Assembly: GCA_900318955.1 (NCBI GenBank)
Contig: ONMJ01000011.1
Location: 1 to 51,459 of the forward strand
DNA from: an uncultured Bacteroidales bacterium
Lineage (GTDB): Bacteria; Bacteroidota; Bacteroidia; Bacteroidales; UBA932
Length of the DNA stretch: 51,459 nucleotides
Reading direction: 5' to 3'
In this document: piece after piece, positions 1-51,459 of the stretch
Layout of the letters: the number at the start of each line of letters is the position of its first letter
Position numbering within the stretch: the first letter of the stretch is position 1
Notes under the pieces: model-generated
Told to the model about the DNA's origin: nothing
The model's input: the letters and a program-made list of their open reading frames with translations, nothing else
Database searches by the model: none
Position numbers and translations under genes: made by a program

Positions 1-1
1 C

Positions 2-517
2 ACCCGGATGCTTGAGAAGATGCGTCGGAAATATTCCCGCGAGTGGTACCTCGACAGAGTCCGGAAGATTCGCGAGGTCATGCCGGATTGCGGCCTCACA
101 ACAGACGTCATAGCCGGATTCTGCTCGGAGACCGAAGAAGATCATAAAGCGACCATGAGCCTGATGGATGAGGTCGGATTCGACTGGGCATTCATGTTCC
201 AGTATTCAGAAAGGCCGGGGACCCTTGCGGCCAGAAATTATCCCGACGACGTACCGCCCGAGGTCAAGACAAGAAGGCTCAATGAAATAATAGAGCTTCA
301 GGGTCGTAAGGGTCTTGAAAGCTATCGCCGCGACATTGGAAAGCGCTTCCGAGTCCTTGTCGAAGGGCCGTCAAAAAGGGATCCCGGCCAGCTTTGCGGA
401 AGGGCCTCGAACAATAAGATGTGCGTATTTCCATCCGGCGGCCATAAAGTCTGCGACTACGTAGATGTCATCGTCAGGGACTGTACAAGCGCGACTCTTA
501 TCTGCGATCTTGCATAA
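2..517 (+). CDS. miaB: MiaB C-terminal part (tRNA methylthiotransferase), cut by the window edge
   Basis: This is the 3' part of the radical-SAM enzyme that methylthiolates i6A37 of tRNAs to ms2i6A. The reading frame is open from base 2, so the start and the iron-sulfur cluster cysteines lie outside the window. What is visible is the end of the radical-SAM barrel, with the family's typical stretches MRRKYSREWY, GLTTDVIAGF and FMFQYSERPGT, followed by a C-terminal TRAM-like RNA-binding region (about residues 110-169). It ends 19 bases before glpK on the same strand, so read-through into glpK is possible, although the functions are unrelated. The identity is clear from the conserved blocks; nothing odd is seen apart from the truncation by the window. 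Confidence 0.93.
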   Translation, partial: TRMLEKMRRKYSREWYLDRVRKIREVMPDCGLTTDVIAGFCSETEEDHKATMSLMDEVGFDWAFMFQYSERPGTLAARNYPDDVPPEVKTRRLNEIIELQGRKGLESYRRDIGKRFRVLVEGPSKRDPGQLCGRASNNKMCVFPSGGHKVCDYVDVIVRDCTSATLICDLA

Positions 518-536
518 AAACTAAAACCACATAATT

Positions 537-2018
537 ATGTCAGAAAAGTTCATTCTCGCCCTGGATCAGGGCACCTCAAGTTCAAGGGCGATAGTCTTCG
601 ACCATGAAGGAACGGTCCGTTCTGTCGCTCAGAAAGAGTTCACCCAACATTTCCCTAAACCGGGCTGGGTGGAGCATGATCCCAAAGAAATTTGGTCATC
701 CGAGGCAGCTGTCATCGCTGAAGCGATAAGTGCCATCGGAGTGACAGGTAAAGATATCGCAGGTATCGGCATCACCAACCAGCGAGAGACGACGATTGTC
801 TGGGACGCAGAGACCGGTGAACCCGTCTACAATGCGATCGTATGGCAGGACCGCCGCACTTCCGAATACTGTGATTCTCTTAAGGCACAGGGACTTACCG
901 ATATGATTCGGGAGAAGACCGGTCTTATCGTGGATGCATATTTCAGCGGCACCAAGATCCGCTGGATACTTGAGAATGTCCCTGGAGCAAGGGAAAAGGC
1001 TGAACAAGGAAAACTTCGTTTCGGTACTGTCGACACCTGGCTTATATGGAACCTCACAAGAGGCGAAGTCCATGTCACCGATGTCAGCAACGCTTCCAGG
1101 ACGATGCTATTCAATATCAAGACCTTGGAGTGGGACAAGGAGCTTCTGGAACTTCTCGGCGTTCCCGAGTCAATGATGCCTTCAGTGCGTTCTTCAAGCG
1201 AAGTTTATGGTCATACGACTACTACCCTATTCGCTCATAAGGTCCCCATCGCCGGTATCGCCGGTGACCAGCAGGCCGCCCTCTTCGGACAGATGTGCAC
1301 GGAACCCGGATCGGTCAAGAACACCTACGGAACAGGCTGCTTCCTCCTTATGAACACCGGAGAAAAGCCTATCATGTCGAAGAATAACCTTCTCACCACC
1401 ATTGCATGGAAAATAGGAGAAAAGGTCAACTATGCTCTTGAGGGCTCGATTTTCGTAGGCGGTTCGGTTGTCCAGTGGCTTCGCGACGGCCTCGGCATCA
1501 TAAAATCTTCCTCAGAGATAGAGGCTCTCGCTTTGAGCGTTCCGGATAATGGCGGAGTCTATTTTGTTCCCGCCCTCACCGGAATGGGAGCCCCCTATTG
1601 GGATCAGTATGCCCATGGAGTAATCTGCGGAATAACCCGCGGCACCACCGCTGCCCATATCGCCCGCGCCGCACTTGAAGGAATCGCATTCCAAACGATG
1701 GATATAGTCGGAGCCATGGAGAAGGATGCCGGCGTGCACCTTGCTGAGCTCAAGGTGGACGGAGGTGCATCCAGAAACAATCTAATGATGCAGTTCCAGT
1801 CCGATATCCTGAATTCATGGGTAGTGCGCCCGAGAGTCACAGAGACTACAGCAATGGGTGCTTGCTACCTTGCAGGACTTGCTGTCGGATACTGGTCAAG
1901 TCTCGACGAGATCCGCTCCCAGTGGCAGGCAGACCGCATTTTCACTCCTTCAGGAGCCGATGTTTCCGCGCAGAAAGCAGGCTGGGCGGATGCTATTTCA
2001 AGGACAATCAACAAATAA
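537..2018 (+). CDS. glpK: Glycerol kinase
   Basis: FGGY-family kinase that converts glycerol and ATP to sn-glycerol 3-phosphate in the cytoplasm. At 493 aa it has the usual length. The N-terminus [10 protein letters not shown] is the family's phosphate-binding loop, and [23 protein letters not shown] and [14 protein letters not shown] are typical glycerol-kinase blocks; [18 protein letters not shown] marks the second ATPase subdomain. The ATG at 537 has no clear Shine-Dalgarno sequence, as usual in Bacteroidota. glpF starts four bases after the stop, giving a two-gene uptake and trapping unit. No glycerol-3-phosphate dehydrogenase gene is in the window, so the next step must be encoded elsewhere. 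Confidence 0.97.
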
Positions 2019-2022
2019 CGCT

Positions 2023-2763
2023 ATGCTGACCAAATGTATATTTGAATTCATCGGCACTCTCGTGCTGGTACTCCTCGGCGACGGTGTGTGCGCCAATGTA
2101 ACCCTCAATAAATCAAAGGCCCAGGGAGCAGGATGGGTGGTTATCGCCCTAGCTTGGGGCTTCGCCGTAATGGTAGGCGTACTCATCGCCGGCCCCTATT
2201 CCGGAGCTCATCTAAACCCGGCAGTAACTCTTGGACTTGCAATCGCAGGCAATTTCGCATGGAACGAAGTACTCGGCTACATTGTAGCCCAGATGCTCGG
2301 AGGATTCGTAGGCGCTTGCCTCGTCTATGTCTTTTATAAAGACCATTACGATGCTACTTCCGACAACCCCGATGCTATGCTCGGCACATTCTGTACCATG
2401 CCTGCAATCTGGAGCCCGTGGCGCAACTTCCTCTCAGAAATGATTGCTACTTGCCTTCTCGTCTTTGCCATCATTGCCCTCGCAGTGAGCGGAAATGCAT
2501 TCACCGTAGGAGGGACGACAGCTACTACGGGTGCTCTTGGAGCATTCCCTGTAACCTGCGTCATCATGGCTCTCGGCATGTCTCTCGGCGGTACTACAGG
2601 ATATGCAATGAACCCTGCCCGCGACCTAAGCCCCCGCTGCGCCCATGCTGTCCTCCCCATCAAGGGGAAACGCGATAGCGGCTGGTCCTACAGCTGGGTA
2701 CCCGTCCTCGGTCCGATGGTCGGCGGCGCCCTTGCAGCAGGACTTGCTCTTCTAGTCTTTTAA
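2023..2763 (+). CDS. glpF: Glycerol uptake facilitator, MIP/aquaporin family
   Basis: Six-helix inner-membrane channel for glycerol diffusion, 246 aa. Both pore half-helices carry the NPA signature: HLNPAVTLGLA in the first half and AMNPARDLSPR in the second. The Asp-containing second motif (NPARD) is characteristic of glycerol facilitators rather than water-only aquaporins. The frame is open further upstream inside glpK, but the ATG at 2023, four bases after the glpK stop, gives the normal MIP N-terminus (MLTKCIFEFIGTLVLVLLGD). It forms a tight unit with glpK and is followed by a strong bidirectional terminator. Confidence 0.95.
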   Translation: MLTKCIFEFIGTLVLVLLGDGVCANVTLNKSKAQGAGWVVIALAWGFAVMVGVLIAGPYSGAHLNPAVTLGLAIAGNFAWNEVLGYIVAQMLGGFVGACLVYVFYKDHYDATSDNPDAMLGTFCTMPAIWSPWRNFLSEMIATCLLVFAIIALAVSGNAFTVGGTTATTGALGAFPVTCVIMALGMSLGGTTGYAMNPARDLSPRCAHAVLPIKGKRDSGWSYSWVPVLGPMVGGALAAGLALLVF

Positions 2764-2780
2764 CCTCGCAGCAAGCAAAA

Positions 2781-2820
2781 AAATACCTTCCGCTCTTCTT
2801 CGTTTGAGCGGAAGGTATTT
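2781..2820. terminator. Bidirectional rho-independent terminator
   Basis: A perfect 15-bp stem (2781-2795 with 2806-2820) around a 10-base loop. It is preceded by A residues and followed by T residues, so it can work in both directions. It sits between the convergent glpF (plus) and the beta-barrel gene at 2838 (minus) and probably ends both transcripts. Confidence 0.9.
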
Positions 2821-2837
2821 TCTTGTTGAGAACTATG

Positions 2838-3434
2838 TTAGAACAAATAAACTGCTCCTATAGAGAGGTCTGGGACAGAAATGACATCGTCAAGATCCAC
2901 TACGGCCTTGATAGTATTTCTCATATTAAAATCCGTAGACATCGAGACTGATACGAAATCAAGACTCGTCCTGAGAAGGAATCTCGGAGAGAGTTGATAA
3001 GTCAGTACAGGGACCAGATTGAGCCCAATCTGGGTTGACGAATTGCCGTCCTGCTCAGGAACAATAAATGCTCCTGCTTCTGCCCAAAGGCTCATTTTAC
3101 CGAAATCCACTGCTCGGTAGGCAAAATATGTCCTCATCGAAAAAGGAGTGGTTCCATATTTCGTTTTCTTATATATGTTCTCATGTTCTGGATCCGACTC
3201 ATGTGTCTCGGAATGCATGTAGCTTTTTCCATATGAAGCCCTAAGGCCTACCGCCATCTTGTCTTTGAATATTCTTCCGACCTCTGGAGAAATACAATAG
3301 CTCCAAGATTTTTCAGCATCCAATTCAGATGCTGACCCTGCCAGATATCCTCCGGCATACCACTGTGCGCTTGAAGGGATAGACACAAACGCTACAATTA
3401 ATACAATAAATAATTTTCTCGCCATCGCGCTCAT
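2838..3434 (-). CDS. Small outer-membrane beta-barrel-like protein, unknown function
   Basis: A 198-aa exported protein that I do not recognise by name. It has a signal peptide (hydrophobic stretch LFIVLIVAFVSIPSSA, likely cleavage before QW) and then alternating hydrophobic/polar beta strands with many aromatic residues. It ends in Leu-Phe, typical of small outer-membrane barrels in Bacteroidales. The first ATG is at 3434; a second ATG three codons in (3425) gives a more compact signal peptide and may be the true start. It is the last gene of a three-gene minus-strand run after two lipoproteins, three bases after the preceding stop. The fold is inferred from composition only; no enzymatic motif is visible. 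Confidence 0.72.
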   Translation of the reverse strand: MSAMARKLFIVLIVAFVSIPSSAQWYAGGYLAGSASELDAEKSWSYCISPEVGRIFKDKMAVGLRASYGKSYMHSETHESDPEHENIYKKTKYGTTPFSMRTYFAYRAVDFGKMSLWAEAGAFIVPEQDGNSSTQIGLNLVPVLTYQLSPRFLLRTSLDFVSVSMSTDFNMRNTIKAVVDLDDVISVPDLSIGAVYLF

Positions 3435-3437
3435 TTT

Positions 3438-4112
3438 TTAACTTTCAACCACTGATTCAACTATAATCTTTTTATTTTCTCGTTTCAACGTCACTAAAAC
3501 CCTTCCGCTCTCATACGTTTCCGTTTTGGGCAGGAATAGCCTATATGCGACATCTACTTGCATGCAATCTTTTGTATGAGTAATGATATGAGAAGTGCCA
3601 CCCTCGTCAAGGCAACTTGTTGCTGTATAACAATAATTTGGCGATATAGGCATTTCATATGACTCCCATTCCAATTTACCGTCCGGGTAAATAGAACCTG
3701 AGAAAGAAAACGGCCAAACAATCGCTTCCTTTTCATAAAAGTCTATGACATGACCATCAATAGGTACGGTGTAATCATCGACAAACTGGACCGGCACCGA
3801 TAAATCGCAATGAAGATGATATCCTTGAATAGGGCCACTAATGCAACTAAAACTCACATATGCCTTTCCGCGCGCGCGCTCCTCAAAACTTCGAAGTTCA
3901 TCAAATAGTAACGCCTCTTTTCCGTCATTATTCAGATCAAACAGCCTCGTAGGGTCATCTTCCCATACCATATCGGTGACTATATATTCTCCGTCAAGAC
4001 CCGAAAGAGTATTATTTGCTTGTTCAGTAGGTCGGAAAGGATCATATCCTTCATGGCATGAGAACATACAGAATATCAATAATGATGCTATTATAAACTT
4101 GACCTTTCTCAT
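3438..4112 (-). CDS. Putative lipoprotein of unknown function (224 aa)
   Basis: Unrecognised protein with a signal peptide and a lipobox ending at Cys19 (MFSC), so it is probably lipid-anchored to a membrane. The mature part is beta-rich with Cys residues and several acidic patches; FDLNNDGKEALLFDEL resembles a text-type 'number/unit' loop seen in lipocalin-like Bacteroidales proteins, but I cannot assign a family. It lies between a larger lipoprotein (five bases upstream) and the small barrel (three bases downstream), so the three genes are very likely one operon. The DNA is richer in A+T than the flanking core genes. Confidence 0.7.
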   Translation of the reverse strand: MRKVKFIIASLLIFCMFSCHEGYDPFRPTEQANNTLSGLDGEYIVTDMVWEDDPTRLFDLNNDGKEALLFDELRSFEERARGKAYVSFSCISGPIQGYHLHCDLSVPVQFVDDYTVPIDGHVIDFYEKEAIVWPFSFSGSIYPDGKLEWESYEMPISPNYCYTATSCLDEGGTSHIITHTKDCMQVDVAYRLFLPKTETYESGRVLVTLKRENKKIIVESVVES

Positions 4113-4117
4113 ACGAT

Positions 4118-5671
4118 TTACTTTCTTAAAGGAATTATTTGAATATCAACGCCTCCGCTACGAGCCTCTGCTACATGCGCTAAAGATGCCGATGGGTAGT
4201 CAGTTATTATTGCTCTTTTATACTCTACATCCACAGAACCTAAAGAATCACAACTCTGAGTCATCTGATATGAATAAGTAATCTTCTTTTTCACTGTCTC
4301 TTTGTTTCCAGAATTATACCCGATTTTTACATAATCATTAAAAGTTCCGGAAGCATCTGATGTAGTATTATTCATATATTCCACCTCTTCTGTTTCAGTT
4401 ACTGTTTTTGAGATTCCACTATCTTTTTCAATAACAACTATCTTATATTTAGATGGGCAAGTCCTAACGTCCCAAGTAAAGAGAGGTATATTAACAAATA
4501 TCCATTTTGGAACCAGATAGGAGTCATCAATTTTAGCATATATAGATTTTTTAGCTCCGAGCCAATTATACTTATTAACAAGCTCATATTTATCTATCTG
4601 AAATGCCTGTGAAAAAGAGACAGTAAAGGGTTTGGAATCACAGTTATCTTTTCCTGCCTTAATAATAAACACCAACTCGAGTGCCCCGTCTGCCCATATC
4701 AGCTCCTTAAGTTCTTCGGCAGTATAATTAGCTGTTTGGCCTGTTTTTCTATGCTCCCGAAGCTTAAAATCATCGGTATCATCATAATATCCATTGTTTT
4801 CAGGATTAACAAGTTTAATTCTATAAATTGTTTCTTGATAATTATAATCCACACTCCCGCTATCGCAGGTTTCTGTCATACCATAGTAAATATGATCTCT
4901 TTGAGGTACTCCATTTTGATAATAGGCCGTTGCAGTTCTGCCTTTCAAGACATCAATTGGAATTTCATCCGGATCATCATCGAGCGGGGCATCAAGAAGC
5001 CAAGGGTTTCCCCAATGGCCACCATCTCCTTTGGTAGTTCCGGTATTCTTAAATACATCATCAATAAACTCATAGTCCTCCCTACACAACGCAGATTTTG
5101 TTGTAGTATTCTTTATCTTCATGCGTTCATTGTCTTTAACAATAAGTACTGGATCAGAAGGTATATTATCACGGCTTACTGACTGAATATATTTTCCATC
5201 TTGATAGATTCTTTGTTCCTTCTCAGATGTCCTATACGTAACAGATACTTTATCTTCCTCTGTATCCCAATTGTTTACACTAAAGCATTCTGGGGCTATC
5301 CAAGACCAGTCTGGGACCAGAATATCCAAAAGAGGGAGCTCTAACTCTATTGAAGAGAGCTTATTCTCATAATCATAATCTGCCAAGATATCGCGGAATG
5401 TCTTGTCGCCAGCAACCATGGCATCCTTGACAAAGGGATAAAAAACATCATGGTCTTTATCGAACTGTTTTAGAGCCTCATTCCGTATGAATTCTCTCAG
5501 TTCGGGTTCTTGATTGATAGCCTTGGAAAGAATGACGGCAAAGTCCGAAAGGCTTCTCTCATTTTCATTCATAACAACTGGAGACTCCGCTTCATTGATT
5601 GTCTCCTCATTTTCTTTTGTACAGGAGGCCATAAAAGCTACTCCTATCAGAATTAACAAATACTTTTTCAT
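4118..5671 (-). CDS. Large putative lipoprotein of unknown function (517 aa)
   Basis: The first gene of the three-gene run. The N-terminus MKKYLLILIGVAFMASC is a lipoprotein signal with Cys17 as the lipidation site. A helical segment rich in Asp/Glu/Lys follows (about residues 40-100, containing NEALKQFDKDHDVFYPFVKD), then long beta-rich sequence. I believe lipoproteins of this general type, with an ERSLSDFAVILSKA-like helix after the lipobox, occur repeatedly in Bacteroidales genomes, but no function is known to me. The coding DNA is visibly A+T-rich compared with the ribosomal genes nearby, suggesting an accessory origin. It is expressed from a promoter at 5701-5708 that has four phased repeats upstream. 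Confidence 0.72.
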   Translation of the reverse strand: MKKYLLILIGVAFMASCTKENEETINEAESPVVMNENERSLSDFAVILSKAINQEPELREFIRNEALKQFDKDHDVFYPFVKDAMVAGDKTFRDILADYDYENKLSSIELELPLLDILVPDWSWIAPECFSVNNWDTEEDKVSVTYRTSEKEQRIYQDGKYIQSVSRDNIPSDPVLIVKDNERMKIKNTTTKSALCREDYEFIDDVFKNTGTTKGDGGHWGNPWLLDAPLDDDPDEIPIDVLKGRTATAYYQNGVPQRDHIYYGMTETCDSGSVDYNYQETIYRIKLVNPENNGYYDDTDDFKLREHRKTGQTANYTAEELKELIWADGALELVFIIKAGKDNCDSKPFTVSFSQAFQIDKYELVNKYNWLGAKKSIYAKIDDSYLVPKWIFVNIPLFTWDVRTCPSKYKIVVIEKDSGISKTVTETEEVEYMNNTTSDASGTFNDYVKIGYNSGNKETVKKKITYSYQMTQSCDSLGSVDVEYKRAIITDYPSASLAHVAEARSGGVDIQIIPLRK

Positions 5672-5700
5672 ACTAACTAACTAAATAATTAATTGGGCGG

Positions 5701-5708
5701 CAAAGGTA
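5701..5708 (-). promoter_or_regulatory. Promoter -7 box of the lipoprotein/beta-barrel operon
   Basis: Read on the minus strand this is TACCTTTG, matching the Bacteroidota -7 consensus TAnnTTTG, 30 bases upstream of the ATG at 5671. No good -33 TTTG is found at the usual 19-22-base spacing; an A-rich stretch is there instead. A weak -33 together with repeats just upstream suggests a promoter that needs an activator. Confidence 0.65.
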
Positions 5709-5741
5709 GGAAAAAACAAAGACCTAAAAAAATCAAAGTCG

Positions 5742-5817
5742 GTGAACCTTACATATTAGCCCGTGAACCTTACATTTTACCGGGTGAACCTTACATTTTG
5801 GGGGTTGAACCTTACAC
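5742..5817. repeat. Four direct repeats at exact 21-bp period
   Basis: The core GTGAACCTTACAT occurs at 5742-5754, 5763-5775 and 5784-5796; a fourth, degenerate copy (TTGAACCTTACAC) is at 5805-5817. Starts are exactly 21 bases apart, two helical turns, so all copies face the same side of the DNA. The spacers of eight bases differ between copies. On the minus strand they read as TGTAAGGTTCA units and lie directly upstream of the operon promoter. The period equals the 9 + 12 spacing of LytTR-type direct-repeat operators, and the unit contains the GTT core, so a LytTR-like activator is a plausible ligand; this is inference. Confidence 0.85.
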
Positions 5818-5880
5818 CACCATATTGATGACATAGGTTATTGGGATGTGGCACAAAGGCCGGTCAAAAACCCAATCTCA

Positions 5881-5907
5881 TCCATGAAAACCACCCTTTT
5901 TCATGGA
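5881..5907. other. Inverted repeat in the 5818-5969 gap
   Basis: A perfect 10-bp stem, 5881-5890 with 5898-5907, and a seven-base loop. It lies about 60 bases past the end of the minus-strand pseudogene and may be its old terminator, although only a short interrupted T run follows on that strand. The rest of 5818-5969 holds no gene that I can support. Confidence 0.45.
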
Positions 5908-5969
5908 CGAAACCTGTCACGAAAGATCGACTTTGTAGTACGGGGAGGAAAACGCTTTAAGACCTCCAA

Positions 5970-6592
5970 CTAGAGCAAGAGTCTTAGTCCGAACGATAAG
6001 GTTAGATGGCCGAGACTTCTATAATCTTTTTTTTCCAATTGAACAGACTGGGAAGAGCCGTTCGGATAATAATTGGTATATGAAGAGATTGTCCCTGTCA
6101 CGAATGAAACTGAAGCGCCGACAGCTAAATGCTGAGTAAGGGAGAAATCATATCCTATATCGGCTAACTGGCCTAAGGTTCCTCCTCTTATATAATAAGG
6201 TTCAAACACCACTGTATTGTCATACAAGCCGAGATAACCAAGGCCATAATTGACAAAAAAGGCGCCACGATCTTTGGCAGTGAGCCATCTGTAAGATATG
6301 AACGGGCCGATGAAACGGAGATCTATTTTGTCAGAGATTTTTCCGCTTCGGGATGATCCGTCGTTAAAAGTGACTATTCTATTCCTTCGAAACTACGCGA
6401 AAAATGGCCGTCGCTATACTTGAATCCTACTCCTAACGTCTCTGAGAAGAAATGAGAAATGTCAAAACCATAACAATAACCCATCTTTAGTTTTCTCTGA
6501 TAATCAGTCATATCGGATCCTAAAGACTTGTCCACAAGGCCGAGTTGATAAGCAAATCCACCATGAACTGCTATCCTCCATGAAGGGTACAA
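5970..6592 (-). pseudogene. Outer-membrane beta-barrel gene, 5'-truncated and frameshifted
   Basis: Two open pieces in different frames read as one barrel protein. The upstream piece (6592 to 6374) ends FSRSFEGIE-stop; the downstream piece reads RIVTFNDGSSRSGKISDK and continues through LRFIGPFISYRW and NYGLGYLGLYDNTVV to FGLRLLL at 5970. The break sits on a tandem duplication of TATTC at 6375-6384. Removing one copy restores FEGI-VTFNDG without loss. The 5' end runs straight into the tsf terminator, has only a TTG as possible start and no signal peptide, so the N-terminus is also missing. The aromatic, beta-rich composition suggests an outer-membrane barrel. The C-terminal frame could be read as a separate short ORF from 6227, but this is unlikely to be a gene. 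Confidence 0.75.
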
Positions 6593-6627
6593 AAATAATC
6601 CGGCTCTGCAAAAGAGAGTCGGATTAT
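6591..6627 (-). terminator. Rho-independent terminator after tsf
   Basis: A 13-bp stem (6595-6607 with 6615-6627, one G-U pair in the RNA) followed on the minus strand by a T run at 6595-6591. It lies 20 bases after the tsf stop and ends the ribosomal-protein operon. Confidence 0.88.
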
Positions 6628-6646
6628 CATATTATGAAGACTCAGA

Positions 6647-7639
6647 TTAGTCGCTGAGAGAGAAGCGCTTGAATGAAAGCACCTTAGCCTCTTTATCAAC
6701 TGCTGCGAGGGCGGCCTTTACGGTCTCCTTGTTGTCGCTAAGCTGATACTCCTGCTCCTCGAGAGTGTTTTCTTTGAGGAACTTCTGGATACGACCGTTG
6801 GCAATGTTCTGGATCATCTGCTCGGGGAGGTTGGCAGCCTTCTCGGCACCGACCTTAGCGATGATTTCGCGAGCCTGCTGAGCCTGCTCTGCGGTAAGCC
6901 AACCCTTAGCGGTGTTGGACTCGATATGATCCTCGCTATCAACATGTGCAGGATTGATACCAGCCTTCTTGAGAGCTGCATCGACAGCCTTCTGAACCTG
7001 CTCGTCGCGGGTCTTCTGGATAGCGACTGTGCGCTCAGACTCAATAACCTCAGCGGGAACTGAAGCAGCGTCTACAGCTACTGGATTCATGGAAGTAACC
7101 TGCATTGCAATACCGCGGGCGATAGAGGCGGGAACCTCTTTATTGAAAGCGACGATTGCACCGAGCTTGCCGTTGAAATGGACATACTCAGAGACAAACG
7201 GAGCCTCGAGAGAGCCATAATAAGCAAGGACATGCTTCTCACCAGTCTTTCCGGCCTGGTTGGTGATATCTTCCTCAACGGTATAACCGTCTGAAAGCTT
7301 CTCAGCCTTGAGAGCCTCTGCGTCAGCAGGGAATTTAGCGATTGCTGCATCTGCAATCTCACCTGCGAGCTTCTTGAAATCGGGAGTTGCAGCCACGAAG
7401 TCAGTCTCGCAACCGAGGCAAATGAGGATAGCCTTTCCGCCTTCAATGCGGGAAAGAACTGCACCCTGGGTAGTCTCATTGTCACCGCGCTTGGAAAGAG
7501 TGGATTTACCTTTCTCGCGAAGGATCTCTACGGCGCGCTTGAAATCGCCTTCAGCTTCGGTAAGGGCGTTCTTGCAGTCCATCATACCGGCGCTGGTCAT
7601 GTCGCGGAGCTTCTTGATATCTGCTAATGCGATTGCCAT
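6647..7639 (-). CDS. tsf: Elongation factor Ts
   Basis: Nucleotide-exchange factor for EF-Tu in the cytoplasm, 330 aa. The N-terminal UBA-like module (ADIKKLRDMTSAGMMDCKNAL, residues 5-25) and the core motif CLGCETDFVA (the EF-Ts signature containing TDFV that inserts near the EF-Tu nucleotide site) are intact. The C-terminal part is longer than in E. coli, as usual for Bacteroidota. It follows rpsB after 24 bases on the same strand, the near-universal rpsB-tsf pairing, and is followed by a strong terminator. Confidence 0.97.
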   Translation of the reverse strand: MAIALADIKKLRDMTSAGMMDCKNALTEAEGDFKRAVEILREKGKSTLSKRGDNETTQGAVLSRIEGGKAILICLGCETDFVAATPDFKKLAGEIADAAIAKFPADAEALKAEKLSDGYTVEEDITNQAGKTGEKHVLAYYGSLEAPFVSEYVHFNGKLGAIVAFNKEVPASIARGIAMQVTSMNPVAVDAASVPAEVIESERTVAIQKTRDEQVQKAVDAALKKAGINPAHVDSEDHIESNTAKGWLTAEQAQQAREIIAKVGAEKAANLPEQMIQNIANGRIQKFLKENTLEEQEYQLSDNKETVKAALAAVDKEAKVLSFKRFSLSD

Positions 7640-7663
7640 AATTCTTTGTTTCTAAATTGTTAA

Positions 7664-8482
7664 TTACTCAGCTTCTGCTTCCTCAGCAGCGGGGGTCTCA
7701 ACCTTTGCGGCGCGACGGGGACGGAGCTTCTTTGCACCCTTCTCTGCCTGCTGCTCGGCAACCTCAGCCTCTGCATCGGTCTTTTCCTTCTCGAGCTTTC
7801 TCTCGTCGAGTCCTTCCTGAATAGCGGCGCAGAGGATGTCCATGATCTTCTCGATGGACTTCGTTGCATCGTCATTAGCCGGAATCACATAATCAATCGG
7901 AGTGGGATCGCAACATGTATCAACCATAGCGATAACCGGGATGTTCAGACGATTAGCCTCTTTAACGGCATTGGCCTCTTTCTGGACGTCTACTACGAAG
8001 ATTGCTGAAGGAAGACGGCTCATATCCTTGATGGAACCGAGGTTCTTCTCAAGTTTAGCCCTCTGGCGCTCCACCTGGAGACGCTCTCTTTTAGCGAGTT
8101 TTTCGAAAGTACCATCTTCTTTCATTTTGTCGATGGTATTCATCTTCTTGACTGCTTTGCGGATGGTGGGGAAGTTAGTAAGCATACCACCTGCCCATCT
8201 CTCAGTCACTGAAGGCATATTTACGGACAGAGCTTTTTCAGCTACTACCTCTTTGGCCTGTTTCTTTGTAGCCACAAAGAGAATCTTGCGTCCTGCACGG
8301 GCAAGATCCTTCATGACCTCGGCGGCCTCGTCAATCTTGACGACTGTCTTGTGCAGGTCAATGATGTGGATTCCGTTCTTCTGGTCGAAGATATACGGAG
8401 CCATCTTAGGGTTCCATTTGCGGGCAAGATGTCCGAAATGAGCACCTGCATCAAGCAATTCCTGGAAATTTGTTCTAGACAT
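7664..8482 (-). CDS. rpsB: Small-subunit ribosomal protein uS2
   Basis: 272-aa ribosomal protein of the 30S head-body junction. The N-terminus NFQELLDAGAHFGHLARKWNPKMAPYI and the blocks VTERWAGGMLTNF and AIFVVDVQKEANAVKEA are diagnostic. The C-terminal tail from about residue 225 is rich in Glu, Ala, Lys and Arg and is an extension beyond the folded domain. About 195 bases separate it from rpsI; that gap holds a structured RNA (see 8513-8630), a good candidate for autoregulation. Confidence 0.98.
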   Translation of the reverse strand: MSRTNFQELLDAGAHFGHLARKWNPKMAPYIFDQKNGIHIIDLHKTVVKIDEAAEVMKDLARAGRKILFVATKKQAKEVVAEKALSVNMPSVTERWAGGMLTNFPTIRKAVKKMNTIDKMKEDGTFEKLAKRERLQVERQRAKLEKNLGSIKDMSRLPSAIFVVDVQKEANAVKEANRLNIPVIAMVDTCCDPTPIDYVIPANDDATKSIEKIMDILCAAIQEGLDERKLEKEKTDAEAEVAEQQAEKGAKKLRPRRAAKVETPAAEEAEAE

Positions 8483-8512
8483 TTCGTTGTAATTGTTTGT
8501 TTTTTAACTCTT

Positions 8513-8630
8513 TCTGTCAATCCCGAAGTAATGGTCTTTCCCAGTCTTCGGAATTTTCCGCAGTCTCGGCAATCTTTCGGTAGCTCGGGAGGATTCACAT
8601 CCTCGCACTGAGGTCTGAAGATTTGACAGA
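8513..8630 (-). ncRNA. Structured leader RNA upstream of rpsB
   Basis: On the minus strand, the gap between rpsI and rpsB folds into a closed domain. A perfect 8-bp stem joins 8623-8630 (5' side) to 8513-8520 (3' side). Inside it, GAGGAT/ATCCTC (8599-8604 and 8589-8594) forms a hairpin with a GNRA-type GUGA tetraloop, and CCGAAG/CUUCGG (8546-8551 and 8523-8528) forms a second stem with a 17-base loop. The domain ends 30 bases before the rpsB ATG. By position it resembles a ribosomal-protein leader that binds uS2 and lowers rpsB-tsf expression. The pairing is seen directly; the role is inferred. Confidence 0.65.
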
Positions 8631-8677
8631 ATAAACCGGACTGTGCAATTTTGTAAATCGTGCAGTACGTCAAAAAA

Positions 8678-9067
8678 TTAACGCTTACTGAACTGGAAGC
8701 GACGACGTGCGCCAGGCTGACCGGGTTTCTTTCTCTCGACCTCGCGTGCATCGCGGGTAAGGAAGCCTGCGGCCTTAAGGGTTGAGCGATAAGCCTCTTT
8801 ATCGATCTCGCAAAGAACGCGGGAGATTCCGAGTCTTACTGCCTCAGCCTGACCTTTGGTGCCTCCGCCTACGAGAGTGACCTTAACGTCAAACTGACCT
8901 GCGGTACCCGTAACTTCGAAAGGCTGGTTGACAATGTACTGAAGAGTCTCCTCCTTGAAGTAGTCGGCGAGCTCCCTGCCATTGATAACGATGTTGCCTT
9001 TTCCGGGGACTGCATAAACACGAGCGACTGCTGATTTACGTCTTCCAAGGGCGTGTTTCTGTTCCAT
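8678..9067 (-). CDS. rpsI: Small-subunit ribosomal protein uS9
   Basis: 129-aa ribosomal protein whose C-terminal tail reaches the P-site tRNA. The N-terminus [27 protein letters not shown] and the Lys/Arg-rich end [17 protein letters not shown], finishing in the conserved S-K-R, are diagnostic. It follows rplM by nine bases, the usual uL13-uS9 pair, under the promoter at 9590-9620. Confidence 0.98.
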
Positions 9068-9076
9068 GTGCTCTGT

Positions 9077-9529
9077 TTAAATTTCGTTTAACTTGATTGG
9101 TTTGGGGTTCTGTGCCTGGTGCGGATGCTCCGGACCTGCATAGACGTAGAGATTGTTGATGAGCTTGTCACCAAGACGGTTCTTCGGGAGCATTCCCTTG
9201 ACCGATCTGCGAATGAGTTCTTCAGGTCTCTTGGCGAGAATCTCGCGAGGGGTGGTGAAACGCTGTCCGCCCGGATAACCGGTGTAACGTGTATACACCC
9301 TGTCTGTCATCTTCTTGCCGAGGAGGCGGATCTTCTCTGCGTTTACTACGATAACGTTGTCACCGCAGTCTACATGAGGAGTGAAACCTGCCTTGTTCTT
9401 TCCACGAAGGACAAGAGCAACCCTCGATGCAAGACGACCAAGTACGAGATCAGTCGCGTCAATGACCACCCATTCTTTGTTCACAGTAGCCTTGTTGAGC
9501 GATACTGTTTTGTAGCTAAGTGTGTCCAC
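9077..9529 (-). CDS. rplM: Large-subunit ribosomal protein uL13
   Basis: 150-aa early-assembly protein of the 50S subunit. It contains VIDATDLVLGRLASRVALVLRGK, VDCGDNVIVVNAEK and the family block GYPGGQRFTTPREILAKRPEELIRRSVKGMLP. The N-terminus MDTLSYKT is the usual one in Bacteroidales, and here it begins with a GTG codon (9527-9529), so I keep GTG as the start. It is the first gene of the rplM-rpsI-rpsB-tsf run, about 60 bases downstream of a well-formed promoter. Confidence 0.97.
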   Translation of the reverse strand: MDTLSYKTVSLNKATVNKEWVVIDATDLVLGRLASRVALVLRGKNKAGFTPHVDCGDNVIVVNAEKIRLLGKKMTDRVYTRYTGYPGGQRFTTPREILAKRPEELIRRSVKGMLPKNRLGDKLINNLYVYAGPEHPHQAQNPKPIKLNEI

Positions 9530-9589
9530 TGTCTTGATCTTTAATGGTTTATAAATTAATGTTGCGTTCCCTACACTTCATAGGGGGTG

Positions 9590-9620
9590 CAAAGGTACGA
9601 AATTTTTTCAGTTTTCCAAA
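9590..9620 (-). promoter_or_regulatory. Promoter of the rplM-rpsI-rpsB-tsf operon
   Basis: On the minus strand there is a -33 TTTG (9617-9620), a 19-base spacer and a -7 TACCTTTG (9590-9597). This fits the Bacteroidota consensus TTTG-N19-22-TAnnTTTG. The predicted 5' untranslated region before the GTG at 9529 is about 55-60 bases. Confidence 0.85.
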
Positions 9621-9669
9621 ATCATATTTCAAATACTCCAGGAAGCTGATATTTTAATGAGGAAAACCG

Positions 9670-9700
9670 TTGCAACTTAAATTCCAATAAAGTAACTTTG
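9670..9700 (+). promoter_or_regulatory. Promoter of the zinc-peptidase gene
   Basis: A -33 TTG at 9670-9672 and a -7 TAACTTTG at 9693-9700, 20 bases apart, match the Bacteroidota consensus. The ATG at 9728 lies 28 bases after the -7 box. This box overlaps a TTG at 9698 that could open the frame, so that TTG is very unlikely to be the start. Confidence 0.75.
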
Positions 9701-9727
9701 TATGATAATACAAAACTGATAGTACAT

Positions 9728-10600
9728 ATGAAACTCGATGGAAGACGCGAAAGCGGTAACGTAGAAGACAGGAGAAGAGGCGGAACCGCCGGAACTGTCG
9801 CCGGCCTTGGTCTCGGAGGAATACTCGTTGTTGGACTTATTACCCTTCTTATGGGTGGCAACCTCGGAGACGTAGTTCAGAATGTCCAGAATATGGGCGG
9901 AATAGGAGCCCAGACAGAGCAGACAACTCAGGAATTCACCGCTGAAGAAGAAGCCCTTGCAAAGTTCTCAAGACAGATTCTTGCAAGTACGGAAGATATC
10001 TGGAGTGCCTATTTCAGGCAGAACAGGCTTGGTACATACCGCAACCCTACCCTCGTTCTTTATACAAACGCAACCTCTACCGCTTGCGGTACCGGACAGG
10101 CGGCGATGGGACCGTTCTACTGCTCAGGCGATGAGAAGCTCTATATCGACCTCAGTTTCTTCTCGACGATGAAACGTTCCCTCGGAGCCGACGGAGATTT
10201 CGCCTACGCATATGTCATCGCCCATGAGGTCGGACACCATGTCCAGAACCTTCTCGGCACTCTCGGACAGGCCCATCAACAAATGGCCCGTATGTCCAAG
10301 GCTGACGCCAACAGGGTAAGCGTACGAATCGAGCTTCAGGCAGACTTCTACGCTGGAATATGGGGCCATTATGAGAGCAAGAGTTTCGGTTCCCTCGATG
10401 ACAATGACATAATGGAAGCCATCAACTGCGCTTCGAAGATCGGAGACGACTATCTCCAGAAGAAGTCGCAGGGTTATGCGGTAGAAGAGTCTTTCACCCA
10501 TGGTACAGCACAGCAGCGAATGAGGTGGCTAAAGAAAGGCCTTACCACCGGAGACATCAGCCAGGGCAACACCTTCAACCTGTCTGACAGCCAGCTTTAA
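9728..10600 (+). CDS. Neutral zinc metallopeptidase, YpfJ/Zn_peptidase (PF04228) family
   Basis: 290-aa membrane-anchored protein. The N-terminus is basic (MKLDGRRESGNVEDRRRGG), followed by one Gly-rich membrane helix (about residues 22-43) and a catalytic domain. The zincin motif HEVGH is at residues 166-170, with ELQADFYAGIWGHY supplying the third ligand downstream. The paired Cys residues around CGTGQ...GPFYC, which precede the DLSFF block, are typical of this family. The physiological substrate is not known. The ATG at 9728 is chosen over the TTG at 9698 because the latter lies in the -7 box. It precedes the hexosamine genes by 30 bases on the same strand. Confidence 0.9.
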   Translation: MKLDGRRESGNVEDRRRGGTAGTVAGLGLGGILVVGLITLLMGGNLGDVVQNVQNMGGIGAQTEQTTQEFTAEEEALAKFSRQILASTEDIWSAYFRQNRLGTYRNPTLVLYTNATSTACGTGQAAMGPFYCSGDEKLYIDLSFFSTMKRSLGADGDFAYAYVIAHEVGHHVQNLLGTLGQAHQQMARMSKADANRVSVRIELQADFYAGIWGHYESKSFGSLDDNDIMEAINCASKIGDDYLQKKSQGYAVEESFTHGTAQQRMRWLKKGLTTGDISQGNTFNLSDSQL

Positions 10601-10630
10601 ACATCGGCCGCAAGGCCACTCGATACATAT

Positions 10631-12559
10631 ATGAGTAAACATTTTACACTCCCTTATGACGGCGGGCTCATCGAAAAGGTCCTGCCAAAAGGTATTCTTC
10701 ACTCTTATGAGAAGATTACCACTGAAATCTATTCCGAATCAAGAGACGCTTCCAAGGCCATTGCGGACATCATTGTTGATGCAATCAATTCCGCGCCGAA
10801 GGAGCGCCTTTTCAAATTGGGCCTTACAACAGGCGCCACCCCAGTTTCCCTCTACCATGAGCTTGCAAAAAGATTCCAGGCAGGGAAAGTCTCATTCCGC
10901 GGCGTGGAGATTGTCTCTATAGACGAGTACTATCCCGCAAAGAAATCCGAGGCCCAGAGCCGCAACCACCTGCTCCATGAGTCCCTTATCGACAGGATTG
11001 ATATCCTCAAAGAGAATGTCCATATCCCTGACGGCACCGTCCCTCAGAGCAAAGTATCCGAATACTGTGCAGAATTCGACAAAATCGCCCGCGGCATAGA
11101 CCTCCTGGTGATTGGAGTCGGAGAGAAAGGACAGATCGGTTTCAACGAGGCGGGAAGCACAGAAAAGAGCCGCACCCGTACGGTCCGGTTCCCCTACCCT
11201 TCCCGAAAGCGCCAGGCACGTAACTTCAACGGCGACATCGCCGCCACCCCTGCAAGTGCTATCACTATCGGTATCAGCACCATGCTCTCTGCCGCTAGAA
11301 TAATTCTGATGGCTTGGGGAGAGGACAAGGCCCAGGCAGTAAAGGATATCGCTGAAGGAGAGGTAAGCTCGGCCTGCCCGGCTTCGTTCCTTCAGCATCA
11401 CGACAACATCACCCTGTACGTGGATGAGAACGCCGCCTCACTCCTTACCAGAGTGACGGCTCCATGGCTCGTCGGTCCCTGCGACTGGACTAGAAAATTT
11501 ATCCGCAAAGCTGTCGTTTGGCTTTGCCAGACTGTCGGAAAGCCTATCCTCAAACTCACCGAAAAGGACTATCTCGAGAACGGTCTTGGAGAACTCCTCG
11601 AGAAATTCGGTCCTTTCGACAAGATCAATATCGAGGTTTTCAACGACCTTCAGCATACTATCACAGGCTGGCCGGGAGGAAAGCCCAATGCGGACGACAG
11701 CACTCGCCCGGTAGCCGCTGCGCCCTATCCCAAGACCGTCCTTATCTTCTCTCCTCACCCGGATGACGATGTCATTTCGATGGGAGGAACATTCATCCGA
11801 CTTGCTACCCAGGGCCACGATGTCCATGTCGCCTATGAGACTTCCGGCAATGTCGCCGTTCATGACGACGTAGTGCTTCAGCACATGGACGCCGCATTCC
11901 AACTCGGTTTCGGCGACCGTTTCGATGAAGTCAAGAAACTAATCGACAGCAAGAAGCCGGGCGAGCCCGAACCACGGGAGCTTCTCAATATCAAAGGCGC
12001 CATCCGTCGCAGCGAGGCCCGCGGAGCCGTCCGCTCCTTCGGCCTCAATGACAACACCAATGCCCACTTCCTCAACCTCCCCTTCTATGAGTCCGGCGGA
12101 GTCAAGAAACTCCCGCGCACGCAGGCGGACATAGATATTATAAAGGAGCTTATCACTAAACTTAAGCCTCATATGATCTTCATGGCAGGAGACCTTGCTG
12201 ACCCTCATGGAACTCATAGGGTCTGCACCGAAGCTGCCCTGGAGGCCATTGAGCAGCTCAAGGAGGAGGGTCAGGAGTGGCTGAGAGAGACCACCATCTG
12301 GCTCTACAGAGGCGCATGGATGGAGTGGGAGATCGGAAGGGTGGATATGGCCGTTCCGCTAAGTCCCGATGAACTCATCAAAAAGCGCCATGCCATCTTC
12401 CACCATCTCTCGCAGAAGGACATCGTTCCCTTCCCCGGTGACGACCCGAGAGAATTCTGGCAGAGGGCTGAAGAGCGCACCCAGAATACAGCCCGCCTTT
12501 ATGACGAACTGGGCATGGCCGAATACCAGGCAATAGAAGTTTTCCTTAAATTGTATTAA
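10631..12559 (+). CDS. NagB-like domain fused to a PIG-L/LmbE deacetylase
   Basis: 642-aa two-domain protein. Residues about 20-280 have the glucosamine-6-phosphate deaminase fold ([24 protein letters not shown] with Asp98). In the active-site loop [12 protein letters not shown] (162-173), Lys166 and Gln168 replace the Asp141 and His143 of NagB, while Glu173 is kept. Ring opening should therefore be impaired. Residues about 365-642 are a PIG-L/LmbE zinc deacetylase: [13 protein letters not shown] carries His376-Pro-Asp-Asp379, and DPHGTHR gives the later His ligand. This suggests an N-deacetylase for an amino-sugar compound with a NagB-like sensing or binding module. True nagB starts 14 bases downstream. 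Fusions of this type are, to my knowledge, recurrent in Bacteroidota and are often annotated simply as NagB, which may be misleading. Confidence 0.88.
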
Positions 12560-12573
12560 AACCACTTGAAATA

Positions 12574-13368
12574 ATGAAAGTAATAATCAGAGACACTCAG
12601 CACGAGGCTTCCATTTGGGCAGCCCACTACATCGCATCGAAAATCAAAGCCAAAGCCGCCGCTACGGACCGTCCGTTCGTAATCGGACTCGCTACGGGCT
12701 CCACCCCTATCGAAACTTATGCAGAACTCATCCGCATGTACAAGGCAGGTGAGATATCATTCAAAAATGTAATCTCATTCAACATGGACGAATATGTCGG
12801 TCTCCCCGTAGAGCACCCGGAGAGCTACCATTCATTCATGGACAAATACCTCTTCAACCATATCGACATTCCACGCGAGAACATCCATCTTCTCGACGGA
12901 AACGCTCCCGACCTTGAGAAAGAGTGCGCAGAGTACGAGAAAAAAATCGTCGCTGCCGGAGGTATCGACCTTTTCCTCGGCGGAGTCGGCGAGGACGGCC
13001 ACCTCGCTTTCAATGAGCCCTTCTCTTCTCTCCAGTCCAGAACTCGCGTAATGACTCTTACCTATGACACCCTCCTTGTCAACTCCCGCTTCTTTGACAA
13101 CGATGTCAATAAAGTTCCGAAACAGGCGATGTCCGTAGGCGTAGCAACCGTTCTCGACGCCAAGGAAGTACTTATTCTCGCCTTCGGTCACAAGAAGGCT
13201 CGCGCAATCCAGATGGCAGTTGAAGGTCCCATGACCCATGTATGCACCCTCTCCGCACTCCAGAACCACCCCGCAGGAACAGTAGTCGTTGACGAACTGG
13301 CAGCAGGAGAACTGAAGGTCAATACATATAAATATTTTAAGGCAATCGAAGAAGCCGAGAACAAATGA
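12574..13368 (+). CDS. nagB: Glucosamine-6-phosphate deaminase
   Basis: 264-aa cytoplasmic enzyme converting glucosamine 6-phosphate to fructose 6-phosphate and ammonia. It contains [13 protein letters not shown] (phosphate loop), FNMDEYVGL with Asp72, and [17 protein letters not shown] with Asp141, His143 and Glu148, in the same numbering as the E. coli enzyme, so the catalytic set is complete. It follows the NagB-like/PIG-L fusion by 14 bases and overlaps the FAD oxidoreductase by four bases (ATGA), so the three are translated from one message. Together with the deacetylase domain it points to amino-sugar salvage. Confidence 0.96.
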
Positions 13369-14726
13369 AAACCTATATTGAACCACAAAGAGAACTGCCC
13401 GTAAGAGCAGATGTTGACATTCTCGTCGTTGGCGGCGGTCCTTCCGGGGTCATGGCCGCAAGAGCGGCTGCCCAAAGCGGCAAAAAAGTTATGCTCATCG
13501 AATCCAGAGGCTATCTTGGAGGCAACCTTACCCTAGGACTTCCGATTCTTGCCTATCTCGACGTCAACGGCAAACAGTGCATAAAGGGCTATGCCCAGGA
13601 AATGATCGACCGCCTCGCCGAAAGAGGCTGTGCCGGTCCCCATGTCCCTTGCAAAAACCATATGTCCCTTACCATCATCGATCCCGATGAGGTAAAGAGT
13701 GTCCTCCTCGAGATGGTCCAGGAAAGAGGCGTAGAGGTCCTGATGTATGTCTTCTGCTCCGCAGCAATAATGGAAGGCAATACAATCAAGGGAGTTATTA
13801 TCGAATCCAAGGCCGGACGCGAGGTAATCTTCGCAAAGACCGTGATTGACTGCACCGGCGACGGAGATGTAGCTACAAGGGCGGGAGTCGAAATGCACAA
13901 GGGAGACAAGAATGGAGGCATGCAGCCCCCTACCCTTATGTACTCTGTCCGCAAAGTTGACATGGCCGCTTTCCGTGATGCCCTTGTCAACCACAGCGAC
14001 GTTTTCGATATGGACGTAATGCCTCCTGAGCAGTTTGCAAGGCGTTATTTCATTACTGTAGGTCTTCGCAACCAGATCAAAAAGGCGATTGAAGACGGCC
14101 TCGATATTCCTGTAGCCAGGACTATCCTCATCACCGGATTGAAAGATGATCAGATCTGGGTCAACATGTCTCGCGTAAGCGGAGTTGACAGCACCCTCCC
14201 GGAAAGCTACACCCACGGAGAGATCGAAGCCCAGAAGCAGATCAAGATTCTCAACAAATACCTCAGGGGCTATGTTCCCGGTTTCAAGGATATGGAGGTG
14301 GAGAGGGTAATGCCCTTCCTCGGCATCCGCGAAAGCCGCGTAATGGTAGGTAAATATGTCCTCACCGCAGAAGACATCCTTTCTTCAAAGAGGTTCGACG
14401 ACGTCATCACCGTCGCCGGCTATCCCGTTGACATCCACCACTCAACCGGTGCAGACTGTACGATGCTATTCGCAAAGGATAATCACGACATCCCCTACCG
14501 CTGCCTCGTTCCGGAGAAAGTTGAAGGACTCCTCGTCGCCGGCCGCTGCTCCTCATTCACCCATGAGGCCATGGCAGGCACCCGCGTAATGTCCACCTGC
14601 ATGGCTCTTGGCCAGGCTGCCGGCACTGCAGCAATGATCGCCCTCGAAGACGGAGTGCTTCCGTCCGAGGTCGATGTCAAAAAGGTACAGAAAAAGCTCC
14701 TCGAAGAAGGAGCTTTCCTGGGATAG
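13365..14726 (+). CDS. FAD-dependent oxidoreductase (FAD_oxidored, PF12831 type)
   Basis: 453-aa flavoprotein. The N-terminal dinucleotide-binding motif [19 protein letters not shown] has the glycines at residues 23-28, and the acidic residue ending the second strand is in [12 protein letters not shown]. The C-terminal FAD-contact block [29 protein letters not shown] is typical of the PF12831 family, whose substrates are mostly unknown. No signal peptide is seen, so it should be cytoplasmic. It overlaps nagB by four bases, so a role in hexosamine or related sugar metabolism is suggested by position only. Its stop lies two bases from the convergent stop of the next gene, with no hairpin between. 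Confidence 0.86.
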
Positions 14727-14728
14727 TA

Positions 14729-15415
14729 TTACCAATTAAGGGTAAGTCCTAGAGGGGTCGCATGGAGGGAAACCTTCGACGACCCCTTTATTCGTGAGGT
14801 ATTGAAGACAAATCTCTCAAGTCCATAATTGAAAAGGAGAGCTCCGACGCCGATGGTAGCCATAGGAAGAGCCCAATCACGGTCACCGGTCGGAACCACC
14901 TCTCCACCCTCGAGAGTCGTTTCAACCCACCAGGCGTGCTTGTCAAGCCAGAACTTTCCACCGACTGCCGCGCCTACTCCGGCAGCCATGAGGCCGATGT
15001 CGGCAATACGGCGGGTCTTGAGACTGCTGATTTTGAGCTGTATAGGTTCTGTCTTTTTCATGCCGGAAACACCTGCAATAATGTCGTAGATTCCGAAAAC
15101 GGCAGTAGCGGCACCGAATATCTCACCGGTAATCGGCCAGGTATAAAGATGGGCGAACTTAACGTTTTTTGCCCCGTCGACAGATGTTGTCCCATTATAT
15201 GTCGTACAATCCCTGTAGAATGAATATCCTGCAAGTGCTCCGCCTCCTACGAGCTGTCCTACGCCCGTCCAGAACTGCGCGTTGGCTGGTTTATAACTGG
15301 TATAAAATGCTTCATCACCGATTTTCGCCTGGACTTCGGCCCCGTGGAACTGCGCCATTGCCGGCAATCCAAGACATAGGAAAAGAATCATCGCTAACAA
15401 CTGTTGCTTTCTCAT
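14729..15415 (-). CDS. Exported hydrophobic protein of unknown function (228 aa)
   Basis: It has a signal peptide (MRKQQLLAMILFLCLGLPAMAQ), then Gly/Ala-rich hydrophobic stretches (about residues 48-65, 95-115 and 135-150) and a beta-rich C-terminus ending GLTLNW. I do not recognise a family. The general plan (signal peptide, glycine-rich hydrophobic segments, C-terminus ending in L-T-x-N-aromatic) is shared with the protein at 41552-42169, so the two may belong to one broad family of envelope proteins. It follows atpG by 30 bases on the same strand and may be transcribed from the tail of the ATP synthase operon. Confidence 0.7.
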   Translation of the reverse strand: MRKQQLLAMILFLCLGLPAMAQFHGAEVQAKIGDEAFYTSYKPANAQFWTGVGQLVGGGALAGYSFYRDCTTYNGTTSVDGAKNVKFAHLYTWPITGEIFGAATAVFGIYDIIAGVSGMKKTEPIQLKISSLKTRRIADIGLMAAGVGAAVGGKFWLDKHAWWVETTLEGGEVVPTGDRDWALPMATIGVGALLFNYGLERFVFNTSRIKGSSKVSLHATPLGLTLNW

Positions 15416-15445
15416 ACTCTACTATTTAAATAACTGATTTTCATA

Positions 15446-16339
15446 TTATTTCATCGTTCCTCCTACTATATCCAGGATCTCGGAAGTAATCTTTTGCTGA
15501 CGTCCCTTATTATATTCAAGGGTAAGTTCATCAAGAAGGTCCTCTCCATTATCGGTAGCAGTCTGCATCGCTACAGTACGTGCAGCATGCTCCGCCGCCT
15601 GGCTGTCAAGAAGGACAGTATAAATCTTTAATCTCATCGTCTTCGGAAGCAGCTCTTCAATGAGCTCGGGGACAGATGGCTCCACAATATATCCCGAAAC
15701 TTCAGTGTCGGATTCACTTTCCGGAGCGGGATAATCATCTACTTCTGACTCGACCTTGAGGGGAATCCATGTTTCCCGAGTCACAGTTTGAGTACCCGTT
15801 GAGACAAAATGATTGTATATCAATTCAATACGGTCAAACTTCCCTTCCAGATAATCCTGAATCAGAGAAGATGCCAAAGCCGCTGCTCCACTGTATTCAG
15901 GGCTGCCGGAGAGGGCTACAGGATCCGATGGCATCTCGGGATTCTCCTTCCCGATCTTTCTCATGGACTCTATCATCTTCCGGCCCACAGAGAAGACAGT
16001 AACTCTTACACCCCTAGCCTCGTATTCCCTTACAGTCTCCAAGACCTTTCTCACCGCATTGGCGTTGAACCCGCCGCAAAGAGACGAATTGGAAGCAAAG
16101 GCTATGATTGCAACCGATTGAATCTCAGGTCTTTCTTCAGTAAACTGTGCGGAAGGGCCACGGTGTGCCATAAGGGTTGAGAGCATCTCTTGCAGGGCAC
16201 TCTGATAAGGAAGCATATTCCCAATAGCCTGCTGTGCCTTACGAAGTTTGGCCGAAGATACGAGCTTCATCGCCGAAGTAATCTTCAGCGTGCTCTTTAC
16301 AGAGCCGATGCGACCCTTTATTTCCTTCAGCGACGGCAT
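15446..16339 (-). CDS. atpG: ATP synthase subunit gamma
   Basis: 297-aa central rotor shaft of F1. The N-terminal helix MPSLKEIKGRIGSVKSTLKITSAMKLVSSAKLRKAQ and the C-terminal helix ending EYNKGRQQKITSEILDIVGG are the coiled-coil pair that turns inside the alpha3beta3 ring. The middle carries an insertion around residues 195-220, rich in Asp, Glu and Ser (SEVDDYPAPESESDTE), that differs from the E. coli protein. It is the last ATP synthase gene of the operon, three bases after atpA. Confidence 0.97.
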   Translation of the reverse strand: MPSLKEIKGRIGSVKSTLKITSAMKLVSSAKLRKAQQAIGNMLPYQSALQEMLSTLMAHRGPSAQFTEERPEIQSVAIIAFASNSSLCGGFNANAVRKVLETVREYEARGVRVTVFSVGRKMIESMRKIGKENPEMPSDPVALSGSPEYSGAAALASSLIQDYLEGKFDRIELIYNHFVSTGTQTVTRETWIPLKVESEVDDYPAPESESDTEVSGYIVEPSVPELIEELLPKTMRLKIYTVLLDSQAAEHAARTVAMQTATDNGEDLLDELTLEYNKGRQQKITSEILDIVGGTMK

Positions 16340-16342
16340 AAG

Positions 16343-17920
16343 CTACATTCCTGCGACAACATTTTCCGCTTCACTCACTATAATCGCCTCTATCTCCGGA
16401 GTAAACTTTCCTTCCGAAAGGGGCATGAGGACGTCTTCGGAGTGGGTTGCCCTCATCCTATCGAGGAAAAGATCCTGAAACTCACGGACCTTTGAGATAG
16501 GAATATCTTTCATAAGAGCATGGGTACCGCAATAAAGAACGGCTACCTGCTCCCCTACCGGCATCGGATGGTACTGTGGCTGAATCAGAAGCTGATTGTT
16601 CTTTCGTCCCTTGTCCAGTGTTGCCGCCGTCACCTTATCCATATCGGAAGAGAACTTGGAAAATGCTTCCAGCTCATTGTACTGGGCCTGGTCGATTTTA
16701 AGCGTACCCGCAACTTTTTTCATACTCTTCACCTGGGCGCTTCCTCCTACGCGGGACACGGAGATTCCAACGTTAATCGCAGGGCGGATACCCTGATTGA
16801 AGAGGTTGGCTTCGAGGTAGATCTGGCCGTCTGTGATGGAAATCACATTGGTAGGAATATAGGCCGAGACATCTCCTGCCTGTGTTTCGATAATAGGAAG
16901 GGCGGTAAGGGATCCACCTCCCCTGACCTTTCCTTTCAAGGACTCGGGAAGGTCGTTCATCTTCTCTGCAACTTCCTGCTGGTCAATTATTTTCGCGGCC
17001 CTTTCGAGGAGTCTTGAGTGGAGATAAAATATATCTCCAGGATATGCCTCGCGGCCGGAGGGGCGACGGAGGATAAGGGAGACCTCGCGGTATGAAACGG
17101 CCTGCTTCGAAAGATCGTCATAGATGACAAGGGCATGGCGGCCTGTATCGCGGAAGAACTCACCGATAGCAGCACCTGCGAAGGGAGCATAATACTGGAG
17201 GGCGGCAGGATCAGCAGCAGTAGCGGCTACAACTATTGTATAATCCATTGCTCCCTTTTCCCTGAGGGTATTGACAATGGATGCAACCGTACTTCCTTTC
17301 TGCCCAACTGCCACATAGATACAATAAACAGGCTTGCCCTTAAGGAACTCCGACCTTTGATTGATTATGGTATCTATTGCAATTGCCGTTTTCCCTGTCT
17401 GACGGTCACCGATTATAAGCTCCCTCTGGCCGCGCCCTATAGGAATCATGGCGTCAATCGCCTTAAGACCTGTCTGGAGAGGCTCGCTGACCGGCTGACG
17501 GAAGATAACGCCGGGAGCCTTCCTTTCAAGAGGCATATCAGTTTTCGCTCCGCCGATGGTTCCCAGTCCGTCGAGGGGATGACCTAGAGGATCGACAACC
17601 CTCCCGACCATATTCTCATTGACCCCTATTGAAGCAATCCTACCGGTACGGTGGACAACCATTCCCTCCTTAATAAGGTCAGTCGGCCCCATAAGGACAG
17701 CTCCTACGTTGTCCGGTTCCAGGTTCATTACTACGGCCATCACACCATTGTCAAATTCGAGGAGTTCCCCCGCCTCTGCATTCTGAAGGCCGTAAATACG
17801 GACAACTCCGTCGCTGACCTGAAGGACTTTTCCTATTTCCTCGAATTTCAGCTCATTGTCCATGTCCCGGAGCTGGCTTAGCAGCACATCGGATATTTCA
17901 CTCGCTTTAATACTCTGCAT
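16343..17920 (-). CDS. atpA: ATP synthase subunit alpha
   Basis: 525-aa non-catalytic nucleotide-binding subunit of F1. The Walker A loop [15 protein letters not shown], the block [13 protein letters not shown] and the alpha-subunit signature [17 protein letters not shown] are all present. The length is normal. It follows atpH by a single base and precedes atpG by three bases, so translation is tightly linked. Confidence 0.98.
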
Positions 17921-17921
17921 A

Positions 17922-18479
17922 TTATACTATCCTTCTGTTTCTTTCAATGAATTGACGCTTAATTAGTTCCAGCTGCCTGGAGACACTCGCGTCAATCATG
18001 TAATCGTCGATGTCGAAAATAAATCCACCTATAAGGGAAGGGTCGACAACGGTGTCGATCATAGCTTCGCAGCCTGTTTTCTCCCTGACAAGATCCTCGA
18101 GGGCACGGATGAGACTCTCGTCCGGAGGGGTCGCCGAGATAAGATGGGCGAACCTGATACCGCTATCCCTGTTGAAAGCATCGACAAAATGGTGGAAAAT
18201 AAGCCTTGCATAAGGCATGCGTCCGTTCTTCAGAAGAAGGAGGAGGAATTTCCTCAAATCCTTCTCCATCGGTTCGCCAAGAGCCGCCTCGAGAAGGGAC
18301 ATCTTCTTTTTGTCATCGACCGCAATCTCGTCACTGATCATCCTCTCGAGGTCGGGGACTTCAATAAGAGCCGCCTCGAGGGCGGAGACCTGAGAACAGA
18401 CCTCCGGCCCGCTGCCCCTTTCCTTGACGAATTTAAGGAGAGCTGTTGAATAGCGTGACGAAATAATGCCTGTATCCAT
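17922..18479 (-). CDS. atpH: ATP synthase subunit delta
   Basis: 185-aa stator protein joining F1 to the b-subunit stalk. It begins [22 protein letters not shown], a diverged form of the delta N-terminal helix, and contains [30 protein letters not shown], the usual 'L-xxN-R' block. Sequence conservation is low, as normal for delta, so the call leans on position between atpF and atpA. Confidence 0.92.
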
Positions 18480-18482
18480 GAC

Positions 18483-18992
18483 TTAAGAAAGCTTATCAGA
18501 GGTCTTTGCAGCCTCGTCAATCATCTTGGAGATAAATTCCGCTCCTGCTTCTTCGGAAGAAAGGTCTTTTCTCAGGATCTTCTCAGCAATGCTGACAGAC
18601 AAAAGGGCGACTTCACGGCGAACATCCCTAAGGGCGCTCTCCTTCTCCGCCGCAATGCGGATTCTAGCATCTGCAAGGATCTTATCCGCCTCTTCGCGGG
18701 CCTCAACCTTAGCTTGCTCCACCAAAGCTTTTTTGGCTTCGATAGCTTCCTTCATGATTGCCGACTGCTCTTTCCGGGCTTCCTCGACCATTTTCGAATG
18801 CTCCTCGACCAGTGCGGACATCCTCGCCTCGACCTCCTTCGCATCCTTCAGGGACTTTCCTATGGCGCTATCCCTCTTCTCGACCATCGATGTGATAATC
18901 GGGAATCCGAACTTCGCCAAGAGGAAAAACAGAAGGCCGAAGATTATGACCATCCAAAAAAGGAGGCCGCTATCGGGCGTGACAAGACTCAT
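18483..18992 (-). CDS. atpF: ATP synthase subunit b
   Basis: 169-aa stator stalk protein. One N-terminal membrane helix (LLFWMVIIFGLLFFLLAKFGFPII, about residues 10-33) is followed by a long charged helix, rich in Ala, Glu, Lys and Arg, that forms the peripheral coiled coil. It lies three bases from both neighbours (atpE and atpH). A single b gene is present, so the stalk is probably a homodimer. Confidence 0.96.
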   Translation of the reverse strand: MSLVTPDSGLLFWMVIIFGLLFFLLAKFGFPIITSMVEKRDSAIGKSLKDAKEVEARMSALVEEHSKMVEEARKEQSAIMKEAIEAKKALVEQAKVEAREEADKILADARIRIAAEKESALRDVRREVALLSVSIAEKILRKDLSSEEAGAEFISKMIDEAAKTSDKLS

Positions 18993-18995
18993 AAG

Positions 18996-19253
18996 CTACT
19001 TAATTACTACGGCCAAGAGGCATACGATAATTGCGAAAAGGGCGGCGCCTTCGACCATACCCGCCGCGACAATCATGGAAGAACGGAGATTGCCTGCAGA
19101 CTCCGGCTGACGGGCTATAGACTCCATCGTCGCCTGACCGATCTTACCGATACCGATAGCGGCTGCGAGGGCTGCAATGGCGGCTCCAATGCCAGCGAAA
19201 GCCTTTCCAAGAGCGGCGCTGGCGACTGTCTGAAGTAAAAACATACTGATCAT
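18996..19253 (-). CDS. atpE: ATP synthase subunit c (proton-type)
   Basis: 85-aa double-helix proteolipid of the Fo rotor ring. The polar loop ESIARQPES separates the two helices, and the ion-binding carboxylate is Glu68 in AAGMVEGAALFA. The position equivalent to the Na+-ligating Gln in helix 1 of Na+-type rings is Ile, and the residue after Glu68 is Gly rather than Ser/Thr, so the ring is predicted to use protons. The first ATG (19253) is kept; a second, at the fourth codon, would only trim three residues. Confidence 0.96.
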   Translation of the reverse strand: MISMFLLQTVASAALGKAFAGIGAAIAALAAAIGIGKIGQATMESIARQPESAGNLRSSMIVAAGMVEGAALFAIIVCLLAVVIK

Positions 19254-19282
19254 AATTCTATACTATTAATAGTTAACATTTA

Positions 19283-20305
19283 TCATCCTTTTTCCCTTGC
19301 AATACCAATATAAATCGAGGAGAGCATGGTGAATACATATGCCTGTATGAACGCCACAAGGCATTCAAGAAGGTCAAGGAAAAGTCCAAAGAGGACAGAG
19401 ACAACCGACATTGGTCCGAAGATGGCCGGTCCCATCTTTGCCATCACGAAAATAATGCAGACCATACTGAGAATCATAATATGGCCGGCAAGCATGTTCG
19501 CAAAAAGTCGAATAGTGAGAGAAACCGGCTTCATCAAAGCGCTAAACACTTCGATTACCGGCATTATCGGCTTCAAAAATACCGGGACATCCGGATTGAG
19601 CATCTCTTTATAATAGTGTTTGGTCCCTGTCAGATTGACAGTAAAGAAGGTACAGAGAGCGAGGACCATCGTTATAGCGATATTTCCCGTAAGGTTGGCT
19701 CCTCCCGGGAAGAACGGAATAATCCCTATGAAATTGTTGAAAAGGATGAAGAAGAAGGCCGTACAGAGATAGGGCGAATATCGTCTGTAATCCTCTCCGA
19801 TATTCTCCTTAGCCATATTGTGGACCATCATCACAAGGGGTTCCATAAGGGCAGCAATCCCTGTCGGAGACTCACTCAGGACGTCATGGTGCTTATACCA
19901 CCGGGCACAGAGAAGGAAAATGATGAGTATCAGGAGGGATGAAAGCATAAGAGAGAAGACATTTTTCGTAATGGAAATGTCGAACGGCCTAACCTGAGCC
20001 CCATCAACCATCTCCACAATCTTTCCATCCTCATTGAATACGAAATCTCCATACTGTCCCTCTTCCATCTTTTTTGAAGAGAAGATATGCCATCCTGAGG
20101 TCTTGCTATAGAGGATAACGGGAAGATGGATTGCTATCGACTTTTCGCCTATATCGGTGATATGCCACTCATAGGAATCGCCAATGTGAGAGAAAATTAC
20201 TGAAGGAATGTCGATATCAGCGGAAGCTTCCCCTTCCTGCGGCTGAGCCGAAGATGGGAGAAACCCTACCAAAAAGGCAAGCAGTATGAGTAACAGCCGC
20301 TTCAT
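19283..20305 (-). CDS. atpB: ATP synthase subunit a with exported N-terminal extension
   Basis: 340-aa membrane subunit forming the proton half-channels. The essential Arg of the channel is Arg266 in SLTIRLFANMLAGH, and the terminal helices carry the usual Gln/Glu positions (LLECLVAFIQAYVFTMLSSIY). Unlike the E. coli protein it starts with a cleavable-looking signal (MKRLLLILLAFLVGFLPSSA) and about 95 extra residues before the first core helix (about residue 114). I believe this extension is common in Bacteroidota; its function is unknown to me. It overlaps atpC by four bases. Confidence 0.96.
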   Translation of the reverse strand: MKRLLLILLAFLVGFLPSSAQPQEGEASADIDIPSVIFSHIGDSYEWHITDIGEKSIAIHLPVILYSKTSGWHIFSSKKMEEGQYGDFVFNEDGKIVEMVDGAQVRPFDISITKNVFSLMLSSLLILIIFLLCARWYKHHDVLSESPTGIAALMEPLVMMVHNMAKENIGEDYRRYSPYLCTAFFFILFNNFIGIIPFFPGGANLTGNIAITMVLALCTFFTVNLTGTKHYYKEMLNPDVPVFLKPIMPVIEVFSALMKPVSLTIRLFANMLAGHIMILSMVCIIFVMAKMGPAIFGPMSVVSVLFGLFLDLLECLVAFIQAYVFTMLSSIYIGIAREKG

Positions 20306-20543
20306 TGTTCTACCGCAGCAAACACTTCATTATCAAGCACTTTAACAAATCCTGACAGGATATCCACAGAGTGCTCCCCTTCTGCATCTACATAGACTAT
20401 AGAGCCCTTCGAGAGGGAGGAGAGGAGAGGAGCATGGTCCTTGAGGACCTGAAAGGCCCCCTTCCGCCCGGGAAGCGTCACAATCGACACCTTCGTATCG
20501 ATAAGGGTCTCCATCGGGGAGACTATCTTTAGGGAAATATCCA

Positions 20544-20544
<1 letters not shown>
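20302..20544 (-). CDS. atpC: ATP synthase subunit epsilon, short form
   Basis: 80-aa protein with only the N-terminal beta-sandwich (ISLKIVSPMETLIDTKVSIVTLPGRKGAFQVLKDHAPLLSSL). The C-terminal two-helix hairpin, which inhibits ATP hydrolysis in E. coli and Bacillus, is missing altogether. The gene is intact, so this is a family form rather than a truncation. It shares one base with the atpD stop and overlaps atpB by four bases. Confidence 0.95.
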
Positions 20545-22073
<1,529 letters not shown>

Positions 22074-22076
22074 TTA

Positions 22077-22084
22077 CAAATATA
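22077..22084 (-). promoter_or_regulatory. -7 box of the ATP synthase operon promoter
   Basis: The minus strand reads TATATTTG, a perfect TAnnTTTG, 25 bases upstream of the atpD ATG. A clear -33 element at the usual distance was not found. Confidence 0.7.
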
Positions 22085-22118
22085 CGAAAAATTCCGGTCA
22101 AGTGTCAGATAATATCCT

Positions 22119-22126
22119 TATTTTTG
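22119..22126 (+). promoter_or_regulatory. -7 box of the GH92 gene promoter
   Basis: TATTTTTG matches TAnnTTTG and lies 22 bases upstream of the GH92 ATG. It is divergent from the ATP synthase promoter 35 bases away. No convincing -33 element is seen. Confidence 0.55.
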
Positions 22127-22148
22127 CCTTATCACCAAAACTCATAAT

Positions 22149-24338
22149 ATGAAAGCCATCCGCTTTATCAGCGCCATTCTCTTCGCTTCCGCTCTCTGCC
22201 TTTCCTGCAAAGAGGACTCCGGCAGATATTTCCAGCCGGTTGACTATGTCAACACCCTTGTCGGCACCCAATCTACATACCAGATGTCAACCGGAAATAC
22301 TTACCCGGCCGTAGGACTGCCATGGGGGAAGGATTTCTGGTCGCCCCAGACTGGAAAAAACGGAGACGGATGGATGTATACCTATGATGCGACTCATATA
22401 AGGGGATTGAAACAGACTCACCAGCCTTCCCCATGGATCAACGATTACGGCGAGTTCTCCATAATGCCCGTGACAAAGCGAGGCTTTTCGGAGGATGAAA
22501 GGGCAAGCTGGTTCTCCCATAAAGGCGAAAAGGCCACTCCGTATTACTACAGTGTCTATCTCGCAGACCATGATGTCCTTGCGGAGATTTCGCCGGTAAA
22601 GGACGGGGCCACCCTCCGTTTCACCTATCCGGAGAGGGATACTTCATGGTTTGTTGTAGATGCGTACAAGGGCGGAGAAATCGTTTCTTTCGACGAGAAT
22701 TCGATAGTCGGTTACACTGTCATGAATCATGGAGGAGTAAGCGATAATTTCAAAATGTGGTTCGCCATCCGCTCGGAAAAACCGCTTACCTTTAAACAGA
22801 TTGACCCGGAAAACTCCCTTGCCATTGCGGGATTCGGGACCCATAAGGGCGAAAAGGTAGGACTCACCGTCGCCTCTTCATTCATCTCCAAGGAGCAGGC
22901 GCTCCTCAACCTTGAGCGGATCGACTGCGGCTTCGAAGAAGCCAAAAACGCAGCCAGAGACCGCTGGAACGAGGTTCTTGGGCGCATTGAAGTCAATGAT
23001 AATGATATCGACCACCTCCGCACCTTCTATTCATGTCTCTATCGAAGCGTCCTTTTCCCTCGCGACCTGGCGGAGATTGACGCATCAGGGAAGACTGTCC
23101 ACTACAGTCCCCATGACGGGAAAGTCCATGAAGGCCACCTTTTCACAGATACAGGCTTTTGGGACACCTTCCGCTGTCTCTTCGCCCTTATGGACCTCGT
23201 CTACCCGGAAAAGGCCGCCGAAGTCCAGGAAGGACTTGTAAACACATGGAAAGAAAGCGGATTCCTTCCTGAGTGGGCAAGTCCGGGGCACCGCCGCTGC
23301 ATGGTAGGGAACAACAGCGCCTCCGTCGTTGCCGAAGCCTATCTCAAGGGAATCAGAGGTAATTATAATCCCGAGGATCTTTGGAAGGCCGTGACTTTTG
23401 GAGCACATAATGTCCATCCGAAGGTCTCCTCCACAGGGAGATTGGGACATGAGTACTATGACTCTCTAGGGTATGTCCCCTGCGATGTCGGCATCAAAGA
23501 GAGCGCGGCAAGGACACTGGAATACGCTTATGACGACTGGTGCATTTGGCAGTTCGGCAAGGCTCTCGGCAAAAGCGAAGAAGAGCTCGCGCATTATAAA
23601 AAGGCCTCTGAGAACTATAGAAACCTGTTTTTTGATAAATATCGCCTGATGGCAGGACGGCGTCTTGACGGCACTTTCGCAGAGCCTTTCAGTCCCTTGA
23701 AGTGGGGCGGAGACTTTACAGAAGGGAACAGCCTCCACTACACCTGGTCGGTCTTCCACAACCCGGACGGTCTCAAGGAACTCATGGGAGGAGAAGAGAA
23801 CTTCATCGCTATGCTCGACAGCGTCTTTAACATCCCGCCTCTTTTCGACGACAGCTACTACGGACATACAATCCATGAAATAAGGGAAATGCAGACCATG
23901 AACATGGGAAATTACGCCCATGGCAATCAGCCCGTCCAGCATATGATCTATCTCTACGATTGGACTTCCCAGCCTTGGAAGGCACAAATGAGAGTCCGCG
24001 AAGTTATGGACCGTTTGTACTCCGCGACCCCTGACGGATACTGCGGCGACGAAGACAACGGGCAGACCTCCGCATGGTACGTTTTCTCCGCCCTCGGATT
24101 CTACCCTGTCTGTCCCGCTTCATGCGAATATGCCCTTGGAATACCTCTCTTCAAGGAAGTTACTATCCACCTACCCTCCGGGAAAGATATTACAATCTCC
24201 GCTCCCGGAAATGACAGATCAACCGACTATGTCCGTTCGGTAAAAATGAACGGGCACCGCCTCAAAGGGAGCTTCATCACGCATGAAGACCTTCTCGACG
24301 GCGCTCGATTGAATTTTACTGTCAGCAAGCGGAACTAA
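22149..24338 (+). CDS. GH92 alpha-mannosidase, lipoprotein
   Basis: 729-aa exo-alpha-mannosidase. The signal peptide ends in a lipobox with Cys20 (LCLSC), so the enzyme is probably lipid-anchored at the cell surface or in the periplasm. Family landmarks are DYVNTLVGT near the N-terminus, FTEGNSLHYTW with the likely general acid Glu525, and GDEDNGQTSAWYVFSALGFYP with Asp634 and Asp636 as the base region. A His576-Glu577 pair precedes NYAHGNQPVQHM. From memory of the B. thetaiotaomicron enzyme BT3990, whose matching residues are about eight to ten positions further on, this pair goes with alpha-1,2 specificity. GH92 enzymes need calcium. Its stop overlaps the stop of the convergent DUF2723 gene. 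No SusC/SusD pair is nearby, so it is not in a standard polysaccharide locus. Confidence 0.93.
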   Translation: MKAIRFISAILFASALCLSCKEDSGRYFQPVDYVNTLVGTQSTYQMSTGNTYPAVGLPWGKDFWSPQTGKNGDGWMYTYDATHIRGLKQTHQPSPWINDYGEFSIMPVTKRGFSEDERASWFSHKGEKATPYYYSVYLADHDVLAEISPVKDGATLRFTYPERDTSWFVVDAYKGGEIVSFDENSIVGYTVMNHGGVSDNFKMWFAIRSEKPLTFKQIDPENSLAIAGFGTHKGEKVGLTVASSFISKEQALLNLERIDCGFEEAKNAARDRWNEVLGRIEVNDNDIDHLRTFYSCLYRSVLFPRDLAEIDASGKTVHYSPHDGKVHEGHLFTDTGFWDTFRCLFALMDLVYPEKAAEVQEGLVNTWKESGFLPEWASPGHRRCMVGNNSASVVAEAYLKGIRGNYNPEDLWKAVTFGAHNVHPKVSSTGRLGHEYYDSLGYVPCDVGIKESAARTLEYAYDDWCIWQFGKALGKSEEELAHYKKASENYRNLFFDKYRLMAGRRLDGTFAEPFSPLKWGGDFTEGNSLHYTWSVFHNPDGLKELMGGEENFIAMLDSVFNIPPLFDDSYYGHTIHEIREMQTMNMGNYAHGNQPVQHMIYLYDWTSQPWKAQMRVREVMDRLYSATPDGYCGDEDNGQTSAWYVFSALGFYPVCPASCEYALGIPLFKEVTIHLPSGKDITISAPGNDRSTDYVRSVKMNGHRLKGSFITHEDLLDGARLNFTVSKRN

Positions 24339-27300
24339 TTGACTTTCAGCGAGTCTCTCCCTTCGGGGTCATATTCTCCGGAAGCCACTTTCATTAGAAG
24401 ATTGAAATTGTTCTCAATCTTCTCGGAGAGTTCCTTTTCTCCGTACTTTTTCAACTCGTCCGCCAGATAATAGATATACTGGCCGCAGGTCTCGAAGTTG
24501 TGGGAAGCATAGTCGTAGAACTCGAGGCTGAACTTCGCCGTTTCAAGGAGTCTGTTCGAAAGACGTATAGCGAGGTTGCGTCCGTTATCCGGCTCGCCCA
24601 GCTTGTAAAAGTCAGAAATCATCTGGATCACCATATAGTCATTCGAAGTGAATCCAAGAGGTATCGATTCTATAGGGAAATTCTCTTCGGGGAAATTCTC
24701 CTCGCACCGATGGAGAATATCGAGAGCTTTTTCCTTCTCACCGGCCTTGATAAGGGCGTTTGCAGTATTGACATATATAGCCCTCTGCGAAAGTACGCCG
24801 AGGAATGTATAGTAATTCTGATAGTCTACATAATAGTTCTTGGCCTTAAGGGCGTCCCAACTGTAGACCTCCGTCATCTTGCGGTAGAGCTCGCCTGCAT
24901 CCACAAGGCCCGGATCAGTCGCTCCGATTTTGTTCTTGATAGGGATAAACTTATAAGAGAAGCCCTCGTACATCAGATATTCCTTGATGCCGATATTCAG
25001 ATCGCCTCCCATATTGAGCATGTGCAGAGGTCTGTCCCACTGATAATTGGAAAGGAAATCCAGCATGAACAGCTCCGGCTTTGAAAGGAAGTTCTTGTCC
25101 TTCGGGATCTCTATCATTATCGAATCCGGGATCATTTCGGCGAAGTCTTCGCTGAGGATGCCGTACTTGAGGACATTTTCCTTATTGACAGGAATTACAA
25201 TCTTATGGGCACAGATGAAATCCGCCTTCCTGCCGCTGGAGAGATCAACCCTCATCTTGGGATCTTTGAAAATGTCCATAACATCCTTAATGGCCATCGG
25301 ATTGCCGTCGTCGCCGGTTATGAAGATATATTCATTGGTGCCATAGAGGTACTGGCGTGCCGGAACGGTCAGTGGCAAAGGCTTTGACTCGTTGACGGCA
25401 TATTTCATCTGGTCAATGTGCCAGTCGGTCCCGAGAAGCGAGGTATTTACTATACGGACATCGGTACGGACGCTCTCAATTTCCTGGGCATACCAAAGAG
25501 GGAAGGTATCATTGTCGCCGTGGGTGATGAGGATACCGTTCTGACCTACCGAATTGAGGTAATTTCTGGCCATTTCAGTCGAGGTACGCCTGTTGCTGCG
25601 GTCATGGTCGTCCCAGTTTTCAGCCGCCATAAGAGCGGGGACGAATAGGCAGGCCACCGTCGTGCAAATAGCTGTCGGGAGCTTTCCTTTACCCTTGGAA
25701 GCATCTGATATCCAAGAATATATCGCAGCTACTGCGAAGCCTATCCAAATTGAGAACATATAGAACGAGCCGGCATATGCATAGTCCCTCTCACGGACCT
25801 GGAATGGAGGCTGATTGAGATACAGGACGATAGCAATACCAGTCATGAAGAACATCAAAAAGACTATCCATGAACCTCTCTTGTCCCTGTCGAACTGGAA
25901 TACGAGGCCTATGATGCCGAGAAGCAGCGGAAGAAGGAAATAATGGTTCTTTCCTTTATTCTCTGCAAGAACAGCAGGAGCATCACTCTGGTCCCCAAGA
26001 CGGAACTCATCGAGGAACTTTATACCGCTCTCCCAGTTGCCGTTGAAGATATCTCCCGGAGACGGAGAGTGAATATCATTCTGCCGGCCGGCAAAATTCC
26101 ACATGAAGTATCTCCAGTACATCCAGTTGAGCTGATAATCGAAGAAATAAGCCAGATTGGCTCCGAAAGAAGGCTTGCGGTGCTGTGCGCCCTTCACACG
26201 GGTACCCTTCCCGCGGGTATAGGTCTCATAGAAGTCAATATAACGCTGGTCCTGACCGCTCCACATTCTGGGGAAGAACATCTTTCCTTCAGGAAGATAG
26301 TCTGCCTCCGCAGGGGCGTCGACATGAATATACTTTCCGTCGAGAGGAGCCCAATACTTTGTGACCTTAAGGTCATACGGAGCGTCATAGTACTGCCCGT
26401 ACAGCAAAGGGGTGCTTCCATACTGCTCGCGGCTGAGGTAGCGGACGAGGGTGTAGGGGTTATCGGGCTGATACTCATTGGTCGGAGTCTTCACTGATGA
26501 ACGGATAATCACTATCGAGAAGAGGGAGAATCCGATAATAAGGGATGAAAGACTCAGAAGGACAGTATTGGCGAAAACCTTTCCGCTCTTGAGGGTCTTG
26601 AAAAGGCCCCAGAAGCAAAGGGCAAGAAGGGCCACCATGAAGAAGGCCGCGCCACTGTTGTAGGGAAGATGGAATCCGTTGACAAAGATCCTGTCGAAGA
26701 ATGCTGCAATCTTCGGAAGGTAAGGGATAAACAGGAATACAAGTATCGCCTCTATCACCACTCCTATCATGAAAATGCCAAGGAGCTTCTTGAAAGACAG
26801 TTTCTTATCCTCATTCTTCCGGTAATAATACATGAATACAAAAGCCGGAATCGTCAAAAGGTTCAACAGATGGACACCTATCGACAGACCCATCAAGAAG
26901 GTAATGAGGATAATCCAACGGTTGGCATGAGGTTCGTCAGCCTCTTCGTACCATTTGCACATGGCCCAAAATACGAGTGCCGTGAAAAGCGACGACATAG
27001 CATAGACCTCACCTTCGACTGCCGAGAACCAGAAAGTATCTGAAAAACAATATGCCAGAGCACCTACGGCTCCGCTTCCGAATATCGCGATAGACTCTGG
27101 AAGGCTGTACTCTTCCCCTTTCTTTTTAATCAGTCTCTTTGCAAAAAAGACTATAGTAAGATAGAGGAAGAAGATTGTCAGAGCAGACAGAATCGCGTTC
27201 ATCGCATTGATTGCAACAGCCGCATGCTCCGCATCCGCCCAGAGGCTGAAAAATCTTGCAAACAACTGGAAAACAGGGTTTCCCGGAGGGTGTCCGACTT

Positions 27301-27445
27301 CCAGTTTGTAAGATGAGGCTATGAACTCGCCGCAATCCCAGAAAGACGCAGTGGGTTCGATTGTGGAAAGATAAGTGATCGCGGAAATTGCAAAAACAAT
27401 AAGCGAAATCACCCTATTCCATAATTTAAATTTCTTATCGTTCAT
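24335..27445 (-). CDS. DUF2723 (TMEM260-like) multi-pass membrane protein
   Basis: 1036-aa protein with about 10-12 membrane helices in the first 600 residues, then a soluble C-terminal region with helical repeats. The N-terminal block YLSTIEPTASFWDCGEFIASSYKLEVGHPPGNP is the DUF2723 signature: acidic residues in the first loop and a PPG element, as in GT-C glycosyltransferases. The human relative TMEM260 is an O-mannosyltransferase, so a lipid-linked-sugar glycosyltransferase acting on exported proteins is the likely role; the donor and acceptor here are unknown. It has its own promoter in the 44-base gap behind the esterase gene. The 3' end overlaps GH92 by four bases. Confidence 0.88.
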   Translation of the reverse strand: MNDKKFKLWNRVISLIVFAISAITYLSTIEPTASFWDCGEFIASSYKLEVGHPPGNPVFQLFARFFSLWADAEHAAVAINAMNAILSALTIFFLYLTIVFFAKRLIKKKGEEYSLPESIAIFGSGAVGALAYCFSDTFWFSAVEGEVYAMSSLFTALVFWAMCKWYEEADEPHANRWIILITFLMGLSIGVHLLNLLTIPAFVFMYYYRKNEDKKLSFKKLLGIFMIGVVIEAILVFLFIPYLPKIAAFFDRIFVNGFHLPYNSGAAFFMVALLALCFWGLFKTLKSGKVFANTVLLSLSSLIIGFSLFSIVIIRSSVKTPTNEYQPDNPYTLVRYLSREQYGSTPLLYGQYYDAPYDLKVTKYWAPLDGKYIHVDAPAEADYLPEGKMFFPRMWSGQDQRYIDFYETYTRGKGTRVKGAQHRKPSFGANLAYFFDYQLNWMYWRYFMWNFAGRQNDIHSPSPGDIFNGNWESGIKFLDEFRLGDQSDAPAVLAENKGKNHYFLLPLLLGIIGLVFQFDRDKRGSWIVFLMFFMTGIAIVLYLNQPPFQVRERDYAYAGSFYMFSIWIGFAVAAIYSWISDASKGKGKLPTAICTTVACLFVPALMAAENWDDHDRSNRRTSTEMARNYLNSVGQNGILITHGDNDTFPLWYAQEIESVRTDVRIVNTSLLGTDWHIDQMKYAVNESKPLPLTVPARQYLYGTNEYIFITGDDGNPMAIKDVMDIFKDPKMRVDLSSGRKADFICAHKIVIPVNKENVLKYGILSEDFAEMIPDSIMIEIPKDKNFLSKPELFMLDFLSNYQWDRPLHMLNMGGDLNIGIKEYLMYEGFSYKFIPIKNKIGATDPGLVDAGELYRKMTEVYSWDALKAKNYYVDYQNYYTFLGVLSQRAIYVNTANALIKAGEKEKALDILHRCEENFPEENFPIESIPLGFTSNDYMVIQMISDFYKLGEPDNGRNLAIRLSNRLLETAKFSLEFYDYASHNFETCGQYIYYLADELKKYGEKELSEKIENNFNLLMKVASGEYDPEGRDSLKVN

Positions 27446-27470
27446 TCTCGATTCGTTTTCAGATAATCTG

Positions 27471-27478
27471 CAAATATA
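27471..27478 (-). promoter_or_regulatory. -7 box upstream of the DUF2723 gene
   Basis: The minus strand reads TATATTTG, a perfect -7 box, 26 bases upstream of the ATG at 27445 and between that gene and the esterase stop. It implies separate transcription of the DUF2723 gene. Confidence 0.65.
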
Positions 27479-27489
27479 GCAATAATTCC

Positions 27490-28440
27490 TTACTTATAGA
27501 GGTCTGCAGTGGACTGGCTTTCCCAGCGCTTGAAAGAATCATCCGTTACGGAAGTATCGACTATGCGGTGATTCCCCGCCATTATTTCGTCCTCTATGAA
27601 AGAACTGACATACTGCCAAGCTTCGACCATCGCGGAACTGACCTCGTGTCCATGATTATTATAGCGTATTATCCAGTAAGGATATCCTTTCTTTGCAAAA
27701 AGACCTGCAAGTTTATCGCTTCCCCACAATGAATAACGGAAGAGGCTGAATCCCTTGTAAGGGACCACCTTATCATCCTTCCCATGAAGGAAGAGCGTCG
27801 GGGCGGGATTCTCCTTGTATGAAGGCCGTCCATCGTCTCTGAGTATAGCGCCCGCAAAAGGAATTACTCCTTTAAAGCGGAACCCTGCAGGAAGGGACGA
27901 AACCATTTCTGTACGGTTGCAAAGCTCATAATCGGCCGAGAGCACAGTCATCGCCCCGGCAGACGATCCCATTGTAACGATATTGTCAGGATCGATATTC
28001 AGTTCCTCAGCATTCTCGATGATAAAAGCGGTTGCGCTGATAAGATCCTCAACTGCCGCATCGACTGCCTCCATAAATACAGCCCTGTCTCTTATAGGTT
28101 TAAGCTTGAGCCCCTTCAGCTTAAGGCGGTAATCTATGGACACCACCCTATATCCCTCCGATGTCATGCACTCAAACCATTTCTGATAGAACTTGTCATC
28201 GCGGGAGCCGGTTATAAAGCCGCCGCCAAAGACAAAGAGTATAGTCGGTTTCTCCTTCCCGTCAATCGACGTGACACTCCCTTTCGCCGGCTCCAGAACA
28301 TCCAGAAAAAGCCTCGTCGTATCCCTCTCGGCATACAGGTATGTCATTTTTTGCTGAGCCGAAGCCGGCTGTTGAAGTAAAGCCGAGAAAGCCAATATGG
28401 CGGTAAAAGCCGCTGCCGCAAATCTTTTTATTCTATTCAT
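27490..28440 (-). CDS. Exported alpha/beta-hydrolase esterase
   Basis: 316-aa secreted hydrolase. A signal peptide (MNRIKRFAAAAFTAILAFSALLQQPASAQ) precedes a carboxylesterase/acetyl-esterase fold. Visible parts are the oxyanion-hole block LFVFGGGFITGS, the nucleophile elbow MGSSAGAM, the acid in LHGKDDKVVPY and the His in YNNHGHEVSS, so the triad is complete. The substrate is unknown; acetylated glycans are typical for such proteins in this phylum. A possible weak promoter (TAAATTTG, 28460-28467) lies 20 bases upstream. Confidence 0.85.
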   Translation of the reverse strand: MNRIKRFAAAAFTAILAFSALLQQPASAQQKMTYLYAERDTTRLFLDVLEPAKGSVTSIDGKEKPTILFVFGGGFITGSRDDKFYQKWFECMTSEGYRVVSIDYRLKLKGLKLKPIRDRAVFMEAVDAAVEDLISATAFIIENAEELNIDPDNIVTMGSSAGAMTVLSADYELCNRTEMVSSLPAGFRFKGVIPFAGAILRDDGRPSYKENPAPTLFLHGKDDKVVPYKGFSLFRYSLWGSDKLAGLFAKKGYPYWIIRYNNHGHEVSSAMVEAWQYVSSFIEDEIMAGNHRIVDTSVTDDSFKRWESQSTADLYK

Positions 28441-28459
28441 CTTGCCTTTGTTTAGTTTT

Positions 28460-28467
28460 CAAATTTA
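28460..28467 (-). promoter_or_regulatory. Possible -7 box upstream of the esterase gene
   Basis: The minus strand reads TAAATTTG, fitting TAnnTTTG, 20 bases before the ATG at 28440. The region is A+T-rich and no -33 element is evident, so chance occurrence is possible. Confidence 0.35.
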
Positions 28468-28485
28468 AACATTATTTACAACAAT

Positions 28486-28519
28486 TTTGCCGTATTCCGC
28501 CCAAAAATGAGTAATTTCG
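28486..28519 (+). promoter_or_regulatory. Promoter of the polyprenyl synthase-U32-protease genes
   Basis: A -33 TTTG at 28486-28489, a 22-base spacer and a -7 TAATTTCG (28512-28519, one mismatch to TAnnTTTG), 26 bases before the ATG at 28545. Confidence 0.5.
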
Positions 28520-28544
28520 CAAGTTACATATCAGAGAACTGAAA

Positions 28545-29504
28545 ATGATCAGCGAAAGTATTATAGACAGCACCATTGAAACCCTTTTCAGGGATATCGA
28601 ATTCACCAAAGAGCCTTCCGGCCTTTATGACCCGCTGCGATATATGATTGCAATCGGAGGAAAGCGGCTCAGACCCAGGCTTTGCCTGACGACATATTCC
28701 CTGTTCAAGGACAGTTTCGACGAAGGGATTCTCTCCCCTGCGACAGGCATCGAAGTATTCCACACATTTACTCTCATCCATGACGACATAATGGATAAAT
28801 CCCCCCTCAGAAGGGGCAGTGAGACAGTTTGGAAAAAGTGGAGCCCCGATACGGCGATTCTATCCGGAGACGTCATGTGCATAGACAGCTACAAGCGCAT
28901 TGCAAAAGCTCCAAAAAAGGTCCTTGGTGATGTCCTGGAGCTGTTTTCGAGGACGGCGGCCGAAGTTTGCGACGGCCAGCAGTACGACATGGAATTCGAG
29001 ACAAAAAGGAATGTAAGCATGGCCGAATACATGAATATGATCGGGAAGAAAACGGCTGTCCTCATAGCATGCCCCGCCAAGATGGGCGCGATGATAGCCC
29101 TCGCTCCGAAGGAGGTCTGTGACGCTGTCTATCAGTACGGCTACAACCTTGGTCTCGCTTTCCAGGTAGCAGACGATTGGCTCGATGCCTACGGAGACTC
29201 AAAGGTCTTTGGAAAGCCTATCGGAGGAGACATCGTCAATGGAAAGAAGAGTTGGCTCACTGTCCGATCCATGGAAAAAGGGGCCGAAGGGCTTCTCGAA
29301 GCGATGGAGTCAGACCTTCCGGATAAAGATAAGATAGCCGCAGTCATGGCTATATACGACAAAGTTGGTGTCGAGGAAGAAGCTGAAAATGAGATAGAAA
29401 GGCTGACAGACAAGGCTCTTGACGCCATTCGGCCGATACTCTCGAAAGAGCAGTTCGCCACACTTGAAACTTTTGCCAGAAAACTTACCGGGAGGAGGAA
29501 ATAG
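28545..29504 (+). CDS. Polyprenyl diphosphate synthase, trans-isoprenyl type
   Basis: 319-aa cytoplasmic enzyme that condenses isopentenyl diphosphate with an allylic diphosphate. The first Asp-rich motif is in LIHDDIMDKSPLRRG, the second is DDWLD in FQVADDWLDAYGD, and GGKRLRPRL is the IPP-binding block. Two residues with sizeable side chains precede the first motif (Thr-Leu-Ile), consistent with a short- to medium-chain product, but chain length cannot be fixed by eye. It is probably the source of farnesyl/geranylgeranyl precursors for menaquinone and undecaprenyl lipids. The next gene starts one base after its stop. Confidence 0.92.
   Translation: MISESIIDSTIETLFRDIEFTKEPSGLYDPLRYMIAIGGKRLRPRLCLTTYSLFKDSFDEGILSPATGIEVFHTFTLIHDDIMDKSPLRRGSETVWKKWSPDTAILSGDVMCIDSYKRIAKAPKKVLGDVLELFSRTAAEVCDGQQYDMEFETKRNVSMAEYMNMIGKKTAVLIACPAKMGAMIALAPKEVCDAVYQYGYNLGLAFQVADDWLDAYGDSKVFGKPIGGDIVNGKKSWLTVRSMEKGAEGLLEAMESDLPDKDKIAAVMAIYDKVGVEEEAENEIERLTDKALDAIRPILSKEQFATLETFARKLTGRRK
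29491..29498 (+). promoter_or_regulatory. Strong Shine-Dalgarno-like site before the U32 gene
   Basis: GGAGGAGG lies seven bases before the ATG at 29506. Such sites are rare in Bacteroidota; this one is also the coding sequence for the Gly-Arg-Arg end of the polyprenyl synthase, so it may be partly coincidental. It supports 29506 as the start. Confidence 0.5.
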
Positions 29505-29505
29505 G

Positions 29506-30804
29506 ATGGAAGCAAAAGAGCTGGAAATAATGTGCCCGGCAGGCAATTTCGAATGCCTCGTCGCCGCAATCGAAGGAGGGGCTGATTCGGTATATTTCGG
29601 AGTCGGCCGCCTCAATATGAGGTCACATTCTGCCAATAACTTTGCTCCCGAGGACCTTCCTGAGGTCGTCAGAATCTGCCGGGAATATGGAGTGAAATCA
29701 TATATGACCCTCAATATCATCCTCTATGGAAATGACCTGGAGGATGCCTACAGGGCTCTTGACGCCGCAAAAGAAGCGGGTGTTGACGCTATTATCGCCT
29801 CCGATATGGCGGCGATACTTTATTGCCGTAAAATAGGACTTGAGGTCCATATCTCGACCCAGCTGAGTATCTCCAATATCGAGGCCCTTCAGTTCTACTC
29901 CCAATTCGCAGATGTGATAGTCCTTGCACGAGAGCTGACCCTCGACAAGGTCCGTGCAATATACGATGAGATTATTTCGAGAGATATCAGAGGGCCGAAG
30001 GGAGAACTCGTTAGAATAGAGATGTTCGCCCATGGAGCTCTCTGTATGGCCGTTTCCGGCAAGTGTTACCTTTCCCTCGACAATACCGGCCGCTCAGCCA
30101 ACAGGGGGGAATGCATGCAGCTCTGCCGCAGAGGATATGAGGTGACCGACATCGAGACCGGCACACAGCTCGTAGTGGACAATAAATATATCATGTCCCC
30201 GAAGGATCTGTGCACGATAGAGTTCATGGACAAGATTATCGACGCCGGCGTCAAGGTCTTCAAGATCGAGGGCCGCGCAAGGAGCGCAGAATATGTCAAA
30301 CGGTGCGCCCGGTGCTACCGTAAAGCAGCTGATGCCGTTGCAGAAGGGACATATACTCAAGAGCTTGCCTCAGAACTGAAAAAAGAGCTTTCAGAGGTCT
30401 TCAACCGCGGTTTCTGGGATGGTTACTACCAGGGAGCGAAGCTCGGTGAGTGGAGCAGCGTATACGGTAGTGAATCCACAAGGAAAAAGGTCTATTGCGG
30501 AAAGATTACCAACTGGTTCAACAAGATCGGAGTGGCGGAAGTCCTTGTGGAATCCGGAGATCTCAATGTAGGAGACGATATTATCATAATAGGGAAAACG
30601 ACAGGGGCTTTGGAAATGACAGTCGACGATATGAGAGTAGAGCTAAAACCCGCCACAAGCTGTCCAAAGGGCGTTTTCTGCTCTATTTCGGTCCCTCTTG
30701 AAGACCTCCCGGAAGACCGTATCAACGACAACCCTGCCATGGAGAAGGCAGAAAAAATCCATCCCCGCCGAGGAGATAAGGTATACATTTGGAAAACGGC
30801 CTGA
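29506..30804 (+). CDS. U32-family protein, TrhP/YegQ-like
   Basis: 432-aa protein. The U32 signature EMFAHGALCMAVSGKCYLS is at residues 172-190 and is followed by RSANRGECMQLCRR with further Cys residues, as in the iron-sulfur members. In E. coli, YegQ (TrhP) takes part in prephenate-dependent 5-hydroxylation of tRNA uridine 34, so tRNA modification is more likely than proteolysis here; collagenase-type annotation is historical. The ATG at 29506 is chosen because it follows the upstream stop by one base and has an unusually good ribosome-binding site, GGAGGAGG at 29491-29498. The frame is open further upstream, inside the previous gene. Confidence 0.88.
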   Translation: MEAKELEIMCPAGNFECLVAAIEGGADSVYFGVGRLNMRSHSANNFAPEDLPEVVRICREYGVKSYMTLNIILYGNDLEDAYRALDAAKEAGVDAIIASDMAAILYCRKIGLEVHISTQLSISNIEALQFYSQFADVIVLARELTLDKVRAIYDEIISRDIRGPKGELVRIEMFAHGALCMAVSGKCYLSLDNTGRSANRGECMQLCRRGYEVTDIETGTQLVVDNKYIMSPKDLCTIEFMDKIIDAGVKVFKIEGRARSAEYVKRCARCYRKAADAVAEGTYTQELASELKKELSEVFNRGFWDGYYQGAKLGEWSSVYGSESTRKKVYCGKITNWFNKIGVAEVLVESGDLNVGDDIIIIGKTTGALEMTVDDMRVELKPATSCPKGVFCSISVPLEDLPEDRINDNPAMEKAEKIHPRRGDKVYIWKTA

Positions 30805-30836
30805 TGGCACAGGCTTTGTTTATGAAACCAACGGTT

Positions 30837-32468
30837 ATGAAAATCTATAGATATATACTTGCGGCCGTTGCCGCTCTTTCGGTCTCGGCTGCCGCTTCAG
30901 CCCAATCAAAGAATTTCAATATGGGGAAATGGATGGAAATTCAGAATTCCATCCTGAAGGAACTCGACCGCTCGTATGTGGACACTCTTCCTCTTGCGAG
31001 GATTGAGCGTGCAGGCATCGATGCAATGCTCGAGGGCCTGGACCCGTATACGGTCTATGTCCCCGAAGAAGAGCAGGAGAACTTCCAGATGATGATTAAA
31101 GGCGTCTATGGAGGCATTGGTGCTGTCATCTATAAACCGGATGTCAACGGCAATGTCATCATAAACGAGCCTTATGCCGGCTCCCCTGCCGTCAAGCACG
31201 GACTGGTCTGCGGAGACGAAATCGTAGCAATAGACGGTGTCTCCACCCACGGGATGACAAGTGCCGACGCAAGTGAGAAAATGAGGGGAAAACCGGGGAC
31301 TACAGTTGTTCTCCGGACTAAAAAACTCCATGCAGGAGAGACCTGGGCCGCAGGTGAGGAAGTCGATGTCCCTATCGTAAGGGAAAGGATCCTAATGCCG
31401 GCTATCGAATACGTCGGGATGATCGACGAAGAGACCGGATATATTCTCCAGAGCAAGTTTACAGACGGTGTCGGTCAGGCCGTCCGCGACGCTTACTATC
31501 AGCTTAAGGCGAAGGGAATGAAAAGACTCGTCCTGGACCTTAGGAGCAACGGAGGCGGACTTCTCAACGAGGCCGTAAATATAGTGTCCCTCTTTGTTCC
31601 GAAAGGATCGGTTGTGGTTTCCCAGAAGGGTAAATCCGTGGGATCCAATATGACCTATAAGACTACCACCGACCCCGTGGACCTCAAGATTCCTATCATA
31701 GTACTGGTAGACTCAGCCTCAGCATCGGCCTCAGAGATAGTCTCAGGAGCCCTTCAGGACCTCGACAGAGCGACTATTATTGGTACGAGGACATATGGAA
31801 AGGGCCTTGTCCAGAGCATCAGACCGCTCCCGTACAACGGACAGCTGAAAGTCACGACTGCAAAGTACTATACTCCTTCGGGGCGCTGCGTCCAGGCGAT
31901 AGACTATGCCCACCGCAATGAAGACGGCAGCGTCGGACATATTCCCGATTCGCTTACCCATGAATTCAAGACTGCTTCCGGAAGGATAGTACGCGACGGC
32001 GGTGGCATCACCCCCGATTTCGAAGTAAAAAGCCATAAATACAGCCGCCTCACTTACTCTCTCGTTCTCAACGGAGTCATTGAGCAGTATACTCTCAAGT
32101 TCGTTCGCGAGCATCCTTCAATCGCTCCGATAGATGAATTCCATTTCACCGATTATGAGGACTTCATCGCCTTCGCTCTTGACAAGGAATTCGACTATCG
32201 CTCAAGCGCAAAGACTATGTTTGACGAGATGAAGAAAACCCTCGACGAAGACGGCCTTTCCGAGTCTATGGCCAAAGAACTTGATGCCCTTGAGAAGTCC
32301 CTCAACATTGAAAAAGAGGCATTCCTACGCCTGAAAAAAGACGAGATTATTCCCTTCATCGAGGAAGAAATCGCTGTCCGTTACTACTACCAGGAAGCCG
32401 GCATCAAGATCCGGCTCCGCTACGACGATCAGCTGAAAGAAGCCCTCACCAAACCCTCTGCTGTGTAA
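30837..32468 (+). CDS. S41-family C-terminal processing protease with PDZ domain
   Basis: 543-aa exported protease. Signal peptide MKIYRYILAAVAALSVSAAASAQ, a PDZ domain (about residues 85-175, with VYGGIGAVI and SPAVKHGLVCGDEIVAIDG), then the S41 catalytic core. The nucleophile is Ser297 in the SASASE block, and Lys322 in TYGKGLVQ is exactly 25 residues further on, the same spacing as in E. coli Prc. It belongs to the CtpA/Prc group that trims periplasmic protein C-termini. The frame runs back to a TTG at 30789, inside the U32 gene, but the ATG at 30837 (or 30822) gives a proper signal peptide. It is followed by a bidirectional terminator. Confidence 0.92.
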   Translation: MKIYRYILAAVAALSVSAAASAQSKNFNMGKWMEIQNSILKELDRSYVDTLPLARIERAGIDAMLEGLDPYTVYVPEEEQENFQMMIKGVYGGIGAVIYKPDVNGNVIINEPYAGSPAVKHGLVCGDEIVAIDGVSTHGMTSADASEKMRGKPGTTVVLRTKKLHAGETWAAGEEVDVPIVRERILMPAIEYVGMIDEETGYILQSKFTDGVGQAVRDAYYQLKAKGMKRLVLDLRSNGGGLLNEAVNIVSLFVPKGSVVVSQKGKSVGSNMTYKTTTDPVDLKIPIIVLVDSASASASEIVSGALQDLDRATIIGTRTYGKGLVQSIRPLPYNGQLKVTTAKYYTPSGRCVQAIDYAHRNEDGSVGHIPDSLTHEFKTASGRIVRDGGGITPDFEVKSHKYSRLTYSLVLNGVIEQYTLKFVREHPSIAPIDEFHFTDYEDFIAFALDKEFDYRSSAKTMFDEMKKTLDEDGLSESMAKELDALEKSLNIEKEAFLRLKKDEIIPFIEEEIAVRYYYQEAGIKIRLRYDDQLKEALTKPSAV

Positions 32469-32490
32469 TTACAATAGGATAAAAGATTAC

Positions 32491-32526
32491 AAAAACGGCC
32501 ACTGAAATGGATCAGTGGCCGTTTTT
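32491..32526. terminator. Bidirectional rho-independent terminator
   Basis: A perfect 15-bp stem, 32491-32505 with 32512-32526, and a six-base loop. The stem has A5 and T5 at its outer ends, so it can end both the S41 protease transcript (plus) and the groES-groEL transcript (minus). Confidence 0.92.
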
Positions 32527-32560
32527 CTACTGTCTGCAGTTTCGGTTGGATGTTCCTCGA

Positions 32561-34452
<1,892 letters not shown>

Positions 34453-34466
34453 GATATTGTGTTTTT

Positions 34467-34551
34467 AATGTGTTTCACATTCCGCCGGTCTTGCCGGCAC
34501 AAGACAATAATCAACAGATATGCCAATGAGAGCCAGACTGACATTTTGTCA
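34467..34551 (-). promoter_or_regulatory. groES upstream region with three inverted repeats
   Basis: Within the gap between groES and the CotH-like gene are: TGACATTTTGTCA, a perfect palindrome with a three-base centre (34539-34551); GCCGG/CCGGC around five bases (34484-34498); and AATGTG/CACATT around TTT (34467-34481). The first is a plausible operator upstream of the promoter; the other two could lie in the leader. No standard heat-shock CIRCE repeat is present and no clear TAnnTTTG box was found. Confidence 0.5.
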
Positions 34552-34557
34552 AGCCTT

Positions 34558-35961
34558 CTATTTCATAGCCGAGACAGCGGCAGCTTTCACTTTGAAAAAA
34601 TTGTCAGAGCCATCCGAAAGTATACGGTACTCACCGTGATTACCCCATGGAGCAGGACGGTCGGAAATAGTCATATCCTCTCCAGTATCGTTGGAGACAT
34701 AGTCCCGGATCATACCCTGCCAGCCTCTTATCCTTGAAGAGGCCTCCTCGAATGAGGAAAGCCCTCCGGCAAGGCATAGCTGCCTTAGGTAATCCCTATA
34801 GGCGACCTTCCACTCAGAATTCTGTAAGAGCTTAGTCATCAGGTTGTTCTCGCTCCTACCCCACCTGTATGGATCCTGCCTTCCGGCATCCGACTGGACT
34901 CCGCAGTCAAGGCTTGTGCCGAGGGTATTGTCGTAGTCAAAAGGAATGAAATAGACCTTGTATGAGCCCCCTGAAGGGACGAAATACAGGTAATAATTGT
35001 TGCCGTTGTTCCAGAAATCATCCCACATTCCTACGGCGACATTGACTGCATAAGTGCGAAGGAAAAGGTCGACATCCATAACCGAGGATATCCAACTCAT
35101 GAAAGAAGAACCTGATAGAGTGCCGGTCTTTTGAATAAAATCCTTCATCATATCCTTAGCCTTGGAGAAAGACTCGGGATCGGATTTATACTCATACGCA
35201 TATGAATGGACATTGTCATCTATCCCGAAAAGGCGGTCGTCAGCATTTGTCAGGTCTGCAATCCCATTGGAATGACGGCATTTCCAAAGATAGCCGTCGG
35301 AGGAGCCGAACCTCTCGGAGCGAGCCTTCAGATAGTCCTCGTCGATATGCTCCATCAACTCATATACACCGAAGTAAGCCTCTTTTGTATCACTGCTTAC
35401 TTTGAGATACAATCTCGAATATACGCTGTTGATGGCCGTCCAAACCCCGAATCGCCGGAAAAGATCATAGCAATAGATTTCGCGGACATAAGAGGGGTCA
35501 TCCTTGAACCACTTAAGGTCGAAACGACTGATTTTACCGAATTCAGGACCGCCTTTCTCATAAAACTTATGGGTATTGACGCTGAAATGGCAATGGTGCC
35601 AATCTGCCGAATTCACAGCGTGCTTTTTCGAACTTTCAGGACGGCGGCGGGAAGTATTGCCCCGAAGCCTTATTCCAGCATCTTGGACAGAAGAGACATA
35701 TCCGCCCCTTACAATATTGATATCGCTGTGAAAATACTCGGAATTATTGCTATCCTTGTCATATTCCTCAAGGAGCCTGTTCCATTCGTCCTCCGAGATA
35801 TGGATATGAATCTCCGGTATAACGGAAGGATCGTAGAATTCAGAGATTGCCTTATCCCACTTGGAGGGGCCCTGAGGCTGAGGCACATCAATACCGCCCG
35901 TACGGCAACCTGCTATCGCTGGTACCGCAAGGGCGATAATGAGTAACCTCCTTAGATTCAT
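34558..35961 (-). CDS. CotH-like kinase-fold lipoprotein
   Basis: 467-aa protein with a lipobox at Cys19 (AIAGC), so it should be anchored outside the cytoplasm. CotH-family landmarks are VIPEIHIHISEDEWNRLL, AGIRLRGNTSRRR (the G-I-R-x-R-G-N block), EAYFGVYELMEHIDEDYLK and the metal-binding FIPFDYDNTLG. In Bacillus, CotH is an atypical protein kinase for spore coat proteins; Bacteroidota do not sporulate, and the role of such lipoproteins there is unknown. It overlaps the aldose epimerase gene by four bases, at the end of a six-gene run. Confidence 0.87.
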   Translation of the reverse strand: MNLRRLLIIALAVPAIAGCRTGGIDVPQPQGPSKWDKAISEFYDPSVIPEIHIHISEDEWNRLLEEYDKDSNNSEYFHSDINIVRGGYVSSVQDAGIRLRGNTSRRRPESSKKHAVNSADWHHCHFSVNTHKFYEKGGPEFGKISRFDLKWFKDDPSYVREIYCYDLFRRFGVWTAINSVYSRLYLKVSSDTKEAYFGVYELMEHIDEDYLKARSERFGSSDGYLWKCRHSNGIADLTNADDRLFGIDDNVHSYAYEYKSDPESFSKAKDMMKDFIQKTGTLSGSSFMSWISSVMDVDLFLRTYAVNVAVGMWDDFWNNGNNYYLYFVPSGGSYKVYFIPFDYDNTLGTSLDCGVQSDAGRQDPYRWGRSENNLMTKLLQNSEWKVAYRDYLRQLCLAGGLSSFEEASSRIRGWQGMIRDYVSNDTGEDMTISDRPAPWGNHGEYRILSDGSDNFFKVKAAAVSAMK

Positions 35962-37079
35962 TTCCTTACAGAAAATTTATATGCGGTTGTCTGGGTATAG
36001 GTCTGCCCCGGACGGAGAGTAACGTCAGTGAAATTGTCCTTATTGGGGCTGTCAGGGTATGCCTGAGCCTCAAGAGCAATCGATCCCCTATAGGACATCG
36101 GACGTGAATGACGGTCATTGTCGGACCCGTCAAAGAAATTGCCGGTATAAATCTGGAGCCCCTTCTGGTCTGTCAGGACCTCTACTTCGCGTCCGGAGGA
36201 AGGATCATATACTGTGCAGGCCGTCTCAAGACCTTCCCCTTTCCTACTGAGGCACCAGTTATGGTCATATCCGCGAGCATTTTTAAGCTGCTCGTTGTCC
36301 TCTCCAATCCTATCGCCGATACGATGCTCTGTGCGGAAATCGAAGGGCGTACCCTCCACAGGAAGAATCTCTCCCGTAGGGATGCTCAGAGAATCGATAG
36401 GAACAAATGAACCGGCATTGACCATCATCAGATAATCCTCGACGGAAGGTCCCCCGAGATTGAAGAAGGGATGGTTCGAGAAGTTCACAGGGGTCGCCTT
36501 GTCTGTAGTAGCTTTATAGGTGATACAGAACTGGTTATCCTCAGTAAGAGAGTATGTCATCGTCATGTCGAGATTGCCGGGATACCCTTCGAGACCGTCG
36601 GGATGGAGAAGATGGAGGGTAATGGATCTATCATCTACGGACACTACATCCCAGACCAGATTGTCGACTCCGAGGAACCCGCCGTGGAGGGTATTGACAG
36701 AATTATCATTTTTGGGGGTCTCATAGACCACACCGTCGAGAGCAAAACTGGCCGTGCCTATTCTGTTGGCAACAGGACCTACGCAAGCCCCGAGGAATCT
36801 CTCGCCCTTCGGATGGACATATTCTTCAAGCGAACCCCTTCCGAGCACGATATCTGCCATTTTCCCGGACCTGTCGGGAGTATAGAGAGAGACTACGCGG
36901 GCGCCGAAATTGGTCACCTGCATCGTAATATCGCCTGCCGAAAGAGTATAGAGTGCCACCTGGCATCCATCCACCTCACCTTTAAAATTCTCTGCAAGGG
37001 CGAGATCGGCAATCTTAGAGTTGTTCCCGCAGGAAACAGCCGCCGCAAGAAGGGCGGAAATGATTATCAGTCTTTTCAT
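35958..37079 (-). CDS. Aldose 1-epimerase (mutarotase), lipoprotein
   Basis: 373-aa galactose mutarotase family member that interconverts alpha and beta sugar anomers. The substrate-binding and catalytic residues are visible: His in NTLHGGFLG, His in VNFSNHPFFNLGG and the catalytic Glu in SIALEAQAYPDSPN. The lipobox AAAVSC (Cys17) places it outside the cytoplasm, unlike E. coli GalM, as is common in Bacteroidota. It overlaps the CotH-like gene by four bases and the EEP-family gene by one base. Confidence 0.93.
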   Translation of the reverse strand: MKRLIIISALLAAAVSCGNNSKIADLALAENFKGEVDGCQVALYTLSAGDITMQVTNFGARVVSLYTPDRSGKMADIVLGRGSLEEYVHPKGERFLGACVGPVANRIGTASFALDGVVYETPKNDNSVNTLHGGFLGVDNLVWDVVSVDDRSITLHLLHPDGLEGYPGNLDMTMTYSLTEDNQFCITYKATTDKATPVNFSNHPFFNLGGPSVEDYLMMVNAGSFVPIDSLSIPTGEILPVEGTPFDFRTEHRIGDRIGEDNEQLKNARGYDHNWCLSRKGEGLETACTVYDPSSGREVEVLTDQKGLQIYTGNFFDGSDNDRHSRPMSYRGSIALEAQAYPDSPNKDNFTDVTLRPGQTYTQTTAYKFSVRK

Positions 37080-38176
37080 TATATGGATTGTTTCATTGTC
37101 GAAGGTTTAAACGTGGCTATCTGGGGATAGTGATCAGAGTAGTCAACCCTCTCGGAAGAGAAGGTAACCGCATCGAGATCTTTCGGAGCAAGCAGATAAT
37201 CTATCCTGAGGAAAGGACGGAAACGCTTGTAAGTAAACGAGAAACCCCGTCCCGCCTTGACGAAAGCGTCAGTTCTCGACTGCTTCAGTATCTGATATGT
37301 GTAAGAAAGCGGAGTATCATTGAAATCTCCGACAACCATGGACCGATACGGACTCTCGGCCATACTGGCGCGGACAGCTTTGATCTGATCGGGGCGGCGG
37401 GTAATCGCCTGCCGCATCTTCCTTCCGGTAGACTCGACCTCTTCTTCGTCGACGATACTCTTGATCACGCTGTCAGGAGAAAGGTTATAACTCTCAAAAT
37501 GGCAGTTATATATGCGTAGCGAAATAGTATCGTTGACCTCAACATCCGTAAAAAGGGCCATATTGGTACTCTTTTCAAACCCCACCTTTCCCTTGTCCCT
37601 GACAGGAAGCCTTGAGAGGGTCACATTGCCGGCATGGCCTTTACTTCCGGTAAGAAGGTAATAATCAGCCCTATATCCTGGAAAATGGGCTGCAAAGTAA
37701 TCATCAACCCCGATGGCATTGTCTATATAAAACTCTTGAAGGCAGATAATATCGGCATCAAGAGACATAAGATACTTTGCCGTCTCGTCTGCAAGAGCCT
37801 TTCTAGAATCCAACTCGGCAGATTTGTCGCCATTGGCGAAAAGGCCTACGTTGTATGTAACTACTTTGACCGGGCCTTCTTCCGCCTTATCTTTCCCCTT
37901 GATTCTGATGTATCTCCCGGCAAGAAATATCGAAGGGATTAGCAGGATTATAAGCCATGAAGCCAGGCTGGATCTTCGAATGATAGCGAAGATAAGCAGC
38001 AGAATCGTTAGAATCAACACCGGCAGATACAATATCCCGAAAATGGTAATAGGCCAAAACTTCGCAGGATTAATGATTCCGGCAGCATAGCTAAGCAAGA
38101 GCAAGCCGGAAGCGAGTGCCACCAGTATAAAGAAAAACAACCTCGAGAAGAAACTTCTCTTTTTCTTTTCACTCAT
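37079..38176 (-). CDS. Endonuclease/exonuclease/phosphatase-family membrane protein
   Basis: 365-aa protein with two or three N-terminal membrane helices (about residues 10-30, 43-66 and 70-90) and a metal-dependent EEP domain. The EEP residues are present: Asn in VVTYNVGLF, Glu in ICLQEFY, Asp and Asn in VVGDFNDTPLS and the Asp-His pair in YSDHYP. Substrates in this superfamily range from DNA to phospholipids; the membrane anchor favours an envelope phosphodiesterase role, which is inference. It shares one base with the aldose epimerase start. Confidence 0.87.
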   Translation of the reverse strand: MSEKKKRSFFSRLFFFILVALASGLLLLSYAAGIINPAKFWPITIFGILYLPVLILTILLLIFAIIRRSSLASWLIILLIPSIFLAGRYIRIKGKDKAEEGPVKVVTYNVGLFANGDKSAELDSRKALADETAKYLMSLDADIICLQEFYIDNAIGVDDYFAAHFPGYRADYYLLTGSKGHAGNVTLSRLPVRDKGKVGFEKSTNMALFTDVEVNDTISLRIYNCHFESYNLSPDSVIKSIVDEEEVESTGRKMRQAITRRPDQIKAVRASMAESPYRSMVVGDFNDTPLSYTYQILKQSRTDAFVKAGRGFSFTYKRFRPFLRIDYLLAPKDLDAVTFSSERVDYSDHYPQIATFKPSTMKQSI

Positions 38177-38194
38177 AGGAAATTAAATTTTAGG

Positions 38195-38878
38195 TTACCT
38201 TTTCCATAGGGTACCCTTCTTTCTCCAATATAGGATAAGAAGGAAGCCGAAAAGCATTCCCCCGAGATGGGCGAAATGGGCTACTCCGCCGACCGTTCCG
38301 GTCATTCCGGTAAGAAGCTCGATGGCGGCGAAAATAATCACCCACCATTTCGCCTTGAGGGGGATTGGAGGGAAAATCAGGGTCAGGACCGCATCCGGAT
38401 TGAGCATCGCGAAGGCAATCAAAAGCCCGTAAATCGCTCCTGAAGCGCCCACAGTAGGGGTTCTGAGGAGATTGGTAATATTGATCTGGGCAGCGGGAGT
38501 GGCCGCAGCCATCCAATTCTGGATTTGGAGGTATTGGACCCCAAGATGGAGAAGGACTGCACCGAATCCGCACACAAAATACAGTATCAGAAATTTCTTC
38601 TCTCCTATCGTCCGCTCTATTATAGATCCGAACATCAGCAGGGTGTACATATTGAAGAAAATATGCCAGAACCCTCCGTGCATGAACATATGGGAAAGAG
38701 GCTGCCACCACCTGAAGAAATAAGAGGTCGGATAGAAAAGGGCGAACTTCTCTATCATGAAGTCCTCATTGATGAGGGTCGCGACAAACATAATTATGTT
38801 GATAACAAGCAGGGTCCTTGTCACCGTCGGAACATTGCTGAAGAAAGAGCCACCGTTTCTGTTTGTGTAGTATGCCAT
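38195..38878 (-). CDS. Rhomboid intramembrane serine protease
   Basis: 227-aa six-helix protease. The catalytic Ser146 lies in the GASGAIYG motif and His204 in AHLGGMLFGF; His72 and Asn76 in HIFFNM form the oxyanion-hole region. The N-terminal tail is short. It sits four bases after mutL and 18 bases before the EEP-family gene. The substrate is unknown. Confidence 0.93.
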   Translation of the reverse strand: MAYYTNRNGGSFFSNVPTVTRTLLVINIIMFVATLINEDFMIEKFALFYPTSYFFRWWQPLSHMFMHGGFWHIFFNMYTLLMFGSIIERTIGEKKFLILYFVCGFGAVLLHLGVQYLQIQNWMAAATPAAQINITNLLRTPTVGASGAIYGLLIAFAMLNPDAVLTLIFPPIPLKAKWWVIIFAAIELLTGMTGTVGGVAHFAHLGGMLFGFLLILYWRKKGTLWKR

Positions 38879-38882
38879 ATTG

Positions 38883-40685
38883 TCAGAATTTCTTTTCTAG
38901 CTCTTCGATAGGGATTATTGCTATTATTTTCTTGCCTGAACTGGTAAATTCGGGATTGTCAGAGGACAGCAGGGAATCGATAAGTCGCTGAGCCTCGATA
39001 GGAGACGAGACTTCAGATGAGCCGGAAGCTCCCAAAATAGCGAATTTTTCCGCCATTGAATTCTCCATCACCCCTTGAAGAGTTGTAGTATTGTCGGAAA
39101 GAATAAGTAGAATGTCGGAGAGCATCGTCTCGACTTTTCCCTGCTCGGTAGAATACCCCTCCGGTACTCCATTCACTACAACAGAATCATTTCCAAACGG
39201 GGTTATGTCGAATCCCAGGGAGCTGAGAAGATCGGCATTTTCATCGAAAATCTGTCTCTGAGCTACCCCGACGCTCACTTGCTGAGGGAAAAGGGCAGTC
39301 TGGGTAATGTGCCCGCTCTTGCGGAAGGCCCTAAGGAAACGATCGAAGAAAATCCTTTCCTTAGCCCTCCTGACATTGATTACCATTATCCCGGATTTCG
39401 ACTGGGAAAGAATATACTTTCCATGGACTGTCATCACCTGGGAAGTAGGAAGGGTCCTGTCTTCGAAGAGCTTGCCATAATTCTCATTCTTGCTGACATA
39501 TTTCGAGTAGTCGGGGGTCTCCACAGGCTCCGCCGAAGGCAAGTCAAAACTGCCCTGGAAAGGCTCCGGATTGAATGGATTGTAATCCGGATCCAAGCCT
39601 GCGGAAGGTATGCTGGAAGGCCTGTATTCCCCGAAATTAGTCCCGAGAACAGGCATCTTCGAAGCCTCCGGATTCTCAAAATCTATGTCTCCTGAAATTG
39701 CGTTGTACCCAAGGGATTCCTTCACTGCGGCAAAGATAATCTGGAAGACGACGCTGTCTTCTTCGAACTTGATTTCGGTCTTGGTTGGATGGATATTGAC
39801 ATCAATCGCGGAAGGATCGGTCTCAATATAGATGAAATAGCTCGGGGTGGTTCCTTCCGGTATCATGCCTTCATAGGCTTTCATCACCGCCTTATGGAGA
39901 TAGGGGCTTCTGAAATAGCGGCCGTTCACGAAGAAGAACTGGTTGCCGAGGGTCTTCTTGGCACCTTCAGGACGGCCGATAAAGCCACTCACCTTAGCGA
40001 TTGTGGTATCCGCAGAAATATCGACGACATCACCGACAACTCCTTGTCCGAAAAGGTCCATAATCCTGAATTTCAAGGATTTCGCCGGTCTCAGCACGGA
40101 GACCTCCTTACCGTTGTGGATCAGGGTGAATCCGACATCCGGGCGGGTAAGGACAACCCTTGTGAATTCTTCGTAGATGTGCTTGAACTCAACATTGTCC
40201 GACTTGAGGAACTTTCTCCTCGCAGGGACATTGTAGAAAAGGTTACGGACCGAAAAGCTACTGCCTTTCGGAGCCTGGACTTCCTTTGTGGACAAATGCT
40301 CTGAAGCGGCGAAAACCACTTCGCATCCGAGTTCATCCTCTTCTCTCCTTGTCCTCAGTGTAACCTCCGCAACGGCTGCAATAGATGCGAGAGCCTCTCC
40401 CCTGAAGCCGAAGGTCATGATATTTTCAAGATCCTCTGCGGTCGCTATCTTCGATGTTGCATGCCTCTCAAAGCAGAGAACAGCGTCATCCGGACTCATT
40501 CCAGAGCCGTTGTCGATAACCTGCACGAGAGTCCTTCCTGCGTCTTGAATAGTCACGCTCACTTGAGTTGCTCCAGCATCCAAAGAGTTCTCCATCAACT
40601 CCTTAACCACCGAAGAGGGTCTTTGTACGACCTCTCCGGCAGCTATCATATTGGCGATATTTCCAGGCAGTATCCTCAGTTCCAT
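38883..40685 (-). CDS. mutL: DNA mismatch repair protein MutL
   Basis: 600-aa GHKL ATPase of mismatch repair. The ATPase blocks IAAGEVVQRPSSVVKELMENSLDAGA, VIDNGSGM and FGFRGEALASIAAV are intact, and NIHPTKTEIKFE marks the end of the N-terminal domain. The frame continues upstream to 40814, but the ATG at 40685 gives the normal start MELRILPGNIANMIAAGE and overlaps the upstream stop by one base (TAATG). A DQHAxxER-type endonuclease motif is not seen: the matching stretch reads MVINVRRAKERIFFDRF, so the endonuclease activity may be reduced or absent. Confidence 0.95.
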   Translation of the reverse strand: MELRILPGNIANMIAAGEVVQRPSSVVKELMENSLDAGATQVSVTIQDAGRTLVQVIDNGSGMSPDDAVLCFERHATSKIATAEDLENIMTFGFRGEALASIAAVAEVTLRTRREEDELGCEVVFAASEHLSTKEVQAPKGSSFSVRNLFYNVPARRKFLKSDNVEFKHIYEEFTRVVLTRPDVGFTLIHNGKEVSVLRPAKSLKFRIMDLFGQGVVGDVVDISADTTIAKVSGFIGRPEGAKKTLGNQFFFVNGRYFRSPYLHKAVMKAYEGMIPEGTTPSYFIYIETDPSAIDVNIHPTKTEIKFEEDSVVFQIIFAAVKESLGYNAISGDIDFENPEASKMPVLGTNFGEYRPSSIPSAGLDPDYNPFNPEPFQGSFDLPSAEPVETPDYSKYVSKNENYGKLFEDRTLPTSQVMTVHGKYILSQSKSGIMVINVRRAKERIFFDRFLRAFRKSGHITQTALFPQQVSVGVAQRQIFDENADLLSSLGFDITPFGNDSVVVNGVPEGYSTEQGKVETMLSDILLILSDNTTTLQGVMENSMAEKFAILGASGSSEVSSPIEAQRLIDSLLSSDNPEFTSSGKKIIAIIPIEELEKKF

Positions 40686-40993
40686 TATAGCAGAGAATAA
40701 AACTTGGTGATATAAATGAGGACAGCTGCTATAAGAAGGAGAGTGACAATGCCAATTATCGCCTGGGTTCTTGTCGCAGAGCTGCGGGTACGTTTGTAAG
40801 CCCCGTCGCGCCATGCGCCGCGGATGCTGCTCCCGGGAACATATGTCCCGTCTTCCTTGCTTTTAGCATTGGTCCCGTCCACGTCCCCGAACTTCTCCTT
40901 TAGAGCCTCTTTTTCAGGATCATAGTAGCGAGGCTTATAGTTGAACACCCTGTGCTCCTGGTCCCCGAAGAAACCGAAATTAAAACCAGCCAT
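40685..40993 (-). CDS. Small tail-anchored membrane protein upstream of mutL
   Basis: 102-aa protein, not assigned to a named family. The N-terminus MAGFNFGFFGDQEHRVFNYKPRYYDPEKEALKEKFG is charged and aromatic, and a single membrane helix (IIGIVTLLLIAAVLIYITKF) lies at the C-terminus. I recall proteins of this plan as conserved in Bacteroidota. The ATG at 40993 is chosen over one six codons earlier because the latter would be very close to the predicted transcription start. It is the first gene of a six-gene minus-strand run, joined to mutL by a TAATG overlap. Confidence 0.75.
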   Translation of the reverse strand: MAGFNFGFFGDQEHRVFNYKPRYYDPEKEALKEKFGDVDGTNAKSKEDGTYVPGSSIRGAWRDGAYKRTRSSATRTQAIIGIVTLLLIAAVLIYITKFYSLL

Positions 40994-41015
40994 AAAAACC
41001 TTTTTTATCAAATAG

Positions 41016-41023
41016 CAAATATA
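41016..41023 (-). promoter_or_regulatory. -7 box of the mutL-containing operon
   Basis: The minus strand reads TATATTTG, 23 bases upstream of the ATG at 40993. It is divergent from the ispF promoter 13 bases away. Confidence 0.65.
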
Positions 41024-41035
41024 CTAAAAATTGCG

Positions 41036-41043
41036 TAAGTTTG
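41036..41043 (+). promoter_or_regulatory. -7 box of the ispF promoter
   Basis: TAAGTTTG matches TAnnTTTG and lies 18 bases before the ispF ATG at 41062, predicting a very short leader. Confidence 0.6.
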
Positions 41044-41061
41044 CAGAAACATGCTGATGAT

Positions 41062-41541
41062 ATGGATATAAGGATAGGCAACGGATACGATGTTCACGCT
41101 CTCAAAGAAGGGCTGCCGATGTGGCTTGGAGGCATAAAGATAGATTCCCCGAAGGGCTTTGTAGCCCATTCGGACGGGGATGTGGCGATCCATGCATTAT
41201 GCGATGCCCTTCTCGGTGCCCTCGCTCTCGGTGACATTGGACACCTTTTCCCCGACAACGCCCCCGAGTGGAAAGGCATCGACAGCAAGATTCTCCTTGG
41301 GAAGGTCGTCGGTCTTATTCATGATAAGGGCTACGAGGTCGGGAATGCCGATATCACCATCGCTCTCCAGAAGCCAAAGCTTGCTCCCCATATCCTCAAA
41401 ATGAGAGAGACCCTCGCCCCTATTCTCGGAATCTCTCTCGACAGAGTTTCTGTAAAGGCTACAACCACTGAAAAACTCGGTTTTGTCGGCCGCGAAGAGG
41501 GCTGCGAAGTATGGGCCTCAGCCATTGTTATTTCTCGCTAA
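41062..41541 (+). CDS. ispF: 2-C-methyl-D-erythritol 2,4-cyclodiphosphate synthase
   Basis: 159-aa trimeric zinc enzyme of the non-mevalonate isoprenoid pathway. Metal ligands Asp10 and His12 are in GNGYDVHAL and His44 in GDVAIHALCDALLG; the C-terminal block VSVKATTTEKLGFVGREEG is diagnostic. The ATG at 41062 is preferred to the TTG at 41041, which lies inside the -7 box. It supplies precursors for the polyprenyl synthase encoded at 28545, although the two are not linked. The next gene starts ten bases downstream. Confidence 0.97.
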   Translation: MDIRIGNGYDVHALKEGLPMWLGGIKIDSPKGFVAHSDGDVAIHALCDALLGALALGDIGHLFPDNAPEWKGIDSKILLGKVVGLIHDKGYEVGNADITIALQKPKLAPHILKMRETLAPILGISLDRVSVKATTTEKLGFVGREEGCEVWASAIVISR

Positions 41542-41551
41542 ACAATTCACT

Positions 41552-42169
41552 ATGAAACGTTTACTATTTATCATTGCGTCAGTTGCCGCTTTACTGTCTA
41601 TAAGCGTAATCTCTTCTGCCCAGAACACAGATTCTACAGGCACGTGGACTCCGGGAGAGCTCCAAAAGAAAGGAACCCGCCTTGCAATAGGCGGAGAGAA
41701 ACTCTCTAAAGAAGTCCAAACTCTTATTCTTTCCGACATCAATGGAGAAGATCTCAACCCACAGTGGAATAAGTACACCCGTGAGGCTCAAGCAGGCCTT
41801 TGGACACTTGTCGGAGGATCCGTAGTATTCGCCGGAGGAATTACATATATGACAGTTCTTGGCATCGGATATGTCCTCGGGGTTGCTATCGGCGCCGGAG
41901 TGGGAGCGGTCGCGACCGGAGGGCAGGGAGACATGTCCGGAATCGGAGATTCGGTTGCCGAAGGGATGAAAGGGAAATTCATAGCTTCGGAAATCATCAC
42001 GGTAGCGGGATTGGCAGGAATGACTACCGGAATAGTCCTACTCTGCGTTGGTCACAGCAACCTTAAAAAAGTCGTAAAGTACTGCAACTCAATAGGTTCT
42101 CCGGAGACAGCGTACTTTAATTTTGGTACGACCGCCTCCGGAGGAATAGGACTTACATTCAATTTCTAA
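41552..42169 (+). CDS. Exported Gly-rich protein of unknown function (205 aa)
   Basis: It has a signal peptide (MKRLLFIIASVAALLSISVISSAQ), a polar section, and glycine-rich hydrophobic segments (about residues 90-130 and 150-175) that could be membrane helices. The C-terminus reads TASGGIGLTFNF. The plan is like that of the protein at 14729-15415. The frame is open back into ispF, but the ATG at 41552 is the only one giving a signal peptide. No function is proposed. Confidence 0.7.
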   Translation: MKRLLFIIASVAALLSISVISSAQNTDSTGTWTPGELQKKGTRLAIGGEKLSKEVQTLILSDINGEDLNPQWNKYTREAQAGLWTLVGGSVVFAGGITYMTVLGIGYVLGVAIGAGVGAVATGGQGDMSGIGDSVAEGMKGKFIASEIITVAGLAGMTTGIVLLCVGHSNLKKVVKYCNSIGSPETAYFNFGTTASGGIGLTFNF

Positions 42170-42182
42170 TAGAGAGAGGAAA

Positions 42183-43184
42183 TTAATCCCCGAGAGTTGC
42201 TACCATCACAGCCTTGATGGTATGCATCCTGTTTTCGGCCTCGTCGAAAACTATGCTATTCTTGCTCTCGAACACATCTTCAGTGACCTCAACTCCGTCA
42301 AGGCCGAACTTTTCGTAGACATCGCGGCCGGCCTTCGTTTCAAGATTGTGATATGAAGGAAGGCAGTGCATAAACTTGCATGAAGGATTGCCGGTACGCT
42401 CCATAAGGGAGGCGTTCACCTGATAAGGCATGAGCATGGCGATCCGCTCTTTCCATACTTCGTCCGGCTCTCCCATTGAGACCCAGATATCGGTATAGAT
42501 GAAATCGCAGCCCTTCACTCCTGCATCCACATCATCGGTAATAGTCACTCTCGCTCCGGTTTCAGCTGCGATCTTCATGCACTCATCAACGAGCTCTTTT
42601 GAGGGCTGGAGGGCCTTCGGAGCTACAATTCTCACATCCATTCCCATCTTGGCTCCTCCGACAAGTAGGGAGTTACCCATATTGAAACGGGCATCTCCAA
42701 GGTAGGCGAATTTCACATCAGTGAGAGGCTTGTCAATATGCTCCTCGATTGTCATAAGGTCGGCAAGAACCTGGGTCGGATGGGCCTCGTTAGTAAGACC
42801 GTTCCAGACCGGAACTCCCGAATACTCAGCTAGTTCCTCAACCGTAGTCTGGGCAAAGCCGCGATATTCGATACCATCGAACATCCTTCCGAGGACGCGA
42901 GCTGTATCTTTCATGGACTCCTTGATGCCAATCTGCGAGCCGGTAGGGCCGAGATATGTCACATGGGCGCCCTGGTCATGAGCGGCGACCTCGAAGGCAC
43001 AGCGGGTGCGGGTCGATGTCTTTTCGAAAATGAGAGCGATGTTCTTACCGACCATCGTCTGCCTTTCAGTCCCGGATATTTTCGCACGCTTAAGATCATG
43101 CGCGAGATCGAGAAGATACCTCATCTCCTCAGGGGTGTAGTCGAGCAGTTTAAGGAAACTGCGGTTTTTAAGATTGTATGCCAT
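42183..43184 (-). CDS. arcB: Ornithine carbamoyltransferase, probably catabolic
   Basis: 333-aa enzyme. The carbamoyl-phosphate loop STRTR is at residues 57-61, [12 protein letters not shown] and the ornithine-binding VSMGEPDE are present, and FMHCLPSYH carries the active Cys. These features fit true ornithine transcarbamylase rather than the succinylornithine enzyme that Bacteroides fragilis uses for arginine synthesis. With carbamate kinase and a deiminase upstream on the same strand it should run as citrulline + phosphate to ornithine + carbamoyl phosphate. The 13-base gap to carbamate kinase supports cotranscription. Confidence 0.94.
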
Positions 43185-43197
43185 AATTAATTGATTA

Positions 43198-44139
43198 TTA
43201 TCTTATTATTCTTGTTCCGCAAGAAGGGTTGTCTAGCTGGCCTGCCTCTGTGATGATGCATTCTCCGCCGGTCAGAGCGACAAATCTGATGCCTGCCCTG
43301 ACCTTCGGAGCCATTGACCCTTCTGCAAACTGGCCCTCAGCGAGATACTTCTCAGCCTCTGCAATTGTCATAACATCAAGATCTTTCTGCTCGGGGGTAT
43401 TGAAATTAAGGCAGACCTTCGGGACATCGGTAAGGATATAGAACACCTCCGCACCGGTCTCCTTCGCACAGAGAGCCGAAGCGAGGTCCTTGTCAATAAC
43501 AGCCTCGACCCCTTTATGGCCGTTTCCATCCTTGACGACAGGTATTCCACCGCCTCCGACAGTCACTACTATGCAACCCGTCTCGGCAAGCTCACGAACA
43601 ATACCTATATTGAATATTTTCTTCGGCTCCGGAGAAGCAACGACCTTACGATAGCCCCTCCCTTTCGGATCTTTACGGTAGATTGCACCGGACTCGGCTC
43701 CAAGCCTGGCTGCAACTTCTTCTGTATAATAGGGGCCGACCGGTTTTGTAGGATTCATGAACATTGGATCATCCGGATCGACCTCCACCCTGGTAACGAT
43801 TGAGACGACAGGGCGGTCAATGCCTCTTCTACAGAGGACCCTTTCCATTGCTGTCTCGATAAGATAGGCTATTGACCCTTGGGTCTCCGCCCCACAGAAA
43901 TCCATCGGCATCGCCTGGAGGCCGAACTCCTTCGCTCCGGCCTCATGCTGGAGCATCACATTGCCTACCTGGGGACCGTTGCCATGCCCTATGATAATAT
44001 TATATCCCCTCTCGATCAGAGGGATAAGCTGTTCGCATGTCTGCTCCACATTTTCCAGCTGCTCGCTGAAAGTCCCTTTCTGCCCGCTTCTCAAAAGCGC
44101 GTTGCCGCCGAAGGCGACCATTGCTATAGGTTTTGCCAT
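43198..44139 (-). CDS. arcC: Carbamate kinase
   Basis: 313-aa enzyme that makes ATP from carbamoyl phosphate and ADP, releasing ammonia and CO2. The amino-acid-kinase fold shows [17 protein letters not shown] at the N-terminus, [16 protein letters not shown], and [34 protein letters not shown], all typical. It lies 13 bases from both neighbours in the deiminase operon. Confidence 0.97.
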
Positions 44140-44152
44140 AATAAACTGATTG

Positions 44153-45067
44153 TCAATCTCTTCTAAGAGGAAGAGTAGAACACCTTAAAAGCCCTCCCAT
44201 CTTGGAAATCTCCCTGTATGGTACAGTCTCTACCGTCATTCCCCACTCCTCACTCAGATGATGGTTGAGCCTGGTGAAATGCTCTTCGGTAACAACCACA
44301 TCCTCTGAGATAGAGAAAATATTGGAATTCATCCAGTACATTTCTTCTTTCGTCAGTTCGAAAACATTCTCTTTTCCGAAAAATTCTACAAGGTGGTCGG
44401 CATCGCGAGGATTCATGAATCCCGGCTTGTAAATAATAGCCTTTCCGCGACCGACCGGCATGAAGGTGCAGTCAAGATGGAGAATTCCCTCATAGGGATC
44501 AGTATCGCTCTTTCTCAGATTCAGCGGGATAATATTCTTAGACGGGAATATCATTTTCAGGTAGTCGAGAGCAAGACGGTTGGTACGCGCAGTCTTGACG
44601 GACGAATAATCAGGGAAATTGTATTGTCCGAGGAAAATAGTATCTCCATAGAGAATCACATCACCTCCCTCCACATGGACCATTTCCGGAAGGTTGTAAA
44701 TCTGCTTATAATGAATCTGACGATAGACGACATCATAGGCGTCAATCTCCCTCTGGCGGTCGGGGATGATATTGGAAACAATTATCTTATCGTCAATTAC
44801 GAATCCTACGTCGCGGGCAAAAACCTGATTGCACCCTTCAACAGGATCCGGGCGGTATACTTCGACTCCCCACTTTCTGAGGATAGCCTCAAAAGCCCCC
44901 ATCTCATGGACTATGTCTTCATCTTTCGGATAGACTCCATTGAGGACAGACTCGTATGATTTGCTGTCAAAGGTCTCCTCCAGCGAAGGGGCAGGTCCAT
45001 TGGACTCAGGTCTTCCGAGGACGACAGCCCTTAGTCTTGAAGTCTCATTAGTTACGTGTATATTCAT
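44153..45067 (-). CDS. Short arginine-deiminase-type enzyme (304 aa)
   Basis: Guanidino-group-modifying enzyme of the amidinotransferase/deiminase fold. The catalytic set is complete: Asp86 (FARDVGF), Glu133 and Asp136 (VEGGDV), His197 (LHLDCTF) and the nucleophile Cys296 (GGLLRCSTLPL). At 304 aa it is about 100 residues shorter than classical ArcA and lacks the extra helical domain. It is the first gene of a run with carbamate kinase and catabolic ornithine carbamoyltransferase, so arginine deimination to citrulline is the best guess; other guanidino compounds or peptidyl substrates cannot be excluded. No signal peptide. The promoter -7 box is 23 bases upstream. Confidence 0.85.
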   Translation of the reverse strand: MNIHVTNETSRLRAVVLGRPESNGPAPSLEETFDSKSYESVLNGVYPKDEDIVHEMGAFEAILRKWGVEVYRPDPVEGCNQVFARDVGFVIDDKIIVSNIIPDRQREIDAYDVVYRQIHYKQIYNLPEMVHVEGGDVILYGDTIFLGQYNFPDYSSVKTARTNRLALDYLKMIFPSKNIIPLNLRKSDTDPYEGILHLDCTFMPVGRGKAIIYKPGFMNPRDADHLVEFFGKENVFELTKEEMYWMNSNIFSISEDVVVTEEHFTRLNHHLSEEWGMTVETVPYREISKMGGLLRCSTLPLRRD

Positions 45068-45089
45068 AAATAATCGTGGTCTATTTTCA

Positions 45090-45097
45090 CAAATATA
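45090..45097 (-). promoter_or_regulatory. -7 box of the arginine deiminase operon
   Basis: The minus strand reads TATATTTG, 23 bases upstream of the ATG at 45067. No clear -33 element in the A+T-rich upstream sequence. Confidence 0.65.
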
Positions 45098-45136
45098 CGA
45101 ATAATTATTAAGTAAAAAGTAGATTATTTCACATAA

Positions 45137-45156
45137 ATTGAAAGTATTTCAATACT
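45137..45156. promoter_or_regulatory. Overlapping inverted repeats in the divergent gap
   Basis: ATTGAAA/TTTCAAT with a three-base centre (45137-45153) and AGTATT/AATACT with a two-base centre (45143-45156) overlap. They lie just upstream of the -33 region of the promoter for the gene at 45212 and between two divergent promoters. A regulator site is possible, but A+T-rich DNA makes chance palindromes more likely. Confidence 0.4.
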
Positions 45157-45181
45157 ATTTAATTTTTAGACTAAGATTTAC

Positions 45182-45189
45182 TATATTTG
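45182..45189 (+). promoter_or_regulatory. -7 box of the double-domain esterase gene
   Basis: TATATTTG matches TAnnTTTG, 22 bases upstream of the ATG at 45212. Upstream -33 is weak (T-rich only). Confidence 0.65.
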
Positions 45190-45211
45190 AAACCACATAA
45201 TTGATTTTCTT

Positions 45212-46951
45212 ATGAAAAAGGCCATTATTTTCTTACTCACTGTCCTATTTTCGGTCACTGGTTATTCATTCGAGAGGGAACCGGTATGGCCAAAGGGCAA
45301 AATGCCTGATCAGCAAGCTCATCAGATAGCTGCAATGACGGACGAAACGTCTCTTCCTGACTTCGACCCCGATAAGCATAGGATGCCGTACCTCGAGTGG
45401 TTCGACGCTCCTTCACCCGAAGTGCGTAACGGAGGATGCATGATTCTGATATCAGGAGGCAGTTATAAAAACTGCTGCGACGTAGGTCTGATCAAATTAT
45501 GGCGTGAAACTTTTACCGCTCTAGGATTCCAATGCGTGAATTTTGTCTATAGGACCAGCCGTCCGATTGGACTTCCTATATATCAGTCCGCATGGGAAGA
45601 CGGCCAGAGAGCAGTCAGGCTGGTAAGAAAAGAAGCCAAAAAAAGAGGTTATGATCCCGAAAAAATAGGCGTTATCGGCATGTCAGCCGGATCCCACCTC
45701 ACCCTGCTTCTTGCAACGAGTTCCCAGACTCCGGCATATCAGAGGATTGATAAGATTGACGATATCCCCTGCCATATCAACTGGGCTATCGTCAATGCTC
45801 CCGCCTATGCAACCACGGACGGAGAAGACGGGAACCGCTCTTCCATGATGGGTTATGGTCCTGAAGTCAAGCTCTCCTCGGTATTCAAATTCGACGAGAA
45901 GACCTGCCCGATGAGCCTTCATCACGGCGGGATGGACCCTTATTCCCCCGGAGGATCCACCCAGGTCTACCGTCAGCTCCGTAGGATGGGAATTCCTGCC
46001 GAGCTGCACCTATATCCCGGCAAGGGTCATGGGGCATTCGGCCTTGAAAGGGGCATTGAATTCATGAGACAGATGGGATTTCTGGGAGAGTTGGAGCCAG
46101 AAGTCAAGCTCGTGGACCGCTACCCTTCCGATGAGGCGAGGGATAGTCTCGTCAAAGAGCCTGTTTGGCCGGAAGGAAAGATGCCGAATCCCCAGGAAGG
46201 GCAATGCACTCCCTATATAGAATGGCATTTCCCTAAGGTCCTCAAGACTACAGCAATCCAGATTATATATTCCGGCGGCAGCTACACGAGCAACAATCCC
46301 GACGGGTTCGAGGTTGCCCCTGCAAGACGCTACCTCAACGACCTTGGAATGACCGTGGTGACCATGAAATACCGCACGCCGAGGCCTTCGGCAGAGAGCG
46401 GGCTGATGAAGCATGTAACGGCATGGGAGGACCTTCAGAGGGCGATCAGGCTCGTTCGTAGCAAAGCCGCAGACTACGGTCTGGACCCTGAAAGAATCGG
46501 TATAATGGGAAGCTCCGCCGGCGGACATCTTACGCTAATGGGAGTAACCTCCTCTCGCCACCAGTCTTACAACCCGATTGACAAGATTGACAAGCTTTCC
46601 TGCAAAGTGGCATGGGGTATCGGTATATATCCGGCGTATGCCCTTACGGACGGTGCCGATCAGCACAATATCCATGGCGGAAACGAAGATGAGGACGTTC
46701 TGGTACCTGAATTCAGCTTCGATCTCGACACGGCTCCAATGCTGCTGATCCATGGCGATGCCGACTATTGGGCGTCCATGAACTCAGTGAAAGTATGGGA
46801 GAAAATGAGAGCAATGGGTATACAGTGTGAACTGCATACCCTTGCACTTCGCCCCCACTGCTTCCAGCGGGCGGCTTCTCCTGGCACCGGGAGCTATACC
46901 TGGCTCGACCGTATCGGAGAATACCTCAGAGGCCTTTCTGTACTGGAATAA
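45212..46951 (+). CDS. Secreted protein with two tandem alpha/beta-hydrolase domains
   Basis: 579-aa protein with a signal peptide (MKKAIIFLLTVLFSVTGYS) and two esterase units. Unit 1 (about residues 22-300) begins REPVWPKGKMP and has nucleophile Ser158 in GMSAG, Asp242 and His273 (GKGHGAF). Unit 2 (about 316-579) begins KEPVWPEGKMP and has Ser435 in GSSAG, Asp518 (HGDAD) and His549. Both triads look complete, and the shared start motif and order of blocks (SGGSY, AWEDxQRAxRLVR, PxKI/PERIGxxGxSAG) show an internal duplication. Acetyl or feruloyl esters on glycans are likely substrates by family, but specificity cannot be read. Its stop directly abuts the convergent stop of the next gene. Confidence 0.87.
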   Translation: MKKAIIFLLTVLFSVTGYSFEREPVWPKGKMPDQQAHQIAAMTDETSLPDFDPDKHRMPYLEWFDAPSPEVRNGGCMILISGGSYKNCCDVGLIKLWRETFTALGFQCVNFVYRTSRPIGLPIYQSAWEDGQRAVRLVRKEAKKRGYDPEKIGVIGMSAGSHLTLLLATSSQTPAYQRIDKIDDIPCHINWAIVNAPAYATTDGEDGNRSSMMGYGPEVKLSSVFKFDEKTCPMSLHHGGMDPYSPGGSTQVYRQLRRMGIPAELHLYPGKGHGAFGLERGIEFMRQMGFLGELEPEVKLVDRYPSDEARDSLVKEPVWPEGKMPNPQEGQCTPYIEWHFPKVLKTTAIQIIYSGGSYTSNNPDGFEVAPARRYLNDLGMTVVTMKYRTPRPSAESGLMKHVTAWEDLQRAIRLVRSKAADYGLDPERIGIMGSSAGGHLTLMGVTSSRHQSYNPIDKIDKLSCKVAWGIGIYPAYALTDGADQHNIHGGNEDEDVLVPEFSFDLDTAPMLLIHGDADYWASMNSVKVWEKMRAMGIQCELHTLALRPHCFQRAASPGTGSYTWLDRIGEYLRGLSVLE

Positions 46952-47851
46952 TTAAGCTTTTGCCCACTGCTCCCTCAGGAGATTGACGGCAGAGGTAACG
47001 GTCTTGGAGCGTTCGCCCTTTGTACCGCACTCGAAGCTGACATATTTGTCATAGCCCATCTCCTTGAGGGCGCGGAAGCCGTCGAAGTAGACATCCTTCT
47101 CTCCGTCCTCTCCAGGCATCAGCCTGCGACCGCGGCTTGCCATGTGGACATGCTGGAGATACTGAGTTCCTGCCGACATAAAGGCGCCGTAATCGGACGT
47201 CTCTTCTTGCATGTGCCAGAAATCGCCCATGCATTTTACGCCTTCGCTCTGAGAATCCCTGCAGATAGCGGCAGCATCTGCTACTAGCCTCATATAGAAA
47301 GCCTCTTTGCGGTTGAGCGGCTCGAGAATCACCGTTGTACCGCACGAGAGGGCATATTCGCCGAGTTCATGGAGCTGCTCACAGAGATAATCGCGAGTCT
47401 CCTGGGTGTGGGGCTTGCATGGGACCTGACGGTTGAACGCAGGCACCATTATCACACCGACAGAACCGAGCTCGCCTGCCGCCGCCACTATTTCTCTCAT
47501 TGTCGAATCGAATTCTGCCTTGACTGCGGGATCTTCGGCGAGAATGAAACCTTTGAAACCTGCGCAAATCGCGGAAACTTTTATATTGCGGCCTTTAAGA
47601 GCATCCCGAATCTCATCAACTCGGGAAACCAAAGTCTTGCCGCTTGGTTCGAACCCGACGATTCCGAGATTCTCCATGAAATCAAGCTTCTCTGAAAGGC
47701 TCTCGCCGGGAGCTATACCCTCCTGGAAAGAGAGTTTGAGACCGGGGTCATTCTTTTTGGAAGAAGGACTGCAAGAAGTCAACCCTACGGAAGCGGCGGC
47801 TATTGTCGCCGCTCCGAGAAATGAGGTTTTAAAGAAATCTTTCCTATCCAT
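46952..47851 (-). CDS. Exported sugar isomerase/epimerase-like TIM-barrel protein
   Basis: 299-aa protein of the xylose isomerase-like (AP_endonuc_2) fold. The N-terminus MDRKDFFKTSFLGAATIAAASVGLTSC looks like a Tat-type signal with Arg-Lys in place of Arg-Arg, plus a lipobox at Cys27, so it acts outside the cytoplasm. The likely metal ligands of the epimerase/isomerase type are Glu177 (ILEPLNR), Asp210 and His213 (MGDFWHM), His236 (HVHMAS) and Glu274 (SFECG). It follows a Gfo/Idh/MocA gene by eight bases. From what is known of exported homologues in B. thetaiotaomicron, which act on 3-keto sugars, a lyase or epimerase step on oxidised sugars is plausible here. Confidence 0.87.
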   Translation of the reverse strand: MDRKDFFKTSFLGAATIAAASVGLTSCSPSSKKNDPGLKLSFQEGIAPGESLSEKLDFMENLGIVGFEPSGKTLVSRVDEIRDALKGRNIKVSAICAGFKGFILAEDPAVKAEFDSTMREIVAAAGELGSVGVIMVPAFNRQVPCKPHTQETRDYLCEQLHELGEYALSCGTTVILEPLNRKEAFYMRLVADAAAICRDSQSEGVKCMGDFWHMQEETSDYGAFMSAGTQYLQHVHMASRGRRLMPGEDGEKDVYFDGFRALKEMGYDKYVSFECGTKGERSKTVTSAVNLLREQWAKA

Positions 47852-47859
47852 AGTTATCG

Positions 47860-49212
47860 CTATTTGGCCTTTCCGGGGACAGGAACGGTATACTTAGACA
47901 TATCCATATGTCCGAGTTCGAGCTTCTCAGGCATGTAATCAAGCTCTGCTGCGCTGATTTCGTCCCATTCGACGGTCTTTCCGGAGTAAGCAGCCTCGCG
48001 GCCCATCACGCCTGCAAGAGAGGACATTCCGGTCTCCCCTGCCTCAACATGGGCTTCGCCCTTGCGGATATGGTTGACCCAGTCAACATGTTCGAGCACA
48101 TAGGGATTATGCTGCGAGAATTCGGCCTTTGCCGCCTCCTTGTCATACTGCCAGAGGATATTGTCATTATAATCGCGAATAGCGAAATCCTTGGAATTCC
48201 AATAACCTTTGGTACCCCTTACCTGCTCGCTGACATTATCGGCGCAGCCGTCAATCTGGCGGCACATGCTGTGGAGATGGACTCCGTTCTCAAATTCGAA
48301 ATCGACGCTGAAGTTGTCATACTGGTCGCCTGTAATCCTTCTCTGGCGGCTTCCTATGGCCGTTGCGCGAAGAGGATGCTTACCTATCATCCATGTAAAG
48401 ACATCGATATTGTGGACATGCTGCTCGACGATATGGTCGCCGGAAAGCCATTTCCAGTTGACCCAGTCGCGAATCATCCATTCCATATCGCTCCATCCCT
48501 TCTCGCGGGTCTTATACCAGAGCATGGACTGATTCCAGTAGACGTTGCCTCCGGTGATGGTACCGATGAGACCTTCCTGAATCTTCTTGAAAGACTCGAC
48601 ATAAGCACGATGGTGATGACGCTGGGTGCCGGTAACGACGCTGAGGCCCTTGGCTTCCGCCTGCTTGGCTGTAGCCATAATGCTGCGGTATCCCTTTGCA
48701 TCTACTTCGATAGGCTTCTCGAGGAAAGAATGTACTCCCTTCTCAGTAGCGTATTTGAAATGCTCAGGACGGAAGACAGGAGGAGTCGTGAGGATGACCA
48801 TATCGATACCGGAGTCGATCACTTTCTTATAAGCATCAAATCCCGTAAAGCACTTATCATCAGGTATTTCTACGTTGAAAGCAGACTTGATTTTCTCACG
48901 GGTCGAAGCGATTCTGTCGGGGAAAACATCTCCGAGAGCAGCAATAACAATACCGTCAGCAGCCTCCATGAGGTTCTTGATGGCTCCGTTTCCACGGCCG
49001 CCGCAACCGACGAGACCGACCTTCAGCTCGCGTCCCTCGATTGCCTTATCGGGAAGCTCCGGGACATAGTAAGAACCCGGTTCTTTGAGGGGTACTAGTT
49101 TATTTTTGCTTGAACATGCAGTCAGAAGGGCGCTTCCGCCAAGGACTCCTGCTGCTCCGATCGCGGTGCTTACGCCGAGAAAGGATCTTCTATTCATCGT
49201 TTTTTCGCTCAT
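47860..49212 (-). CDS. Tat-exported Gfo/Idh/MocA-family oxidoreductase
   Basis: 450-aa NAD(P)-dependent sugar oxidoreductase family member. The signal MNRRSFLGVS (Arg8-Arg9) is a classic Tat motif, and a lipobox ends at Cys33 (LTAC). The nucleotide-binding glycines are in VGLVGCGGRGNGA (residues 66-77), and the family Lys is in LEKPIEVD (Glu165-Lys166-Pro167). RDWVNWKWLSGDHIVEQHVHNIDV is the conserved substrate-side block with the His residues. Tat export of a folded protein with tightly held cofactor fits this class. The second ATG (49197) would begin right at the Tat motif and may be the true start. It lies 13 bases after the cytochrome fusion gene and eight before the TIM-barrel gene. Confidence 0.9.
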   Translation of the reverse strand: MSEKTMNRRSFLGVSTAIGAAGVLGGSALLTACSSKNKLVPLKEPGSYYVPELPDKAIEGRELKVGLVGCGGRGNGAIKNLMEAADGIVIAALGDVFPDRIASTREKIKSAFNVEIPDDKCFTGFDAYKKVIDSGIDMVILTTPPVFRPEHFKYATEKGVHSFLEKPIEVDAKGYRSIMATAKQAEAKGLSVVTGTQRHHHRAYVESFKKIQEGLIGTITGGNVYWNQSMLWYKTREKGWSDMEWMIRDWVNWKWLSGDHIVEQHVHNIDVFTWMIGKHPLRATAIGSRQRRITGDQYDNFSVDFEFENGVHLHSMCRQIDGCADNVSEQVRGTKGYWNSKDFAIRDYNDNILWQYDKEAAKAEFSQHNPYVLEHVDWVNHIRKGEAHVEAGETGMSSLAGVMGREAAYSGKTVEWDEISAAELDYMPEKLELGHMDMSKYTVPVPGKAK

Positions 49213-49225
49213 AATTATGTGAATT

Positions 49226-50764
49226 TTAATTGTTTCTGATATTATCCGGCACCTCGCATACTACGCGGAAGCCTATTCCCTTTATGTCTGAATACCACCA
49301 AATACTCTTGGGGTTCTGGGGGTCCGTCCTGAGCCATTCATCATGGCAGGTATGATCTCTCGCTGCGCAGCGGACTTTCGAAGCATCGTCAGAATAGCTG
49401 CCGCCGCGGACTACGTATTCTTCACCGGTAGAAGGCCCCTTCGGGTCGGTAGTTCCGTCTGCAATCTTGGAATAAGCGTCTTCTGCATAAAAATCTGCAC
49501 AATACTCCATGACATTGCCGAGCATATTTTTAAGACCGAAAGGATTGGCCTTCACTCTCGAAGGCTCCTGGGTCTTTGAGGAACTGACTCCTTCGTAGAC
49601 GATATACCTACCGATAACGGCAGTGTCGGCGGGAGAGAATTTCCTGATAAAAGGCTTCTTGGAGAAGTCCTTGGGATTGCCTTCGAAGAAATATGGAGAA
49701 TCAGTGCCGCCCCTTGCAGCATATTCCCATTCCGCCTCTGTTGGGAGACGATAATGCCTACCGGTTTTCAGCGAGAGCCATTGGCAGAAGGTCTCCGCTG
49801 CATAATGGGTCATGGTAATTGCAGGTCTCTCGCCCATTCCCCAGCCTTGAGCCGGAGAGCCGAAAGGCGGGGTCGGGCCACTGACGGCATCGACATCCTC
49901 TCGGGAATTATTGGCATATATAACCTCCGGAGGAGTACGTCCTTCAGACATTGTCTCATTGTAGAAACTCCAGTACTGGTCCCATGTTATTTCGGTCTCC
50001 GCAATGAAGAACGGGGATATTTTCACCTCCTTCTGAGGGCCTTCATCGCCTGAGCGGAAAGGCTCCTTCTCCGGACTTCCAATCTTGAATGAGCCTCCCG
50101 GAATGGCTACCATCTTTATCGCAGCTCCCGTACCGGGAACTGTTTCCGTGAAGGATTCAAAAGCATTTACCGTCGCGGGAGTCTCATAAATGATTCCAGG
50201 CGCAGTTTCGACCTTCCCCTGGAGCTTCTTATGCTGATATCCGCTCATATAATGGCCGGCATCAAGATGGCAGCTTATGCACTGGAGATTGAGCTTTTTC
50301 GCATTCTCCTCATAGTAGAGATGAGCGGTAATCCCATCGTCAGTAATACCCTCCGGGAAGAGATTCTGGTGGCATTTTTCGCAGCTGCGGTTGTAGACGA
50401 TCTTCACCGCATGATCCAGCTGCCGCTTGGATTCCCAGTCAATCTCATCCTTATCCTTTGTCATCTTTGCAAAGATATCCTTGGCGCCCATACGGGCTTT
50501 GGCCATTGTATAGGCGATGACCCCATCCTCCTTCAGAGGAAGGTGGCATGCGGCGCAGTCTGTAACCGTACCGCTTTCATTGATAAAATGATGGGACTTC
50601 TTCCAATTCGCATCTGCCATTTCATGGTAATGGCAGCTCATGCAATAATCGTTTGTGGATGTCTTGACGGAAACACTCTCCCAGGCAAAAACTATCGCGA
50701 GGCCGAAGACAATGGCCCCAAGCAAAAGCAATAAGACGAGACTATTCCGTTCCTTTTTTGACAT
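49226..50764 (-). CDS. NapC/NrfH-type tetraheme cytochrome fused to an FGE (SUMF1)-fold domain
   Basis: 512-aa membrane-anchored protein. One N-terminal helix (about residues 8-28) is followed by four CxxCH heme sites at residues 41-45, 70-74, 128-132 and 162-166, with the NapC/NirT-type context SHHFINESGTVTDCAACHLP. From about residue 215 a formylglycine-generating-enzyme-like domain follows: MVAIPGGSFKIGS, ETEITWDQYWSFYN, YRLPTEAEWEYAARGG, NPFGLKNMLGNVMEYCADFY and the end IGFRVVCE. The two active-site Cys of true FGE (in the stretch between RGGSY and RCAAR) are absent, so it is probably not a sulfatase activator. NapC-type modules take electrons from quinol at the membrane. The frame extends to a TTG at 50773; the ATG at 50764 is chosen. 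It is the first gene of a three-gene run. Confidence 0.9.
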   Translation of the reverse strand: MSKKERNSLVLLLLLGAIVFGLAIVFAWESVSVKTSTNDYCMSCHYHEMADANWKKSHHFINESGTVTDCAACHLPLKEDGVIAYTMAKARMGAKDIFAKMTKDKDEIDWESKRQLDHAVKIVYNRSCEKCHQNLFPEGITDDGITAHLYYEENAKKLNLQCISCHLDAGHYMSGYQHKKLQGKVETAPGIIYETPATVNAFESFTETVPGTGAAIKMVAIPGGSFKIGSPEKEPFRSGDEGPQKEVKISPFFIAETEITWDQYWSFYNETMSEGRTPPEVIYANNSREDVDAVSGPTPPFGSPAQGWGMGERPAITMTHYAAETFCQWLSLKTGRHYRLPTEAEWEYAARGGTDSPYFFEGNPKDFSKKPFIRKFSPADTAVIGRYIVYEGVSSSKTQEPSRVKANPFGLKNMLGNVMEYCADFYAEDAYSKIADGTTDPKGPSTGEEYVVRGGSYSDDASKVRCAARDHTCHDEWLRTDPQNPKSIWWYSDIKGIGFRVVCEVPDNIRNN

Positions 50765-50806
50765 ATCCCACAATATTACGAAAAAAATGGGACTTCTGCA
50801 AAAAAG

Positions 50807-51459
50807 CTACTGTTTCATCTTTTCTATGACCCTGCGATACGCTTCGGAAGCAGTTTTATTATGATCCCTTTCAAAAGACCAATCATATAGTTTTAAAGCC
50901 TCATTGTAATCGCGCTCAACACCAAGACCCTCTTCGTAACACATACCAAGATAGATATGTGCTTCGCTGTTTCCGGACTCTGCCGCCTTCCTAAGCCACT
51001 CCACCGCATCTTTATACTGATCTGCCAGACCATAGGCAAGCCCGAGTTCCATCTGAGCAGGGATATTGCCTTTTTGCGCAGCCATGGACTCGTTCAAGAA
51101 GGCCAATCCTTTATTTTTCTCAACCCCATACCAGCCGTTACGGTATATGCTGCCCATCATATGCTGCGCTACGGCCAAGCCCTGCTGGACAGCCTTATCG
51201 AGCCATTTTCGTCCCTCCTCATTCTCCCCTTTACGGAAGCAGTAAATAGCGCGGAAAAACTGAGCATCGGCATAGCCTTTTTCCGAAGCTTCAATATAAC
51301 TCATATGTTGAGCCGGCTTGTTTTTAATAGAAAGCACATACCGGTCGGTTAGAGCCAATCCGTCTTGGTTGAAGTGTGTACATTTGGGAAAAATCGGAGG
51401 AATCACAATCGTCCCCTTGCTGTCTAAGAAGCCGTATCGCCCATTCTCCTTGAACATCA
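50807..51459 (-). CDS. Sel1-repeat protein with WG-type N-terminus, cut by the window edge
   Basis: At least 216 aa; the frame is open to the window end, so the N-terminus may be missing. The visible start, RYGFLDSKGTIVIPPIF, is a WG-type beta-strand repeat. From about residue 53 Sel1-like helical repeats follow (ADAQFFRAIYCFRKGE, AVAQHMMGSIYRNG, IPAQMELGLAYGLAD, SEAHIYLGMCYEEGLGV), each about 36 residues. Such proteins are scaffolds for protein-protein contacts. It is 42 bases upstream of the cytochrome fusion gene on the same strand and could share its transcript, but this is not established. Confidence 0.8.
   Translation of the reverse strand, partial: MFKENGRYGFLDSKGTIVIPPIFPKCTHFNQDGLALTDRYVLSIKNKPAQHMSYIEASEKGYADAQFFRAIYCFRKGENEEGRKWLDKAVQQGLAVAQHMMGSIYRNGWYGVEKNKGLAFLNESMAAQKGNIPAQMELGLAYGLADQYKDAVEWLRKAAESGNSEAHIYLGMCYEEGLGVERDYNEALKLYDWSFERDHNKTASEAYRRVIEKMKQ

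Follow-up and report, generated by a model that had tools for sequence, protein, structure and literature searches.

Results

Organization of the locus

The window analyzed here comprises positions 1 to 51,459 of contig ONMJ01000011.1 from an uncultured Bacteroidales bacterium, and three of its minus-strand genes, at 46952-50764, are the subject of this report. The first (49226..50764) encodes a membrane-anchored protein of 512 residues in which a NapC/NrfH-type tetraheme cytochrome is fused to an FGE-fold (SUMF1/PvdO-like) domain. The second (47860..49212) encodes a Gfo/Idh/MocA oxidoreductase of 450 residues with PF01408 and PF22725 domains (hereafter GFO) and the third (46952..47851) a TIM-barrel sugar epimerase/isomerase of 299 residues (PF01261; hereafter TIM), both predicted from sequence motifs to be exported. 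ORF calls and domain searches bore out the earlier note, which had described these three gene types on the minus strand with gaps of 13 bases (cytochrome/GFO) and 8 bases (GFO/TIM). The fused protein starts at the ATG at 50764, with an alternative TTG 9 bases upstream being possible. Promoter and terminator scans returned fewer consensus sites than did shuffled sequences and an Rfam scan returned 0 RNA families. Searches of the whole 2.4 Mb genome found only 7 Gfo/Idh/MocA matches and 1 match to PF03264.

The fused cytochrome

The cytochrome domain (50246..50746, minus strand; residues 7-173) matches PF03264, the NapC/NirT/NrfH family, with 84.8 bits against a cut-off of 24.1. It includes the only strong hydrophobic segment of the fused protein, at the N-terminus, and four CxxCH motifs (at C41, C70, C128 and C162); four such motifs are present in all 101 fused proteins. 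The predicted model of the fused protein has a pLDDT of 87.3. In NrfH, K82 and D89 play a role in quinol binding. K89 and D96 of the cytochrome align with this Lys/Asp pair of NrfH (2j7a) and are invariant in 59 aligned fused proteins (58 of 100 fused relatives plus the window protein), so that the NapC-type module claimed in the earlier note has an intact NrfH-type quinol site; H47 replaces the heme-1 Met of NrfH. K82 and D89 are also named as conserved in passages of PMC4683180. A phmmer search with the heme domain alone gave no match and a profile search with it retrieved NrfH; the VIA-align list for the fused protein hardly probes the heme part, and a family absent from that list may still be related. 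We considered and rejected the possibility that the cytochrome is the NrfH of a nitrite reductase, as the profile for NrfH proper (TIGR03153) scored 52.2 bits, below its equivalog cut-off of 134.2, and no match to PF02335, the family of the partner NrfA, was found in its own genome (98.9% complete).

The FGE-fold domain

The C-terminal domain (49355..50116, minus strand; residues 217-470) has the FGE fold, matching PF03781 (FGE-sulfatase) with 134.7 bits against a cut-off of 23.3, and PvdO is its nearest solved fold. With the position of the active-site loop set by alignment, none of 121 aligned proteins has two cysteines in that loop, and a role as a formylglycine-generating enzyme was rejected because this copper-binding, FGE-type cysteine pair is absent. 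The profile for PvdO dihydropyoverdine dehydrogenase (NF051459) scored 94.1 bits, below its cut-off of 500, and we recognized no metal site in the domain.

FGE-fold/GFO pairs are also present without hemes in other lineages of the phylum. A search of distant lineages matched 36 other genomes, and in 17 of the 20 loci taken wide a heme-free FGE-fold protein and a GFO share the locus; a GFO of this kind is absent from the stretch in the other 3 of the 20. One ORF separates the two genes in one heme-free locus (L127) and GFO is divergent from the FGE gene in another (L130). In short distant-lineage loci (flanks of about 1.5 kb) GFO was found in 23 of 29 examined. None of the 20 heme-free FGE partners has a CxxCH motif and a tree of 61 of the 121 sequences needs only one heme-FGE fusion. 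Since a heme-free FGE protein also pairs with GFO and a single fusion accounts for the tree, the FGE domain is the common link between the hemes and GFO.

The GFO oxidoreductase

GFO matches PF01408 with 40.9 bits against a cut-off of 24. Its N-terminus, MSEKTMNRRSFL...LLTACSS, contains a Tat-like motif (RRSFL) and a lipobox with Cys33. In an alignment of 75 GFOs (74 of 116 relatives plus that of the window) R8 and F11 of the Tat motif are invariant and R9 is present in at least 90%, a pattern that agrees with the Tat-type export claimed previously. The same alignment shows a Rossmann motif, GCGGRG, with G69, G71 and G74 invariant, and E165, K166 and P167 (EKP), H267 and D270 kept in 75/75. 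The lipobox cysteine is present in 100/100 GFOs from fused loci (81/81 near, 19/19 other) versus 0/17 from heme-free loci; consequently, GFO is predicted to be membrane-anchored where its cytochrome partner is.

The best PDB match of GFO by sequence is glucuronide-3-dehydrogenase (8tdi), DgpA is also among the matches listed, and many relatives named in the PDB match lists act as dehydrogenases on sugars or inositol. Inositol dehydrogenases come nearest in the profile and fold comparisons, and for this reason C3 of a sugar is given here only as a likely site of oxidation. The earlier note had cited the BT2156-BT2160 region of B. thetaiotaomicron as background, but kinship of GFO with BT2158 is not supported. 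The window GFO gave no match at E<=1e-3 to NF058561 (the BT_2158_fam glycoside 3-dehydrogenase profile, cut-off 750 bits), as against 839.1 bits for a BT2158-type gene at another site in the same genome, and membership of the BT2158 family was rejected. A scan for flavinylation motifs in six loci with ApbE-cluster genes gave one match, in one GFO.

The TIM-barrel protein

The N-terminus of the TIM protein, MDRKDFF...LTSCSP, combines an RK variant of the Tat motif with a lipobox. Its barrel is close to 3kws and its nearest characterized relative is YcjR (6wn6), a 3-keto-D-glucoside 4-epimerase that its profile matches at 3e-34. The Glu/Asp/His/Glu quartet of the YcjR barrel has a divalent-metal role and is matched by E177, D210, H236 and E274, which are invariant in 32 aligned TIM proteins (31 of 84 relatives plus the window protein). 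The relation to a 3-keto-glucoside 4-epimerase is one of sequence. As this nearest characterized relative is an epimerase and no lyase, the elimination step claimed in the earlier note is unsupported.

Conservation and gene neighborhood

The trio is found in many gut and rumen bacteria. Among the best 80 of 194 relatives, the order cytochrome-GFO is kept in 80/80 near loci and cytochrome-GFO-TIM in 75/80, the remaining 5 contigs stopping inside GFO; these near loci include those of Parabacteroides, Phocaeicola abscessus and others, among them culturable species. The absence of a conserved neighborhood was named in the earlier note as a result that would count against the system, and the neighborhood proved to be conserved. 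In 198 genomes of the order we found the cytochrome in 22, GFO in 23 and both in 22 (Fisher p 2.6e-28, with relatedness ignored), and a GFO match lies <500 bases from 21 of the 24 cytochrome matches. Likewise, the next gene downstream is GFO in 33/40 wide loci, compared with 4/461 for other ORFs there. The association is thus conserved far above chance. Intergenic gaps in the surveyed loci are approximate because ORFs were begun at the first possible start codon.

The association has exceptions. No cytochrome match lies within 5 kb of 16 of the 39 GFO matches found across the order; one genome (G341) has GFO without the cytochrome, and in another (G412) a weak GFO match sits on a different contig from the cytochrome. 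In 20 fused loci taken for neighbor analysis from the 24 cytochrome matches, GFO of the trio's kind is absent from the stretch in 1 and TIM of the trio's family in 15; near 5 of these 15 there is a TIM barrel of another, distantly related type.

Eight genes were scanned at 42186-51457, and among these there was no DUF1080 3-keto-disaccharide hydrolase (PF06439), a further point against elimination, and no GMC or Gluconate_2-dh3 subunit of the kind that defines LacABC. The PF06439-type genes of the genome are on contigs C17 and C66, and its BT2158-type cluster is likewise elsewhere. Genes for 3-keto-sugar or glycan metabolism occur near the loci of some relatives: a 3keto-disac_hyd gene adjoins FGE in one locus (L119); the 40 wide loci gave counts of 3 for a ThuA cluster and 4 each for GMC and Gluconate_2-dh3 clusters; and the near loci (best 80 of 194) gave CcsA 12, ResB 9, SusC 14, SusD 12 and GH2 10, with clusters named through Pfam/NCBIfam from 1-3 representatives each. 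The genome itself encodes menA, an Sdh/Frd b558 subunit, CcsA and ResB. Cytochrome bd, the sole oxidase type searched for, was not found in it, and oxygen as acceptor via this oxidase was rejected.

Discussion

The types of component in the trio are clear; the sugar chemistry is something we infer. We tentatively favor, at a little under an even chance, a periplasmic sugar-oxidation module in which GFO and TIM work with FGE-docked hemes that lead to menaquinone. In this scenario: (i) GFO would bind NAD(P) in the cytoplasm, leave it folded, via Tat, and be held by a lipoprotein anchor; (ii) it would oxidize a ring hydroxyl, most likely at C3, of a glycoside or sugar; (iii) the resulting 3-keto compound would be the substrate of the TIM barrel, which would most likely remove a proton beside the ketone (epimerization/isomerization); (iv) the FGE-fold domain would serve in binding or docking, keeping GFO and/or the substrate beside the four c-type hemes; and (v) the hemes would pass electrons from the reduced bound cofactor to menaquinone, with fumarate reductase as the presumed sink. 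Thus, of the quinone-linked extracytoplasmic sugar oxidation/elimination originally proposed, it is the oxidation that we retain, in conditional form, and the elimination that we drop. A more specific and distinctly more doubtful proposal is that a GFO with bound NAD(P), tethered by the FGE domain and wired by the fused tetraheme to menaquinone, constitutes a flavin-free respiratory periplasmic nicotinamide sugar dehydrogenase in anaerobes.

The main weakness of the oxidation model is the missing electron switch between NAD(H) and heme. We know of no bridge between bound NAD(H), a two-electron carrier, and one-electron hemes, and no flavin or other two-/one-electron converter was identified at the trio. 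Moreover, Gfo enzymes with bound NAD are mostly known for recycling their cofactor without an external acceptor. Because the FGE/GFO pair also exists without hemes, hemes are not needed everywhere and electron export through a cytochrome is no universal need of the pair.

In a different reading, which we judge unlikely, the conversion by GFO and TIM is redox-neutral, one bound NAD serving both to oxidize the substrate and, after epimerization or rearrangement, to reduce it again. The FGE domain would itself be a PvdO-like redox enzyme that oxidizes a substrate and feeds the fused hemes and, through them, menaquinone. The missing FGE-type cysteine pair (121 of 121 proteins) and the lack of a recognized metal site argue against this, as do the 20 heme-free FGE partners, which are devoid of CxxCH; the pairing with GFO would need another reason. 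It is similarly improbable that the system runs reductively, menaquinol passing electrons through the hemes to an acceptor (sugar-derived or other) reduced by GFO/FGE, as a small terminal reductase comparable to NrfHA or Cgr1/Cgr2. With a potential of about -74 mV, menaquinol is poorly suited to reducing NAD+ (about -320 mV) or a keto sugar, and both the sugar/inositol dehydrogenases among the named GFO relatives and the glycan-breakdown genes in part of the relatives' loci speak against reduction. Nevertheless, a reductive direction fits the habit of the PF03264 family, as NapC/NrfH proteins usually oxidize quinol and feed a reductase (passages of PMC5953540), opposite to the direction we propose. 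Furthermore, the cytochrome is the sole PF03264 protein found in a genome where NrfA was not found and, therefore, should serve another partner. Finally, it is very improbable that the cytochrome-FGE protein works on its own in electron transfer or sensing and only shares a transcript with two sugar enzymes, given an order kept in 80/80 near loci, a GFO within 500 bases of 21/24 cytochrome matches and a genome overlap of 22/23, even though the heme-free pairs show that the enzymes do not always need hemes and other Gfo genes lie between the cytochrome and its GFO in two loci (L137, L138).

Gut Bacteroidales export Gfo/Idh/MocA enzymes whose cofactor must be re-oxidized outside the cytoplasm, and a conserved operon of GFO and a quinone-type cytochrome makes the route testable in culturable species. 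Because one enzyme pair exists in both a heme-free and a heme-fused version, the two can be compared to see how it acquired electron export. If our preferred model of electron transfer to menaquinone is true, glycosides oxidized in the periplasm would supply electrons to anaerobic respiration. The trio also provides a gene context for an FGE-fold subfamily lacking the FGE cysteines. We recognized no description of the operon or of a NapC-FGE fusion among top-ranked titles and abstracts of the open-license literature, a weak negative given that subscription papers are largely outside this scope.

Known systems resemble the trio in part. In LacABC a GMC flavoprotein, paired with a Gluconate_2-dh3-type subunit, carries out catalysis, and the electrons are presumed to enter the respiratory chain. 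The trio would share the membrane-bound periplasmic oxidation of LacABC, using a Gfo/Idh/MocA enzyme and an NrfH-type tetraheme-FGE fusion instead of a GMC flavoprotein. For the LacABC/FAD glucoside 3-dehydrogenase systems of Caulobacter and Agrobacterium, passages of PMC9007349 describe how membrane-bound enzymes oxidize glycosides in the periplasm and yield 3-keto products. The BT2158/BT2157 3-keto-glycoside pathway of Bacteroides (NF058561, NF058563; passages of PMC11300592 and PMC9007349) likewise has an exported Gfo/Idh/MocA dehydrogenase and a TIM-barrel gene in the cluster. Unlike that pathway, the trio has a heme protein and a GFO of another subfamily, and no DUF1080 hydrolase was seen in its operon. 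The YcjQRS enzymes of E. coli are cytoplasmic and NAD-coupled. They too comprise a Gfo-type dehydrogenase and a TIM-barrel 3-keto-glucoside epimerase (6wn6; for the trio, a sequence relation), but no cytochrome or FGE-fold protein is among the cluster genes named in passages of PMC11543891. With the NrfH/NapC quinol dehydrogenases (2j7a) the trio shares the tetraheme domain, the single anchor and the quinol-site Lys and Asp; it differs in having His for the heme-1 Met, a C-terminal FGE-fold fusion and no NrfA found. PvdO and FGE (5hha, 1y1e) have the fold of the C-terminal domain, which, unlike them, lacks the FGE cysteine pair, is fused to hemes and is paired with GFO. Lastly, in Eggerthella Cgr1/Cgr2 a NapC/NrfH-type cytochrome gene also lies beside that of a Tat-exported substrate enzyme, although Cgr2 is, according to passages of PMC5953540, a flavin/Fe-S reductase with a proposed flow that is reductive.

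Conservation of the three-gene unit

Three minus-strand genes, with intergenic gaps of 13 and 8 bases, encode a NapC/NrfH-type tetraheme cytochrome fused to an FGE-fold domain (49226-50764; PF03264 at residues 7-173, PF03781 at 217-470), the Gfo/Idh/MocA oxidoreductase GFO (47860-49212; domain match, with RRSFL and a lipobox) and TIM, a xylose-isomerase-like TIM barrel (46952-47851; domain match, with an RK variant and a lipobox). The earlier note's account of genes, strand, gaps and domains is sound, and the conserved neighbourhood it expected was found, the unit being more widely conserved than that note knew. A genome-collection scan with the cytochrome protein as query gave 194 relatives, of which the best 80 were retained (all titled Bacteroidota; 59-74% identity). 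A same-strand GFO follows the cytochrome in 80/80 of these loci and a TIM barrel follows GFO in 75, the remaining five ending inside GFO; median gaps are 33 and 9 bases, which are approximate as ORFs were taken from the first start. The immediate downstream gene is GFO in 33 of 40 wider loci, versus 4 of the 461 other ORFs of those loci.

Within the order, 22 of 198 genomes have the cytochrome and 23 have GFO (E<=1e-80), the 22 all having both (Fisher p 2.6e-28, relatedness ignored). A GFO match lies at most 500 bases from 21 of 24 cytochrome matches, whereas 23 of 39 GFO matches have a cytochrome match within 5 kb and 16 lack one; the cytochrome therefore depends on GFO more than GFO depends on the cytochrome.

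Origin of the fusion

A phylum-wide survey of 296 genomes gave a match to the fused protein in 37 and, in 36 of those, every match listed begins at query residue 189 or later. All 20 FGE-fold proteins of the fetched distant loci lack CxxCH, i.e. are heme-free, whereas all 101 proteins of the fused set carry four. GFO shares the locus with the heme-free protein in 17/20, although an ORF separates the two in one (L127) and they are divergent in another (L130). In a tree of 61 FGE domains a branch with 100/100 support sets the fused forms apart, and a single fusion therefore suffices. Twenty fused loci were also taken from the order; GFO lies in the fetched stretch in 19 and the TIM family of the window in 5. 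We infer which form is older from its wider spread, the tree having a midpoint root, and our reading is that FGE-fold protein and GFO came together first, followed by the heme fusion and lastly by this TIM barrel.

Proposed electron transfer and its direction

In a profile alignment to NrfH (2j7a; E 1.6e-10), K89 and D96 of the cytochrome coincide with the Lys and Asp of NrfH that lie seven residues apart; an excerpt of PMC4683180 lists Lys82 and Asp89 among the conserved residues of NrfH. K89 and D96 are invariant in 59 aligned sequences, as is H47, which occupies the position of the NrfH heme-1 Met. Lys82 and Asp89 of NrfH have a role in quinol binding, and its Met is a heme-1 ligand. In the host genome (67 contigs, 2.40 Mb, rated 98.9% complete; the window is bases 1-51459 of its contig C25) this cytochrome is the only PF03264 protein found; menA, an Sdh/Frd b558-type subunit, CcsA and ResB genes are present, and neither NrfA nor cytochrome bd was found there. 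A same-strand CcsA gene lies in the locus of 12 of the 80 relatives, with ResB as well in 9, which ties heme attachment to the operon.

We tentatively favor quinone-linked extracytoplasmic sugar oxidation by GFO with the cytochrome, at somewhat short of even chances. Against this reading, hydride-to-heme transfer normally requires a flavin, and the usual flow through NapC/NrfH proteins is the opposite one. ApbE-cluster (flavin transferase) genes, the cluster being named from the Pfam match of one representative, occur near heme-free FGE proteins in 6/20 loci (L117, L118, L123, L126, L131 and L132). Such a gene adjoins GFO in L123, L131 and L132, and L118 has no GFO; these genes could provide flavin where hemes are missing.

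It is unlikely that the FGE domain is itself catalytic. A reductive system would agree with NapC/NrfH proteins usually passing electrons from quinol to a reductase, but we consider it just as doubtful, as electrons run downhill when they pass from a sugar or bound NADH to menaquinone, but not in the opposite sense. That the cytochrome is a mere operon neighbour is improbable, given the kept gene order.

Lipobox Cys33 of GFO is present in 81/81 near loci (the window counted) and 19/19 other fused loci, and is missing from GFO in all heme-free loci checked (0/17). Judged from sequence, GFO would therefore be a lipoprotein in just those loci whose FGE-fold protein is membrane-bound, which fits a working complex.

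Neighboring genes

Among the 80 kept loci, 14 carry SusC-cluster genes and 12 SusD; a second Gfo is present in 30 and GH2 in 10. ThuA-cluster genes lie near 3 fused proteins, a 3-keto-disaccharide hydrolase lies close to the heme-free pair of L119, and GMC and Gluconate_2-dh3 clusters are each found near heme-free pairs in 4/40 loci. By association only, most loci being without such genes, these contents point to sugar breakdown, in part by 3-keto chemistry.

A LuxR regulator occurs in 23/80 loci. Cluster c4, a RIC/ScdA-like relative scoring 46.9 bits against a cut-off of 204.7, occurs in 30/80 and lies directly 3' of the TIM gene in one relative (L072:11917-12630). In the window, a plus-strand gene (45212-46951) for a 579 aa protein with two alpha/beta-hydrolase domains (BD-FAE/PaeX-like esterase) is convergent with the TIM gene, their stops abutting. 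Beyond it, minus-strand genes for an arginine-deiminase-like protein, carbamate kinase and ornithine carbamoyltransferase stand in a row (42183-45067), an arrangement that resembles an operon for arginine catabolism whose first gene has diverged.

Comparison with known systems

GFO keeps its Rossmann glycines, E165-K166-P167, H267 and D270 in 75/75 aligned proteins, and its structure model is confident (pLDDT 91.2). Glucuronide-3-dehydrogenase 8tdi is the top match in a sequence search of the PDB (7.7e-8), inositol dehydrogenases rank first in a profile search that also lists DgpA, and a fold search places TM_0414 and inositol dehydrogenases first, with GFOR and 8tdi also listed. Since these rankings differ, C3 oxidation is a candidate position only. 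TIM is closely related to 3kws, a 'putative sugar isomerase' from structural genomics; of its characterised relatives the nearest is YcjR, a 3-keto-D-glucoside 4-epimerase.

The earlier note had proposed sugar oxidation/elimination, with the BT2156-BT2160 region as known background, and is partly right. As a set of parts, sugar redox outside the cytoplasm with a quinone-type cytochrome has good support, but the elimination step has none, YcjR being a 4-epimerase, and neither does the link to BT2158: the window GFO gives no match to the BT2158 family model, and a member above its cut-off (839 bits against 750) lies on contig C17 of the same genome. There a BT2158-type 3-keto cluster (L160) comprises this Gfo above the NF058561 cut-off, DUF1080, TIM, Gfo and a large DUF1080 protein. 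In three other loci (L116, L122 and L124) a Gluconate_2-dh3 subunit, a TIM barrel and a second Gfo lie 5' of the FGE/GFO pair, with GMC in L116 and L122, and these gene sets are a possible link to LacABC-type systems.
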